From the NCBI GenBank assembly GCA_028818225.1, contig JAPPOG010000083.1, positions 1 to 64,000 on the forward strand: DNA of 64,000 nucleotides, written 5' to 3'. Position 1 is the first letter of the stretch; each line of letters begins with the position of its first letter. The notes under the pieces were generated by a model, which was given only the letters and a program-made list of their open reading frames with translations, ran no database searches and was not told the DNA's origin. Origin of the DNA: Gammaproteobacteria bacterium. GTDB lineage: Bacteria; Pseudomonadota; Gammaproteobacteria; Pseudomonadales; Pseudohongiellaceae. The position numbers were made by a program, and so were the translations under genes. Positions 1 to 64,000 of this stretch are shown one piece after another.

Positions 1-141
1 CCAATGGTCGATACCATACATCCTTATTTTCTTATCGATATCCAGCAAGGAACGCGCAGGCCAGCGGGGAATCGGATACAAAATCGAAGGATCGTAATGT
101 TGCGGATACTCAGTCTTTTCGCCTAAAGGATTTTTTTCCAT
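1..141 (-). CDS. queF: NADPH-dependent 7-cyano-7-deazaguanine reductase (QueF), N-terminal part
   Basis: The first 47 codons of a gene that runs off the left edge. QueF reduces preQ0 to preQ1 in the cytoplasm, the last free-nucleobase step of queuosine synthesis for tRNA. The visible protein starts MEKNPLGEKTEY and contains YDPSILYPIPR, then ends in YGIDHW; this matches the N-terminal 'NPLG...Y...LLxPIPR...G.D.W' pattern of the long, bimodular QueF family. The catalytic Cys and Asp lie outside the window. The ATG at 141 is 8 bp after the stop of the ABC permease gene, so it is probably the third gene of that transcript. The assignment rests on a short N-terminal match and is fairly secure. 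Confidence 0.8.
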   Translation of the reverse strand, partial: MEKNPLGEKTEYPQHYDPSILYPIPRWPARSLLDIDKKIRMYGIDHW

Positions 142-149
142 GAGAGACC

Positions 150-923
150 CTAGCTGCGTATACCCTTTCCATGTCTAAGCAACCAGATACAACTTGAATA
201 GAGAGTAATGATAAACACGCCCAATATCAGAAAAGCCCAATATACATCAACATCAGAACTGCCGAGAATTCCGTAACGAAAAGTGTTCACCATATAAAAA
301 ATAGGATTGAGGCCAGAAATTATTTGCCAAAAAGAAGGCAGCAGCTGCACTGAATAAAAAACACCACCCAGATATATTAGTGGCGTTAATACAAAAGTCG
401 GGATTATGGATATGTCATCGAAACTATTTGCAAATACCGCATTGATGAATCCCATCAGCGAAAACACTATAGACGTGAGCAGTATCGTCAGAATCGTAAT
501 AAGCGGATACTCAATACTGAGATCCGCGAAAAAAAGCGACATCGCAGTGACGATCGCACCAACTGCCAGCCCTCTCGCCATTCCGCCCACGATTACTCCA
601 GAGAGGATCACATAATTTGGAACAGGCGCCACCAGTAGCTCTTCAATTGTTTTCTGAAATTTCTGGCTAAAGAAACTGGAGACAACATTGGAATAGGAAT
701 TCTGAATGACGCTCATCATGATCAGGCCGGGTACAATGAATTCCATGTACTGAAAACCACCCATGTCCCCAATTCGCCTGCCTACCAGATTGCCAAAAAT
801 CACGAAATATAGGCCTATAGTAATTGCAGGAGGAACCAGAGTTTGTAGCCAGATTCGCGAAAACCTTCTTACTTCCTTTATTACGATCGTTTCAAATGCG
901 ATGTATTTATGATTCGCAAACAT
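150..923 (-). CDS. yadH: ABC-2 type transporter permease, YadH family
   Basis: Membrane subunit of a two-gene ABC exporter. About 257 residues with six predicted hydrophobic segments. The block RRIGDMGGFQYMEFIVPGL and the segment LVAPVP match the YadH/ABC-2 family closely, as does the C-terminal half (FDDIS, PTFVLTPLIYLGGVFYS). I place the start at the ATG at 923 rather than the in-frame codon at 944: it follows the ATPase stop by 1 bp, has a GGAG about 9 nt upstream, and gives the family's usual N-terminus and length. The exported substrate is unknown. It is cotranscribed with the ATPase gene upstream and queF downstream. Confidence 0.9.
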   Translation of the reverse strand: MFANHKYIAFETIVIKEVRRFSRIWLQTLVPPAITIGLYFVIFGNLVGRRIGDMGGFQYMEFIVPGLIMMSVIQNSYSNVVSSFFSQKFQKTIEELLVAPVPNYVILSGVIVGGMARGLAVGAIVTAMSLFFADLSIEYPLITILTILLTSIVFSLMGFINAVFANSFDDISIIPTFVLTPLIYLGGVFYSVQLLPSFWQIISGLNPIFYMVNTFRYGILGSSDVDVYWAFLILGVFIITLYSSCIWLLRHGKGIRS

Positions 924-924
924 T

Positions 925-1854
925 TTACTTCGCTCCATTCTCACTAAGACGGGAGAGAAACAACTGTTCTAAGCGATTACTTTTATTACGCAAGCTGGAA
1001 ATACTGATTCCTGATTTATCCAGTTCGGTAAAGACCTCATTAATATTTCTTCCATGGGATACAGTGACCTCCAAACTCTTATCATCAGTTAAACGCATGC
1101 AAACATTTTCCAAATTTAATTTCGGAACCGTATTGATTGCACTACTGGAATCGAGAATAAAAGTTTGCGAATCCAGTTCTGCAAGCAAACTTTTCATGCT
1201 GGTGTTTTCAATAATCAGGCCCTCATCAATAATTGCAATATTCCTGCAAAGTTGTTCTGCTTCTTCCAGGTAATGGGTGGTAAGAATAATCGTTGTACCA
1301 TTTGCATTTATTTCTTTCAGGAACTGCCACATCGACCGGCGCAGTTCGATATCTACACCAGCCGTTGGCTCGTCAAGTATCAATAGCCGTGGCTCATGAG
1401 CTAATGCTCGCGCAATCATCAACCGCCTTTTCATGCCACCGGAAAGAGATCGGGAACGATCATTTCGCTTATCCCACAAGCCCAGTTTACGCAGATATTT
1501 TTCAGCTCTTTCTTTGGCCAGATCCCGCGGCAGACCATAGTAGCCAGCTTGTGTAATAACAATATCCTGAACTTTTTCGAACTGATTAAAATTAACTTCC
1601 TGAGGCACTACACCAAGGTCAAGCTTGGTTTCGTAGACATGGGTGTCTACATTCTTACCGAAGACTTCAACCTCACCTGAGCTACGTTTGACTAAAGTAG
1701 AGATAACACCGATGGTAGTGGATTTGCCAGCTCCGTTTGGACCAAGTAAAGCAAAAAAATCCCCTTGCTCAACTTCAAGAGATATTCCCTTTAACGCTTC
1801 GAATCCGTTTGCATAGGTTTTATGCAAATCCTTTATAGATATAGCAACAGTCAT
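925..1854 (-). CDS. yadG: ABC transporter ATP-binding protein, YadG family
   Basis: ATPase subunit that powers the adjacent permease. 309 residues. Visible motifs are Walker A LLGPNGAGKST, the signature LSGGMKRRL, Walker B LLILDEPTAGVD and the switch histidine in LTTHYLEE. After about residue 225 there is a C-terminal extension typical of ABC-2 exporters of the YadG/drug-export type. It opens the operon; only 1 bp separates its stop from the permease start, which suggests translational coupling. The upstream gap to the tRNA gene holds that gene's terminator, so this operon must use its own promoter. Substrate unknown. Confidence 0.93.
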   Translation of the reverse strand: MTVAISIKDLHKTYANGFEALKGISLEVEQGDFFALLGPNGAGKSTTIGVISTLVKRSSGEVEVFGKNVDTHVYETKLDLGVVPQEVNFNQFEKVQDIVITQAGYYGLPRDLAKERAEKYLRKLGLWDKRNDRSRSLSGGMKRRLMIARALAHEPRLLILDEPTAGVDIELRRSMWQFLKEINANGTTIILTTHYLEEAEQLCRNIAIIDEGLIIENTSMKSLLAELDSQTFILDSSSAINTVPKLNLENVCMRLTDDKSLEVTVSHGRNINEVFTELDKSGISISSLRNKSNRLEQLFLSRLSENGAK

Positions 1855-1928
1855 TCACACTTCCGGTTATGGAACAACGCAGGAGTATCTCCTGCGGCTT
1901 GCAGAGAATCAAATCAAACACTGCGCGT

Positions 1929-1955
1929 AAAAAAGCCCGGTCAATGCCGGGCTTT
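1929..1955 (-). terminator. Intrinsic terminator of the tRNA-Glu gene
   Basis: A 9-bp perfect stem (AAAGCCCGG / CCGGGCTTT) with a 6-nt loop, followed on the minus strand by a run of six T. It begins 5 bp after the CCA end of the tRNA-Glu gene and so ends that transcript before the yadG gene. Confidence 0.9.
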
Positions 1956-1960
1956 AAAAA

Positions 1961-2036
<76 letters not shown>

Positions 2037-2073
2037 AGAGTGCTACCAAGGCAGCGGAATCAAGCAGCGGGGG

Positions 2074-2102
2074 ATTCTAAGAATCTTGGGGATTGCAGTC
2101 AA
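2074..2102 (-). promoter_or_regulatory. Sigma-70 promoter of the tRNA-Glu gene
   Basis: On the minus strand, -35 TTGACT (2097-2102), a 17-bp spacer and -10 TAGAAT (2074-2079). The next bases are C/G-rich (CCCCCGC), the discriminator type of stringently controlled tRNA and rRNA promoters. The expected start is near 2067, about 30 nt before the mature tRNA. Confidence 0.8.
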
Positions 2103-2214
2103 GAGCAATCCCTTTGAATTGCGTCAGTTATTCCTACAATTTTTATAAGCACTTTTATTTTATGCGCAAGAGGGATTCTTTCAGGCTATGCCATAGGCAT
2201 GCTGGGAGCATGCA

Positions 2215-2310
2215 ATGGCATTCTTGGCTCTGGTTGCAATAATCATGGCTACCACACTGGCATGCGCTTATGGCTTATCGCGCAGACGCCAGCTACGACA
2301 AGAAAACTAA
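2215..2310 (+). CDS. Candidate small membrane peptide (31 aa)
   Basis: A 31-codon ORF starting MAFLALVAIIMATTLAC and ending SRRRQLRQEN. About 20 hydrophobic residues are followed by a strongly basic tail, the layout of a single-span small membrane protein with its C-terminus in the cytoplasm. GGGAG at 2204-2208 lies 6 nt before the ATG, a good ribosome binding site. I know no homologue. A chance ORF cannot be excluded at this length; the ribosome site and the hydrophobic-then-basic arrangement are the only support. Confidence 0.35.
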   Translation: MAFLALVAIIMATTLACAYGLSRRRQLRQEN

Positions 2311-2882
2311 AAGCCAAAAGTCTGGCCAATAGAAATTGGTTACCCCGAGCTTAAAGAGTACAGATACCTCTAAAATCTGCCTGTACGACACACTTATCAA
2401 TGACTCAATTTGAACAGCCCAATCGCGCTTAATTTAGCGAGCCAAATCTGGATTATTTGGAAATTGCTTACATAAACCTGCGCCTGATTGGTAAGAGCGA
2501 TGACAAACTCATGCGCCCTCACTGGGGCAGTCCCGCCAATTACAACCTGCCTCGAACACTGCACCAGAATTGGCATAACCAGTTTTTCCGGAGTCCGGGG
2601 CCTGCTTTTGCCGCTAAAAGTAAGAGAAAGACCGCCGACCCTGGATTTTCGAATCTTGACCACTAACTGGGTCTATGCCATGCTGATTTGCACCGATATA
2701 TTGTTACTTTCTGGCGGTAACTGATTGATGAAAAGCTGTTTTTAAGGAAGATCGCAATAAAACAAGACTTTCAAGTCGCTAAGAGCAAGCGAAGCAAAAA
2801 TGGCTCGGCCGGCTTGATTTTAAAAGGATTAAAGACAATCAGCCTGCGACCGATACGATACCGGGGACGACAAGGAAAAACT
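2311..2882 (+). other. Intergenic region with no recognised gene
   Basis: About 570 bases without a convincing gene. Overlapping open frames occur on both strands between about 2397 and 2724 (up to 88 codons), but none has a clear ribosome binding site or a protein I recognise. They could be remnants of a decayed gene. The last 60 bases hold the leader of the coiled-coil gene at 2883. Confidence 0.4.
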
Positions 2883-3134
2883 ATGAGCAAAGACCAGTCT
2901 GAATCCACAGATAACGTCAGCATCGACCAGAAGCTTATAGAAGAAGGTACCGCTCAGCTCACCAGCGAAATCGAAGTATTAGAAGCCTGGTTAAGAGAGC
3001 TGGATGCTTCCGATGAAAACGACGCGGAAGTTATGGCTACCCGCAAATCCTATAATGATATGCTGCGCAGCCGGAAAGAAATGCTGAGTACTCTGAACGA
3101 ACAGGCAAAACTTCAGGCAGTTGCAGCTGAGTAG
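2883..3134 (+). CDS. Hypothetical coiled-coil protein (83 aa)
   Basis: I do not recognise the family. From the ATG at 2883 (AAGGA 7-11 nt upstream) the product is 83 residues, starting MSKDQSESTDN. It is acidic, rich in Glu, Leu and Lys, has no Cys, and its middle (about residues 20-75) has the heptad spacing of an amphipathic helix or short coiled coil. An in-frame ATG at 2814 would add 23 basic residues unlike the rest and has no good ribosome site. It precedes the dUTPase gene by 50 bp in the same direction. It is probably a cytoplasmic helical protein of unknown role. Confidence 0.6.
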   Translation: MSKDQSESTDNVSIDQKLIEEGTAQLTSEIEVLEAWLRELDASDENDAEVMATRKSYNDMLRSRKEMLSTLNEQAKLQAVAAE

Positions 3135-3184
3135 CCGATCATCTACCTGCGCACTGTCAACATCTACACCTCCACTAAATCTCT

Positions 3185-3847
3185 ATGCTGTTAAAAGAAC
3201 AGGCGTCAATCATGCTCTCGCTGCAAGCGAGCATGAATGCCAAAGTCGATCCTGATTGGGTTTCATCACGCTATCCCTACTTGCGAGCCGTTGTTGTTGA
3301 AGGCGCTGAGGCTATTGAGCATCACGGATGGAAGTGGTGGAAGAAGCAGGAGAAAGATTTGCCTCAGTTGCAGATGGAACTCATTGATATCTGGCATTTC
3401 GTCATGTCAGAGATTCTCCTGGCAAACAATGCCGATCATGACTCGTCCCTGCATGCACTGATGGGAATGTTAGGTTCAGCTAAAGCTCAAAATCTCATCG
3501 CCTTCGATGGCCGGCAATACGTAATCGCCGAGTTGGACCTAATTACCAAGTTCGAATTGCTCATCGCGCTTGCTGTATCGAGGCGCATTGAGCTTGCCCT
3601 GTTCTCAGCAATCATGAGTGATTGCGAACTAGACTGGGAAGCCCTCTATTGCCAATACGTGGGAAAAAACGTACTCAATATGTTTCGCCAGGATAAAGGC
3701 TACAAGGCAGGTACCTACCAGAAAATCTGGAATGGGCGGGAAGACAATGAATACCTTGTGGAAATCATCGAGTCGCTGGATTCGAGCCGACTGGAATTCA
3801 AGGATGAAGTTTATGCCGCGCTTGAAGCCGCCTACCCCTCTGAATGA
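3185..3847 (+). CDS. dUTP diphosphatase, all-alpha dimeric type
   Basis: Hydrolyses dUTP to dUMP and pyrophosphate, keeping uracil out of DNA and supplying dUMP for dTMP synthesis. 220 residues. The block EGAEAIEHHGWKWWKK followed by LQMELIDIWHFVMSE gives the two acidic metal-binding helices (ExxE ... ExxD) of the all-alpha NTP pyrophosphatase superfamily. It is unrelated to the trimeric beta Dut enzyme. No obvious ribosome site precedes the ATG at 3185; an internal ATG at 3212 is possible. The stop codon abuts the stop of convergent nfuA with no spacing. The fold assignment is good; strict dUTP specificity is inferred. Confidence 0.8.
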   Translation: MLLKEQASIMLSLQASMNAKVDPDWVSSRYPYLRAVVVEGAEAIEHHGWKWWKKQEKDLPQLQMELIDIWHFVMSEILLANNADHDSSLHALMGMLGSAKAQNLIAFDGRQYVIAELDLITKFELLIALAVSRRIELALFSAIMSDCELDWEALYCQYVGKNVLNMFRQDKGYKAGTYQKIWNGREDNEYLVEIIESLDSSRLEFKDEVYAALEAAYPSE

Positions 3848-4429
3848 TTACTGGTAGTAAGCATTTTCCTTGATTGAGTGGTCAGTAACATCCCTTACCT
3901 CGGTTAACTGAGGAATCTGGGACATCAGGGTCTTTTCTACTCCGTCTTTCAACGTGACATCGACCATACCGCATCCCTGGCAACCCCCTCCAAAGCGCAG
4001 TACCGCCACACTCTCCTCAAAAATCTCTTCCAAAGTCACGTGGCCACCATGTGCAGCCAGGCCAGGATTGATCTCGTTATAAAGAATATAGTTTACGCGG
4101 TCTTCCAGTGGGCTATCCTCGGTAAGTTTGGGCATGCGGGAATTAGGTGCCTTAATGGTTAGCTGGCCACCCATGGAATCTTTTTGGAAGTCGACGACCG
4201 CGTCCTCGAGAAAGGGTATACTATGTTGATCGATAAAGGCTTTGAATCCTTTATATTGTTTCACTTCGTCGTCTGCTTTTTCTTCTCCCGGCCGACAAAA
4301 TGAAATGCAGGTTTCAGCTCTTGGGGTGCCTGCATCCAGTATGAAAACTCGCACAGCAATGCCTTCAACATTTTGCTTTTCCAGCAATTCTGCCAGGTAT
4401 TCTTGCGCGGATTCCGTGATGCTAACCAT
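3848..4429 (-). CDS. nfuA: Fe-S biogenesis protein NfuA
   Basis: Carrier that receives [4Fe-4S] clusters and passes them to apo-enzymes, especially under oxidative stress or iron limitation. 193 residues. The N-terminal half is the degenerate A-type (HesB-like) domain; the C-terminal Nfu domain has the cluster-binding CxxC in [16 protein letters not shown]. The ATG at 4429 gives MVSITESAQ, the normal family start and length, with AGAGG 6 nt upstream. An in-frame ATG at 4462 would add 11 residues and is not needed. It is divergent from metH; the 156-bp gap between them must hold both promoters. Confidence 0.96.
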
Positions 4430-4493
4430 AGGTACCTCTAGAGAGTACAAATTATTGGCCAATTCTACTCGATAAGGCCAACAATTAGAATAC

Positions 4494-4510
4494 CTGAGTG
4501 AAACACTCAG
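4494..4510. promoter_or_regulatory. Perfect 7-bp inverted repeat between nfuA and metH
   Basis: CTGAGTG-AAA-CACTCAG lies in the space between the divergent genes nfuA and metH. It could be an operator or a short hairpin in the metH leader. It is not a clear intrinsic terminator because only TTATTT follows. No known regulator site matches it well; the MetR pattern TGAA-N5-TTCA fits only in part. Confidence 0.3.
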
Positions 4511-4585
4511 TTATTTAGAACTACCATGAATAGTGGCATCTGGTAGAATTGCGAACTTTTTTGAAGGGCCATGAACGGGTGAGCC

Positions 4586-7500
4586 ATGAATTATTCAGAG
4601 TCTGAAATAATACTACGTAAAGCATTACAGGATCGTATTCTGATTCTGGACGGTGCTATGGGTACGATGATTCAGTCTTTGAAGTTATCCGATGCGGAAT
4701 TTCGTGGCGAACGATTCAAGGATTTTCCCCAGGATTTGTCAGGAAATAATGATCTGCTCTGCCTGACCCAACCAGCAAAATTAAGAGCCATACACAAGCA
4801 ATACCTGGACGCGGGCGCCGATATAATCGAAACCAACACATTTAGTGCCACCGCGGCTTCACAAGCGGATTATCATTTGCAGGATTTAAGTTACGAATTA
4901 AATCTGGAATCGGCGCGGATAGCCCGCGAGGTGTGTGACGAAGTCACTAGCATCACTCCTGACAAACCGCGCTTCGCGGCGGGGTCAATCGGACCAACCA
5001 CCCGTTCTGCTTCAATTTCTCCGGATGTGAATGATCCCAGCTTCCGTAATATTAGCTTCGATGAACTTGTTGCAGACTATGCCAATTGTGCCAGAGCTTT
5101 GATTGAAGGCGGCGTTGACCTGTTGTTAGTTGAAACGCAGATTGACACGCTAAACGCTAAAGCTGCAGTGTTTGCCATCGAAGAGGTTTTTATTGAACTG
5201 GGTAGACGATTGCCGCTAATTATTTCCGGCACGATTCCTGATGCCAGTGGACGCACGCTTTCTGGCCAGACCGTGGAAGCTTTCTGTAATTCACTGGCTC
5301 ACGCCAAGCCCATCGCCATAGGCCTGAATTGCGCACTTGGGGCTGAACAGTTAAGACCCCATATGGATACCATCTCGTCCTATGTGGATTGCTTTGTCAG
5401 TTGCCATCCAAACGCGGGACTTCCCAATGAATTTGGAGAGTACGATCAAACCCCTGCTGAGATGGCAACCATAATTGGTGAATTCGCCGAAAAAGGTTTA
5501 TTGAACATCGTCGGGGGTTGTTGCGGAACAACACCAAAGCATATCACTGCCATTGCCGATGCCGTTGCCAATCACCCTCCCAGAAAACCGCCGGAAATTA
5601 GTCCTGCCTGCCGGCTCAGTGGACTCGAAGCATTCAACATCACAAGCCAATCATTATTCGTTAATGTTGGCGAGAGAACCAATGTAACCGGTTCGGCAAA
5701 ATTTGCCAGTCTCATTCGAGATGAGAATTTTGATGAAGCGCTGGAAGTTGCCCGGCAGCAAGTCGCAGCAGGCGCACAAATAATCGATATCAACATGGAC
5801 GAAGGCATGTTGGATTCGGAAGCGGCGATGGAAAAATTCCTGAAACTAGTCGCCTCTGAACCTGAAATCAGCAGAGTGCCTTTAATGATCGACTCTTCCA
5901 AATGGGAAATTATTGAAACTGGATTAAAGTGTTGTCAAGGTAAAGCGATTGTTAATTCCATTAGCTTGAAAGAAGGTGAACAAGATTTTCTCGAGAAAGC
6001 AACTCTTTGCCTGCGCTATGGTGCGGCCGTCATCGTTATGGCTTTTGATGAAACAGGACAGGCCGATAGCGTTGAGCGCAAAAATGAAATCTGTAGCCGG
6101 TCCTATCATTTGTTACGGGATAAATTGGATTTTCCGGCAGAAGATATTATTTTCGACCCAAATGTTTTTGCGGTAGCCACGGGTATCGAAGATCACAATA
6201 ATTATGCCGTGGACTTTATCGAGAGTTGCAAATTCATAAAGTCAGAATTACCGGGCGCGCAAATCTCTGGCGGCATTAGTAATGTTTCTTTTTCGTTTCG
6301 AGGCAACAACACGGTACGTGAAGCGATTCATTCCGTATTTCTCTTTCATGCAATCAAAGCCGGTCTGACCATGGGGATAGTCAATGCCGGGCAGCTAACA
6401 GTTTATGATGATATTCCCGCTGAGCTTAAGACGGCGGTAGAAGATGTCATTCTCAATCGCTCACCAGAGGCGACAGAAAAACTCATGGAGCTCGCCCAAT
6501 CAGTCAGCGGTTCGAGTCAGGAAGTCAAAACTGAAGATTTGGCCTGGCGAGAAAATCCCGTTGAGCAACGCCTGGCTTACGCGCTGGTAAAAGGCATCTC
6601 GAAATTCATTGAAGAAGACACTGAAGAAGCGCGACAGCAAGTCGACAGACCCATTCAAGTCATCGAAGGACCCCTGATGCGCGGGATGGACGAGGTTGGT
6701 GATCTGTTTGGTAGCGGCAAAATGTTTCTTCCCCAGGTAGTAAAAAGCGCCCGGGTGATGAAACAGGCAGTCGCCTACCTGCTTCCCTATATAGAGGCAG
6801 AAAAATCCGGTGATGCCATAAGCAGCAAAGGCAAAGTACTGCTGGCGACGGTAAAAGGCGATGTGCATGATATTGGTAAGAATATCGTAGGAGTCGTGCT
6901 CGGCTGTAATAACTACGAGGTCATAGATCTGGGAGTAATGGTTCCCTGCGAAAAAATTCTTGATACCGCCAGGAAAGAAAATGTTGATATTGTTGGCTTG
7001 AGTGGACTAATTACTCCTTCGCTTGACGAAATGGTACATGTTGCCAGTGAAATGCAACGTCTTAATTTTGATATACCTTTACTTATCGGCGGCGCCACTA
7101 CGTCCAAAGCCCATACGGCAGTAAAGATCGAGCAGCAATACGAGAATGACAGTGTTATCTATGTACCCGACGCCTCTCGTAGCGTGTCTGTAGTGAGCAA
7201 CTTGCTCAACGAATCTCAAAAAGCGTCTTATTGCGCAGCAATAAAAGATGAATACATAACTATTCGTGAACGAACCTCCAAGCGCTCCATTAAACGCCAG
7301 CTTATTAGTTTTACCGATGCCAACAGGCAAAAATTAAAACTGGATTGGAATAGTTTTGTTCCATGTACTCCCTCTTTCACTGGAACCAAGGTTTTTGCTA
7401 ACTATTCCTTAGAAAAACTGGTTCCCTATATAGACTGGACACCTTTCTTTGTTACCTGGCAGCTCGCGGGTAAGTATCCAGCTATATTATCAGATGAGAA

Positions 7501-8272
7501 AGTAGGCGAGGCAGCAACAGAATTATTTTCCGACGCACAAAAATTACTGCAACGCATAATCGATGAAAAGCTGTTAGTCGCTAAAGCAGTAATCGGCTTT
7601 TGGCCAGCGCTCCGCAAAGGTGCAAATGATATCGAAATTTTATCGGAAAATGGATCCAGTGATGCCATTGCCACACTGCATTTCTTGCGTCAACAAACCG
7701 CTAAAGATGGAGACCAGGCAAACTTAAGTCTTGCTGATTTTATCGCTCCCGCTAATAAAAACTATAAAGACTATATAGGTGGCTTTGTAGTTACTACAGG
7801 AATAGGAGCAGACGAACTAGCCAGAACCTATGAAGAAGAAAACAATGACTATTTCGCGATTCTAGTAAAAGCACTTGCAGATAGACTGGCAGAAGCGTTT
7901 GCCGAGCATATGCATGAATGTGTCAGGAAAGGTTACTGGGGTTATGCACCTGATGAATCATTTAGTAATGAAGATTTAATACGCGAGCAGTACCGGGGGA
8001 TTCGTCCTGCGCCAGGTTACCCAGCCTGTCCGGATCATTCTGAAAAGGAAATTTTATTTCGGCTGCTAGATGCTGAAAAAAATATAGGGGTAAATCTCAC
8101 AGAAAGTTTCGCCATGACTCCGGCCGCAACAGTTAGCGGCCTCTACTTTGCACATCCTGACTCTCACTATTTTTCAGTTGGAAAGATTACTTCAGACCAG
8201 ATTGAAGATCTGGCGGTACGAAAAGATGTGCCACTAGATACGCTAAGCAGACTACTCGCACCAAACCTGTAA
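4586..8272 (+). CDS. metH: Cobalamin-dependent methionine synthase
   Basis: Transfers the methyl group of 5-methyl-tetrahydrofolate through cobalamin to homocysteine, giving methionine. 1228 residues, the usual full length. All modules are present in order: the homocysteine/zinc domain ([10 protein letters not shown] near the start, zinc cysteines in GGCCGTTP); the pterin domain beginning [14 protein letters not shown]; the B12 cap and binding domain with the cobalt-ligand motif [11 protein letters not shown]; and the C-terminal AdoMet reactivation domain with [15 protein letters not shown]. The strain therefore needs or makes cobalamin. I see no cobalamin or SAM riboswitch upstream. It is followed in the same direction by the sulfite reductase gene. 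Confidence 0.98.
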
Positions 8273-8376
8273 GACCTTGGCGGCACTTTCCATTTGTAAG
8301 TAAATGCATGAAGTAACTGGTAAAACTGGCATCATTGATTACAATAATTCTCTCAGGATAGCGCAGTAGCAAACTA

Positions 8377-10035
8377 ATGTATCAATACGACGACTACGAC
8401 CATCGAATGTTAGCGGATCGAGTGGCTCAGTTTCGCGACCAGACTGACCGTTTCATGGCCGGAAAATTAAGCGACACTGAATTCCTTCCTTTGCGCCTGC
8501 AGAATGGCCTTTATATACAACGCCTGGCTCCAATGCTGCGCGTAGCTATACCTTATGGATTGCTATCATCAACACAACTGCGCAAGCTCGCTTTTATTGC
8601 GAGGCATTATGATAAAGGCTATGGCCACTTTACTACGCGCCAAAATATCCAATTCAATTGGCCGGCTTTAGAAGAAGTGCCAGATATTCTTGCCCATCTG
8701 GCAGAAGTTGAAATGCATGCAATTCAAACCAGCGGTAATTGCATACGTAACACTACCACCGATCAATTTGCCGGCGTGGCTGTTGATGAACTGGAAGACT
8801 CCAGGCCCTACTGTGAAATAATTCGCCAGTGGTCAAGTTTCCATCCTGAATTCGCCTATCTACCACGGAAATTTAAAATTGCAGTCTGCGGCACCAGTGT
8901 CGATCAGGCCGCTACACAGGTGCACGATATAGGCATTTACTTAGTTCAAAATGAAGATAGCGAGATTGGATTTCAAATTCTCGCTGGTGGTGGACTGGGA
9001 AGAACGCCAGTCATTGGACAAGTGGTATTCGATTTTGTCGAGAAAAAACACCTTCTCACTGCACTGGAGGCGATTCTTCGTGTCTATAATCGATACGGAA
9101 GGCGAGATAATAAATACAAAGCCCGAATTAAGATTCTGGTTAAAGAGACTGGCATTGATGAGTTTCGCAACAAGGTGCATATCGAATGGGAAAGAATAAA
9201 AAACGGTCCGCAGACTTTAACTGAGGCAGAAATTGAACGCTGCAAATCATTCTTTGTTGATCCCAGCTATCTGAAAAAAGAAGATAATCCTGAAGAGCTA
9301 GTTGAAGCCTTACAAAGCGATGTACTGTTTAACAGCTGGTACGAGCAAAACGTCAAGCCACATAAAAAATCAGGATACGCAATTGTTACTGCCTGTTTAA
9401 AAGAAACCGGTATTGCACCCGGTGACATCACAGACACTCAACTGGATTATATCGCAACCCTGGCTGATGAATTCAGTTTTGGTGAAGTGCGGGTAACTCA
9501 TCACCAGAATGTTGTCTTCGCCGATGTCGAACAGTCCAAACTATTTTCTTTCTGGCACAAACTGAAAGAACAATCTCTGGCAGCAATGAATCTCGGATTA
9601 CTGACGGACATGATCTGCTGCCCTGGTGGGGATTTTTGTGCTCTGGCGAATGCAAAATCAATTCCTATAGCCGAATCAATTCAGCGAGAATTTGAAGATA
9701 TTGAAGAATTAAAAGTCATTGGAGATCTGCGCATAAATATTTCTGGCTGCATGAATGCCTGCGGTCATCATCATGTCGGTAATATCGGCATACTCGGCGT
9801 CGATAAAAAAGGTGAGGAGTTTTACCAAGTGTCCCTGGGGGGCTCCTCAAGGCATGCAGCAAGCCTTGGCAAAATAATTGGTCCTGCTTTCGCCCAGGAA
9901 GAAATTCCCGGTGTAGTAAGACAAATTGTTACGGTCTATCAAGCCCATAAGCAAGCCGGAGAAGAGTTCCTGGATACTTATCAGCGCATCGGCATGGATC
10001 CATTCAAGGAGAAGATTTATGCCAAAGCTGATTAA
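8377..10035 (+). CDS. cysI: Sirohaem nitrite/sulfite reductase (CysI-like)
   Basis: Six-electron reductase with sirohaem and [4Fe-4S], most likely assimilatory sulfite to sulfide. 552 residues. It shows the duplicated ferredoxin-like half plus 4Fe-4S domain layout. The four cluster cysteines are in CCPGGDFC and SGCMNACGHHHVGN; the sirohaem-contact region GHFTTRQNIQFNW is near residue 90. No cysJ flavoprotein is adjacent, so the electron donor is unknown; the class found in Pseudomonas uses a DUF934 gene as neighbour. The next gene overlaps its 3' end by 17 bp, showing tight coupling. Sulfite is preferred over nitrite because of this context. Confidence 0.9.
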   Translation: MYQYDDYDHRMLADRVAQFRDQTDRFMAGKLSDTEFLPLRLQNGLYIQRLAPMLRVAIPYGLLSSTQLRKLAFIARHYDKGYGHFTTRQNIQFNWPALEEVPDILAHLAEVEMHAIQTSGNCIRNTTTDQFAGVAVDELEDSRPYCEIIRQWSSFHPEFAYLPRKFKIAVCGTSVDQAATQVHDIGIYLVQNEDSEIGFQILAGGGLGRTPVIGQVVFDFVEKKHLLTALEAILRVYNRYGRRDNKYKARIKILVKETGIDEFRNKVHIEWERIKNGPQTLTEAEIERCKSFFVDPSYLKKEDNPEELVEALQSDVLFNSWYEQNVKPHKKSGYAIVTACLKETGIAPGDITDTQLDYIATLADEFSFGEVRVTHHQNVVFADVEQSKLFSFWHKLKEQSLAAMNLGLLTDMICCPGGDFCALANAKSIPIAESIQREFEDIEELKVIGDLRINISGCMNACGHHHVGNIGILGVDKKGEEFYQVSLGGSSRHAASLGKIIGPAFAQEEIPGVVRQIVTVYQAHKQAGEEFLDTYQRIGMDPFKEKIYAKAD

Positions 10036-10519
10036 GAACGGCGAAATAGTTCAGGATTCCTGGACCGTGCTGCGCGAAGCCACTGGACCGGAGGTTTTAA
10101 AAGCTGTACCAGGTAAAAACTTTATCGTGCCATTAAAATTCTGGCAGCTTTATCGGGAAGATCTTGAGGATTACCTTGGCGAGATTGCTCTCTGGTTAGA
10201 CAGCAATGAAAACGTCAACGACATCGACGCCGATATCCAACAATTTCCTCTCATAGCACTTAACTTTCCTGTTTTTTCCGATGGCAGGTCCTATACCAAC
10301 GCCAGGGAATTGAGAGAACTACTCAACTATAAAGGTGAAGTTCGGGCGATTGGCGATGTGCTTAGAGACCAGCTGTTCTATATGGCTCGATGTGGATTTG
10401 ATGCGTTTGAGATTCGCCATGATCAGGACGAAGAGGCCTGCCTCTCTGCATTTAATGATTTTGATAACGCTTACCAGGGTGCTATAGACAATCCCAATCC
10501 CTTGTTCCGCCGTCGCTAG
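10019..10519 (+). CDS. DUF934 family protein, sulfite-reductase partner
   Basis: 166 residues from the ATG at 10019, which has AAGGAGAAG just upstream and overlaps the end of the reductase gene by 17 bp. Its conserved core contains FPVFSDGRSYTNARELR and later GEVRAIGDVLRDQLFYMARCGFDAFEI, the hallmark of DUF934. In many gammaproteobacteria and alphaproteobacteria this family sits directly after a CysI-type reductase and is taken to assist sulfate assimilation; the molecular role is not established. A longer in-frame start at 9926 lies inside the reductase gene and is rejected. Confidence 0.85.
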   Translation: MPKLIKNGEIVQDSWTVLREATGPEVLKAVPGKNFIVPLKFWQLYREDLEDYLGEIALWLDSNENVNDIDADIQQFPLIALNFPVFSDGRSYTNARELRELLNYKGEVRAIGDVLRDQLFYMARCGFDAFEIRHDQDEEACLSAFNDFDNAYQGAIDNPNPLFRRR

Positions 10520-10559
10520 TTGTCTATAGTGAAGTTTATCTGATCCGACTTTAAGGACA

Positions 10560-11720
10560 ATGGAAGCAGACTCTCTTCTTTTTAGCTTCTTCCTAATTTT
10601 CACCGGTGCGGCGCTTTTATCCACTGTTGCACTTTTTCTGCGCCAGCCCTTATTAGTCGCCTATATTATCATTGGCGTCATTCTCGGTCCCTTCGGGCTA
10701 AAACTAATCGCAGACGCTACCCTGCTAGCTGATATATCGGAATTTGGGATCATTTTCCTCCTGTTCTTGCTGGGATTAGACATGCAACCCAGCAAGCTTT
10801 TCGCGACTTTAAAAAATACTTTCCTGATTACCCTCGCCAGTTCACTACTGTTTGTATCTCTTGGTTATAGCACCGGCATTCTGTTTGCCTTTTCTCAAAC
10901 GGAAAGCCTGGTAATTGGCTTTGCCATGATTTTTTCCAGCACCATTATCGGAATTAAATTGTTACCAACCACTATACTCCATCAGAAGCATATGGGTGAG
11001 TTGATGGTGGGAATCCTTTTACTGCAGGACTTTATTGCAATCTTTATTCTGGCATTTCTTGATTCCGGCAACCCTGAGCAGGCGAACGCTTTGCGGGTAC
11101 TAGCTGCGTTTCTTATTCTGCTACTAGTTGCCTATTTGATTACGCGCTATGTACTAATCAAACTAATTGGTAAATTTGATCACTTCAAGGAATACATTTT
11201 CCTGTTAGCAATAGGCTGGTGTCTTGGTTTATCAGAACTGGCTTCTGCTATGGGGCTGTCAGCTGAAATCGGTGCTTTTGTAGCTGGTGTTTCACTGGCA
11301 ACGAGTCCGATTGCCTTGTTTATTGCATACAGCCTTAAACCGTTACGCGATTTTTTCCTGATATTATTTTTCTTCTCGCTGGGTGCCCAATTCAACATTG
11401 GCTTATTGTCAGAAATAATCGCTCCTGCCCTGCTGTTAGCGGCTCTTGCTTTAACCTTAAAACCCATCGTATTTCATTATCTGCTGCGCCGTTGCAGCGA
11501 ACGTAATCGACTGGCCTGGGACGCAGGATTGCGTCTCGGCCAGATTAGTGAGTTCTCATTGTTGATTGCTTTTGTTGCTGTCCAATCTGGCATGATCGGT
11601 GAGGTCGCATCCCTGGTAATCCAGGCTGCTGCAATTATTACTTTCTTGATTTCTTCTTATGTGGTGGTGCTCTTCTGTCCAACGCCCATAGCCATCTCGC
11701 CGAAGTTACGGCGTGATTAG
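10560..11720 (+). CDS. Cation:proton antiporter, CPA2 (Kef-type) family
   Basis: An inner-membrane monovalent cation/H+ exchanger. 386 residues, nearly all hydrophobic, with about 11-12 segments. Family features include RQPLLVAYIIIGVILGP, FLLFLLGLDMQ and the core AMGLSAEIGAFVAGVSLA. It ends soon after the last segment and lacks the C-terminal TrkA-N/RCK regulatory domain of KefB/KefC, so nucleotide or glutathione gating is not expected from this chain. Na+ or K+ preference cannot be read from sequence. It follows the DUF934 gene by 40 bp and overlaps convergent acuI by 4 bp. Confidence 0.85.
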   Translation: MEADSLLFSFFLIFTGAALLSTVALFLRQPLLVAYIIIGVILGPFGLKLIADATLLADISEFGIIFLLFLLGLDMQPSKLFATLKNTFLITLASSLLFVSLGYSTGILFAFSQTESLVIGFAMIFSSTIIGIKLLPTTILHQKHMGELMVGILLLQDFIAIFILAFLDSGNPEQANALRVLAAFLILLLVAYLITRYVLIKLIGKFDHFKEYIFLLAIGWCLGLSELASAMGLSAEIGAFVAGVSLATSPIALFIAYSLKPLRDFFLILFFFSLGAQFNIGLLSEIIAPALLLAALALTLKPIVFHYLLRRCSERNRLAWDAGLRLGQISEFSLLIAFVAVQSGMIGEVASLVIQAAAIITFLISSYVVVLFCPTPIAISPKLRRD

Positions 11721-12718
11721 GCATTAAGATTTAGCAAATATCTGCCCCGGGCCTGCCCTTTCAGTACCCGATAAAGACAATCTTGTAACTGATCCAACCC
11801 GATTTCACTAACAATTTTTTCCAGATTTTCCAACTTCCAGTCACTGGCGAGCAGAGCCCAAACCCTGGTTTTGGTTGCCAATGGTAATTCCACGGAATCT
11901 ACTCCAAGCAGGTTGACACCACGCAAAATGAACGGCAATACGGAAGCCTGGAACACAGGAGATTGCACCAAGCCACAAGCCGCAACGCTACCGCCATATT
12001 TCACCGCTTTAATTACATTGAACAGGGTATCGCCCCCCACAACATCGACAGCACCAGCCCATTGTTCCTTCAACAATGGACGCGAGCTGGACTCTGCAAG
12101 CTCACTTCTGTCGATAATATCCGCTGCCCCCATTGTCTGAAGAAATGCTTTTGCTTCTGCTTTACCTGTGCTGGCGATCACTTCAAAGCCTAATTTCGCT
12201 AACAATGCCACAGCAACGACACCAACACCGCCAGTAGCGCCTGTGACCAGCACCCTGCCGTTGTCCTTGTTTAATCCATTTGCCAACAATTTCTCAACGC
12301 AGAGAGCCGCAGTAAAACCGGCTGTTCCCAGTACCATACTCTCCCTGAGACTCAGTCCATCCGGTAATGGCACCACCCATGTCGCAGGTACCCTTATAAA
12401 TTGACCAAAGCCCCCGGCAGTATTCATTCCCAGGTCGTAGCCAATTACGATGACTTCATCACCTTCCCTGAAATTTTCCGAAAAGGATTCAACAACTTTT
12501 CCAGCGGCGTCAATTCCTGGCGTGTGAGGGTATTCCCTGGTCACTCCTTTATTACCGCTGGCGGAGAGCGCATCCTTATAATTAATCGAAGAATACTCAA
12601 CGCTTATCAGCACATCTCCTGCGGGGAGTTCGGAAATAGAACGCTCAACTAATTCAGAGCTGAATTGTTTTTCTGCAACTTCACTAACCAGCAAAGCTTT
12701 AAATGATTGATCAGACAT
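11717..12718 (-). CDS. acuI: Zinc-free MDR oxidoreductase, YhdH/AcuI (acrylyl-CoA reductase) family
   Basis: NADPH-dependent reductase of the medium-chain dehydrogenase superfamily; AcuI/YhdH members reduce toxic acryloyl-CoA to propionyl-CoA. 333 residues. Family marks are EYSSINYKDALSASG, the HTPGIDAAG turn, the nucleotide-binding motif VTGATGGVGVVAVALL and the C-terminal ARGRYLL. It lacks the catalytic-zinc ligand set. In marine bacteria this activity serves DMSP and acrylate breakdown, but no dmd or other acu genes are nearby, so a general detoxifying role is as likely. Its 3' end overlaps the convergent antiporter gene by 4 bp. Confidence 0.85.
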   Translation of the reverse strand: MSDQSFKALLVSEVAEKQFSSELVERSISELPAGDVLISVEYSSINYKDALSASGNKGVTREYPHTPGIDAAGKVVESFSENFREGDEVIVIGYDLGMNTAGGFGQFIRVPATWVVPLPDGLSLRESMVLGTAGFTAALCVEKLLANGLNKDNGRVLVTGATGGVGVVAVALLAKLGFEVIASTGKAEAKAFLQTMGAADIIDRSELAESSSRPLLKEQWAGAVDVVGGDTLFNVIKAVKYGGSVAACGLVQSPVFQASVLPFILRGVNLLGVDSVELPLATKTRVWALLASDWKLENLEKIVSEIGLDQLQDCLYRVLKGQARGRYLLNLNA

Positions 12719-12755
12719 TTACTTCTCGTAATTGGTGAATTATTGAAATCTTCGA

Positions 12756-13835
12756 CTATTGATAGATGTCATCGGTAGGCCTGTCAAACCAGCGGCTTAG
12801 TACTTTGAAAGAAGATTCTTCAAGCACTCTGCCTAATTTATCCTGAATCGATTTTTTAAACTCATACTCCACCTCAAAAACCTCAGCATCATTACAAGCT
12901 GCAACAAGACACTCATCGCTGGTTTTGATCTCATCCACCATGTATCTTTCTTTTGCCTGCATGGCTACCCAGGTTTCTCCAGTAGATATCTTGTCTATCT
13001 CTATACTTGGGCGATGATCTTTTACCCAACTCTTAAAGATATCATGTATGTTCTCGACGTCTTCCTGAACTTTATCTCTTCCTTTCTGGGTAATTTCACC
13101 AAATACCGATAAAGTACGCTTGTACTCACCTGCACTGATCTGTTCATAATCGACGTCGTGTTTCTTTAAAACTTTGTGAAAATTTGGAAGTTGTACCAGC
13201 ACTCCAATTGAACCAATAATGGCAAACGGTGCTGCCACCAGTTTATCTGCCAGGCAGGCCATCATATAGCCACCACTTGCGGCAACCTTGTCAACACAAA
13301 TCGTCAGAGGAATCTTTGCATTTTTGATGCGCAGCAATTGTGAAGACGCTAGACCGTAAGCATGGACCATCCCGCCAGGGCTCTCCAGGCGCAGGATAAC
13401 TTCGTCGCTATTTTCTGCCATGGAGATAACAGCAGTAATCTCCTCCCTGAGTGAAGCTACTGCATCAGCAGCAATATTACCTTTAAAGTTTAAAACATAG
13501 ACCCTTGGCTTGCGATTATCCTCAGCGCCGTCTACTTCTTTTTGTTTTTGTTCCTGCTTTAACTTCGCTTTCTTATCTTTTTTGTCGGCTTTGGCCTGTT
13601 TCTTCTCTTCTTTGTGGGCCAGCTTAAGATGGTCTTTATCGAGAACGGTTTCTCTCATAGCATCACGCATTTCATCGAGATGATCATTGAGCCGGGTTAC
13701 TTTTAGAAAGCCTTTCTTGCCAGCTTTTTTCTGCTTGGATCCCGCTGCGGCTATTGTTCCCACCACGATTACAATGGCAACCACAATTGTCGCGGCCTTA
13801 GCCAAAAACATGCCATATTCAATCAGATATTCCAT
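12756..13835 (-). CDS. sohB: Inner-membrane serine protease SohB (family S49)
   Basis: Membrane-anchored peptidase of the signal-peptide-peptidase family. 359 residues. One N-terminal membrane segment (about residues 8-28) is followed by a very lysine-rich linker (residues 70-105, KKQAKADKKDKKAK) and then the S49 catalytic domain. The nucleophile serine is in DKVAASGGYMMA and the general-base lysine in EYKRTLSVFG, as in SohB. It stands alone between acuI and nudC in the same direction. Natural substrates are not known; E. coli SohB was found as a multicopy suppressor of a degP defect. Confidence 0.92.
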   Translation of the reverse strand: MEYLIEYGMFLAKAATIVVAIVIVVGTIAAAGSKQKKAGKKGFLKVTRLNDHLDEMRDAMRETVLDKDHLKLAHKEEKKQAKADKKDKKAKLKQEQKQKEVDGAEDNRKPRVYVLNFKGNIAADAVASLREEITAVISMAENSDEVILRLESPGGMVHAYGLASSQLLRIKNAKIPLTICVDKVAASGGYMMACLADKLVAAPFAIIGSIGVLVQLPNFHKVLKKHDVDYEQISAGEYKRTLSVFGEITQKGRDKVQEDVENIHDIFKSWVKDHRPSIEIDKISTGETWVAMQAKERYMVDEIKTSDECLVAACNDAEVFEVEYEFKKSIQDKLGRVLEESSFKVLSRWFDRPTDDIYQ

Positions 13836-13899
13836 TGTTTCTCCTAGTTAACAGACTAACGCGGCCAGGGGCTGCATTTTCCAGCAATTTCCCTGTAAT

Positions 13900-14718
13900 T
13901 CAAATTTCTCCCCGCCTAACCTGATCTACATAAATCTGGATCAATTCTCCGGCGACACTTATATCTGGAGAGGGTACCGCTGGCAAATCATCTACATCAT
14001 AAAATGCGGCTTCCTCGATTTCCCCCGGCTCAGGCACAATATCGCCTGATTTGTAGTCGGCATGAAAGCCTAGCATCAACTGTGACGGAAAAGGCCAGGA
14101 TTGACTCTTGATATAGCGGATATTTTCAACATCCACCCCTGATTCCTCTTTCACTTCTCTGAGAACTGTATCTTCTGCTGACTCTCCAACCTCGATAAAT
14201 CCTGCCACGCAACTGAAGAAGCCTGTGCGAAATCTCGCACTACGCGCCAGTAATACTTCTCGACCTTTCGTTACCAAAACAATGGCACAGGGGTTAATGC
14301 GCGGAAAATAGTGTTCACCACAATTATTGCAGAGCAAGGCTTTCTGCTCTTCATACTGCGTAGTTTGACCACCACAAACACCACAGTAGCGATGTGTTCG
14401 ATACCAGGAAAGAATTTGACTCGCCTTCCCCGCCAATGAGAAGTCAGCGTCACTTTCATTAAACAGTAGGCTGCGCAAACTTCTGGATTCAGCCGCTATA
14501 TGTTCGCTTATGTCCTTACTAGTGTGCGCGATTACAAATTGCTCGCCATTGTGATCGATAAGCAGGAATTCAGAATCATCAGGCAATTGATCAATTACTT
14601 GCTGTTGTTGCCAAAGAAAATTTTCACCTTGCACAACAACTCTGCTTTCACAGAACAACACTAGCCTGTCGCTTGCAGCCAAATGTTCTCTTGGTAGAAA
14701 AAAACTACGGGTAGCCAT
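13900..14718 (-). CDS. nudC: NAD(H) pyrophosphatase / RNA deNADding enzyme NudC
   Basis: Hydrolyses NADH to NMNH and AMP and removes NAD caps from RNA 5' ends. 272 residues. It shows an N-terminal NudC domain, a four-cysteine zinc site (CGVCGG and CNNCGEHYFPR), the Nudix box GFIEVGESAEDTVLREVKEE and, after it, the NADH-specificity motif SQSWPFPSQLMLGF that marks this subfamily. It stands between sohB and dnaQ on the same strand, with 91 bp before dnaQ's 3' end. Confidence 0.95.
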   Translation of the reverse strand: MATRSFFLPREHLAASDRLVLFCESRVVVQGENFLWQQQQVIDQLPDDSEFLLIDHNGEQFVIAHTSKDISEHIAAESRSLRSLLFNESDADFSLAGKASQILSWYRTHRYCGVCGGQTTQYEEQKALLCNNCGEHYFPRINPCAIVLVTKGREVLLARSARFRTGFFSCVAGFIEVGESAEDTVLREVKEESGVDVENIRYIKSQSWPFPSQLMLGFHADYKSGDIVPEPGEIEEAAFYDVDDLPAVPSPDISVAGELIQIYVDQVRRGEI

Positions 14719-14809
14719 AGAGGACTAAGTTACTTTATCTGCTTGAACGGTACTAGGAAAAGCTATTGTCCTGAAATAATACAGAATGCTGGAAATACCC
14801 GAATGGTTC

Positions 14810-15529
14810 CTAGATTTTAGTTTCCAATTTCAACCACAGACAACCGTCTGTGCTCTGCTTGTCGATTTCTTCCAGGCGATTCTGGTGCTGCTTGAGCTCT
14901 TCTGCGTTAGCTCCCGGCACAGGGATTCGTGGTCGGTTGGGGTCGAGTTTACGGATGTTACGACTTGCATCATTTGCCCGGGCCGGCTCTTCTTTCAAGG
15001 ACAGGCTTGATTGTCCGCTGGTCATCGCCAGATAGACATCAGCAAGAATCTCCGCATCCAGAAGAGCACCATGCAAGGTTCTTTGGGTATTGTCTACTTC
15101 GTAACGCTTACATAGCGCATCTAAACTATTGCGTTGACCGGGATGTTTTTCCCTGGCGAATATCAGTGTATCCAGCACTTTACAGAATTGCGCAAGATTT
15201 TGATTTGACGATTTGGTCTGGTCAAGTTCGTAATCGAGAAAGCCTATATCGAATGGTGCATTATGAATAATCAGCTCTGCTCCATTAACAAAATCGATAA
15301 ACTCCTGCTCAACCTGGTGAAAGCGGGGTTTGTCTGCGAGAAATTCTGACGTAAGCCCATGAATCTCGATCGCCGCCTCATCAATTTCCCGATCTGGATT
15401 TAAGTACACCTGAAAGTGATTACCGGTAAGCTTGCGATTTTCGATTTCGACACAACCGATCTCGATTATGCGATGGCCTTGCTGCGGATCCAGTCCCGTG
15501 GTTTCAGTATCTAATACAATTTGACGCAT
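14810..15529 (-). CDS. dnaQ: DNA polymerase III epsilon subunit (3'-5' proofreading exonuclease)
   Basis: Proofreading subunit of the replicative polymerase. 239 residues. The DEDDh exonuclease motifs are visible: Asp7 and Glu9 in VLDTETTGLDP, HNAPFDIGFLDYEL, and HGALLDAEILADVY. The C-terminal tail after about residue 180 is the flexible region that contacts the polymerase alpha subunit. It follows rnhA on the same strand by 37 bp, the standard rnhA-dnaQ arrangement of gammaproteobacteria (divergent in E. coli, tandem here). Confidence 0.96.
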   Translation of the reverse strand: MRQIVLDTETTGLDPQQGHRIIEIGCVEIENRKLTGNHFQVYLNPDREIDEAAIEIHGLTSEFLADKPRFHQVEQEFIDFVNGAELIIHNAPFDIGFLDYELDQTKSSNQNLAQFCKVLDTLIFAREKHPGQRNSLDALCKRYEVDNTQRTLHGALLDAEILADVYLAMTSGQSSLSLKEEPARANDASRNIRKLDPNRPRIPVPGANAEELKQHQNRLEEIDKQSTDGCLWLKLETKI

Positions 15530-15566
15530 TCTTCTTATTCTGTTGATTGCTTAATTAAGCGCTCAA

Positions 15567-16001
15567 TTACAATTCATCAATGCCCTGATTAGCCAATTGA
15601 TCAGCAAGCTCATTTTCCGGGTGGCCACTATGACCTTTCACCCAATCCCATTCTATTTCATGTTGTACCACTAACTCATCAAGCTTTTTCCAAAGCTCCA
15701 CATTGAGCACAGGTTTTTTATTTGCTGTACGCCAATTTCTTTTTTTCCAGTTGGGCATCCATTCCGTAATACCGGACAACACATACTTCGAATCTGTTGT
15801 TATTTTTACCCGGCATGCTTTGTTCAGGGCCTCAAGCCCCTTTATAACGGCGGTAAGCTCCATGCGATTGTTGGTCGTCATTGCTTCGCCGCCATGCAGG
15901 GTTTTTTCCGCATCGCCATAGCGCAGCAGAACGCCCCAACCACCCTTACCGGGATTACCGCGACAGGCACCATCTGTATACATTTCAACTAACTGGGACA
16001 C
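15567..16001 (-). CDS. rnhA: Ribonuclease HI
   Basis: Cleaves RNA in RNA:DNA hybrids (R-loops, Okazaki primers). 144 residues, normal length. The catalytic acidic residues are in [16 protein letters not shown] (Asp10), [12 protein letters not shown] (Glu48), TDSKYV (Asp70) and ENELADQLA (Asp134), with the [11 protein letters not shown] loop supplying the active-site histidine. It lies between a methyltransferase gene and dnaQ; the 14-bp gap to the methyltransferase gene suggests one transcript. Confidence 0.97.
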
Positions 16002-16015
16002 TAACTACTCAATCA

Positions 16016-16807
16016 TTAATGAATTTTTGCTCGCACATTTTCCGCTGCCGGGATAACGGTAGCCGGAGCACGCAATGGTCTCCATTTCGGCACAATTGGA
16101 GTGATGGGCGCAACCTGCTTTACGCATTGTATAAAATAGGCACCCCCCAGGGGGCTGCGAATCTTCAGGCCTAATTTTTCAAAATTTTGCGCCTGTTTTA
16201 ACAATCTTGCATATTTTATCGGCAAGAAGTGCAGTCCGTAGTCAACAGTATTAATGTGCAGGTTTAGCAGTTGCAACCAGTCACTTAAGCGACGCTTGGA
16301 AATAAAACGACCGCGCCAGGGAATATGGATCCTGCGTTTAAATAATCGCCAGAATCCCCAATAACTTAAAGGATTAAAACCGATTATCAGCATTTGCCCG
16401 CCGGGCCTTAATACTCTGGTCACTTCTCTTAGCAGACGATGACTGTCCTCCGCGAAGTCCAACGCATGGTGAACAACAACCACATCGATACTGTCAGTGG
16501 CCAATGGTAATTCTTCAATATTCGCTACTGCCTGTTTGGTACCCGGGCGCCAGCGCGGCGCAAAAATGATCTTGTGACCGACAGGGCTGTCATCAATCAG
16601 AGAGACTTCCTCATTGGGACCTACCTGCAAAATGTGGTAGCCAAACATCCGGGCAATAAGTGGAGAGGTAAAATCCTTTTCGGCTTGCAATACCGCTGTT
16701 CCCTGAGGGGTCTGGTACCACTGACTTACCAGAGTGGGCAGCAAGTCCGAATCCGGTAGCCCCTTGAGCAGGCGGCGGCGTGTTTCATGCTTGGAAAATA
16801 GATTCAT
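16016..16807 (-). CDS. SAM-dependent methyltransferase (class I)
   Basis: 263 residues. A class I methyltransferase fold is shown by the acidic segment SIDVVVVHHALDFAEDSHRLLREVTRVLRPGG and IIGFNPLSYWGFW. The glycine motif I is degenerate, and only weakly visible before residue 90. I start at ATG 16807 (MNLFSKHETRR); a TTG 12 bp upstream is open but has no support. Genes of this type are often found between gloB and rnhA (compare yafS in E. coli); the substrate is unknown. It is divergent from gloB, 140 bp away. Confidence 0.8.
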   Translation of the reverse strand: MNLFSKHETRRRLLKGLPDSDLLPTLVSQWYQTPQGTAVLQAEKDFTSPLIARMFGYHILQVGPNEEVSLIDDSPVGHKIIFAPRWRPGTKQAVANIEELPLATDSIDVVVVHHALDFAEDSHRLLREVTRVLRPGGQMLIIGFNPLSYWGFWRLFKRRIHIPWRGRFISKRRLSDWLQLLNLHINTVDYGLHFLPIKYARLLKQAQNFEKLGLKIRSPLGGAYFIQCVKQVAPITPIVPKWRPLRAPATVIPAAENVRAKIH

Positions 16808-16947
16808 TAGCAACTGCAATTGAACTGATTACGCAAATGATATCCGGCTTTGCACACAGTCTCCATTATGCCGCGCTTTTTCTCTGCTTGTAATCGGCCG
16901 TTTTCCCTTTATCATGTCGTTTCTGCAAACAATTCAATGGTATTTTC

Positions 16948-17745
16948 GTGAGTAATATATCTAGTAATATCAATAGGATACATCCGATACCTGCTTTTTC
17001 AGATAACTATATCTGGGCATTGGTCGATGCCGTACAACGCAAGGCTTGTGTGGTTGATCCGGGTGACGCTAATCCTGTTATAAATTACCTTGAATCCAAT
17101 GGCCTGGAATTAACCGATATTTTTATTACCCACCACCATCCGGACCATACTGGCGGGCTAGGCAGCTTGATCACAAGATATTCGCCCACTGTTTATGGAC
17201 CGGAGCCCAGTGGTATTCAGGGAATTTCCGACTATCTTCACGAGGGTGATACAGCCACGCTGTTTGGGCATGAGTTTTCAATTTTTGAAGTGCCAGGTCA
17301 CACACTCGACCATATTGCCTACTATTGTGAAGAGACAAATCCACCAATTCTATTCTGCGGCGACACATTATTTGCTGCAGGCTGTGGTCGACTATTCGAA
17401 GGCACCCCAGCGATGATGCATAAGTCGCTCGCCAAACTAAGTTCGTTAAATAGTGCCACCAGTGTTTACTGTACCCATGAATACACAATGGCAAACTTGA
17501 ACTTCGCCAAGGCAGCAGACCCAAATAATTCAATTCTTTTGAATAGAATCGAGGAGGAGCAATCCAAGCGTGACCAGGGGATGCCAACGCTTCCTTCTAC
17601 AGTTCAACTAGAGTTGGATACCAATCCTTTTCTTCGCTGTGACCAGGCAGGGGTTATAACAAGCGCCAGTAACAGACTTGGCCAGAATATTGAAGACGAA
17701 GTAGAAGTATTCGCCACAATCAGGAATTGGAAGGATAACTTCTAA
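16948..17745 (+). CDS. gloB: Hydroxyacylglutathione hydrolase (glyoxalase II)
   Basis: Hydrolyses S-D-lactoylglutathione to D-lactate and glutathione, the second step of methylglyoxal removal. 265 residues, normal length. The binuclear metal site is in THHHPDHTGG, with further ligands in VPGHTLDHIAYY, FCGDTLFAAGCGRLFEG and YCTHEYT. It begins with GTG at 16948; no nearby ATG in frame gives the expected N-terminus IHPIPAFSDNYIW. It is followed by mltD 17 bp downstream, as in many gammaproteobacteria. Confidence 0.95.
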   Translation: MSNISSNINRIHPIPAFSDNYIWALVDAVQRKACVVDPGDANPVINYLESNGLELTDIFITHHHPDHTGGLGSLITRYSPTVYGPEPSGIQGISDYLHEGDTATLFGHEFSIFEVPGHTLDHIAYYCEETNPPILFCGDTLFAAGCGRLFEGTPAMMHKSLAKLSSLNSATSVYCTHEYTMANLNFAKAADPNNSILLNRIEEEQSKRDQGMPTLPSTVQLELDTNPFLRCDQAGVITSASNRLGQNIEDEVEVFATIRNWKDNF

Positions 17746-17762
17746 GTTTTCCTTGTCTAAGC

Positions 17763-19367
17763 ATGCCTATGTCGTATTCAAGAAATAACCCTGCTATGCG
17801 CATTGCCTTTCTATGTTCCTTATTAGTGTTTCTGGCCGCATGTCAATCAACAGTATCACCGATCACTGAATCAATCAGTTCGATTCCCGCAGCACAAAGC
17901 GATGAAGCCGCGGTGATTGAACAGGCTATTAACTCGCCAGTGCTGGCCATCGAGGAACAAGATGTTATCGAAAGTTTCGACAATCTCTGGGATCGACTAC
18001 AGGCCAGATTCCAGTTAATAGAGCACTATGAACACCCGGCAGTCGAGCAGCAACTCTCGAATTATGTAAACAATCAGGCCTATTTCGATCGAATATCGGA
18101 ACGTGCGCAGCCTTTTCTGTTCTGGATAGTTGGCGAGATTGAACGGCGCGAACTGCCTATGGAATTAGCCTTAATTCCTATTGTGGAGAGTACTTTTAAT
18201 CCAAATGCTTATTCTCCTGAACACGCTGTAGGGCTGTGGCAGTTTATCGGTCCCACCGCTAGAAGTTTTGGCTTACAACAGGATTGGTGGTATGACGGCA
18301 GACGCGATCCGAGGGCATCCACCATCGCTGCCCTGGATTATCTCGAGCAACTACACAAAGAATTCGGCAAAGACTGGTTGCTTGCATTGGCCGCTTATAA
18401 CACGGGTCAAGGCAATGTTAATAGAGCAATCCGTCGCGCAGGTCTGGACATTGAAACCGCGAATTTCTGGTCACTACGCCTGGCTAATGAGACTCGCTCT
18501 CATGTACCAAAGATATTGGCACTGGCAAAACTTGTAAATGACAGCGCAGCCTATGGCGTGGAATTAACACCCATAGCAAACGAAGAACCGCTGGTGCTAG
18601 TAGAGGTGGATTCACAGATTGACCTCATTCAGGCAGCTCGTCTCGCCCAATTGGAGTACAGTGAATTAAGACGTCTCAATCCTGGTTACCTGCAATGGGC
18701 CACTCATCCCGACAACCCACAGGTAATCGCGGTTCCGATTAAAAACGCAGAACTACTGCAAACCGGCATCTCCCAGCTTGGCCCCGATCAGTTCGTTACC
18801 TGGGATCGCTATGAAATACAACCTGGCGATACCCTCGGAGGTATTGCCAGGAAACTCGGTACCAGGGTTGATGTTTTGCAGACCGTGAATGAAATAAGTG
18901 GTTCACGAATAATTGCCGGTGATTCATTGTTGGTCCCCAGGACTACAGATTTATCACTTCTGGCCAATTTCAATCGGGGCAATCAAAGTGCTAGACGTAT
19001 TTTGCCCACTCCGAATGTTTATCTAGTTCGCAATGGCGATAATCTCTGGACCATTGCCAGGCGATTTGACTTGAGATCTGCCGAAATCGCCCAGTGGAAC
19101 AATATTAGTCTTAACTCCACTCTTCAGCCTGGACAGGAACTAAACCTCGAGTTCGCCTTATCTGAAACAGAAGCGCCTTCTACCGTGTCAGCTACGGATG
19201 GAGCAGAAGAGTACAGAGTACGGCGTGGTGACTCTATGCATGTGATAGCAAACAGATTTAGAATCGACTTGAGCGATTTGCTGAACTGGAATGAAATGCA
19301 GGCTGATGAACTGATTTTCCCCGGACAACTAATTCAAATAACCCCACCAGATAATAATTTAAACTAA
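17763..19367 (+). CDS. mltD: Membrane-bound lytic murein transglycosylase D
   Basis: Outer-membrane lipoprotein that cleaves peptidoglycan glycan strands. 534 residues. It has a signal peptide ending in the lipobox LAAC (Cys about residue 27) and an SLT/goose-lysozyme-like catalytic domain with the glutamate in LIPIVESTFNPNAYS, then GLWQFIGPTARSFGL and AAYNTGQGNVNRA. Three C-terminal LysM repeats follow, beginning YEIQPGDTLGGIA, YLVRNGDNLWTIA and YRVRRGDSMHVIA. The start is uncertain among the ATGs at 17763, 17769 and about 17796; all keep the lipobox. It is 3 bp before the POT transporter gene. Confidence 0.94.
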   Translation: MPMSYSRNNPAMRIAFLCSLLVFLAACQSTVSPITESISSIPAAQSDEAAVIEQAINSPVLAIEEQDVIESFDNLWDRLQARFQLIEHYEHPAVEQQLSNYVNNQAYFDRISERAQPFLFWIVGEIERRELPMELALIPIVESTFNPNAYSPEHAVGLWQFIGPTARSFGLQQDWWYDGRRDPRASTIAALDYLEQLHKEFGKDWLLALAAYNTGQGNVNRAIRRAGLDIETANFWSLRLANETRSHVPKILALAKLVNDSAAYGVELTPIANEEPLVLVEVDSQIDLIQAARLAQLEYSELRRLNPGYLQWATHPDNPQVIAVPIKNAELLQTGISQLGPDQFVTWDRYEIQPGDTLGGIARKLGTRVDVLQTVNEISGSRIIAGDSLLVPRTTDLSLLANFNRGNQSARRILPTPNVYLVRNGDNLWTIARRFDLRSAEIAQWNNISLNSTLQPGQELNLEFALSETEAPSTVSATDGAEEYRVRRGDSMHVIANRFRIDLSDLLNWNEMQADELIFPGQLIQITPPDNNLN

Positions 19368-19370
19368 AAA

Positions 19371-20873
19371 ATGACTGACACTACACTTAACCCGGTTCGA
19401 GACGAAGCATTCTTCGGCCACCCAGCTGGACTATCAACCCTCTTTTTCACTGAAATGTGGGAGCGCATGAGTTATTACGGTATGCGCGCCCTGTTAGTGC
19501 TGTTTATGACCCTGAGCATTCAGGAGGGCGGTTTGGGAATTACCGTGGCTTCAGCAACTGCTATCTATGGTCTGTATACCGGCGCTGTTTACTTCATGGG
19601 CTTGCCAGGAGGTTGGATTGCAGATCGCTTAATCGGTGGTCAGCAGGCCGTCTGGTATGGCGGCATTATTATCATGTGCGGCCACATTCTGTTGGCGATC
19701 CCCAGTGATAGCACCTTTTTTATCGGTTTGATTTTTGTCGTTATGGGCACGGGTTTACTAAAGCCTAATATTGGCGCTCTGGTGGGACAACTCTATAGCC
19801 GAGAAGATAACCGCAGGGACGCTGGCTATGCCCTCTACTATATGGGCATAAACATCGGTTCAATCATCGGCTATATCGTGTGTGGCTGGTTGCAAGTAAA
19901 TATGGGTTACCACTGGGCATTTGGGGCAGCTGCCATCGGCATGGGCGCTGGTTTAATACAATTCCGCCTCACCCTTCACAAGCTCGAGGGGGAAGGTGCG
20001 GAACCGACGCAGCCGTTATCCAGTCCGGGCAGAAAAAACAGCCAGCTTGCAGTCATGGGATTCCTCGCTGTGCTCGGTCTACTGACACTACTCATACTGA
20101 TTGGCGCTGTTACGATTAATCCAGTTACCCTGGCACAGTATACTGCAATAACTATTACCGCTGTTTTCCTCGCTTACTATGCTGGCATGTTTGCCTTTGC
20201 CGAATTAAGCAGTAATGAGAAGAAATCATTGGGCGCCTTGTTTCTTGTTTGTGTTGCATCGACTTTTTTCTGGGCAGGCTTTGAACAGGCTGGATCATCG
20301 CTGAACCTTTTTGGTCGTGATTATACTGACCGCCTAATTGGTAGCTTCGAAATTCCTCCAGCCTGGTTCCAGTCAGCTAACTCAATCTTCATTGTAATTC
20401 TTTCGCCATTCTTCGCCGCGCTCTGGATTAATCTCGGAAAACGGCTGGTGAACCCAAATTACGGATTCAAATGCGCATTGGGCTTAATCATCATGGCCAC
20501 AGGATTTATCGTCATGTTCTTCGCCGCTCAGGTGGCTGCATCAGGACTTTCTGCCGCGCCATACTGGTTAATTGCTACCTACTTTCTGCATACCGTTGGG
20601 GAGCTGTGCCTGAGTCCCGTAGCCCTGAGCGCTGTTAGTAAACTTTCTCCACGCAGATTTGCCGGTCAGATGATGGGCGTATTTACCCTAACTTATTCCA
20701 TTGGGAATGTCGTAGCAGGCTTGGTAGCGGGTAATTTCGATCCGGAAAATATTCAGCAAATGCCGAACCTCTATCTTTATATTGCTTTCTTTACTATTGC
20801 AGCAGGTATTGTAATTGGATTGTTCGCAGTCAAGACCCGACATTGGGAATCGCTGATAAAAGAAGAAAGCTAG
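19371..20873 (+). CDS. Proton-dependent oligopeptide transporter (POT/PTR family)
   Basis: An inner-membrane importer of di- and tripeptides driven by protons. 500 residues with 12-14 membrane segments. The family signature is clear: FFTEMWERMSYYGMRALLVLF (ExxER motif on the first helix), then GLPGGWIADRLIGG, GTGLLKPNIGALVGQLY and, late, FLHTVGELCLSPVALSAVSKLSP. It closely follows mltD, so peptides released from cell-wall turnover or the medium are plausible substrates, though this link is only an inference from position. A short gap of 30 bp leads to fabI. Confidence 0.93.
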   Translation: MTDTTLNPVRDEAFFGHPAGLSTLFFTEMWERMSYYGMRALLVLFMTLSIQEGGLGITVASATAIYGLYTGAVYFMGLPGGWIADRLIGGQQAVWYGGIIIMCGHILLAIPSDSTFFIGLIFVVMGTGLLKPNIGALVGQLYSREDNRRDAGYALYYMGINIGSIIGYIVCGWLQVNMGYHWAFGAAAIGMGAGLIQFRLTLHKLEGEGAEPTQPLSSPGRKNSQLAVMGFLAVLGLLTLLILIGAVTINPVTLAQYTAITITAVFLAYYAGMFAFAELSSNEKKSLGALFLVCVASTFFWAGFEQAGSSLNLFGRDYTDRLIGSFEIPPAWFQSANSIFIVILSPFFAALWINLGKRLVNPNYGFKCALGLIIMATGFIVMFFAAQVAASGLSAAPYWLIATYFLHTVGELCLSPVALSAVSKLSPRRFAGQMMGVFTLTYSIGNVVAGLVAGNFDPENIQQMPNLYLYIAFFTIAAGIVIGLFAVKTRHWESLIKEES

Positions 20874-20903
20874 CAGTAATAAATTAAACAAGGAACAAAT
20901 GTT

Positions 20904-21704
20904 ATGGTTTTTCTCACAGGAAAACGTATTCTGGTTTTGGGCGTTGCCAGCAAACTATCAATTGCATCCGGTATCGCTGCAGCCATGCACCGAGAAGGGG
21001 CTGAGCTTGCCTTCACTTACCAAAACGAAAAACTAAAAGGCCGGGTTGAAGGCTTCGCTGAATCCTGGGGATCTAAGCTAGTCTTCCCATGTGATGTAAC
21101 TGAAGACCAACAGATTGCTGATCTATTTTCCCAGTTAGGCGAAAGCTGGGATGGCCTGGACGGAATTATTCATTGTCTGGCTTTTGCCCCTGCGCATGAA
21201 TTAGACGGTAATTTTGTTGATGTTACCACCCGGGAAGGGTTTCTCACTGCCCATGAAATCAGCTCTTACAGCTTTGTAGCACTGGCTCAGCAAGGGCGGG
21301 AATTAATGCGGGGAAGAAATGGCTCTCTCCTCACCTTAAGCTATCTGGGCGCCCTGCGCAGCCTGCCTAATTACAATGTAATGGGCCTGGCGAAGGCCAG
21401 CTTAGAAGCAAATGTGCGCTACATGGCATCGAGCCTTGGTCCTGAGGGCACCAGGGTTAATGGTATCTCTGCCGGGCCGATCAAAACCCTGGCCGCAGCC
21501 GGCATCAAGAGTTTCCGTAAGATGCTGGAACATAATGCCAGGCAAACCCCGCTACGCAGGAATGTGACTATTGATGAAGTAGGAAACGCAGCCGCTTTCC
21601 TTTGTTCTGACCTGGCATCTGGTATTAGCGGTGAAATCCTTTACGTCGATGGAGGGTTTAATACAACCGCAATGGGATCACTGAACGATTTAGAGTCTGA
21701 ATAA
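20904..21704 (+). CDS. fabI: Enoyl-ACP reductase (NADH), FabI
   Basis: Reduces trans-2-enoyl-ACP in the last step of each fatty-acid elongation cycle; the triclosan target class. 266 residues. FabI marks are [18 protein letters not shown] (cofactor loop), the catalytic Tyr157 and Lys164 in [13 protein letters not shown], and [17 protein letters not shown]. The ATG at 20904 has AAGGAA about 9 nt upstream. Its last codons and stop lie inside a perfect palindrome shared with convergent ppiD. Confidence 0.96.
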
Positions 21705-21720
21705 ATATTCAGACTCTAAA
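21689..21720. terminator. Bidirectional terminator: perfect 15-bp palindrome shared by fabI and ppiD
   Basis: Arms 21689-21703 and 21706-21720 are perfect inverted repeats (TTTAGAGTCTGAATA / TATTCAGACTCTAAA) with a 2-nt centre. The left arm holds the last four codons of fabI and reaches into its stop (21702-21704). The right arm contains the ppiD stop (21716-21718 on the minus strand). A hairpin here would act on both converging transcripts. The stem is A/T-rich and lacks a long T run, so termination strength is uncertain. Confidence 0.6.
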
Positions 21721-23602
21721 ATACACTTTCTTCAAGGTTAGCTTCGATATCTGAATTTTCCCGCAGAGTATTCATATAGGCTTGGAATTCGCTGTTACCC
21801 AAATCTGCAGACGCTGACTCAACTAGCCCTTGCCGTTCTTCATCTGAATATGACGCTACCGATCCTTCATTCACCTGAGATAACTCGACCAGAACAAATG
21901 TACCATTAGGAAGTGTCAAGCTAGCACGTTCTGGACCGTCTTCTGGTCGCGGTAATGAGAATACCTGATTGACGATCTCGCTGTTAACAGTAAAAGCATT
22001 CCGTTCGATTCCTGTTTCTTCAATCCATTGCAGTTCATTTTCTGCGAGCAATTCTTCCAGACCCTCGCCAGTATCTGTCGCTGTAATTAATTGATCACCG
22101 ATTTGCTGGACCGCTTCCCGTTCCATTTCGGTTCGTAAAATAACAGCAATTTCTGCTTGGACTTCTTCGATGGATGAAACAGACGCTTCCGTAAACTCCT
22201 GAACTCTGACAACAACCGATTGCGATTCGTTGATTTCGATTACATCACTGTTGTTCCCATCTATTAATACCTCATCGGAAAAAGCAGCATCGATAATATT
22301 TTGATTGGAAAAAATACCAGAGGCGCCTTGACGACCGAAAGCTTCACTTATGCGAATAGTTAAACCAAGCTCTTCGGAAATAGTCTCAAGGTCACCGGTT
22401 TCAAACGCGAGGTTTGACAGATCCTGCAATCGCTCAGCATAGATCAGCTCGACCTCAGAACTCTTCATGTCCCGCTCCAGCCTTTCCCGCACTTCTTCAA
22501 AAGGAGCGAAGACATTTTCCGCATCTTCCGTGAGCTTAACCAGGTGAACGCCGAATTCGGTGACAACAGGGGCTGAAACTTCATCCAGAGCTAAAACCTC
22601 AAGAGCTTCCTCGATCTCTGGCGGGAAGGCACTGCCGTCGGTATAACCGATATCACCACCCTCTTCTGCAGAAACAACATCGCTGGACAACTCCAAGGCC
22701 AGGGCTGCAAAATCTTCACCGTCGACAAGTCGTTGTTGCGTCGACGCGGCAAGCTCCAAAGCTTGTTCTTCAGTCAGGTCGAACCCAACCTCAAAAAGAA
22801 TATGGGCTGCCCGTTTTTCTGACGAGCCCTCATATTCAGATCTTTCTGCTTCGTATTGCTCAAGCAGCTCAGCTTCGTCCACTTCGAGCTCCCGGGAAAT
22901 TACATCTTTATCCAGGGTTACATATTCAGCGACGACAGTTTCTTCTTCTGTGAATTCTTCCGGGTTAGCATCATAATATTCGGCAATCGCTTCATCGCTG
23001 ATTGCCGTGCCCAGAGTTCTGGTGCCAAGGGTCACTGACAGATAGCGGAAGTCCCTGGTTTGAGCAGTTAACTGAGCAAACCTGTCCAGTTCGGATTCAG
23101 TAAGAAAGTTTGAACCGGTAAATGCACTGGCAATTTGAGAAAGCAACATGCTTTGTGCCAGAGATTGTCGGTACATGGGGACATTCATGCCCTGGGCAGC
23201 CATGGTTCGGACTGCAAGATCAGAATCGAAAACGCCATTTATTTGAAAACTCGGGGTTTCGAGTATATTTCGGTCGATACGGGCGCTGGAAACTGCCATG
23301 GAAGCGTCTAAGGCATGCTGGCGCAGCATGGTTTCATCAATTATCTGATTCAGGGCTATGGATTCGAGTAAGCCCTGGTCAATCCCATTAAGATTACCCC
23401 CTAATGAATTAACGAGGTTTTGGGTGCTCTGATCTAACTGAAGTTGTGAAATTTCTTCACCGTTCACTTCGGCGACTGGAGGTGACTGAATAAACCCACC
23501 AATAATCGATTCGACACCGAACAAGGCAAAGACTGCCACAATTAATCCAATAATAATCTTGGCGATTACGCCCTGCGAGTTATCTCTAATGTCCTGCAAC
23601 AT
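21716..23602 (-). CDS. ppiD: Periplasmic peptidyl-prolyl isomerase / chaperone PpiD
   Basis: Inner-membrane-anchored periplasmic chaperone that meets proteins leaving the Sec translocon. 628 residues, family length. One N-terminal membrane segment (about residues 14-34, IAKIIIGLIVAVFALFGVES) is followed by a SurA-like N-terminal chaperone region, a parvulin domain (about 255-365, with RAAHILFEVG and GGDIGYTDGSAFPPEIE) and a long C-terminal chaperone part. The chain is very acidic. It follows hupB on the same strand, as in other gammaproteobacteria, and converges with fabI. Confidence 0.95.
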   Translation of the reverse strand: MLQDIRDNSQGVIAKIIIGLIVAVFALFGVESIIGGFIQSPPVAEVNGEEISQLQLDQSTQNLVNSLGGNLNGIDQGLLESIALNQIIDETMLRQHALDASMAVSSARIDRNILETPSFQINGVFDSDLAVRTMAAQGMNVPMYRQSLAQSMLLSQIASAFTGSNFLTESELDRFAQLTAQTRDFRYLSVTLGTRTLGTAISDEAIAEYYDANPEEFTEEETVVAEYVTLDKDVISRELEVDEAELLEQYEAERSEYEGSSEKRAAHILFEVGFDLTEEQALELAASTQQRLVDGEDFAALALELSSDVVSAEEGGDIGYTDGSAFPPEIEEALEVLALDEVSAPVVTEFGVHLVKLTEDAENVFAPFEEVRERLERDMKSSEVELIYAERLQDLSNLAFETGDLETISEELGLTIRISEAFGRQGASGIFSNQNIIDAAFSDEVLIDGNNSDVIEINESQSVVVRVQEFTEASVSSIEEVQAEIAVILRTEMEREAVQQIGDQLITATDTGEGLEELLAENELQWIEETGIERNAFTVNSEIVNQVFSLPRPEDGPERASLTLPNGTFVLVELSQVNEGSVASYSDEERQGLVESASADLGNSEFQAYMNTLRENSDIEANLEESVF

Positions 23603-23632
23603 ACTTCTTTACCGCCTAATGTATCGCGTTTT

Positions 23633-23661
23633 TTGCCTTAGTAACTTGATACCGTTATAAA
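23633..23661 (+). promoter_or_regulatory. Candidate sigma-70 promoter for a small RNA
   Basis: On the plus strand, -35 TTGCCT (23633-23638), a 17-bp spacer and -10 TATAAA (23656-23661). The predicted start is near 23668, directly before the first stem-loop of the candidate RNA. Four of six and five of six consensus bases match. It overlaps the minus-strand leader of ppiD, so the same AT-rich segment could also serve ppiD. Confidence 0.45.
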
Positions 23662-23664
23662 CGT

Positions 23665-23688
23665 AAAAAGGCGCATCATAGATGCGCC
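23665..23688 (-). terminator. Intrinsic terminator after hupB (minus strand), or first stem-loop of the plus-strand RNA
   Basis: GGCGCATC-ATA-GATGCGCC is a perfect 8-bp GC-rich stem. Read on the minus strand it is followed by TTTTT, giving a good Rho-independent terminator about 160 nt after the hupB stop. Read on the plus strand it would be the 5' stem-loop of the candidate small RNA. Confidence 0.75.
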
Positions 23689-23830
23689 CTTAATTCCACG
23701 ACCCGATGAGTAAGTAAAGTCCCTACTTTTCTCAGAGGGACAATCAACCCGACTCGTTAGCCTCTCATCGACTGCCAAGTCTGGCTGATTGCTCAGTACT
23801 CCAATCTATTTATTGTGTACTGAGTTTTTT
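23668..23830 (+). ncRNA. Candidate structured small RNA between ppiD and hupB (about 160 nt)
   Basis: A stretch with no ORF but five stem-loops in series. SL1 is 23670-23688 (8 bp). An outer stem CGATGAG/CTCATCG (23704-23710 with 23764-23770) encloses GTCCCT/AGGGAC (23719-23724 with 23736-23741). Then come GCCA-AGTC-TGGC (23774-23785) and a terminator stem (23792-23824) followed by six T. A plausible promoter ends 6 nt before the expected start. It matches no RNA family I know; it is not a tRNA and lacks the repeated GGA motifs of CsrB/RsmZ RNAs. The stems would also form in a minus-strand hupB 3' tail, so strand is not certain; the promoter and T-run favour plus. Confidence 0.45.
23792..23830 (+). 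terminator. Plus-strand intrinsic terminator of the candidate small RNA
   Basis: CTCAGTAC (23792-23799) pairs perfectly with GTACTGAG (23817-23824) across a 17-nt AT-rich loop, and TTTTTT follows. No protein gene on the plus strand precedes it for more than 2 kb except fabI, which has its own terminator, so it implies a separate plus-strand transcript. A second hairpin with a GCAA tetraloop (23831-23848) follows and overlaps the hupB stop codon. Confidence 0.6.
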
Positions 23831-23847
23831 AACTGAGGCAACTCAGT

Positions 23848-24123
23848 TTATGAATTCACTGAATCCTTGAGTGCTTTACCAGCTTTAAAGCTAGGCACAC
23901 GTGCCGCTTTAATTTCGATTGGAGCACCTGTTTGGGGATTACGACCAGTACGCGCTGCTCTATTCTTAGTAGCAAAGGTACCAAAACCTACAAGTACAAC
24001 CGGATCATCTTTCTTTAATGAATCCGTAATCGCATCAATCATTGCATCAATAGCACGGCCAGCAGCAGCTTTAGGAAGGTCCGCACTAGCAGCAACAGCA
24101 TCAATTAGTTCTGATTTATTCAC
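23848..24123 (-). CDS. hupB: DNA-binding protein HU-beta
   Basis: Histone-like protein that bends and compacts DNA. 91 residues, standard length. Starts [11 protein letters not shown] and has the DNA-binding arm region [21 protein letters not shown] plus the C-terminal [14 protein letters not shown]. The start codon is GTG at 24123, with GGGG 5 nt upstream. It sits between lon and ppiD as in Pseudomonas and E. coli. The long 3' region before ppiD carries several strong hairpins (see the candidate small RNA). Confidence 0.97.
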
Positions 24124-24362
24124 ATTATCCCCTTTTATAAATAAAGTTGTTTTTATTTAAGATCGTTAAAATAATTCCGCAATTTGCTTCACTGATTTAC
24201 CATTTCTGGCTCAGCTAGTGATGAGTTCTTCACGAAAATTTAATTAGAATTTTGACTCCTGAATTGGTTTATTTTCTTTACCTGAAAATGACGCTTACGC
24301 CCTGTAAGTCCAAATCTTTATACCAAGTGCCAGAAAGACCTGTCAACCGGAAACGCGCGTAT

Positions 24363-26822
24363 TTAGTGGGTATTTATGTGTTTTTCATCACTACCCGGAT
24401 CAATATCTTCCTGTTTGACTTCTTTCTTCTGTTTAGCCTTTTCTTCATCTTTCAAAGGTGTTGGTTGATATTGTAAAGCATGCTCTAAAACTTCATCGAT
24501 CCAACGGACAGGAATCACCTCCAGATCAGCTTTAATATTGTCTGGAATTTCTGTTAAGTCTCTCTCGTTGTCGGCAGGAATGATGACTGTTTTAATGTTT
24601 CCGCGGTGTGCCGCCAACAGTTTTTCCTTTAGTCCACCTATTCGAAGCACCTGGCCACGCAAGGTAATTTCCCCGGTCATGGCGACATCCGCTCTTACCG
24701 GAATATTGGTAAGCACAGAAACCAATGCTGTACACATACCTACGCCAGCGCTGGGACCGTCTTTTGGCGTAGCGCCTTCCGGAACATGAATATGTAAATC
24801 ATATTTTTCATGAAAGTTGGGATCAAGACCAAGGGCCTGTGCCCGACTTCTAACCACGGTGAAAGCCGCCTGAATCGATTCCTGCATGACATCACCGAGA
24901 GATCCCGTCTTGATGGTCTTGCCCTTACCTTCTACGGCAATTGCTTCGATGGTTAATAATTCACCACCAACCTGTGTCCAGGCCAGGCCATTAACCTGAC
25001 CAATCTTGTTTTCTTCTTCAGCCTTTCCATAGTCAAACTTCTGCACACCTGAGTAATTTTCGAGCATGTCAGAGGAGAGATGAACCAATTTTTTGCCTTG
25101 TTCCTTTTTGGACAACGCACTTTCCTTGACTACTTTTCGGCAGATTTTGGCGATCTCTCGTTCCAGTCCGCGCACACCAGCTTCCCGAGTGTAGTAACGA
25201 ATCAAGTCCCTGATTGGCTCCTCCGTGATCACCAGTTCACCTTCCTTAAGACCGTTGTTTTTCATCTGCTTAGGAACGAGATAGCGTTCGGCAATATTCA
25301 CCTTCTCATCTTCCGTATACCCGGGGATTCGAATAACTTCCATACGATCGAGTAACGGTTCAGGGATATTCATGCTGTTGGAGGTGCACACAAACATCAC
25401 TTCGGACAGATCGTAATCAACTTCCAGGTAGTGATCATTAAAACTATTGTTTTGTTCCGGGTCTAAAACTTCCAGCAAAGCTGACGCTGGATCACCACGG
25501 TGATCCATTCCCATCTTGTCAATTTCATCTAACAGAAATAGCGGATTACGCACCCCTACCTTTGAAAGCTTCTGTAATAATTTGCCTGGCAAGGAGCCTA
25601 TATAGGTCCGACGGTGGCCACGGATCTCTGCTTCGTCCCTGACTCCACCAAGGGCCATACGAATAAACTTGCGATTTGTGGCACGAGCAATAGATTCACC
25701 CAGGGAAGTCTTACCGACACCCGGTGGCCCCACCAGACACAATATGGGGCCTTTCAATTTTTTGACTCGCTTCTGGACAGCGAGGTATTCAAGAATTCGC
25801 TCTTTAACTTCTTTAAGCCCGTAATGATCGTTTTCAAGGATATCTTCGGCCTTGCTCAAATCCATCCGAACCTTGGAGCGCTTTTTCCAGGGGATATTAA
25901 TCATCCAGTCAAGGTAGGTGCGCACAACTGAAGCTTCCGATGACATCGGCGACATTAGCTTGAGCTTATTCAATTCTGACAATGCTTTTTCTTTCGCATC
26001 TTTAGGCATGCCAGCATCATCGATTTTTTGCTTCAACTCTTCAGCTTCATTGGGCACATCTTCCAGCTCGCCCATTTCCTTCTGAATCGCCTTCATCTGT
26101 TCATTCAGATAGTACTCGCGCTGGCTTTTTTCCATTTGCTTCTTGACCCGACCGCGAATGCGCTTCTCAACCTGGAACAAATCAATCTCAGACTCAATCA
26201 GGGCCATCAAGTGCTCGATTCGCGATTGCAAGCCAGCAAGCTCAAGCAGATTTTGTTTTTCCTGCAGCTGCAAGGACAAATGAGAAGCAATAGTGTCCAC
26301 CAATCGACCCGGCTCATCGATACTGGAAATAGATGTCATGACTTCTGGGGGAATCTTCTTGCTGAGCTGGACATATTGGTCGAACTGAGAAAGCAGAGAT
26401 CTTATTAATAGCGACGATTCTTTTTCCGGGATTTCCTCAGGCGCCAGCAAATTGGTCTCAGCCTTGAAATAATCAGATTCAAAAATAACATGCCTGATTT
26501 TGGCTCGATCCAATCCTTCAACCAGCACTTTGACGGTGCCGTCCGGCAAGCGTATTAATTGCAAAATCGTGGCAACCGTACCGATGGTGAATAAATCGTC
26601 TACGCCTGGCTCATCTTCCGAGGCGTTCTTTTGCGCTACCAGCAAGACTTGCTTATCGCTTGCCATTGCAATTTCAAGCGCCTTGATAGACTTGGGGCGC
26701 CCGACGAATAAGGGTTGCACTATCTGAGGGTAAACCACTACATCTCGTAGTGGTAAAAGTGGAAAAGTGGTATTACTTTCTGCGTCCGCGGGCATGCCTA
26801 AGTCTCTTTCGGTTGCATTCAA
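24363..26822 (-). CDS. lon: ATP-dependent protease Lon
   Basis: Cytoplasmic AAA+ serine protease that removes damaged and regulatory proteins. 819 residues. It has the N-terminal substrate domain (FPLLPLRDVVVYPQIVQPL), the coiled coil, the AAA+ module with Walker A GPPGVGKTSLGES and Walker B FLLDEID, then the protease domain with the catalytic serine in PKDGPSAGVGM and lysine in GGLKEKLLAAHRG. The C-terminus has a lysine-rich tail (KAKQKKEVKQ) beyond the usual E. coli end. It lies between clpX and hupB; heat-shock control is known for the family, but I did not identify the promoter. Confidence 0.98.
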   Translation of the reverse strand: MNATERDLGMPADAESNTTFPLLPLRDVVVYPQIVQPLFVGRPKSIKALEIAMASDKQVLLVAQKNASEDEPGVDDLFTIGTVATILQLIRLPDGTVKVLVEGLDRAKIRHVIFESDYFKAETNLLAPEEIPEKESSLLIRSLLSQFDQYVQLSKKIPPEVMTSISSIDEPGRLVDTIASHLSLQLQEKQNLLELAGLQSRIEHLMALIESEIDLFQVEKRIRGRVKKQMEKSQREYYLNEQMKAIQKEMGELEDVPNEAEELKQKIDDAGMPKDAKEKALSELNKLKLMSPMSSEASVVRTYLDWMINIPWKKRSKVRMDLSKAEDILENDHYGLKEVKERILEYLAVQKRVKKLKGPILCLVGPPGVGKTSLGESIARATNRKFIRMALGGVRDEAEIRGHRRTYIGSLPGKLLQKLSKVGVRNPLFLLDEIDKMGMDHRGDPASALLEVLDPEQNNSFNDHYLEVDYDLSEVMFVCTSNSMNIPEPLLDRMEVIRIPGYTEDEKVNIAERYLVPKQMKNNGLKEGELVITEEPIRDLIRYYTREAGVRGLEREIAKICRKVVKESALSKKEQGKKLVHLSSDMLENYSGVQKFDYGKAEEENKIGQVNGLAWTQVGGELLTIEAIAVEGKGKTIKTGSLGDVMQESIQAAFTVVRSRAQALGLDPNFHEKYDLHIHVPEGATPKDGPSAGVGMCTALVSVLTNIPVRADVAMTGEITLRGQVLRIGGLKEKLLAAHRGNIKTVIIPADNERDLTEIPDNIKADLEVIPVRWIDEVLEHALQYQPTPLKDEEKAKQKKEVKQEDIDPGSDEKHINTH

Positions 26823-26883
26823 CCATTACTTGTATAAATAGTGCCCGGCCCATGAAAATCAAGACCTCAAGCCAAAAAAAAGA

Positions 26884-28173
26884 CTATTCGTCGACAGCGG
26901 ATTTGCTCTGCTGCTCTAAATTCTCATACATAAGTAATGGTTCTGATTCACCTTCGATCACTGCCGCATCGATAATGACTTTGCTGACGCTTTCCAACGA
27001 AGGGATTTTGTACATCGTATCCAGCAGCACCGCTTCCATGATGGATCTCAGGCCTCGGGCTCCGGTTTTGCGCTCCCGTGCTTTCTTCGCTATTGCGCGC
27101 AAGGCATCGTCACGGAATTGAATTTCCACCTCTTCCATCTCGAAGAGTTTGGAATACTGTTTAGTCAGTGAATTTTTGGGCTCACGAATGATTCTCACCA
27201 GTGCGTCAAGATCAAGCTCGTCGAGGGTTGCAATCATTGGCAGGCGACCAACAAATTCTGGAATTAAGCCATATTTCACCAGGTCTTCAGGCTCCACATC
27301 TCGCAGGGTTTCACCGACTTTCTGATCATTTTCCTGGGAGCGAACTTCCGCTGTAAAGCCGATCCCGCTCTTCTCGGAACGATCACGAATAATCTTATCG
27401 AGGCCGGCAAACGCGCCGCCACAGATAAACAGGATATTTGAAGTATCAACCTGGAGAAATTCTTGCTGGGGATGTTTGCGACCGCCTTGTGGCGGAACCG
27501 AAGCAATAGTGCCTTCGATTAACTTCAACAGGGCTTGCTGCACCCCTTCCCCGGATACATCCCTGGTAATGGAAGGATTATCCGATTTGCGCGAAATCTT
27601 ATCGATCTCATCGATATAAACGATACCAATTTGCGCTTTTTCAACATCGTAATCGCATTTCTGCAGTAATTTCTGAATGATATTTTCGACGTCTTCGCCT
27701 ACGTAGCCTGCTTCCGTAAGAGTGGTAGCATCGGCAATGGTAAATGGAACATCCAACAAGCGCGCCAGCGTCTCCGCCAGCAGGGTCTTGCCGGTTCCCG
27801 TTGGCCCCACCATCAGGATATTGCTCTTACTCAGCTCAACATCACCATTAATGGCCTTGTCATAGTTCAGACGTTTGTAATGGTTATAAACTGCCACGGA
27901 AAGCACTTTCTTGGCACTTTCCTGGCCAATGACATATTCATCCAGGGTATTTTTGATTTCTTCAGGAATTGGTAGCTTGCGGGTCGTGGTTTCCGACTCC
28001 TTTTCCTGGATTTCTTCTCGAATAATGTCATTACACAGGTCGACACATTCATCGCAGACAAATACTGAAGGACCGGCAATTAACTTGCGGACTTCGTGCT
28101 GGCTTTTCCCGCAAAAAGAGCAGTACAGCAGCTTGCCGTTGTCGTCGCCTTTGTTATATCGATCGTCTGACAT
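26884..28173 (-). CDS. clpX: ATP-dependent Clp protease ATP-binding subunit ClpX
   Basis: Hexameric unfoldase that feeds tagged proteins to ClpP. 429 residues. The N-terminal zinc domain has [17 protein letters not shown] and CDECVDLC; the AAA+ module has Walker [13 protein letters not shown], Walker [10 protein letters not shown] and the pore-loop region [17 protein letters not shown]-like (here [14 protein letters not shown]). The IGF-type ClpP-binding loop is replaced by SGIGFTAEV near residue 271, as expected. It follows clpP by 160 bp on the same strand. Confidence 0.98.
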
Positions 28174-28332
28174 CTTGCTAAGTTAGTTCTTTAGGTTTTC
28201 TCTGTATCTTCCAATGTGTGCAGGGATTTATCTACCCGACTAAGCCAATTCGTTGCGAAGCCGCAATTTCCCTGCTCTACAGCCAATTAAAATGAAGGCA
28301 TTAGCCCGTAAATGCAAGGGAAACCTGCGCAA

Positions 28333-28974
28333 TTAGTCGGTTTCAGCCTCACCACTCCCCTTATTATCTACTCTTCGCTCAATTACTTTATCCACCAAAC
28401 CATATTCCAGGGCTTCTTTCGCACTCATGAAATTATCACGTTCAGTATCCCTGGCGATGGTTTCCTCGGATTGACCGGTATGCTCAGCAAGTAAAATATT
28501 AAGTTGTTTCCTTAACTTAATGATTTCATTGGCTTGTATCTCTATATCCGACGCCTGTCCCTGGGCCCCGCCACTGGGTTGGTGAATCATCATTCTGGAG
28601 TGAGGTAGGGCCAGTCTTTTGCCCTTGGCGCCGCCGGCCAGCAGCATGGCACCCATACTGGCAGCCTGGCCAATGCACATAGTGCTCACGTCTGGCTGGA
28701 TAAACTGCATGGTGTCATAGATCGATAAACCCGCAGTCACTGAGCCTCCTGGGGAGTTAATGTACAAATGGATATCCTTATCGGGATTTTCCGACTCAAG
28801 GAAGAGCAGCTGGGCTACAATCAGGTTTGCCATGTGGTCTTCGACAACACCCGTCATAAAGATTACCCGATCTTTCAATAATCGCGAGTAGATGTCATAA
28901 GACCGTTCACCCCGCGCAGTCTGTTCTACAACTATGGGTACCAAAGCTGCACTTGGTGGTTGGGTATTTGGCAT
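28333..28974 (-). CDS. clpP: ATP-dependent Clp protease proteolytic subunit ClpP
   Basis: Tetradecameric serine protease chamber used with ClpX. 213 residues from the ATG at 28974. The catalytic triad is Ser106 ([10 protein letters not shown]), His131 ([10 protein letters not shown]) and Asp180 (RDTERDNF), with E. coli spacing. An in-frame start 17 codons upstream (29025) is open, but the 28974 ATG fits the family start MPN... and is preceded by AAGGA about 11 nt away. The few residues before the mature N-terminus are probably removed autocatalytically, as in E. coli. It is 110 bp after tig on the same strand. Confidence 0.97.
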
Positions 28975-29084
28975 AAACAGGTGTTCCTTTATAAAAAGCG
29001 TTGTAAGTGGCTTCCGCATGCACATTTTTCAAGGGTAGACGGCAGCACGACAGGGTCAGGCAAAGCTAAGCCATTGCTGATGAA

Positions 29085-30422
29085 CTAGCTTTCCTCTTGG
29101 GTAGCCTCGGCATCTGCTGCGCGGGGCTCCGGTTTAATGACTTCTTGATAACTAACCTGCTTATCGGTAACCGCGGCTTCTTCTATTATGTAGTCAAAAA
29201 CCTGATCTTCAATGACCGTGGACTCAATTGAGGCAAGCTGCTCCTTGTTGCCGTAGTACCAGTTGATCACATCCTCCGGTGATTCGTAGGTCGCAGCGAG
29301 CTCCTCAACCTGCGCGCGCACTTTGGCAGGGTCTGCCTGGATATTTTTTTCTTTAATGACCTCGCCCAAGACCAGCCCGAGAACTACTCTTCTATTGGCT
29401 TGCTCCTTAAACAAATCATCAGGCAACATGGAAGGGTCTGCGCCCTGACCGCCCCCCATTTGCTGCATCGCCTGCACTTTTAACTGATCGATTTCTGCAC
29501 TGACCAGTGCTGCTGGAACCCCAACATCGACAATATCGATTAAGGCGTCCATGACTTTATTTTTGACCTTGTTGCGGCTCGCGGTTTTCATTTCGCGCTT
29601 CATGTTGTTGGAAACTTCTGCGCGGAACGCTTCTTCGCCGCCTTCTTCTACACCAAAGCTTTTGTAGAATGTTTCATTAACTTCCGGTAAGGCCTGCTCG
29701 CTTACGGAGTTCAGGGTAATATCAAATTCCACGGATTGACCGGCAAGATCCTCACTGTGATATTCCTCTGGAAATGTCAGCGGTATAGTAAATGCTTCGC
29801 CCGCTTTTTTACCAACAATGCCAGCTTCAAAACCAGGAATCATTCGCTCGGAACCCAACACTAAATTTGTACCCTGGGCGGCGCCACCTTCAAATTCTTC
29901 GCCGCCTTTCTTGCCCAGATAATCGATATTAACCATGTCTTTATCGGCCGCTTCCCGCTCAACAACTTCCCAGGTCTGTCTTTGCTCCCGCAGGGTCTCT
30001 ACCATCTCATCGATGTCTTTATCTGTGACCTCGGCGCTTAAGCGATCGATTTTGATCTTGGAAAAATCCGGCAACGCAATCTCTGGATATACTTCAAACG
30101 TGGCAACAAATTCGAGGTCATTACCTTCCTCGATATTAGTAGGCTCGATCTTGGGCTGACCAGCAGGCTTCAAACTTTCTTGATTGAGTGCATCGTAGTA
30201 AGTGCGACTCATCAATTCATTAATAACTTCTGCACGCACACCTTTTCCAAATTTGCTTTTCACCACTTTAAAAGGCACTTTCCCTTTGCGAAAACCTTTT
30301 AGCTGAATGGTCTTGGTCGCTTCCTGCAATCGCTCATTAACGGCGGAATCCACCTGTCCGCCAGGCACAGCGATGGTCATTTTTCGTTCTAATCCTTCAG
30401 TAGTTTCAACTGAAACCTGCAT
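29085..30422 (-). CDS. tig: Trigger factor (ribosome-associated chaperone)
   Basis: Binds the ribosome exit tunnel and folds nascent chains; also a prolyl isomerase. 445 residues. The ribosome-binding signature GFRKGKVPFKVVKSKFG is at about residues 44-60. The FKBP domain follows (VNIDYLGKKGGEEFEGG ... MIPGFEAGIVGKKAGE), then a long helical C-terminal chaperone domain. It heads the tig-clpP-clpX-lon block. A minus-strand TATAAT lies at about 30486-30491, 64 nt before the start, but its -35 region is poor. Confidence 0.97.
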   Translation of the reverse strand: MQVSVETTEGLERKMTIAVPGGQVDSAVNERLQEATKTIQLKGFRKGKVPFKVVKSKFGKGVRAEVINELMSRTYYDALNQESLKPAGQPKIEPTNIEEGNDLEFVATFEVYPEIALPDFSKIKIDRLSAEVTDKDIDEMVETLREQRQTWEVVEREAADKDMVNIDYLGKKGGEEFEGGAAQGTNLVLGSERMIPGFEAGIVGKKAGEAFTIPLTFPEEYHSEDLAGQSVEFDITLNSVSEQALPEVNETFYKSFGVEEGGEEAFRAEVSNNMKREMKTASRNKVKNKVMDALIDIVDVGVPAALVSAEIDQLKVQAMQQMGGGQGADPSMLPDDLFKEQANRRVVLGLVLGEVIKEKNIQADPAKVRAQVEELAATYESPEDVINWYYGNKEQLASIESTVIEDQVFDYIIEEAAVTDKQVSYQEVIKPEPRAADAEATQEES

Positions 30423-30754
30423 GTATTACCTCTTTAGCTCATGAATTAAATTCACGCTGTTTACAAAATCGCAGTTGCAGAGTGAATTATAAAGACAAAA
30501 CGACTCGAAGCCTTGGATGACACGCCAAACTTTAGACTCTATTTGTCAGTTAATTCAATAAGTTATCTAAAATTAGACTGCTCGCGAAGTGCGCGATTTT
30601 CCCATATAGATAGGCCAACTGCAATCTGCAAAGCCACGCAAAATATAAGGGTATCCGACGCTGAAAACCCGCATACTTTTTATAAGCGATTGAGTAGGAG
30701 AAGCTGCTTAACCTAAACTCAAGCTTCCTACTAGCCATGGACTCGCATTAACGC
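30423..30754. other. Divergent intergenic region between tig and mobA, with a hairpin before mobA
   Basis: 332 bases with no gene and no tRNA found on either strand. It must hold the promoters of tig and mobA. Near its right end an imperfect hairpin spans 30693-30732: AGTAGG/CCTACT continued by AAGC/GCTT with a two-base bulge and an 18-nt loop, ending 22 nt before the mobA start. It could shape the mobA leader; no known riboswitch is recognised. Confidence 0.4.
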
Positions 30755-31375
30755 ATGATTTCCAAAAACTTAAATTTGTATGCAGTCATTCTGGCGGGTG
30801 GCAAAGGATCCAGAATGGGAGATCAGGATAAACCCTTGCTTGAACTCAATAACACTCCGCTCATCGAATGGGGATTACAGCGAATAAAAGACCAGGTAGC
30901 CAGAGTTGTAATTAGCGTTAATCACAATAGGGAAAAGTATGAATATTTAAACCTGGATCTGGTTGGTGACGAATTTGAAAAATATCAGGGACCATTAGTA
31001 GGCATAGTCAGCGCAATGGAATGGATCATTGCAAAAGAAGAAACGCCCACTGCCCTGTTGTGTATCCCTGCTGATGTGCCATTCTTTCCGAATAATTTAG
31101 TCTCTGTGCTTTGGGATGAATTTACTCACAATTCCTGCGATGTCATCTGGTGTCAATGCGAAAAACAAATACAACCCCTGTTCTCAATCTGGTCTCTCAA
31201 CTGTAAAGACAAACTGCAAGAGGCTCTGAGTAAAGGTTTGTTTGGGCCGAAATTGGTTATGCCTTTCGTATCCAATCATCTGATAACGATAGAGCCAGAT
31301 TCCGACCTCGATTTTTTAAATATTAATGACCGAGAGACGCTTGAATCTGTACAAGAAATGATCAAATCGAGCTGA
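30755..31375 (+). CDS. mobA: Molybdenum cofactor guanylyltransferase MobA
   Basis: Attaches GMP to molybdopterin to give the bis-MGD cofactor of DMSO-reductase-family enzymes. 206 residues. The nucleotidyltransferase signature is ILAGGKGSRMGDQDKPL at residues 12-28, followed by CIPADVPFFP (metal-binding Asp) and the C-terminal DLDFLNINDRETLE typical of MobA. No mobB or other molybdenum genes are adjacent. Members of this fold with other nucleotide substrates exist, but the signature and tail fit MobA best. Confidence 0.9.
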   Translation: MISKNLNLYAVILAGGKGSRMGDQDKPLLELNNTPLIEWGLQRIKDQVARVVISVNHNREKYEYLNLDLVGDEFEKYQGPLVGIVSAMEWIIAKEETPTALLCIPADVPFFPNNLVSVLWDEFTHNSCDVIWCQCEKQIQPLFSIWSLNCKDKLQEALSKGLFGPKLVMPFVSNHLITIEPDSDLDFLNINDRETLESVQEMIKSS

Positions 31376-31564
31376 TTTTTACATTTTTGTTGCAGATAAA
31401 AATTCCGCAGAAAATTTTTCGATTATTAAGAATCATTCCTATCTGCTTGTTTCAACGCAAAAAATCAAAGGCCCACGAATTTTCAAAATAAGCTGTATGT
31501 TGGTGATTCACCTAAGAAAATTAATGTGGCTAAAAGCTGCACAAAATTAGCAAAATTTATACCG

Positions 31565-31579
31565 TGGCATACATTTTGC
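31565..31579 (+). promoter_or_regulatory. Sigma-54 (RpoN)-type promoter
   Basis: TGGCATACATTTTGC matches the -24/-12 consensus TGGCAC-N5-TTGC, with the invariant GG and GC ten bases apart. The expected start is near 31591, opening the folded leader before the DUF6316 gene. The upstream 150 bases are AT-rich and gene-free, giving room for an enhancer-binding protein. It is a single match of 15 bases, so a chance hit is possible. Confidence 0.5.
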
Positions 31580-31590
31580 GCTATTCAAAA

Positions 31591-31742
31591 AGCCTGAGGC
31601 TACGTTTATTGTGCCCATACTCGTTAGCTTAAGGTTACCTGCCGGCAATTGCCGGGGCTAAGTTGATTAGCAGTAGCCTTAAGCTAGCGGAGACCATCGA
31701 TATGGACGCTCGTTATGAGGGCCATTTACTACACAAAAAACG
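31591..31742 (+). other. Strongly folded leader before the DUF6316 gene
   Basis: Several stems follow the sigma-54-type site: AGCC-TGA-GGCT (31591-31601); a perfect 10-bp outer stem TAGCTTAAGG/CCTTAAGCTA (31625-31634 with 31677-31686); inside it the 14-bp palindrome CCGGCAATTGCCGG (31642-31655) and a competing GGCTA/TAGCC pair; then CCAT-CGAT-ATGG shortly after. No ORF of note occupies it. It could be a regulatory leader or part of a small RNA; it fits no riboswitch class I can recall. The upstream segment 31376-31564 is AT-rich with no gene seen. Confidence 0.45.
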
Positions 31743-31940
31743 ATGTCTGAATCTCGCCACCAAGACCACCTCAACACCGCCACTCCCGCTCGTAGCGACC
31801 GCGTATACAGCCAACAAAATCTCTGGTATTTCAGAACCCGTGAAGGTGAGGAAATCGGACCCTTTCGTTATCGTTCTGAAGCGGAAAGCAACCTCGACCG
31901 GTTTATAGCGCGACTTAAAGAAAAACTCCAACATAGCTGA
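31743..31940 (+). CDS. DUF6316 family small protein (65 aa)
   Basis: A 65-residue soluble protein with the conserved core LWYFRTREGEEIGPFRYRSEAE, the pattern of DUF6316 (small proteins of Pseudomonas-like gammaproteobacteria), and a basic helical tail ending LKEKLQHS. The function is not known. The ATG at 31743 lacks a clear ribosome site (AAAAAACG precedes it). It lies downstream of a sigma-54-type promoter and a folded leader, and 143 bp before the broken GAF gene. A longer overlapping frame at 31663-31908 is out of phase with this conserved core and is discarded. Confidence 0.75.
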   Translation: MSESRHQDHLNTATPARSDRVYSQQNLWYFRTREGEEIGPFRYRSEAESNLDRFIARLKEKLQHS

Positions 31941-32083
31941 TAACTCTTACACGCCCAGCTCATCGCTTATACTGGCTCCATCAGTAGGCTTGCTGTTCCC
32001 ATTAAATTAGAGGGATTGCACTACCCCTTATTCCAGTGCTGCGTTAAACTCGCGATAGCTCGCCGCACTGACACAACTCTGAC

Positions 32084-33505
32084 ATGAACTCATTCGCCAA
32101 TAATCAACGCACTATTACCATTGCCTATGGCCCCGGCTATGCGAATGCGGCCGTCTGGAATGATCTGCAATCGAAGCTGGTTATTCCTACAGAGATATTG
32201 TCTATTACTGCTGCTCAACGGTATAACCCCGCACTGATCCTACTCGATCATCACTTGCTTCGGGAAATGGACCATAAGCAGTGGGTAGAGCAGTTTCCTG
32301 ACGCAATTATCCTGGCCGCCGAGTCCATGTAAATCGACGCAGATCTGATTCTCACAAATAATCTGCCTTACCGTCAGACTATGAAGCTGATAGAGATGGC
32401 CTGTTATCAATGGGTATTGAAAAGTGAAAAGACCGATAGAGCCACGCGACGAGACACTAGCTTCAGATATTTAAACAAACTCGCAGATATCAGTATCTCC
32501 CTGTCGGCAGAAGATGACCTGATGACGCTACTGACCAAAATCCTCACGGAAGGTCAGAACATTGCATGCTGTGACGCAGCCTTTCTCTACCTGATAAATG
32601 ATATCAATGATCACGAGCGAGAACTGGTTTTCAAGCTAACCCAAAATGATTCGCTCGATTTGCCGTTTGAAGAAATGCGTTTTCCGATGGATGAATCATC
32701 TGTTGCTGGCGCCGGCCCAAACTTGTTGGAAAACCTTGATCCAGATGCATCCTTTGCGACAGTTGCTTCCGGGGCCGATCTCAGTGGTAATCTTGGCGGT
32801 TACTTTACCGGCAGCGCCACCAGTACAGGTAGTAATGGCGCTGTGGCATTGGGCTTTGAGCTGCAAGTAACAAGCTCGGCAGCTGCCGACAGCTATCAGC
32901 ATGTCTTGTACGGAACTGTCGCTGTCAACGCAAATGGTGCTCAGCAAGTTGCCGCTTCTACACCTGATGCAACGATCGAAACTCAGAATATATCTTGGGG
33001 ATCATGGGACAACCCAATTGAAGATAACTGGGTAGTCGTTAACGAAGGTTCAGGGGAGCAGGTTGAGCTGCAAAATTCCGGCTATGAAGCCAACGTGACT
33101 CCCACTCCAGTTGCCAACTTACAGGGCTCAGCTTCCTATGGTACTACCCTCGCCTCCTCTTTTATTGGTAGCGGCAGCGCGGGCAACGTTACGCGAGTTA
33201 TTGCTGGCCTCGATGTGGACTTTAATAACGGACTCATCAGCAACGGAAATTTACAAGTGCAGGTTGCGGGATCGCAAGCATGGGACATCGACTTTGCTGG
33301 CATGGTTAACAATGGCATAGTCGATCTTAACGCCCTGGGTGGCACCTTGTCTGACCCAGGCGGACTCATCAGTAACTCTATCGAGGCCAATCTTGGTGGT
33401 GTATTTACTGGCATAAATGCCGAAGCATTTGTCGGTGGGTTCGATTTAATCGACCAACTCAATCAGTTTAATCACGTAAACGGCATCTTTACGATCGAAA
33501 AGTAA
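32084..33505 (+). pseudogene. Chimeric remnant: truncated GAF signalling protein fused to the tail of a beta-rich surface-type protein
   Basis: One reading frame, broken once. Codons 1-82 (32084-32329) encode a receiver-like N-terminus (AYGPGYANAAVWNDL ... LILLDHHLL). A TAA stop at 32330-32332 interrupts it, but the same frame continues at once and runs to 33505; an ATG at 32381 could restart translation. The continuing part encodes a linker helix and the first half of a GAF domain (RYLNKLADISISLS ... FPMDESSVAG). Near 32705-32715 this changes abruptly into about 260 Gly/Asn/Ser/Val-rich beta residues with no GAF, HD or kinase features, ending GVFTGINAEAFVGGF and IFTIEK, like the C-terminus of large FecR-linked or TbpB-like surface proteins. 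I infer nonsense mutation plus deletion-fusion; the 374-residue chimera from 32381 could still be made. Confidence 0.65.
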
Positions 33506-33520
33506 ATCACAGTCAAGTTA

Positions 33521-33546
33521 AAAAAAGGGCCAGATGGCCCCTTTTT
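33521..33546. terminator. Bidirectional intrinsic terminator
   Basis: AAAAAAGGGCC-AGAT-GGCCC(C)TTTTT, with a GC stem flanked by A and T runs, lies between the plus-strand chimeric gene and minus-strand msrB. It can stop transcription from both sides. Its presence 16 bp after the chimera's stop shows that the 3' end of the fused tail gene is intact. Confidence 0.85.
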
Positions 33547-33562
33547 ATTATTCTGGTCATCC

Positions 33563-33979
33563 TTATTCCTTTTTCTCGAAGTCGAGTGACACTGAATTTA
33601 TACAATAGCGTAATCCTGACTCCGGTGGCCCGTCCGGGAAAACATGACCCAAATGTGAGTCGCATTTACTGCAGATTACCTCGGTTCTAATCATACCAAG
33701 AGAAGTGTCAGGTATTTCAGTGACGCATTCCGAGTTTGCAGGCTGATAAAAACTGGGCCAGCCAGAGCCTGAATCGTATTTATTCTCTGAGGAAAACAAG
33801 GGCTCACCGCATGCTCCGCAGCTATACATACCGGTATCTTTGTGGTCGTTGAATTTGCCCGTAAACGCTCTTTCCGTGCCCTTTTCACGCAAAACATAGT
33901 AGCTTTCCGCATCCAGCTCCCGACGCCACTCCTCCTCGGACTTGCCTGGTTTTGCGGAAGGATTATTTTCATCTGACAT
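33563..33979 (-). CDS. msrB: Peptide methionine-R-sulfoxide reductase MsrB
   Basis: Repairs methionine-R-sulfoxide in proteins using thioredoxin. 138 residues. Two CxxC zinc pairs are present ([11 protein letters not shown] and [14 protein letters not shown]). The catalytic cysteine is in [11 protein letters not shown] near the end and SGSGWPSFY is intact. The ATG at 33979 has AAGGAG-like bases (revealed on the minus strand as AGGAGTCGCC) just upstream. It is divergent from alaA, with an inverted repeat between them. Confidence 0.96.
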
Positions 33980-34021
33980 GGCGACTCCTTATCGATAATA
34001 TGTTTTCTAGGTATGTACTGT

Positions 34022-34045
34022 AACTTCCTGTATAATATGGAAGTT
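34022..34045. promoter_or_regulatory. Inverted repeat over a TATAAT box between msrB and alaA
   Basis: AACTTCC (34022-34028) and GGAAGTT (34039-34045) are perfect inverted repeats 10 bp apart, with TATAAT (34031-34036) in between. The placement, between divergent genes and over a -10-like hexamer, is what an operator for a dimeric repressor would have. I see no matching -35 for TATAAT and know no regulator with this site. Confidence 0.35.
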
Positions 34046-34157
34046 TTCTTGCCAGATGCATTCTGGGCTTTATATTTTACCAAATTGGATTTTGAGTTAC
34101 ATCGAAGCGCAATCGGCCGACTACACTGAAATGGCACAAATCGAAGCACTTACAGAG

Positions 34158-35378
34158 ATGTCTATAGACAGTATCGAGCAATCGGACAAACTGAGTAATG
34201 TCTGTTATGACATTCGTGGTCCGGTGCTGGAAGAAGCCAAACGGCTGGAAGAAGAAGGTCACCAGATTCTTAAGCTGAACATTGGAAACCCGGCGCCTTT
34301 TGGCTTCAATGCGCCAGACGAAATTCTCTATGATGTTATCCATAACCTGTCCGCAGCCCAGGGTTATAGTGATTCAAAGGGTCTGTATTCAGCCAGAAAA
34401 GCCATTATGCAGGAGAGCCAGCGTCTCAATATCCCTAATGTGGAGATCGATGACATCTACCTGGGCAACGGTGTAAGTGAATTAATCACCATGGCCATGC
34501 AAGCATTGATTAATAACGGTGATGAAGTTCTGATACCCGCACCTGATTACCCTCTATGGACCGCTTCTGTCAGCCTGGCTGGCGGTAACCCAGTTCATTA
34601 TGTCTGTGATGAAAGCGCCGACTGGTTTCCTTCTGTTGCCGATATCGAATCCAAGGTAAATGCAAGGACCCGGGCAATAGTCATCATCAATCCGAATAAT
34701 CCTACTGGTGCGGTTTATAGCCGCGAGATCTTACTGGAACTGATTGGTCTGGCTCGCAAACACAAGCTCATCATTTTTGCCGATGAAATTTATAGCAAGA
34801 TTATCTACGACGATGCCGAATTTATTCCCATCGCATCTCTTAGTGACGATATATTTACCGTTAGCTTTAATGGTCTTTCTAAATCTTACCGTCTGGCCGG
34901 ATTCAGATCAGGCTGGATGGTTCTGAGCGGCCCCAAACATCTTGCAACAAGCTATATAGAAGGCCTGGAAATTCTCACTAATATGCGTCTATGCGCCAAT
35001 GTGCCCGCTCAATATGCAGTGCAAACTGCTCTGGGCGGCTATCAAAGCATTAAGGAACTGATACTTCCCGGCGGCCGGTTAAAGCAGCAAAGAGATGCAA
35101 CCTGGGATTTACTCAATGCAATTCCAGGTGTCAGTTGTGTGAAACCAATGGGAGCTATCTACTTGTTCCCACGCCTTGATCCGGATATTTACAAGATTGA
35201 TGACGATGTTAAATTAATACTGGACATTCTCGAGCAGGAAAAGATTCTTTTGGTACAGGGCAGTGCTTTTAACATCAAAGACACGCAACATTTTCGAATT
35301 GTCTTCCTACCCAGGGAAGACGAACTGCAAAAAGCAATAGCACAAATTGGTAATGTGTTGACGCAATATCAAAATTAA
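34158..35378 (+). CDS. alaA: Glutamate-pyruvate aminotransferase AlaA
   Basis: PLP-dependent transaminase making alanine from pyruvate and glutamate. 406 residues from the ATG at 34158, matching the E. coli AlaA length and N-terminus (SKLxNVCYDIRGPVLEEAKRLEEEG). Core motifs are LKLNIGNPAPFGF, IINPNNPTGAVYS, ADEIYSKIIYDD and the PLP lysine in NGLSKSYRLAGFR. The open frame extends 34 codons upstream to 34056, but that part has no family counterpart. The 3' end overlaps convergent pdxB by 4 bp. Confidence 0.94.
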   Translation: MSIDSIEQSDKLSNVCYDIRGPVLEEAKRLEEEGHQILKLNIGNPAPFGFNAPDEILYDVIHNLSAAQGYSDSKGLYSARKAIMQESQRLNIPNVEIDDIYLGNGVSELITMAMQALINNGDEVLIPAPDYPLWTASVSLAGGNPVHYVCDESADWFPSVADIESKVNARTRAIVIINPNNPTGAVYSREILLELIGLARKHKLIIFADEIYSKIIYDDAEFIPIASLSDDIFTVSFNGLSKSYRLAGFRSGWMVLSGPKHLATSYIEGLEILTNMRLCANVPAQYAVQTALGGYQSIKELILPGGRLKQQRDATWDLLNAIPGVSCVKPMGAIYLFPRLDPDIYKIDDDVKLILDILEQEKILLVQGSAFNIKDTQHFRIVFLPREDELQKAIAQIGNVLTQYQN

Positions 35379-36508
35379 TGCACCGGATTAATTGCTACCC
35401 CCAGTTGATTGAGGACTTCTCCTTCAAAGCCACCAAATAAGGCTTGCGAAGCTGAAAACGATTTATATTCCCGTCTGTCAAGCAGCTGCTTACGCGCCTG
35501 ATCGAAATAATCCTCTGTGCTACCCCTGGCAACTGCTCGTTTAAATTCGGCGCTTTGTTTGGCTATGGAGAAATTACATTGCAAAAGCGGTACCAGGCTA
35601 CTAGCAGTTGCAGTAAAGCTGCCTGATGCTGGGAACGCATTCTCAGTCTGGCAAATTTTATCATTTTCAAGATTGAAATAATCGATAAATACCTTTCTTA
35701 AACAATTAACTGCCTCATATTTAGATTCCTGCGAATAACCAGCAATATGAGGAGTAGCAATAGTAGCTTTGGCAACCAGGTCAATTGATACCGCGGGCTC
35801 ATTTTCCCAGACATCAAAAACCAGTTTAAATTCCTCATGCTGTATTTTTTTCTTCAGGACTGCTTGTTCATCAACTACACCACCTCTGCAGGTATTAATT
35901 AACAAGGCGTTTTTCTTCATGCTCGATAGAAAATTCGAATCGATAAGTTTCCTGGTTGGATATTTTCCATCAATAGTAAGGGGAGTATGAACAGTTACGA
36001 TATCGCAATGCGTTAGTTCCTCCAGATCCGAGAAATCGGTTGGTTCATGTTGCAAATCCTGAACAGGAGGATCGCAAATTTTTACATTTGCACCCAGGTA
36101 TGCAAGTTTATGGGCCAGACTTTTACCAATAAAACCGTATCCAACAACGCCAATGCTCAGCTCATTAAATACCTGTGCTTGCAAATAACCGAGTTCACCT
36201 AGCGCTGCAAAACAATAGTCAACCACTGCATTGGCATTCGTGCCCTTTGCATCACAAAAATGTATGCCACGCTCTTGGAGAAGTTTTATGTCCACATGAT
36301 CTGTGCCGCTGGTGGCGGTACCGACGAATTGCAGGGAGCTATTGGACAACAGTTCTTTGTTTACGTTGGTTACTGATCTGATCAGGAGTGCATCGGCACC
36401 AGCGAGGTCAGCGTGACTTAATTCCCGGCCCGGCACCAACGTTAGCTTACCCAGATCACCAAATAACTCGGTTATGCGATAAAGATCTGCATCTGCAACT
36501 ATTTTCAT
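35375..36508 (-). CDS. pdxB: Erythronate-4-phosphate dehydrogenase
   Basis: Oxidises 4-phosphoerythronate in the DXP-dependent pathway to pyridoxal phosphate. 377 residues, family length. It belongs to the D-2-hydroxyacid dehydrogenase fold: ATSGTDHVDIKLL, the NAD motif VGYGFIGKSLAHKLAYLGA, the catalytic region NTCRGGVVDEQAVLK, and HIAGYSQESK with the catalytic His. The C-terminal PdxB dimerisation domain (about 290-377) is present. It is 12 bp after the exonuclease gene on the same strand. It overlaps alaA, whose product also needs the cofactor; that link is only positional. Confidence 0.95.
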   Translation of the reverse strand: MKIVADADLYRITELFGDLGKLTLVPGRELSHADLAGADALLIRSVTNVNKELLSNSSLQFVGTATSGTDHVDIKLLQERGIHFCDAKGTNANAVVDYCFAALGELGYLQAQVFNELSIGVVGYGFIGKSLAHKLAYLGANVKICDPPVQDLQHEPTDFSDLEELTHCDIVTVHTPLTIDGKYPTRKLIDSNFLSSMKKNALLINTCRGGVVDEQAVLKKKIQHEEFKLVFDVWENEPAVSIDLVAKATIATPHIAGYSQESKYEAVNCLRKVFIDYFNLENDKICQTENAFPASGSFTATASSLVPLLQCNFSIAKQSAEFKRAVARGSTEDYFDQARKQLLDRREYKSFSASQALFGGFEGEVLNQLGVAINPVH

Positions 36509-36520
36509 GAATTGGCTTGT

Positions 36521-37459
36521 CTATTGTGAAGTTAGGCTATTAGCCAGATTTAGCAGTCGTTTCCTATCTGATTCGCGGAAACGATATTGGCTCAGAAAAT
36601 CGACAAGACTATCCTTGTCCGGCTCACCTAATTGCAAATGACATGTGGATGCCTGAGCGAATTGTTCCTCGCTATCAGTTATCTGGCAAACAATAGTGGC
36701 TAACTCTTTACTCAATGCTGCCAGTGCTCTGTTATCTGCCAAGGCTTGCGCCAGACCTTTTGCTCCCCTTACCCCCAGTTCTGGAATCTTTTCGAGGTTA
36801 GCGTATATCTCGTCCATATCACGGTATTCCTGTAACAGTGCTTTGGCCTTTACTGGGCCAACCCCTGGCACACCGGAAATACAATCCACCGAATCACCTA
36901 TTAAGCCCAGATAGTCAGGAAACTGACGCGGGTGAACACCAAATTCATCGACGATATCACCGACATAGCGTCTTTTATTACCGCTATAATCCCATAGACA
37001 GTCATGCTCAGATGCCAATATCTGCGCGAGATCCTTGTCTTTTGACACAATGGTTACTTGTGTCGACGGATCAGCTTCGCGTGTCGATTGCGCTAGTGTG
37101 CCGATGATGTCATCAGCCTCGTACACCTTGCTGGCAAAAGAACTTAAACCGAGAATCGAACAAATTTCTCCGCAGCCTTTTAGTTGCATTTCGAGATTTT
37201 CGTCGGGCAGCTCTCTGTTGGATTTGTATTCAGGGCAGAGTTCATGACGAAAGCCGCAGAACAGACTCTCGTCATGGGCAACTGCCAGATATTTCGGTTT
37301 GGTTCGTCGCACAAATTGCAACAAAAATTGAGTAAACCCATACAGAGCGCTTAACTCTTCGCCATGTTCGTCATAGCACTCCACGAAGGGAGAAAAGTGC
37401 GCCTGAAATATGTAGATTGAGGCGTCGACTAAATAGACTTGTGGATTTTCATTTACCAT
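36521..37459 (-). CDS. xni: 5'-3' exonuclease / flap endonuclease (Xni/ExoIX-like)
   Basis: Structure-specific nuclease related to the 5' nuclease domain of DNA polymerase I. 312 residues. The metal-binding acidic residues occur in VYLVDASIYIF, AHDESLFCGFRHELCPEYKSNR, VYEADDIIGTLA and VSKDKDLAQ. The helix-hairpin-helix motif is ISGVPGVGPVKAKALL. It is longer than E. coli Xni (about 250 residues), so it may be a stand-alone PolA-type 5' exonuclease. Its start overlaps the 3' end of tusA by 11 bp. Confidence 0.88.
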   Translation of the reverse strand: MVNENPQVYLVDASIYIFQAHFSPFVECYDEHGEELSALYGFTQFLLQFVRRTKPKYLAVAHDESLFCGFRHELCPEYKSNRELPDENLEMQLKGCGEICSILGLSSFASKVYEADDIIGTLAQSTREADPSTQVTIVSKDKDLAQILASEHDCLWDYSGNKRRYVGDIVDEFGVHPRQFPDYLGLIGDSVDCISGVPGVGPVKAKALLQEYRDMDEIYANLEKIPELGVRGAKGLAQALADNRALAALSKELATIVCQITDSEEQFAQASTCHLQLGEPDKDSLVDFLSQYRFRESDRKRLLNLANSLTSQ

Positions 37460-37733
37460 CTGGCGAGTTTAATTCTTGCTTCTTCTTTATGTGGTAGACA
37501 TAGAGATCCCCTTCCTGATTCTGGGACATTAGATCATGCCCAAGGTACATACAGAACTTGGGGACGTCCCTGGTGGTGGAAGGATCCGTTGCAACAAGGC
37601 GCAATATCTGTCCGGCTCCGATGTCCCTTATCTTATTATGCAGGAGCATTACCGGCTCTGGGCAATAGAGCCCCCTGGCGTCCAGCTCGATAGCTGTTGC
37701 CGTCCCGTTAGATTCATTGAGGTCTTTGGACAT
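37449..37733 (-). CDS. tusA: Sulfur carrier protein TusA
   Basis: Small sulfurtransferase that passes sulfur from IscS toward tRNA 2-thiouridine and other pathways. 94 residues. The conserved CPEPV motif carries the persulfide cysteine (ARGLYCPEPVMLLHNKI), and the C-terminal ATDPSTTRDVPKFC matches the family. The first 13 residues are an unconserved extension. It overlaps the exonuclease gene by 11 bp, so both are probably cotranscribed with pdxB. Confidence 0.93.
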   Translation of the reverse strand: MSKDLNESNGTATAIELDARGLYCPEPVMLLHNKIRDIGAGQILRLVATDPSTTRDVPKFCMYLGHDLMSQNQEGDLYVYHIKKKQELNSPDGK

Positions 37734-37962
37734 GACGCAATATAACTAATTGGTAATTGTGTGCTGCAGACCGCAGCAGGATACTATCTATCTATCTGCT
37801 AGTCGAACACAGGCTCTTAAAAGCTCGGTAGTTAATTTACTGAATTGCGTAGCCACATATGCAGCATGATTAACTGCGAAGCCAAACAGAGTTTTCATTG
37901 GAATGTGGCTGCTTTACGGCAGGGAAAAGAAAGCCATGGACAGATATACTGCCGATTAAATC

Positions 37963-38169
37963 CTAGCTCGCTCTTACCAGATTACAGCTCTGGCTTTCGT
38001 CATCAAAAAATATCTTCACTTCGCCCGCAGCCAGTTGTCGCATTACCTGCTCTATTTTTTCGTCCATTGAATACTCCCGCGCCCCATACTCGGTACCTTC
38101 CCGCGAAATAAACTCCTCGATAACTCCTGTTAGCGCCTCTGCTGAGAGTTCTGTATAGGGTATTTCCAA
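37963..38169 (-). CDS. yheU: YheU family protein (UPF0270)
   Basis: 68 residues with the family pattern: MEIPYTELSAEAL ... LIEEF-like, here VIEEFISREGTEYG, then MDEKIEQVMRQLAAGEV and FDDESQSCN. The family is small, cytoplasmic and of unknown function. The 229 bases on its 3' side (37734-37962) before tusA hold no gene I can support. Confidence 0.85.
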   Translation of the reverse strand: MEIPYTELSAEALTGVIEEFISREGTEYGAREYSMDEKIEQVMRQLAAGEVKIFFDDESQSCNLVRAS

Positions 38170-38537
38170 AACTGTATGCCTTTTATTACGAAGCTGGTTG
38201 CAATTTATAAGGCAGGCTCTACCCTTCGAAAAACCAGTAATTAGCCAACTGCCTGCAGTGTTGCCTGTTATTTATAGTAGCAGGTTCAGGGATTTGAATA
38301 GATTACTGTCAATGCGAAACATATAACTCAGGAACATTTTTTTAAAATCTATTGCTTAAACCCTTTTCGCCTGCGCCCCACTTACCGGAATAACAGGCAT
38401 GACCGAAACCTGCTTGCCGTTTGAATAAATGCAATGCCAGGCCATTTCCAAAGCGTCCAGCCAGCAAGCTTTTACCTTATAGAACTTTATACAGCAAATG
38501 AAACACGGGTGTAGTAGGGCGCGAGATGTCGGATCTG
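38170..38537. other. Intergenic region between yheU and ttcA, no gene seen
   Basis: 368 bases with no ORF of note and no recognisable RNA gene. It is AT-moderate and must hold the yheU promoter. Short hairpins occur but none has a T run. I see nothing else in it. Confidence 0.5.
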
Positions 38538-39368
38538 TCAGACTAGCTCTACTACGTCCAGTTGCAGCTCACCGCTACTAGCTTTGCGTAATTCCTGGAA
38601 AGGAAACTGGCTGATATCTGCCAACTGCGACAGGGAAACATTAGCGATGCTGCGGAAGATGGTTTCAATTCTTCCCGGATTGCTCTTCTCCCATTCCTGC
38701 AGCATTGCTTTTATAGCCTGCCTTTGGAGATTATCCTGACTGCCGCACAGATTGCAGGGAATAATAGGAAAATCCATTAGTTCCGCATAGCGACTTATTT
38801 CACTTTCCTTGCAATAGGCCAGCGGCCTGATTACGACATTGCGCTTATCATCGCTGAGTAACTTTGGCGGCATGGCCTTGAGCTTACCGCCATAAAACAT
38901 GTTCAGAAATAGAGTTTCCACGATATCTTCGCGGTGATGACCCAAGGCAATTTTATCAGCGCCGATAGAATCCGCGTAGTTGTACAAAATCCCCCTTCTC
39001 AGACGCGAACAAAGCCCGCAGTAAGTTTTACCCTCTGCTACTTTGTCAGTCACGATGGAATAGGTATCTTGTTGCAGAATTTTGTAATCGATATTAATGG
39101 AATCAAGATAATCGGGTAGAACTTCCTCGGGAAATCCTGGCTGCTTTTGATCAAGATTTACCGCATGAATTTTGAATTCGATTGGCGCATGTTTTTGTAA
39201 ATTTCTCAAGATATCTAACAGCGTGTACGAGTCCTTTCCACCAGACAGGCAGACCATTACCAGATCGCCATCTTCGATCATAATAAAGTCAGCAATTGCA
39301 TGACCCACGTCCCGGCGCAGGTTTTTCCTGCTGCGGTTTAGTATTAATTGATCTGATTGTGTTTTCAT
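38538..39368 (-). CDS. ttcA: tRNA-cytidine(32) 2-sulfurtransferase TtcA
   Basis: Adds sulfur to C32 of certain tRNAs; uses ATP and a [4Fe-4S] cluster. 276 residues. The PP-loop SGGKDS is at residues 42-47; the two cluster-associated cysteine pairs are in [12 protein letters not shown] and [14 protein letters not shown], with [19 protein letters not shown] between them. The enzyme draws sulfur from IscS and so shares that supply with TusA encoded nearby. It stands alone between fadA and yheU. Confidence 0.96.
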
Positions 39369-39387
39369 CGTCTGAGATTATGCGGCC

Positions 39388-40566
<1,179 letters not shown>

Positions 40567-40574
40567 TTATCTCC

Positions 40575-42716
40575 CTAAGCGTAATAGGATTCGCCTGCGG
40601 CGCCCTTTTCTCTCATATTTTCTGTTGGTGTATACAGCTCCCCGAGCTCGGCATATTTTCCAGCGATCTGGCAAAAGTTAGCCACACCCAGACTGTCGAC
40701 ATAGCGCAAGGCACCCCCACGGAACGGCGGGAAGCCCAGTCCCAGCACCAGCCCCATATCGGCCTCAATCGCTGTGGCAACGATATTATCTTCCAGGCAA
40801 CGCGCAGTCTCGATACACATAGCCACCATCATGCGCTCGACAATTTCCTCATCGCTAAAATCGCGTGCAGCTGGCTGCATAGAACTTACCAGGGCATTAA
40901 TATCTGGATTGGGCAATTTACGCGGTTTTCCCTTTTTATCAGGCTCGTATAAGTAGAAGCCCTTTCCGGTTTTCTGACCGAGATCTTTCTGCCCATAGAG
41001 CTTGTCGATGGCACTGTCAAAATCAAGACTCATTCTTGGAAAACCGGCAGCCATTACATCCTGGCAATGCACTGCAGTATCAACCCCTATGACATCCAAT
41101 AGATAGGCCGGGCCCATTGGCCAGCCAAACCGCTCCATTGCTTTATCAATTTGCCTAAAGTCAGCTCCGTCATGAATCAACCTGGAAAACGCACCAAAGT
41201 AAGGGAACAAGATCCGGTTTACGAGAAACCCAGGGCAGTTATTCACCACGATAGGCGTCTTGCCCATTTTCTTTGCGTAGGCCACGGTTGTTGCCACCGT
41301 AGATTCACTGGTTTTTTCTCCTTTGATCACTTCCACCAGGGGCATCACTGGAACCGGATTAAAAAAGTGCATGCCGCAAAAGTTTTCTGGCCGCTTCAGT
41401 GCCATCGCTAATTCGTCAATGGAAATCGTTGAAGTATTTGAGGCGATGATGGTGTTTTCGTCAACGAGAGATTCAAGTTCCGCAAGAACCGACTGTTTAA
41501 TACCTGTATTTTCGACAATCGCTTCAACAATGATATCGGCTTGTTCAAAGCCATCGTACTCGAGCGTTGGCGTAATATCGGACAGAATTGAAACCATTTT
41601 GCCGGCATCGATTCTGCCTCTCGCCATTTGCTTACCCAATAACTTCTTCGCTTCATTCATACCCAGGTCGATACCTTCCTGAGCAATGTCTTTCATTATT
41701 ATTGGCGTACCTTTCAGCGCCGACTGATAGGCAATGCCCCCGCCCATGATTCCGGCACCCAAGACACCGGCAAACTTTACCTCTTTGGCCTTAGCCAGCT
41801 GTTTCTTTGCCGCCCCTGCCAGAAATTGGTCATTCAGAAACATCTGTACAAGATTTGCAGCGACGTCTGTCTTTGCCAGTTTTACAAAAGCCTTATGCTC
41901 AACTTCCAGCGCTCCTGCTCTATCTGATGAGGATGCGTCCTGCATAACCTGAACTGCTGTTATAGGAGCTGGATAGTTTGGTCCTGCCTGGGCAGCAACC
42001 AGACCCTTAGCTGTTTCAAAAGCAACATTTAATTCGATAGGGGATAGTGTGAGGGGCGAGTTTTTGGCTGCCCTGAGTTTCTGGTAGTCAAGTCTGCCGT
42101 CATTACATTGGGCGATAAGGTCTTCACAGGCGGGGATTAACTTGTCTTCTTCAACAATAGCGTCCAGGCCTCCTTCTTTTAGCGCCTGCTCAGCTTTGAC
42201 CTGAGAGCCGCTGCTGATCCATTGGTTAGCATTATCAGCACCTATAATGCGCGGGGTTCGCACTGTGCCTCCAAAACCAGGAAGAATACCCAGTTTAACT
42301 TCCGGAAATCCCAAAACCGCTTGCGCGGTACCTACCCGATAATCAGTCGCAACCGCCAATTCACATCCGCCGCCAAGGGCGATGCCATTGATTGCACTGA
42401 CAGTTGGCACAGGCAGGTCTTCGATATCACAGAAAATTTTATTGGCCTCTCTCAACCAGCCCAGAATATTTTCTTCTGTATCCGCAAATATGGCGGTAAA
42501 TTCAGTGATATCCGCACCGACGATGAAAGCAGGCTTTGCACTGGAAATAATTACCCCAACGATTTCATGCGTACGCAAGCTTGCAACGACTTCCTGTAAT
42601 TCGCGCAGTGTCGCCTGATTAAACTTGTTCACCGAAGAATCTTCTAAATCGAAAACCACATTGGCAACGCCGGAAGGCAACACATGCACACTTAGTGCTT
42701 TGCCCGAATAAATCAT
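40575..42716 (-). CDS. fadB: Fatty-acid oxidation complex alpha subunit FadB
   Basis: Bifunctional enoyl-CoA hydratase and 3-hydroxyacyl-CoA dehydrogenase, with isomerase and epimerase activity. 713 residues from the ATG at 42716 (MIYSGKALSV), with GGAG 7-10 nt upstream; an in-frame start at 42839 would add 41 unlike residues. The hydratase domain has IALGGGCELAVATDYRV and FPEVKLGILPGFGGTVR; the dehydrogenase domain has LGAGIMGGGIAYQSA and HFFNPVPVMPLVEVI. The C-terminal dehydrogenase lobes complete it. First gene of the fadBA operon; I did not find a clear FadR or PsrA site. Confidence 0.97.
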   Translation of the reverse strand: MIYSGKALSVHVLPSGVANVVFDLEDSSVNKFNQATLRELQEVVASLRTHEIVGVIISSAKPAFIVGADITEFTAIFADTEENILGWLREANKIFCDIEDLPVPTVSAINGIALGGGCELAVATDYRVGTAQAVLGFPEVKLGILPGFGGTVRTPRIIGADNANQWISSGSQVKAEQALKEGGLDAIVEEDKLIPACEDLIAQCNDGRLDYQKLRAAKNSPLTLSPIELNVAFETAKGLVAAQAGPNYPAPITAVQVMQDASSSDRAGALEVEHKAFVKLAKTDVAANLVQMFLNDQFLAGAAKKQLAKAKEVKFAGVLGAGIMGGGIAYQSALKGTPIIMKDIAQEGIDLGMNEAKKLLGKQMARGRIDAGKMVSILSDITPTLEYDGFEQADIIVEAIVENTGIKQSVLAELESLVDENTIIASNTSTISIDELAMALKRPENFCGMHFFNPVPVMPLVEVIKGEKTSESTVATTVAYAKKMGKTPIVVNNCPGFLVNRILFPYFGAFSRLIHDGADFRQIDKAMERFGWPMGPAYLLDVIGVDTAVHCQDVMAAGFPRMSLDFDSAIDKLYGQKDLGQKTGKGFYLYEPDKKGKPRKLPNPDINALVSSMQPAARDFSDEEIVERMMVAMCIETARCLEDNIVATAIEADMGLVLGLGFPPFRGGALRYVDSLGVANFCQIAGKYAELGELYTPTENMREKGAAGESYYA

Positions 42717-42855
42717 GTTTTTACTCCATCTGAGGGAATTCTGATCCTGGATAAATCTGGGGGGCGCATTATACCTTCGGCTCCGGAATTTACGAAACCA
42801 TGCCTGGAGGGCGTCAGTTTCGATTAATTGCGGTATCATTCAATTTATACAGTGA

Positions 42856-43899
42856 TTGGTGACTCGAATGCGCTACTTTTTGCTATTGCTTCTATTTATT
42901 AGCCAACTCGGATTAGCGGCTTCCGAAGAGAGTCATGGTGTCATTCTGCTCTACCATCACGTGGCGACAGACACACCCCCCTCCACCAGCATATCGCCAG
43001 AAGATTTCCGAGCGCATCTCGATTACCTCAGGGATAACGAATTTAATGTCATGGCACTGGATGCAATGATCGAAGGCCTGAAAAGTGGTGTAACCCTGCC
43101 AGACAAAGCGGTGGCTATAAGCTTCGATGATGGTTATATCTCCATTTACGACACCGCCTTTCCACTGCTACAGGAATACGGATTCCCCTTTACCTTGTTT
43201 CTTAGTACCGGCCCTATCGATCGCGCTCAGTCTAATTACATGACCTGGGCACAGGTAAGAGAAATGTCCGACGCCGGCGTCATAATCGCCAATCACATGG
43301 TTGAGCATCCTTATATGCTGGAAAGGCTTGATGGCGAAGATGACACCAGCTGGCTTACAAGACAGGAAAGCGAATTACTGGAAGCAGAACAAAGAATACT
43401 GGACGAGACGGGCCAGTCTCATCGCTACCTAGCCTATCCGTATGGCGAATTCGATCCAGCAATTAAAAGGCTGTTGGCTAAACATGAGTTTGTCGGGCTG
43501 GCACAGAATTCAGGCGCCATCGGCGTCAATTCTGACTTTTTGGCACTGCCCCGTTTTCCGCTTGCAGCAATTTATGCAAATCTTGATACCGCTCGCACGA
43601 AGTTGGATACCAAAGCCTTCAACGTGGAACTTGTGGAACCAGCCTCTCCAGTAACTGCGGTACGCAATCCAGGCGTTACCCTTAAATTTAATCCAGGAAA
43701 TTACAATCTCTCTCAAATAGGTTGCTTTGCTAATAGCCAGGCCCTGCCAATGGAATGGACTGACAGGGATCGAGGCATTGTCGAAATCAACCCAACTGAG
43801 GAATATCAAGGGAGACGTTGGCGCTACATTTGCACCGCGCCGGTGCCGAATGAAAGACGGTATTACTGGTATTCAGTGCAATGGATTAAACTGGATTAG
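42856..43899 (+). CDS. Secreted polysaccharide deacetylase (NodB/CE4 family)
   Basis: 347 residues with a signal peptide (MRYFLLLLLFISQLGLAAS). The CE4 catalytic motifs are ISFDDGY (base Asp and metal Asp), NHMVEHPYM (metal His residues) and YPYGEFD. HGVILLYHHV near the start is the PgaB/IcaB-like strand. The last 100 residues form an added domain of unknown role. The start may be the GTG at 42856 or the ATG at 42868; both keep the signal. It probably deacetylates a surface polysaccharide or peptidoglycan in the periplasm. The 3' end overlaps convergent bax by 14 bp. Confidence 0.88.
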   Translation: MVTRMRYFLLLLLFISQLGLAASEESHGVILLYHHVATDTPPSTSISPEDFRAHLDYLRDNEFNVMALDAMIEGLKSGVTLPDKAVAISFDDGYISIYDTAFPLLQEYGFPFTLFLSTGPIDRAQSNYMTWAQVREMSDAGVIIANHMVEHPYMLERLDGEDDTSWLTRQESELLEAEQRILDETGQSHRYLAYPYGEFDPAIKRLLAKHEFVGLAQNSGAIGVNSDFLALPRFPLAAIYANLDTARTKLDTKAFNVELVEPASPVTAVRNPGVTLKFNPGNYNLSQIGCFANSQALPMEWTDRDRGIVEINPTEEYQGRRWRYICTAPVPNERRYYWYSVQWIKLD

Positions 43900-44776
43900 A
43901 GATCTTAAGTTCCAATCTTCTATCGCGCTTTCTCAGATCGTTTTGCAGAATGATATTCTGCACTTCGTCTACATAATTATCACCACGCTCGGAATAGCGA
44001 CCCAAACCAACTGCCAATGACATTGGATCGAATGGCAGATTTCTCTCGCGCATACGCGACCGCAGATCTCGAAGATAAGCATAGGACGGGTGGGAATTTA
44101 TGTTAAGAAAATAGGCTTCAACTGAACCCGCAATATTTTCAAAAGACTTAACTTCATGATTGGCATCGGATCGACGTCGCGCCGGAACGATTCCGCAGCC
44201 TTCTTCGAAACACCACTGACCAAAAATATTGTTGCCTTGCAGCGCAAATCGCGAAGTACCCCAGGCGGATTCATTTGCTGCCTGCGCTAATGCCAGCGAT
44301 ACCGGCAGCACATCGACACGCAACATTAATTCCTCAACAATTTCTTTTTCTGAATACTTTTCCGTTTCAATGCGATACTTCGCAGCGAGTTCAAAAAGCC
44401 ATTCGCGTTCCCTGTCACTAAAACCAACACCGCTTTGAGCAATATCGACATAGCGAGACAATTCATGGCGTGCGGACCTGATGATTTTATTTTCGGCAAC
44501 TATGTAAACTTCGAGAAAATCGAAGAACTGTTGTTTTTTTACGGAAATTTCCTGAATAGAAGCAAAGTCAGGAAATACTGCGATAGGTTCCAGTTCCGCT
44601 ATTTCAATGATTTGTGGGGGGCGCTGGGAATCGGCCAAGTTTTGAACAGTGACTATGAGCCCTACCATGGCTACAGAGACAGCGGTAGCGATAGTCAATT
44701 CTATTTTGCGGCTATCGTCCCGTTTCAACAACTGAAACCAGAACGATTTTTCAACTGATGACGAACTCATAGCCAA
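43886..44776 (-). CDS. bax: Bax-like glucosaminidase-domain protein
   Basis: 296 residues. One N-terminal membrane segment (about residues 25-46) is followed by a periplasmic glucosaminidase domain. The catalytic glutamate is in ALAQAANESAWGTSRFALQGNNIFGQW, the Bax/FlgJ-type motif, and later comes LGRYSERGDNYVDEVQ. It likely cuts peptidoglycan glycan strands. It pairs with the convergent deacetylase gene, whose product also acts on envelope sugar polymers, but a joint role is only suggested by position. Confidence 0.88.
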   Translation of the reverse strand: MAMSSSSVEKSFWFQLLKRDDSRKIELTIATAVSVAMVGLIVTVQNLADSQRPPQIIEIAELEPIAVFPDFASIQEISVKKQQFFDFLEVYIVAENKIIRSARHELSRYVDIAQSGVGFSDREREWLFELAAKYRIETEKYSEKEIVEELMLRVDVLPVSLALAQAANESAWGTSRFALQGNNIFGQWCFEEGCGIVPARRRSDANHEVKSFENIAGSVEAYFLNINSHPSYAYLRDLRSRMRERNLPFDPMSLAVGLGRYSERGDNYVDEVQNIILQNDLRKRDRRLELKISNPV

Positions 44777-44870
44777 CCTGGTTGAACTACCCGTTTTTCT
44801 GCTTTGGGCCCAAAAACGTTAACTAGGACTTAGGCAGCTTGTTTGATAAACAAAGTTAAGTACCAACCTC

Positions 44871-45047
44871 ATGTACCTGAAATTTAAGCAATATCAAAGT
44901 TCAGATAAATTCTCCAAGTCCCTGAGAAATAAGGATATTTACCTGTTTATCGACCGTTTTGAGAATATCACAATAGCTAGTGATTACTTAGGAGAATTGG
45001 CGATATTGACCAGCTTTTCCCTGAAAAGGCCCAGATTATTCAATTAA
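44871..45047 (+). CDS. Candidate orphan small protein (58 aa)
   Basis: A 58-codon ORF in the 315-base gap between bax and bolA, on the opposite strand to both. It begins MYLKFKQYQSSDKFSK, contains DIYLFIDRFENITIASDYLGEL and ends RPRLFN. Basic at the ends with an amphipathic middle. No ribosome site precedes its ATG and I recognise no homologue. It could be a chance ORF or a relic of a longer gene. Confidence 0.25.
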   Translation: MYLKFKQYQSSDKFSKSLRNKDIYLFIDRFENITIASDYLGELAILTSFSLKRPRLFN

Positions 45048-45091
45048 TCCCCTCAACCTGCCCAAAAAACAAACAGGTTCTTAATCAATCA

Positions 45092-45406
45092 TTATTCCGC
45101 CTTACTGCCGCCATGGCAGTCTGGAGAGTCAGGTCTTGATTTCTGGCGTTGCTGCCACTCTTCTGGCGTGTACAGGTGAAGTGCCAGTGCGTGAACATTG
45201 GCTGCTAATTCTTCTGCGCAAATTTTGTATAGGTTTTGGTGACGCTTAAGCAGTGACATCCCTTCAAAATCTGTTGCTACAACCGTTAACTTAAAATGAG
45301 ACTCAGTCGCCGGACCACCGTGCATATGGCTTTCGTTTTCGACAAGGAAGTACTGAGGATTTAGTGAATTCTTGATTTTTGATTCAATTGTTTCTTGAAC
45401 ATTCAT
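45092..45406 (-). CDS. bolA: BolA family protein
   Basis: 104 residues. The BolA fold is shown by MHGGPATESHFKLTVVATDFEGMSLLKRHQ, with the conserved His residues, and LHLYTPEEW. BolA proteins bind monothiol glutaredoxin with a [2Fe-2S] cluster and affect iron handling, shape and stress response; a DNA-binding role is also described in E. coli. The C-terminal tail contains a DCHGG segment. It stands alone, divergent from the YlqF-type GTPase gene. Confidence 0.93.
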   Translation of the reverse strand: MNVQETIESKIKNSLNPQYFLVENESHMHGGPATESHFKLTVVATDFEGMSLLKRHQNLYKICAEELAANVHALALHLYTPEEWQQRQKSRPDSPDCHGGSKAE

Positions 45407-45483
45407 GCTTTACTCGGGTTTCATTCATGCTGTTTGAGAAAATTCAATTATACGCAAGTTAATGGCCAGCAAGGATTATTAGA

Positions 45484-46314
45484 ATGCCGATTTCCTGGTT
45501 TCCAGGACATATGAACAAAGCCAGAAAGGAACTGAGTAAATTAGTTAAGCGCTCAGATCTGGTTATTGAGCTATTGGATGCCCGCATGCCAAATGCGAGT
45601 CGCAATCCGCTACTTGAATCTATCGCAGCGACGTTACCGCGAATATTTATTCTGAATAAATCTGACCTGGCCAAAGACTCAACTACCAGAGACTGGCAGA
45701 ACTACCTGGCACGCAAGACGTCAACCAAGTGTTTAATTAATTCAATTCACAATCCTCTTGCCCTGAAAACATTGCTCAATAATATTGGCGAACTGGTAAA
45801 GCACAATAATGACCCCGGTGACAGCCTCAATCTTATAATTGCTGGTATTCCTAATGTCGGTAAGTCCAGTTTCCTGAATAGTCTTTGCGGTAGAAAAGTG
45901 GCTAAGACCGGTAACGAGCCAGCTGTTACGAAGGGGCAGCAACGGATAAAACTTGACGCGAACACCTACCTGATAGATACGCCAGGCTTGTTATGGCCAA
46001 AACTTGAAGATCAGGAAGCCGCCTATAAACTGGCAGCCCTGGGCACAATCAGAAACACCGCTATCGACCTTGAGGATGTTGCCTGGCATATGGCTGAGCA
46101 CCTGCTGAATGAGCAGCTTGAAGTATTACAGTCTCGTTACAGTTTTCAGGACAGGCCAACGGTAGAACAGCTTTACCAATTTATCGGCGACGCTACCGGG
46201 GCTATCGGCAAAGGGGGTACCCCAAACTTTCGCAAAGTCTCTGAGACATTACTAAATGACTTACGCTCAGGTAAACTAGGCCTCCTTAGTTTGGAGGCTC
46301 CACCTCAAGCCTGA
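45484..46314 (+). CDS. ylqF: Ribosome biogenesis GTPase, YlqF/RbgA family
   Basis: A circularly permuted GTPase that acts in 50S subunit assembly. 276 residues. The G motifs occur in permuted order: G4 NKSD at 58-61, then G1 GIPNVGKSS at 121-129, then G3 DTPG at 165-168. The N-terminus WFPGHMNKARKEL is the family signature. The C-terminal helical domain binds rRNA. It precedes the M16C peptidase gene by 46 bp. Confidence 0.94.
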   Translation: MPISWFPGHMNKARKELSKLVKRSDLVIELLDARMPNASRNPLLESIAATLPRIFILNKSDLAKDSTTRDWQNYLARKTSTKCLINSIHNPLALKTLLNNIGELVKHNNDPGDSLNLIIAGIPNVGKSSFLNSLCGRKVAKTGNEPAVTKGQQRIKLDANTYLIDTPGLLWPKLEDQEAAYKLAALGTIRNTAIDLEDVAWHMAEHLLNEQLEVLQSRYSFQDRPTVEQLYQFIGDATGAIGKGGTPNFRKVSETLLNDLRSGKLGLLSLEAPPQA

Positions 46315-46360
46315 CTCCTATACTATTCACAATTAATTTAGCATAGGTTTTTTATATAGC

Positions 46361-49333
46361 ATGACAGATGTGAGCAGCACCGGTTCGACTCAGAATTCCT
46401 CTATTTATCAACCAGAACAAGTTCATCCCGCCTTTGAATGGTTACAAAGCGAGCATATCCCTTCACTGGATATCGTGATGGAGAAATATGTACATCGAGA
46501 AACAGGTGCCGTGCATTATCACCTGGCCAGCGATAATGCGGAAAACGTTTTCCTGGTTGCCTTTCGAACGGTACCCATGGATTCGACCGGTGTTGCCCAT
46601 ATCCTTGAACATACTGCTCTCTGCGGAAGCGAGAGATTTCCGGTTCGCGACCCGTTTTTCATGATGATCAGGCGTTCATTGAATACCTTTATGAATGCAT
46701 TCACTAGCAGCGACTGGACGGCCTACCCCTTTGCTTCGAAAAACAAAAAGGATTTCAACAATCTGTTAAACGTCTATCTCGACGCTGCTTTTTTTTCACG
46801 CCTTGATGAGTTGGACTTTTTGCAGGAAGGCCATCGTCTCGAATTTGAAAATATGAATGATCCAGAGTCCGAGCTCCAGTTCAAAGGCGTCGTCTTTAAT
46901 GAAATGAAAGGTGCCATGAGTTCTACTAACAGTGTGCTCTGGCAGACCATGAGCAAGCATCTCTATCCAACCACCACTTATCACTATAATAGCGGCGGCG
47001 AACCTGAGGAAATTCCTCAGCTCAGTTATCAACAGCTCAGATCTTTTTATAAAACCCATTACCATCCAAGTAATAGTGTATTTATGACTTTTGGCGACAT
47101 CACCGCTCTGGAGCATCAGCAAAAGTTCGAAGAACTGGCTTTATCGAAATTCCAAAGGTTAGATATAAATATTGAAGTTGGTGATGAACAGCGATATCAG
47201 GATCCTCTTCGTTTTGAGGAAAGTTATGCTGCAGATTCCGACGATCCGGATAAAGCCCATGTGGTACTCGGCTGGCTTTTGGGCCAAAGTACAAATTTAA
47301 GCGATGTTTTCAAGGCGCAATTATTATCCAGTGTCCTGTTAGAGAATAGCGCCAGCCCACTGCTAATGGCACTGGAGACCAGTGCATTGGGCAGCGCGCC
47401 TTCCCCCATGTGCGGCCTGGAGGATACCAGTCGCGAAATGAGTTTCATGGCTGGCCTGGAGGGCTGCAATGCCAAATCGACTGAGGAGATTGAAATACTT
47501 ATCACCCATACATTGGAAGCAGTTGTTAAAGCAGGCGTTCCAATGGACCAGGTAGAAGCCGCACTCCATCAACTTGAACTGAATCAGCGAGAAATTTCTG
47601 GTGATAGCTATCCTTATGGCTTGCAACTGATTCTTATGGGTCTGTCCACGGCACTGCATCGTGGCGACCCAATCAGCTTGCTGAATATAGATCCCGTGTT
47701 GGAAGAGCTGCGTGAGGCGATAAAAGATGAAAAATTTATACCCACTCTTATTAAGGAGCTACTTCTAGATAATCCTCACCGCATTACTTTAACCCTGACA
47801 CCAGATTCGAATCTTGCCAATGAAAAAGTTGCTGCAGAGAAAGCTAAACTCGCACAAATTAAAGCAAGCCTGAGCTCTGCACAGATCGTTGAAATTATTG
47901 AACGATCGAAAGCACTAGCAGAACGTCAGTTGCAGGAAGACGACCCTGGCGTGCTGCCTAAAGTAGACTTAACAGATGTGCCCGCATCGATTCATGAACC
48001 GGACTTTCATTTACAAACATTAAGCAAATCAAAGTTCGATTGTAGTTTTTATGGCCAGGGAACCAATGGATTGAGTTATCAAAAAGTGGTGTTTGAACTT
48101 CCACAACTAGAGGATGAATTGTTGGATGTTTTACCATTATATACGAGCTGCCTTCCAGAGCTTGGAATTGGTAATAAGACTTACTCCGAAGTACAGGTGT
48201 GGCAGTCCCAGATTAGCGGCGGAATTAATTGCTTCAATAGTATGCGCAGCGAAATTGGTAACGAGCAGTCCGTAGATGCTTACCTTGCTTACTCTTCCAA
48301 GTCACTAAACGCAAACCATACAGCACTTACGGAATTACTCCATGCCACTGTCAATGAGGTTCGCTTCGATGAAAACCAGCGACTGATAGAACTTATTGAA
48401 CAGATTTGTGCAAGAAAGGAAGCCAGTATTACTGGCCAGGGTCACAGCCTGGCAATGAGCCTGGCCTCCAGCAAAATGAGTCCTACAGCGAATCTATCGC
48501 ACACTTCGGGTGGGCTTGCAGGCATCAGAAAATTAAAAGCGATCCGCGATAGCCTGGATGAGCCTGAGACCAGTGAATCCCTGTTAAGAAAATTTAAGGC
48601 GCTGCATCAAATTATACTAACGGCTAACAAGCAGTTCCTGTCTATTGGCGAAGAATCTTTAAAAGATAAGCTGCTTACAGACATCGATTCAGTCTGGCAT
48701 GCCTCATTGGAAAATAGCGAAACGCAGAAAATTACCTTGCCGGAAATCAGGACGTCAGTTGCTGAAGCCTGGATCACGGCGACACAAGTCAATTTTTGCG
48801 CCAAAGCCTTTCCCACTGTTCCCTCCGGTCATGACGACAACGCAACGCTGCATGTACTGGCAGGTTTTTTACGCAATGGCTTTTTACATCGTGCAATTCG
48901 CGAACAGGGTGGGGCCTATGGTGGCGGTGCCAGTCAGGATGCAAACTCCGCCTCATTTCGGTTTTTCTCTTATCGCGATCCCCGACTTGAGGAAACGCTT
49001 GCTGATTTTGACGCCTCGATAAAGTGGCTGCTAAATGAGAAACATGCAGAACACCAATTAGAAGAGGCCATCCTTGGCGTAATTGCCTCGATGGACAAAC
49101 CTCCTTCCCCTGCCGGAGAAGCTAAACAGGCTTTCTATAACCGCTTGTTTCACCGCAACCTGGAGCATCGCATGGCATTTCGGCGACGCGTGTTAGCGAC
49201 CTCGCTGGAGGACTTGCGCAGGGTAGCCGAACTGTATTTCCACCCGGAAAATGCCAGCATTGGCGTAATTACCCATAAAGAATCCGGTGACATTGCCAGG
49301 GGACTGCATTTAAATATTGAGAATATCGAATAA
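46361..49333 (+). CDS. Zinc metalloprotease, M16C (presequence-protease-like) family
   Basis: A 990-residue clamshell peptidase. The inverted zinc motif HILEH is at residues 80-84 (context GVAHILEHTALCGS), with the third ligand further on in VVFNEMKGAMSS. Four M16 half-domains and the M16C-specific insert are spanned by the length. The C-terminal half has RxxxY-type residues in REQGGAYGGGA. The family degrades short unstructured peptides. There is no signal peptide, so it is probably cytoplasmic. A terminator lies 170-200 bp after the stop. Confidence 0.92.
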   Translation: MTDVSSTGSTQNSSIYQPEQVHPAFEWLQSEHIPSLDIVMEKYVHRETGAVHYHLASDNAENVFLVAFRTVPMDSTGVAHILEHTALCGSERFPVRDPFFMMIRRSLNTFMNAFTSSDWTAYPFASKNKKDFNNLLNVYLDAAFFSRLDELDFLQEGHRLEFENMNDPESELQFKGVVFNEMKGAMSSTNSVLWQTMSKHLYPTTTYHYNSGGEPEEIPQLSYQQLRSFYKTHYHPSNSVFMTFGDITALEHQQKFEELALSKFQRLDINIEVGDEQRYQDPLRFEESYAADSDDPDKAHVVLGWLLGQSTNLSDVFKAQLLSSVLLENSASPLLMALETSALGSAPSPMCGLEDTSREMSFMAGLEGCNAKSTEEIEILITHTLEAVVKAGVPMDQVEAALHQLELNQREISGDSYPYGLQLILMGLSTALHRGDPISLLNIDPVLEELREAIKDEKFIPTLIKELLLDNPHRITLTLTPDSNLANEKVAAEKAKLAQIKASLSSAQIVEIIERSKALAERQLQEDDPGVLPKVDLTDVPASIHEPDFHLQTLSKSKFDCSFYGQGTNGLSYQKVVFELPQLEDELLDVLPLYTSCLPELGIGNKTYSEVQVWQSQISGGINCFNSMRSEIGNEQSVDAYLAYSSKSLNANHTALTELLHATVNEVRFDENQRLIELIEQICARKEASITGQGHSLAMSLASSKMSPTANLSHTSGGLAGIRKLKAIRDSLDEPETSESLLRKFKALHQIILTANKQFLSIGEESLKDKLLTDIDSVWHASLENSETQKITLPEIRTSVAEAWITATQVNFCAKAFPTVPSGHDDNATLHVLAGFLRNGFLHRAIREQGGAYGGGASQDANSASFRFFSYRDPRLEETLADFDASIKWLLNEKHAEHQLEEAILGVIASMDKPPSPAGEAKQAFYNRLFHRNLEHRMAFRRRVLATSLEDLRRVAELYFHPENASIGVITHKESGDIARGLHLNIENIE

Positions 49334-49502
49334 TAACAATAAGTTAGAGGGTCTATTTGGGGCCGGATGAAACCGCGGGAAAAGGAGGATTTTTTTGATT
49401 TTTGGGGAACTTTCGGATTTTGCCTCAGTCTGAGTAAGTGTAGGTAGATGTCATACAAAATTGTGGGTTTTGTTTCATTTATCTCTCCCTTGATAGTATA
49501 TT

Positions 49503-49536
49503 AAGCCCAGCACCAATCGGTTGTTGGGCTTTTTTT
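49503..49536 (+). terminator. Intrinsic terminator downstream of the M16C protease gene
   Basis: AAGCCCA pairs with TGGGCTT across a loop that itself contains CCAATCGGTTG, and a run of seven T follows. It is about 170 nt past the protease stop, so the mRNA has a long 3' tail. That tail (49334-49502) shows no gene; a GGAGGATTTTTTT segment is present at 49386-49398. Confidence 0.85.
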
Positions 49537-49590
49537 CTGCACGTGAAATCTTTCAATCCCATCCTCTTTTTCTAAGTCTTATTATCACCA

Positions 49591-50757
49591 ATGTCATCCG
49601 TGTCCGCTAAGCAGGAAGCAACACGAGTAACCCTTGTCGGGATGTGGCTGGATATCGTGTTAGGGGTCAGCAAGATAGTCGGGGGAATTATTACCCAGTC
49701 TTTCGCGCTGGTTACTGATGGTATTCACTCATTAACCGATGCTATTACCGATATTTTTGTACTCATCGTTGCCAGAATTGCCAATACTTCGGCGGATGAA
49801 GAACACCAATATGGCCATGGGCGCTTTGAAACCCTTGGCACGATTGTCATGGGTATCATTTTTTTCATAACCGCCGGTATATTACTTTATGACAGTTACC
49901 AACGCTTGCGCTATCCCTCTGACCTGGCCATCCCCGCCCTCTCAGGAATTGGCATCGCAATAGTCTCTATCGCTGGCAAGGAATGGATATACCATTACAC
50001 CTTGCGGGTCGCTACACGACTTAATTCGAGCTTATTAAGGGCTAACGCCTGGCATAGCCGATCAGATGCCATCTCTTCAATCGCAGTATTAATCGGAATA
50101 CTTGCAGCCCAACAGGGATATCCCTGGATGGATACTGTCGCCGGAATATTTGTCGCCTTGATTATTGCCAAGATTGCCTGGGAGCTTTGCGCCGATAGCT
50201 TGAAAGAACTGGTAGATACTTCAATTCCACCACAACGGCGCAGGCAAATCGAAGAATGCATTATTTCTACTAGTGGCATCATGGGAGTAACCAGTATTCG
50301 CAGCCGTCAGTCAGGCGGAAAAATAATTCTCGAAGTGCATCTTTTGGTGAGCCCACGAATCTCCGTTTCTGAAGGGCATCGCTTGGGCGAGAAAGTGACA
50401 AAAGCTTTGTGCGGATCATTCAGCGATATTTCAGATGTTATTGTGCATATCGATCCGGAAACCCATGAACAACATTTATTGCCGGGTAGTCACTATACCC
50501 ATTTACCGGATCGTGAAGAATTGCTCGAGATTGTGCATCAACAATGGCAGGAATTGGCAATCGATACTGAAATAGAGACCATTAGTCTTCACTATTTGGA
50601 AGAAGCTGTCGAAATAGAAATAACGGTTAAGAATAAATCCTTCAATAAGCAACTTGGACAAGATTTTCAGGCAAAACTGGAGCAGTTTCCCTATATCGCA
50701 ACCCTCCGAATTTACAATAAATTATTCGAGGCACAGGCAAATTCCAAGCTCTCATAA
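49591..50757 (+). CDS. Cation diffusion facilitator (metal/H+ antiporter)
   Basis: Exports divalent metal ions (Zn2+, Fe2+, Mn2+ or others) in exchange for protons. 388 residues. Six N-terminal membrane segments carry the metal-site motifs TDGIHSLTDAITD (helix 2) and AWHSRSDAISS (helix 5). Cytoplasmic C-terminal modules follow: a ZT_dimer domain (about 210-290) and an extra domain of about 90 residues ending FEAQANSKLS. Longer than FieF of E. coli (about 300). The metal cannot be told from sequence alone. Confidence 0.92.
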   Translation: MSSVSAKQEATRVTLVGMWLDIVLGVSKIVGGIITQSFALVTDGIHSLTDAITDIFVLIVARIANTSADEEHQYGHGRFETLGTIVMGIIFFITAGILLYDSYQRLRYPSDLAIPALSGIGIAIVSIAGKEWIYHYTLRVATRLNSSLLRANAWHSRSDAISSIAVLIGILAAQQGYPWMDTVAGIFVALIIAKIAWELCADSLKELVDTSIPPQRRRQIEECIISTSGIMGVTSIRSRQSGGKIILEVHLLVSPRISVSEGHRLGEKVTKALCGSFSDISDVIVHIDPETHEQHLLPGSHYTHLPDREELLEIVHQQWQELAIDTEIETISLHYLEEAVEIEITVKNKSFNKQLGQDFQAKLEQFPYIATLRIYNKLFEAQANSKLS

Positions 50758-50849
50758 ACTACTTACAATTGGCGCCCTTTTACATATACTAGGGCCCCAC
50801 CAGAGAGGCCGGAATAAGCCTGCCGGATGGACAGAAGTAAGGCATTACG

Positions 50850-52640
50850 ATGAAGCCGACCAACATTACAGATCCAGATTATTTCCATAAAGTGGTGGAC
50901 TGTCAGTGGGCCTGTCCCGCTCACACGCCAGTGCCTGAATATATTCGGTTAATCGCTGAAAAACGCTATACCGACGCCTACATGATCAACTGGCAATCAA
51001 ACGTATTTCCGGGAATCCTGGGGCGTACCTGTGATCGTCCCTGTGAACCAGCTTGCCGGCGTGGCCGAATAGAGCAAGGAGAGCAGCCAGTTGCGATTTG
51101 TCGCCTGAAACGCGTCGCCGCCGATTACAAGTCAGATATCAGGGACAGAATCCCGCAGGTTCCAAAAAAGAAAAATGGTAGGCATATTGCGCTGGTTGGC
51201 GCCGGCCCTGCCTCACTCACGGTCGCACGAGATCTTTTGCCTTTAGGCTATGAAATTACCCTGTTCGAACGAGATAAACTAAGTGGCGGTGCAATGCGCA
51301 CTCAAATCCCCCGCTTTCGCTTACCGGGAGAAGTACTGGAAGAAGAGCTTCACTATATTCTTGATATGGGAGTTAACTGCCGGTTCGGCGAAGAAATTAC
51401 CAGTATGAAGGATTTGCTTGCAGAAGATTACGATGCAATTTTTGTTGGTACCGGTGCACCCCTGGGCAAACATTTGGATTTGCCGGGCTACCAGGAAGCA
51501 AAAGAAAACATTCATACCGGTATTGAATGGCTAGCCAGCGTCGCTTTCGAACACATCGATAGCATTGGCAAGAAAGTAATCGTTCTGGGTGGCGGCAATA
51601 CCGCGATGGATTGCTGTCGAACTTCCAAACGATTAGGTGGCGACGAAGTCACGGTAGTCGTGCGTAGCGGATTCGATGAAATGAAAGCTTCGCCCTGGGA
51701 AATTGAAGATGCAATGAATGAAGATATTCCTATTATTAACTTCCATGTTCCCAAGGAATACATAATTGAAAACGGCAAGCTGGTCGCCATGGCCTTCGAG
51801 AAAGTCAAAAAAGAATACGATGAAAACGGACGCCGCCTGCTGACGCCTACTGGCGAAGACCCTGTTATCATTCCCTGTGACGATGTGCTTTGCGCAATTG
51901 GGCAAGATAATAGTTTTCCCTGGATTGAAAGAGACCTTGGAATCGAATTTGATAAATGGGAACTGCCCGTTTTAGATAAGACAACTTTCCAATCCACCCA
52001 TGAACGGGTGTTCTTCGGTGGTGATGCAGCGCTGGGTCCTGACAATATCATTACTGCCGTCGCCCATGGGCACGATGCGGCCCTGTCTATCCATCTGCTT
52101 TGTAATAAAGAAGATATCAATGTTCGACCTAATCCATTGACCTCTCTCGATAGTCAGAAGATGGGTATTCATCAATGGTCATACGATAATGATATTAGTA
52201 ATGATGTCCGTTATATCGTGCCTCATGCTGCCAAAGAACAAACGCTAAACGACATCAACATGGAAGTGGAATTAGGCTTTGATGAAGCGCTCGCCTTTGG
52301 TGAAACCATGCGTTGCCTGAACTGCGATGTGCAGACTGTATTCACAGACCAACTCTGTATTGAATGCGATGCTTGTGTTGATATTTGCCCTACAGATTGC
52401 ATTACATTTACCGCTAACGCAGAAGAATCCGAATTGCGAGAAAATCTGTTAGCACCTGCCACCAACCTGGCTCAGGATATCTACGTCTCAGATCTGCTTA
52501 CAACCGGTCGCATCATGGCCAAGAATGAAGACCTGTGCCTGCACTGTGGACTTTGCGCAGAACGCTGCCCCACCAGCGCCTGGGATATGAGAAAGTACTT
52601 ATTCAATACCGCTAAGGCAGAAAACGCGTGCCAGAGTTAG
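50850..52640 (+). CDS. GltD-like FAD/NAD(P) oxidoreductase with two ferredoxin-type clusters
   Basis: First gene of a three-gene redox operon. 596 residues. An N-terminal 4Fe-4S region (CQWACPAHTPV and CDRPCEPACRRG) leads to the FAD motif VGAGPASLTVARDL and the NAD(P) motif VLGGGNTAMDC of the glutamate-synthase small-subunit family. A C-terminal bacterial ferredoxin domain has CIECDACVDICPTDC and CLHCGLCAERCPTSA, two [4Fe-4S] clusters. It likely moves electrons between NAD(P)H and the adjacent 2-oxoacid oxidoreductase. The last 13 bp overlap the next gene. It could instead be annotated as a glutamate synthase subunit, but no gltB is present. Confidence 0.88.
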   Translation: MKPTNITDPDYFHKVVDCQWACPAHTPVPEYIRLIAEKRYTDAYMINWQSNVFPGILGRTCDRPCEPACRRGRIEQGEQPVAICRLKRVAADYKSDIRDRIPQVPKKKNGRHIALVGAGPASLTVARDLLPLGYEITLFERDKLSGGAMRTQIPRFRLPGEVLEEELHYILDMGVNCRFGEEITSMKDLLAEDYDAIFVGTGAPLGKHLDLPGYQEAKENIHTGIEWLASVAFEHIDSIGKKVIVLGGGNTAMDCCRTSKRLGGDEVTVVVRSGFDEMKASPWEIEDAMNEDIPIINFHVPKEYIIENGKLVAMAFEKVKKEYDENGRRLLTPTGEDPVIIPCDDVLCAIGQDNSFPWIERDLGIEFDKWELPVLDKTTFQSTHERVFFGGDAALGPDNIITAVAHGHDAALSIHLLCNKEDINVRPNPLTSLDSQKMGIHQWSYDNDISNDVRYIVPHAAKEQTLNDINMEVELGFDEALAFGETMRCLNCDVQTVFTDQLCIECDACVDICPTDCITFTANAEESELRENLLAPATNLAQDIYVSDLLTTGRIMAKNEDLCLHCGLCAERCPTSAWDMRKYLFNTAKAENACQS

Positions 52641-54484
52641 TCCATTCAACAAAAATCAAGACTATGCCCAAAGTTAATGACTTTGTGGTGAAGTTTGCGA
52701 ATGTGAATGGCTCCGGTTCTGCCAGCGCCAATAATATGTTTGCCAAGGCAGTGTTCCGCATGGGTATTCCGGTAAGTCCCCATAATATCTTTCCTTCCAA
52801 TATCCAGGGATTGCCTACCTGGTATGAGGTACGCATTTCTGAAGACTCTTACCTGGGTCGCAGGGAAGGTGTTGACTTAATGGTGGCCATGAACGAGCAA
52901 ACTATAAAGGAAGATATAGATGCAGTAGTTCCCGGCGGCTTCGTACTATTCGACTCATCCAAGTCCTTGAGCAGGGATTTAATTCGGGATGATGTGAGTT
53001 ATCTACCAATCCCCTTAAAAGATATTTGTTTAAAGGAATTCGATAAACCTGCACAAAGACAATTATTCAAGAATATCGTCTACGTGGGCGCCCTGGCAGC
53101 ATTCCTGAATATCGACTTTAAAGTGTTAACAGAATTGGTCAGCGATCAATTTCGAGGCAAGGAAAAACTTATATTACCAAATATTCATGCCCTCGAATTG
53201 GGCCATCAATATGCCAGTGAAAATTTTGACTGCCCTTTACCTTTACAACTGAAATCTTCAGACAAAAATAACAATAAAATACTTATGGATGGCAACACTG
53301 CAGTAGGACTGGGATGTGTTTATGGTGGTGCCACTATCGCCTCCTGGTATCCGCTAACCCCTTCCACATCGGTGGTTGATTCATTCGGCAAGTATTGTAA
53401 GCGCTTGAGAATCGATCCCGGCTCTGGGAAAAACAAGTTTTCCATCATTCAGGCAGAAGACGAATTGGCCGCTATTGGTATTGCCATCGGCGCTGGCTGG
53501 AATGGAGCGCGGGCCTTCACTGCCTCATCGGGGCCAGGCGTCTCACTCATGCAAGAATTTCTTGGACTTGCATATTTTTCAGAAGTGCCAGTTGTCCTTT
53601 TTAACATACAAAGAGTAGGACCATCTACTGGCATGCCCACCAGAACCCAACAAGGCGATTTATTATGCTGCGCCTATGCGTCACACGGCGACACCAAACA
53701 AATTCTTCTATTTCCCTCGACTCCTAAAGAATGCTTTGAGTTCGCAGCCAATTCCTTTGATATCGCCGACCGTCTGCAGACGCCAGTTATCGTGATGAGT
53801 GACCTGGAGCTAGGCATGAATGAGCAAATCTGTGACCAGCTGGTTTGGGATGATTCGAAAGCTTACGACAGGGGCAAAGTACTGTCTGAAGAGCAATTGG
53901 AAGAGATGGAAAAATTTGGGCGGTATCAAGACGTCGATGGCGATGGTATTCCGTATCGTACCTATCCTGGCACGCATCCGCACAAGGGAAGTTATTTCAC
54001 TCGCGGTAGCTCCCATGACGCAAATGCGGCTTATACTGAGGACGGTAATGTCTATGCGGAAGTTATGGATCGAATTGCCCTCAAATTCGAAACCGCCTTG
54101 CAGTATCTTCCAGAACCTGAAATTTCTGATATGTCCAGGAACCGGCTGGGTATTATTTATTTTGGTACGACTGCGAGTGCGATTCAGGAAGTACTGGATA
54201 GTCTTTCCAAGAAAGGAATTGCATTAGACACTCTGCGCTTAAAAGCATTTCCTTTTCATACAAGCGTGAAAGAGTTTATTAATTGTCATGATTTAGTCTA
54301 TATAATCGAACAAAATCGAGATGCTCAGCTTAAGAGTCTGTTGAAAATCGAATGCAATACTAACGAAGACCAGATGCATTCAATCCTGAGCTATAACGGT
54401 GTATTGATTACCGCGCAACACATAGAGCGGGAAATCCTGGATTCCATGCCTGCGCTAGAAGACACCGGAAATATCCCTGCCTGA
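52628..54484 (+). CDS. 2-oxoacid:acceptor oxidoreductase, fused gamma-alpha subunit
   Basis: 618 residues. The first 180 residues are the gamma (acceptor) domain, VVKFANVNGSGSASANNMF; the rest is the alpha domain with the pyrimidine-binding motif SWYPLTPSTSVVDSFG, then TASSGPGVSLMQEFLG and RTQQGDLLCC. The CoA- or 2-oxoglutarate-specificity is not certain; the layout is of the KorA/OforA type. Start: GTG at 52628 has AAGG about 11 nt upstream and overlaps the preceding gene by 13 bp; an ATG at 52664 (MPKVNDF) fits the family N-terminus better and may be the true start. It is 17 bp before the beta subunit gene. Confidence 0.9.
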   Translation: MPELVHSTKIKTMPKVNDFVVKFANVNGSGSASANNMFAKAVFRMGIPVSPHNIFPSNIQGLPTWYEVRISEDSYLGRREGVDLMVAMNEQTIKEDIDAVVPGGFVLFDSSKSLSRDLIRDDVSYLPIPLKDICLKEFDKPAQRQLFKNIVYVGALAAFLNIDFKVLTELVSDQFRGKEKLILPNIHALELGHQYASENFDCPLPLQLKSSDKNNNKILMDGNTAVGLGCVYGGATIASWYPLTPSTSVVDSFGKYCKRLRIDPGSGKNKFSIIQAEDELAAIGIAIGAGWNGARAFTASSGPGVSLMQEFLGLAYFSEVPVVLFNIQRVGPSTGMPTRTQQGDLLCCAYASHGDTKQILLFPSTPKECFEFAANSFDIADRLQTPVIVMSDLELGMNEQICDQLVWDDSKAYDRGKVLSEEQLEEMEKFGRYQDVDGDGIPYRTYPGTHPHKGSYFTRGSSHDANAAYTEDGNVYAEVMDRIALKFETALQYLPEPEISDMSRNRLGIIYFGTTASAIQEVLDSLSKKGIALDTLRLKAFPFHTSVKEFINCHDLVYIIEQNRDAQLKSLLKIECNTNEDQMHSILSYNGVLITAQHIEREILDSMPALEDTGNIPA

Positions 54485-54501
54485 ATGGATAGCATAGAAA
54501 A

Positions 54502-55557
54502 ATGAGTTATATACGCAAACCCAAATTCCAGCATCCGGAACTTGATGAAAACGAGATTGGTTTAACACGAAGAGACTATGAAGGTACCTTGACGACTCTT
54601 TGTGGCGGTTGCGGGCATGATTCAATCAGTGCAGCTATTATTCAGGCGGCCGCGGAAATGAGTCTGGAGCCCCATAAGGTAGCAAAGATTTCCGGCATAG
54701 GTTGCTCGTCCAAGATTCCATCCTATTTTCTTAGTAAAGCTCATGGCTTTAACTCGGTCCACGGGCGTATGCCGTCTGTTGCAACTGGTGCGAACATTGC
54801 CAACAAAGATCTTTTCTATGTAGGCATTTCCGGTGATGGCGATAGTGCATCAATCGGTTTAGGGCAGTTCTGCCACATTGTGCGACGCCGCATTAATATG
54901 CTCTACATCGTAGCCAACAACGGCACCTATGGTTTAACCAAAGGGCAATTATCAGCAACTGCTGACCTGGGCTCAAAAACCAAATCGGGTGAGGAAAGCC
55001 TTTATGACAACATAGACATGGCAACTCTTGCTATCGAACTAGGGGCCAGTTTCGTGGCACGGTCATTCTCTGGTGACAAGCAGCAACTAATTCCTTTATT
55101 GCAGGCCGGGTTAACCCATAAAGGCTTTGCGTTTATAGACGTGATCTCCCCTTGCGTCACCTTCAATAATACTGACTTTTCCACTCACGGATACAAAAAT
55201 ACCTGGGAAAATTACATCGCCTTGAGTGAGGTAGATTTCGTACCCATGCGCAAGGAGATAACCACGGCATACGATGCTGGCAAAGATAAAGAAATCACCT
55301 TACATGATGGGTCGGTGATTCATCTTCATAAGACCGGCACTGATTATGACCCTTATGACAAGGAAAATGCGCTCCATCATATCAATGAGCACAAGAAGCA
55401 AGGAAAGATAGCGACCGGACTGCTGTACATCAATCAATCCACTTCTGATCTTCATGAATTGCAGGATACCGTTGACAAGCCGTTTAATAGTTTAGGCAAT
55501 CACGACCTGTGCCCCGGTAACGAAGTCTTGAAAGACATAAATGAGACTTTCCGCTAA
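54502..55557 (+). CDS. 2-oxoacid:acceptor oxidoreductase, beta subunit (TPP-binding)
   Basis: 351 residues, the catalytic TPP-binding subunit. LCGGCGHDSISAAI at the start supplies cluster cysteines, GIGCSSKIPSYF follows, and the TPP/Mg motif is GISGDGDSASIGLGQF with NNGTYGLTKGQ. With the previous gene it oxidatively decarboxylates a 2-oxoacid, probably 2-oxoglutarate, using CoA and giving electrons to a [4Fe-4S] carrier or to the GltD-like subunit. It ends the operon; djlA converges 4 bp later with no terminator visible. Confidence 0.92.
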   Translation: MSYIRKPKFQHPELDENEIGLTRRDYEGTLTTLCGGCGHDSISAAIIQAAAEMSLEPHKVAKISGIGCSSKIPSYFLSKAHGFNSVHGRMPSVATGANIANKDLFYVGISGDGDSASIGLGQFCHIVRRRINMLYIVANNGTYGLTKGQLSATADLGSKTKSGEESLYDNIDMATLAIELGASFVARSFSGDKQQLIPLLQAGLTHKGFAFIDVISPCVTFNNTDFSTHGYKNTWENYIALSEVDFVPMRKEITTAYDAGKDKEITLHDGSVIHLHKTGTDYDPYDKENALHHINEHKKQGKIATGLLYINQSTSDLHELQDTVDKPFNSLGNHDLCPGNEVLKDINETFR

Positions 55558-55561
55558 GAAA

Positions 55562-56344
55562 TTATTTGCGATGGGATTTAATTAGTTCGTAAGCGGCTTT
55601 TATGTCCTGGGTTTTCTGGGTCGCAATATCAATCATTTCTTCCGGCAATCCCTTCGCCACCAGTTTATCAGGGTGGTGTTGATTCATCTGTCTTCGATAA
55701 GCTTTTTTTACTTCACCATCGGTAGCAGATTCACTGACGCCAATTAATTCATAAGCTGCTGTTAATTTTTCCTCGCTGGATATTTGCTCAGCGAAATGAG
55801 CCTGGCCAGTCATTCGTGCCAACAACTCATTAAATTGATTCTGGGTATAGCCTAAATCCCCAGCAATCTCTTCCAATACATGCTGCTCCCGAGAATCCAG
55901 ACGCCCATCGGCAAATGCCGTCGCTACCACTATTTCCAGAAATATCTGCACTAAATTACGGCGCCGAAAGCTTTCACGCTTAAACTGGGCCAAAACTTCA
56001 TGTACCGGAAAATGCGGCTTCTTGCCCTCATTAAAAAGATTAATGGCAACTGTTCGTTGTTGCGGATTAAGATGCATTTGTCGCATGACCTGCTCAGCCA
56101 TGACGATTTCATCTTTAGTTACTCGACCATCAGACTTGGCGATATAACCCATTAGCGCAAAAGTTGTGGTAAAGAAAACCGACTGAACCCGCTCGGTAGC
56201 CCCGAGTCCCAGGGACTCATCGAGAATAATGCCGTCTAACCCACCGTCGAAGTAATTGCCCAGCGCAGCACCAAGTAACGCACCTAAAGGTCCGCCCATC
56301 ATGAACCCAAAGGTTCCGCCGACTACTTTCCCCCACCAACTCAT
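55562..56344 (-). CDS. djlA: Co-chaperone DjlA
   Basis: Membrane-anchored J-domain protein that stimulates DnaK. 260 residues. A glycine-rich N-terminal membrane segment (FGFMMGGPLGALLGAALGNYF) of the DjlA type leads to a TerB-like domain (about 55-185) and a C-terminal J domain with the HPD motif (MNQHHPDKLVAKG), ending DIKAAYELIKSH. All three modules are present, so it is full length. It stands alone, convergent with the 2-oxoacid oxidoreductase operon. Confidence 0.95.
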   Translation of the reverse strand: MSWWGKVVGGTFGFMMGGPLGALLGAALGNYFDGGLDGIILDESLGLGATERVQSVFFTTTFALMGYIAKSDGRVTKDEIVMAEQVMRQMHLNPQQRTVAINLFNEGKKPHFPVHEVLAQFKRESFRRRNLVQIFLEIVVATAFADGRLDSREQHVLEEIAGDLGYTQNQFNELLARMTGQAHFAEQISSEEKLTAAYELIGVSESATDGEVKKAYRRQMNQHHPDKLVAKGLPEEMIDIATQKTQDIKAAYELIKSHRK

Positions 56345-56411
56345 ATTTTTAGACTACTAGTGTGATTAAAGTTGTACTTCGAATGGACTTATAACTGGAG
56401 ACAGAAGTTTA

Positions 56412-57062
56412 CTAGGAAAGAAGACGCTGAAACCAATTTTTCTCCAGCTCTACCTGACAGGAACTGAGCTGAGAAGAGAACCTCTCCGAATTTTGTTGAA
56501 CCCGGTTTGCAGCGTCGACTAACCAGTCCTTACTGCGATAGGTACCACGCTGAAATCCACCATTACCTTCATGGTAGGCAAAATAAAGATTGCGCGCATC
56601 ATAAGTTTCTATGCCACTTAGACGAGTCGAGTTGGCGTTGTACCAGGCCACGAAATCGATGGCGTCATCAAAATCGGTTCGGGAAGCGCCGCCATTGCCA
56701 GAGCGCACCTGGTACTCATCCCAGGTGCTGTCCAGAGCCTGGGCATAGCCATAAGCCGAGGATGGTCGGGGTCCCGGCAAAACCCATAAAACACGGGTTC
56801 GCTCAGGCCGGGCGCGGGCCCTGAAGCTGGACTCCTGGTAAATGAATGCCATGTTCACGGCGATCGGAATACCCCAGCGATCCTCTGAGGCTTTTGCCGC
56901 ACGATACCAGCCGCGCCGATCTTCGAAGATAGCGCACACATTCGTCATATTATTTGGCTGGGATGCGACACAGGATGCAAGAATCACTCCTGCCAGCAGA
57001 ATCTTCAGTTTCTTTGGATAAGAGCAACTGACACGATTGTTAAGTAAATTACTGTCTAGCAT
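56412..57062 (-). CDS. Lysozyme-like lipoprotein, transglycosylase SLT type
   Basis: 216 residues with a lipobox (LAGVILASC), so probably an outer-membrane lipoprotein after export. The catalytic glutamate is in VNMAFIYQESSFRARARP, with SSAYGYAQALDSTWDEYQ and YHEGNGGFQRG typical of the SLT/goose-lysozyme fold. The family is commonly found beside ligA-zipA in Pseudomonas-like bacteria. The start may be the ATG at 57062 or one further in; the first 15 residues look unlike a normal signal n-region. It is read away from ligA's end by 59 bp on the same strand. Confidence 0.82.
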   Translation of the reverse strand: MLDSNLLNNRVSCSYPKKLKILLAGVILASCVASQPNNMTNVCAIFEDRRGWYRAAKASEDRWGIPIAVNMAFIYQESSFRARARPERTRVLWVLPGPRPSSAYGYAQALDSTWDEYQVRSGNGGASRTDFDDAIDFVAWYNANSTRLSGIETYDARNLYFAYHEGNGGFQRGTYRSKDWLVDAANRVQQNSERFSSQLSSCQVELEKNWFQRLLS

Positions 57063-57120
57063 TGACTCTCCGTTTTAATAAATATCGACCGAAATCGACT
57101 GAATACCAGAGAGCTCGACC

Positions 57121-59160
<2,040 letters not shown>

Positions 59161-60867
59161 TTAGTTGCTGCTACCAGCAGTTTTTAACTGCCTTAACTCG
59201 AAATCACGAATACGCTGACGATAATGCTCAATGGTTTGCGCCGTCATAACATTTCGATGATCATCTTTTAGCTCGCCATCGAGTGCTCCCCGTACCTGTT
59301 GCGCCACATTAAGCATTTGTTCAAACGCCAGCAGGTTATTCATCTGGGTAGGCAGTGCGAGAAACAGACTGACACCAATGGTGGAAAAATTTTCCATGTC
59401 ATTTAGATCAAATGTGCCCGGATTCAAGATATTTGCAACGCTAAATATCACCGGACCTTTATTTTCGTTATGCAAACGATGATGGAAAATATTCATTTCA
59501 CCAAACTTCAGGCCAGAAGTTACCAGGACTTGCAGTAAATCATTGCCATGAAAAGTTCTACCTTCCCTGGCCATCACGTTTACAACTAATACTTCAGATT
59601 GCTGGATACTGTCATGGTCAGATTCTTCCTCTTGAGCAGGAAGATCTTCACGAGTTTCTATGTCAGCTGGCTCTGCTTCAAAAGCAGCACTTTCAAATTC
59701 TTCTGCGCCCTCTAATTCTTCAAACTGATCAGGTATAAAAGTATCTTCGTCTGCCGATTCGTCATCTGCGACCTCTGCCTTTTCCGCACGCGCAAAGATT
59801 GATAACAAGGACTTAAGGCCACGCTTGCTCTTACGAACTTGCCCAATTTCTTCAGTTTCCAATTCGTCATTTGCAAATAATTCAGATTGTGGTGATTGAG
59901 TCTTGGCTGGCTCGTTATAACCAATGCGCTCGCCCGCAGTCATTGAAAATTCTTCCAGGGAATCTTCAAACTTTGCACCAAGCGCAGGCTCCTGGCGCTG
60001 CGGCTCATCAGTTTCATTATCCAGTTCATCATCATCGAAGTCATAGCCATCGATATCATCGAATTCGGTTGCCTCCTTGGGCTGAGCTGCTGCCTGGCTG
60101 CCTTTAAATGCCGCTATTATTTCATCATCCGAGGCGAACTCTTCATCAAGGTCTTCCTCATAATCAGACTCGTGCCCCAGCCCGTCATCCCATTCTTCCT
60201 CATCGTCGTAGGATGAATCACCAAAATTCTCCTCATGAAAGCCCTCCGGGATCTCGTCTTCGTCATCTTCCTCATCGCCCCATGCATCTTCGTGGTAATC
60301 GGGCATAACTGATGACATTCCGTCTTCGCGGTACATACCCGAACTTGAATCATCCTCTTCTAGTTCGTCTGCGCCATAGTCATCTTCCTCCTCCGTACTT
60401 GCCTGTCTCCCTTCGCCGTAATCGAACAGGACAGTATCAGGGTCCTCATATTCTTCAGATTCTACTTCCGCATCGATGTCAGGTTCTTGCATTGCTGCAT
60501 CGAAATCTTCTATCTCTTGCTGTTGCTCTGATCCTTCACTGAGCACGACTGGATCCATCAGAACTGGAATTGATTCATCTTCGTCCTGCACTGTCCCCAG
60601 ACCCAAGGAAGCTGCACGGGCGTTTGCCGCTTCGATAGCGCTGTTTTGGGAATTTACCGCAGCAAATGAGCGTTCAACCACCCGCGCGCCGCCACTGGGA
60701 AGCTCAGCCAGTTCCAGCGCATCCAGATCGACGTCTTGCGGTATGTTCTTATCGATTGCCAATTTGATTTGGCCACGCCGAGCCTGCAAAGCCACGTATA
60801 GCCCCCGTAAAATCACGGCAACAATGGCAAGGCCCAATAACAAGATTACCAGCTCGCGCGGACTCAT
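59161..60867 (-). CDS. zipA: Cell division protein ZipA, long acidic-linker form
   Basis: Anchors FtsZ to the inner membrane at division. 568 residues against about 330 in E. coli. One N-terminal membrane segment (residues 7-25, VILLLGLAIVAVILRGLY) and the C-terminal FtsZ-binding domain (about 425-560; VNVMAREGRTFHGNDLLQ, FHRLHNENKGP) are normal. The linker of about 380 residues between them is strongly acidic, rich in Asp, Glu, Tyr and Phe. Gene order and both ends are as expected, so this is a length variant, not a different protein. Confidence 0.95.
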   Translation of the reverse strand: MSPRELVILLLGLAIVAVILRGLYVALQARRGQIKLAIDKNIPQDVDLDALELAELPSGGARVVERSFAAVNSQNSAIEAANARAASLGLGTVQDEDESIPVLMDPVVLSEGSEQQQEIEDFDAAMQEPDIDAEVESEEYEDPDTVLFDYGEGRQASTEEEDDYGADELEEDDSSSGMYREDGMSSVMPDYHEDAWGDEEDDEDEIPEGFHEENFGDSSYDDEEEWDDGLGHESDYEEDLDEEFASDDEIIAAFKGSQAAAQPKEATEFDDIDGYDFDDDELDNETDEPQRQEPALGAKFEDSLEEFSMTAGERIGYNEPAKTQSPQSELFANDELETEEIGQVRKSKRGLKSLLSIFARAEKAEVADDESADEDTFIPDQFEELEGAEEFESAAFEAEPADIETREDLPAQEEESDHDSIQQSEVLVVNVMAREGRTFHGNDLLQVLVTSGLKFGEMNIFHHRLHNENKGPVIFSVANILNPGTFDLNDMENFSTIGVSLFLALPTQMNNLLAFEQMLNVAQQVRGALDGELKDDHRNVMTAQTIEHYRQRIRDFELRQLKTAGSSN

Positions 60868-60978
60868 ATACGATCAGCGAATTGAAATGGAAAATTATCG
60901 AAAATTTTTAAAGTTATCTTACAGTTACTGGATTTTCTTTAGGGTCGGGCAGGGTCAATTAGTAATTAATTTAGGCTT

Positions 60979-63900
60979 TTACATGGCTGCCATTTCAGCA
61001 GCTTCGTCAATGTCTACCGCGACAATCCTGGAAACCCCTGCTTCATGCATGGTGACACCCAGCAGCTGATTAGCCATTTCCATGGTGATCTTGTTGTGGG
61101 TAATGAAAATAAACTGCACATTCTCAGCCATTTCCTTTACCAGATTGGCATAACGCCCTACATTGGCATCATCCAGCGGTGCATCTACCTCGTCCAGCAT
61201 ACAGAAAGGTGACGGATTCAAATGAAAGATTGAGAACACCAAGGCGATAGCAGTCATGGCTTTCTCACCACCGGAAAGCAGATGAATCGTGCTATTGCGC
61301 TTGCCAGGAGGACGCGCCATGATGGCCACGCCGGTATCCAGTAAATCATCACCAGTCATATCCAGGTAGGCGTGACCACCGCCAAATACCCGCGGAAACA
61401 GACTTTGCAGTCCGGTATTAATCTTGTCGAAAGTCTCCTTAAAGCGCGTACGTGTCTCTCTGTCGATCTTGCGAATAGCGTTTTGCAGGGTATTGAGTGC
61501 CTTCTCCAGGTCGTCGTTCTGCCGATCCAGGTAAATTTTTCTCTCGCTCTGTTGTTCATATTCGTCGATTGCAGCAAGGTTGATTGGCCCCAGTCGCTGA
61601 ATACGATTAGAGAGCTTTTCCAATTCCTGCTCACATTGTTGCTCTGCAAGATCTTCCGGCAGGTTTTCCAGCACCTGCTGCAGCTCGAATTTCGCCTCTT
61701 GCAGCTGCTCCAATAAGCCGTCTCGCTTAACCGACGCGCCTTCGCTCTTCAGGCGGGCCTGCATCAGCTCTTCCCTGAACGTGTTTTGGCCCTCCTGCAA
61801 TTCATTACGCTGTTGCTCCAGGCTGCGCAGCGTATGCTCATTCTCGTCTACCCGGCGCTTAGCCACCCCCAGTTCTTTTTCAACCTCCAGGCGTTGCCCC
61901 AGAAGCTGTTCAAGTTCAATCCGCATCTCCCCAAGAGGTTGATCAGATTCGTTGATTTGTGTGCTGAGGGACTCGATTCTCTCCTTGGCGCGCTGTACCT
62001 GACTTGCCATCCTGTCCATGGTTTCACGTGTAGATTGCAGGGATGCCTGAATAGATTGTTGTTTTAGTGCAAGTTCATGAGCTAAGTCTTTGTCATTCCG
62101 AGATTTTTCTCGAGCATTTTCCAAAGCTTTCTGGGTTTTTTCCCGCGCCTGCTCGAGCGCCTCCTTAGCTTCCACGTCGGTCGCCATACTATCCAGCGCG
62201 CTTTGTAGCCGAGCCCGGGCTTCCGCCGTGTTTTTCTCCTCCTGATCGAGCTGTTTCGCCAGCTCTTCCAGTTCTGTTCGAATGCGCGCCTTGCGCGCCG
62301 CAGCCTCCTCTGCCTTGACCTGTTTCGCGCTGATTTTGGACTTAATCTCACCTAACTGCTTGGTTTTTTCCGCCAGGTCAGTCTGCACCCGGTCACGCGC
62401 CTGTTCAGTCCGCTCCAGTTCAGTCCGAAGCCGGGCTCTTTGTTCAGCTAAATTCTGAGATTGGTCGTTTAATAGCTTGATTTTGCGCAATAAGTTCGCA
62501 ATTAAACCTCGTCGCTCTACAATCGAATCCTGGCTGGTTTTATTCTTGATCTGGATCCAATTATGACCAATCCAAACACCTTCACTGGTGATTATTGACT
62601 CGTTTCTGCCCAGATTTGAGCGCTGCTGCAAGGCCTCCTCCAGGTTCTGCGCAATGTAGATATTTTCCAGCAGATCACCTATTTCCCAGTCACTGCTCAC
62701 CTTGGATCTGAGCGTGCTAAGTTGCGTCTTTACTGGCCCCGCCGGTGAACAATTGGAAACATCCAGCAGCGCCAATTTACCTTTAGGCAAATCAGCCAAA
62801 AGCTGGTCGACCCGATCCAAACCCTCGACACAAATTGCCTGCAGAGACTCACCCAACACAGCTTCAACTGCCTTTTCCCAACCGGGCTCAATGCGCAGGC
62901 TTTCAGCCAGGCGTATCTGATTGTTCAATCCTTTGGCCTGCAGCCAGCGATTAATTTCCTGGTTATCCTGACCCAATGCCGCTTGTTGCAGTGCCTCTAG
63001 CGAGGCTTGCTTGCCCTTGCTGGTTTGCAATTCACTTCTGACCGAATCCAACTCTTCGGCGCAAGTATTGAGCTCCTTCCGGAATTCTTCGATTGACGTT
63101 AGCAGTGCCGCCGAATTACCTCGCAGGTCGTTGATACCTGTTTCTAAATCCTCAGCCGCGTTTTGTTGTGACGCAAACTCGGTATCTGTCGGCGCTTGCT
63201 CTAATTGTTGCAGCTCCTCTTGCAGGTTCTTCTGCCGCTGCAAGCCTCTATCCACAATGGATTCCATTTGCTGGATGCGGGATTGTTCAACTTCAGCAGT
63301 TTGTCTGGGCTCTTCTGCGCGCTGGTTAAATTCATCCCACTCCTGCTGCCATTGCTGCAACGCCTGCTCCGCCGCCGCCAGCAGTTTTGATGATTCCACT
63401 TCCATTGCTTTTGCTGACTCCAGTTCAGGAGTAACAGATCTTAACTCCGCATCGAGCTGGGTTATCTTGCGCAAATCTATGTCGAGTTCTTCCTGGGTTT
63501 GGGTCCAGCCCTCCTGGGTTTCACTTAAATCCAGTTTAAGCTGGTCTACGCGCTCCAAGTGATGCTCGATAGATTGCTCGATGCGGGCAATGTCGTTACC
63601 GAGGCTGTAAAATCTTGCCTGCACTTCCCCCAGGGCATCAGTCAAATCGGCATTATCTGCCAGGTGCTGCTCAATCTTGGCGTCAATACCCCGCTGGTCT
63701 GCCGCTTTGGATTCAATATTAAGCTCGAGAGAATTAATTGATGCCTGATTAGCTTTGATCTGCTCATCCAGACTGCGCCAGCGAAGCGCATTGAGGTTGG
63801 CGGTGGTTTCCCGCTCCTGTTGCTTAAGCTCACCATACTTTTCCGCCGCTACTGATTGACGCTTTAAATGGGCAAGCTGACGTTCGAGTTCTTCACGAAT

Positions 63901-64000
63901 ATCAGCGAGACGTTCCAGGTTTTCTTTAGTCCGTTTGATACGCCGCTCGGTTTCCTTTCTTCTTTCTTTATATTTGGAGATTCCTGCTGCTTCTTCTATA
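60979..64000 (-). CDS. smc: Chromosome segregation protein SMC, 3' part (5' end beyond window)
   Basis: About 1007 codons of a roughly 1170-residue protein; the N-terminal Walker A is outside the window. The open frame continues to the edge: codons before 63645 encode EEAAGISKYKERRKETERRI, the conserved start of the first coiled coil. The hinge, the second coiled coil and the C-terminal ATPase lobe follow, with the signature LLSGGEKAMTAIALVFSI and Walker B FCMLDEVDAPLDDANVGRY. SMC condenses and separates chromosomes with ScpAB. It heads smc-zipA-ligA. Confidence 0.97.
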   Translation of the reverse strand, partial: IEEAAGISKYKERRKETERRIKRTKENLERLADIREELERQLAHLKRQSVAAEKYGELKQQERETTANLNALRWRSLDEQIKANQASINSLELNIESKAADQRGIDAKIEQHLADNADLTDALGEVQARFYSLGNDIARIEQSIEHHLERVDQLKLDLSETQEGWTQTQEELDIDLRKITQLDAELRSVTPELESAKAMEVESSKLLAAAEQALQQWQQEWDEFNQRAEEPRQTAEVEQSRIQQMESIVDRGLQRQKNLQEELQQLEQAPTDTEFASQQNAAEDLETGINDLRGNSAALLTSIEEFRKELNTCAEELDSVRSELQTSKGKQASLEALQQAALGQDNQEINRWLQAKGLNNQIRLAESLRIEPGWEKAVEAVLGESLQAICVEGLDRVDQLLADLPKGKLALLDVSNCSPAGPVKTQLSTLRSKVSSDWEIGDLLENIYIAQNLEEALQQRSNLGRNESIITSEGVWIGHNWIQIKNKTSQDSIVERRGLIANLLRKIKLLNDQSQNLAEQRARLRTELERTEQARDRVQTDLAEKTKQLGEIKSKISAKQVKAEEAAARKARIRTELEELAKQLDQEEKNTAEARARLQSALDSMATDVEAKEALEQAREKTQKALENAREKSRNDKDLAHELALKQQSIQASLQSTRETMDRMASQVQRAKERIESLSTQINESDQPLGEMRIELEQLLGQRLEVEKELGVAKRRVDENEHTLRSLEQQRNELQEGQNTFREELMQARLKSEGASVKRDGLLEQLQEAKFELQQVLENLPEDLAEQQCEQELEKLSNRIQRLGPINLAAIDEYEQQSERKIYLDRQNDDLEKALNTLQNAIRKIDRETRTRFKETFDKINTGLQSLFPRVFGGGHAYLDMTGDDLLDTGVAIMARPPGKRNSTIHLLSGGEKAMTAIALVFSIFHLNPSPFCMLDEVDAPLDDANVGRYANLVKEMAENVQFIFITHNKITMEMANQLLGVTMHEAGVSRIVAVDIDEAAEMAAM

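Follow-up and report, generated by a model that had tools for sequence, protein, structure and literature searches.

The 374-aa open reading frame (ORF) at positions 32381–33505 of the window (the whole 64,000-nucleotide stretch of DNA analyzed here) is very probably the scar of a collinear deletion of about 10 kb, and as such most likely a pseudogene. A first-pass annotation had described this ORF as the first half of a GAF domain that runs, with the reading frame kept, into a tail of a different kind, and had attributed the fusion to a deletion. Comparison with G012, the nearest relative examined, bears out the description and places the end of the GAF side at 32710, and the deletion reading is supported by the presence in relatives of both partner genes in the corresponding order. 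The features of the region are as follows:

30755..31375, plus strand: mobA-like gene, left-hand neighbor; position shared with relatives
31743..31940, plus strand: small conserved ORF that follows the mobA-like gene and precedes the head; position shared with relatives
32084..32332, plus strand: receiver-like N-terminal part of the former REC-like/GAF/HD-GYP gene, closed by an in-frame TAA; 82 aa at 83% identity to G012
32333..32710, plus strand: head remnant, comprising the rest of the receiver-like part and the first ~40% of the GAF domain; 89% identity to G012 over 126 aa
32705..32716, plus strand: approximate deletion junction, placed by comparing the DNA with the two ends in G012; ~9.6 kb of the sequence type found in G012 is missing
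32711..33505, plus strand: tail remnant, the C-terminal domain left from the giant FecR protein, with a stop codon of its own; 73–75% identity to the 2373-aa G012 protein at its end
33527..33540, plus strand: terminator-like hairpin after the tail; 5-bp all-GC stem, then a T run
33563..33979, minus strand: msrB-like gene, right-hand neighbor; position shared with most of the relatives that were examined

The gene names mobA, msrB, alaA, pdxB, tig (trigger factor) and clpP are putative and go by the look of the sequences.

The fusion joins two genes of a cluster found in relatives

The head of the fusion corresponds, in relatives from the same genus, to a REC-like/GAF/HD-GYP protein of ~665 aa. 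Pfam identifies a GAF domain (residues 145–310), an HD domain (342–404) and an HD_5 domain (510–621), all above cut-off, in the 665-aa protein of G012, which also carries an HD motif at 387 and the motif HEKLDGSGYP at 556. Judged by eye, the first ~110 residues of this protein look like a receiver domain, for which there was no Pfam match in either the G012 protein or the window part. The window head aligns with residues 1–212 at 85% identity, with one TAA inside; GAF is thus followed by HD-GYP in the intact G012 protein, whereas the window copy stops inside the GAF domain and retains ~65 of its 166 residues. Neither half of the hybrid contains a Pfam or NCBIfam family above cut-off, and the GAF label of the window head is for this reason taken from the G012 relative.

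The tail derives from the end of a FecR protein of ~2,370 aa, which in G012 has a signal-like start (by eye), a FecR domain above cut-off and a Pro-Glu-rich linker. The match of the intact giant to the LapA retention module is far below cut-off (27.6 of 50 bits), and its conserved C-terminal domain has no clear Pfam family. Apart from its first residue, the 264-residue window tail aligns at 75% identity with the final 263 residues of the 2,373-aa G012 giant. As the first-pass annotation had noted, the tail keeps a normal stop codon followed by a terminator-like hairpin; the FecR domain and the signal-like start that precedes it are both missing from the fusion. The tail had also been called beta-rich and surface-type: it is indeed the C-terminus of a giant FecR protein, but its beta-rich nature was not confirmed by structure prediction (AlphaFold, three sequences; mean pLDDT 30.6). 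Profile searches against solved structures with the tail (two alignments) and with the TPR/barrel protein found in relatives (see below) returned nothing convincing. TbpB_B_D was matched weakly by 2 of 10 tails (best E 0.0073) and was not matched by the window tail.

The two points that are joined in the window are separated by 9.6 kb in G012, where they have the same order, strand and neighbors. The gene order on either side of the fusion is also that of G012, G013, G011 and G025, which have the mobA-like gene and the small ORF, then head, island and tail, and then the msrB-like and alaA-like genes. The proposal that a REC-GAF-HD gene and a FecR/TbpB-like gene had shared one neighborhood therefore agrees with what relatives carry, except that Pfam does not recognize the receiver and that TbpB is matched only weakly. 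The proposal that the partners were direct neighbors that lost one half each does not hold, since in relatives a TPR/beta-barrel gene, and in several of them further genes, lie between the head and the giant, and ~10 kb are missing. Five TPR/barrel proteins scanned with Pfam (E 1) had no match to DUF560 and matched TPR families and BBP2_2 instead, with BBP2_2 barrel matches in four of the five and below cut-off in the sole member with a score shown.

The G012 island (L042) looks complete save for an in-frame stop in its TPR/beta-barrel gene, at the end of the ORF at 11669–12691, beyond which the rest of the frame is readable. Between the head and the giant, the island interiors of L043, L044 and L045 hold variable extra genes, among them a DUF6502 protein and an alpha/beta hydrolase (L044), a Phenol_MetA_deg-type protein (L043) and an unnamed protein of ~230–290 aa with a PPRI motif near its end.

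We propose that an ancestor carried, between the mobA-like and msrB-like genes, a cluster of a REC-like/GAF/HD-GYP regulator, a TPR/beta-barrel protein and a FecR giant of ~2,370 residues with a signal-like start. A deletion of ~10 kb would then have joined codon ~209 of the regulator to codon about 2,110 of the giant, in frame by chance, and the regulator would have lost most of its GAF domain and all of its HD-GYP domain. Because the giant would have lost its signal-like start and FecR domain, the tail would hardly be exportable even if translated. By parsimony we infer that the direction of change was loss and not gain.

Gene order to the left and right of the junction agrees with relatives

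DNA similarity to the GAF side extends as far as 32710, and the match to the giant takes over within the next few codons; since G012 has diverged, the junction can be placed only to within a few codons. The reading frame is kept across the junction, for which a random join has a one-in-three chance. At the two ends in G012, the longest exact word shared within 200 bases is 8 bases long and does not coincide with both break points. No repeat is therefore visible at the deletion ends, but given the divergence of G012 the window's own ancestor could have carried one.

Misassembly, which the first-pass annotation had raised as an alternative, would mean that a metagenome assembler skipped the ~10-kb island (through strain variation or low coverage, for instance) and joined its ends. 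The window's genome (G000) is a draft of 89 contigs, and base errors can give single stops in drafts, the TAA included. However, the contig follows the gene order of relatives to the left and right of the junction, so that a random misjoin is unlikely. The G012 ends show no collapsible repeat, the missing pieces are not found elsewhere in the bin, and other genomes have deletions with different breakpoints (see below). We consider such an artefact improbable.

Searches of the draft genome revealed no close match for the missing DNA elsewhere. The head protein had only weak partial matches (33% over 196–291 and 23% over 528–590), and the giant matched only the tail itself, a paralogue on contig C89 and a FecR-like stretch on contig C40, with no match to giant residues ~306–2102 at E 1. 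The G013 TPR/beta-barrel protein as query found nothing in this genome, a search that had no positive control, though the same query matches homologues in other loci. The C89 paralogue (C89:51248–52651; L050:4234–5655) is a compact 473-aa FecR protein, with a Pfam FecR match, that carries the C-terminal domain of the giant. Possibly it serves as a stand-in after loss of the giant.

An in-frame stop codon separates the fusion from its native start

Upstream of the 374-aa ORF, and in the same frame, lies an ORF of 82 aa (32084–32332) that is closed by a TAA at 32330–32332, so that the frame from the native start is interrupted in the window; the first-pass annotation does not name this stop explicitly. 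This codon, in the receiver-like part, cuts the native start off from the fusion, and the ORF is for this reason most likely a pseudogene. The suggestion in the first-pass annotation that a hybrid of about 374 residues might still be made is thus unlikely.

The numbers of unique amino-acid changes in the window and in G012 were 6 and 5 in the head, and 12 and 8 in the tail (10 and 8 in its last 180 columns), so a rate test for decay found no excess of change on the window lineage and no clear difference. Synonymous sites are near saturation, and dN/dS therefore says little. The absence of a rate excess fits a recent deletion but would also fit retained function; with no clear sign of long decay, the fusion, if a pseudogene, should be a recent one.

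Could the fusion instead be a working new protein, a cytoplasmic truncated GAF domain with the tail domain that is kept by selection? Its 374 codons are open through the junction and its amino-acid change is not accelerated. Against this stand the loss of the native start through the TAA, the loss of ~60% of the GAF domain, the loss of the signal-like start (by eye) that the tail's parent has, the lack of any sequence resembling a ribosome-binding site ahead of the ATG at 32381 (by eye), and the fact that head and tail share one ORF in no other genome of the genus survey described below. We regard a working protein as very unlikely; the remnant is most likely non-functional and recent, and presumably not expressed.

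In a survey of the genus, head and tail share one ORF only in the window

Among 84 genomes of the genus, the head protein was matched in 35 (E 1e-30 or better) and the tail, paralogues counted in, in 36 (E 1e-20 or better). The head was full length without stops in 15 genomes and full length with stops in four (G060, G063, G077 and G082). It was in pieces in 14, several of them at contig ends (the window, G006, G009, G020, G023, G032, G035, G061, G067, G071, G073, G080, G098 and G099), and only distant paralogues were present in G017 and G074. Many of these genomes are drafts, in which single stops may be sequence errors. Head and tail lay on one contig in 14 of the 84 genomes, each time in the same order and on the same strand, with the following gaps, each measured between the two matches (where the head stops to where the tail begins):

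8.3–12.3 kb: eight genomes (G011, G012, G013, G025, G076, G079, G082 and G093; the head gene of G082 has a stop)
3.4–4.2 kb: three genomes (G035, G067 and G077)
1.7 kb: G071
0.17 kb: G073
0: the window (G000)

At these thresholds, no genome of the 84 other than the window's had head and tail in one ORF. The first-pass annotation had held that a family of intact homologues with the same GAF-beta architecture would speak against a deletion, and the survey found no such family. That the GAF-tail architecture is old, with the separate genes derived from it, is further contradicted by the full-length head proteins in 15 genomes and by the occurrence of the tail domain outside the genus. A profile of the tail matched 7 of 293 evenly drawn genomes of the order at E 1e-8 or better, the window's own included; the sample contains few members of the genus and says little about it. 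FecR was found in all five that were scanned of the six genomes other than the window's. An ancient origin of the fused form is thus hardly credible.

The island is broken or absent in other members of the genus

We compared 20 regions, including that of G006, more closely; a 100-base piece from G104 was left out, and the pieces in G065 and G080 are cut off by a contig end and are uninformative. In 5 of the 20 regions (G004, G010, G014, G016 and G068) the island is absent, with the mobA-like gene, the small ORF and msrB in a row. A head stump lies beside msrB in G006, G069 and G099, and a tail stump is present in G067 and in G071, where the msrB-like gene was also not found. The head of G073 continues into other giant-protein sequence and ends short of the tail; the contig begins just before the head, leaving the left flank unseen.

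No island was found in G024 (L158), G027 (L157) and G078 (L156), where the interval by msrB, in which relatives carry the island, is filled by several kb of other DNA. In the shrunken island of G035 (L046, 4451–5332), an ORF that by eye is transposase-like adjoins a tail fragment.

A tree of trigger-factor-like and aminotransferase-like proteins (40 rows; the deep forks have weak support, and the branches of G001 and G019 are long) groups the window with G012, G004, G001 and G019 (95/95), then with G016 and G068 (100/98), and puts G000, G073 and G071 in separate places. This placement fits several independent deletions, and the fusion appears to capture one moment in a recurrent loss.

Discussion

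As a single object the fusion is an ordinary deletion scar, which shows that an intact-looking ORF of 374 codons can be a pseudogene. Within one genus the broken clusters form a graded series, which provides a useful natural record of the loss of a surface-protein cluster, apparently on several occasions.

The intact island could, as a tentative and rather doubtful reading by analogy, be an undescribed export system in which an HD-GYP regulator accompanies a TPR/beta-barrel protein that would act as a type 11-like secretin and a FecR giant that would be exported by a TbpB-like C-terminal barrel. If so, the window would hold a fossil of the cargo's export domain and the genus would display repeated loss of a surface apparatus. 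In type 11 secretion, which involves DUF560 proteins, cargo with a C-terminal TbpB-type barrel has been described (PMC12282271). The island resembles this arrangement in having a TPR/beta-barrel-type protein just upstream of the giant and a tail that is weakly TbpB_B_D in 2 of 10 cases; it differs in that DUF560 was found in none of the five TPR/barrel proteins and that 'FecR' has 0 occurrences in the main text of that paper. Because the DUF560 model has no match, we do not file the island under type 11 secretion. A LysM-FecR biofilm operon has been described in Burkholderia (PMC5192318), and its gene set differs from that of the island. Our literature search found no paper on a FecR domain together with HD-GYP and an adhesin.

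The intact giant is like FecR surface proteins with a LapA-type retention module in its FecR domain, which is above cut-off, and in a LapA match far below cut-off. It differs in its conserved C-terminal domain without a clear Pfam family; the window keeps only this end.

HD-GYP proteins are cyclic-di-GMP phosphodiesterases, some of which have GAF domains. The intact head protein of G012 is alike in its GAF, HD and HD_5 domains and its HEKLDGSGYP motif, whereas the window copy is without HD-GYP and its receiver-like N-terminus is without a Pfam match.

Chimeric pseudogenes derived from deletions are a kind of object generally known in bacteria. The window ORF is of the same kind in that two collinear genes were fused by loss of the intervening DNA and that it has an extra nonsense codon. 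It differs in that the frame is kept through the junction, so that an ORF caller sees a gene, and in that several further species of the genus show erosion at this site.
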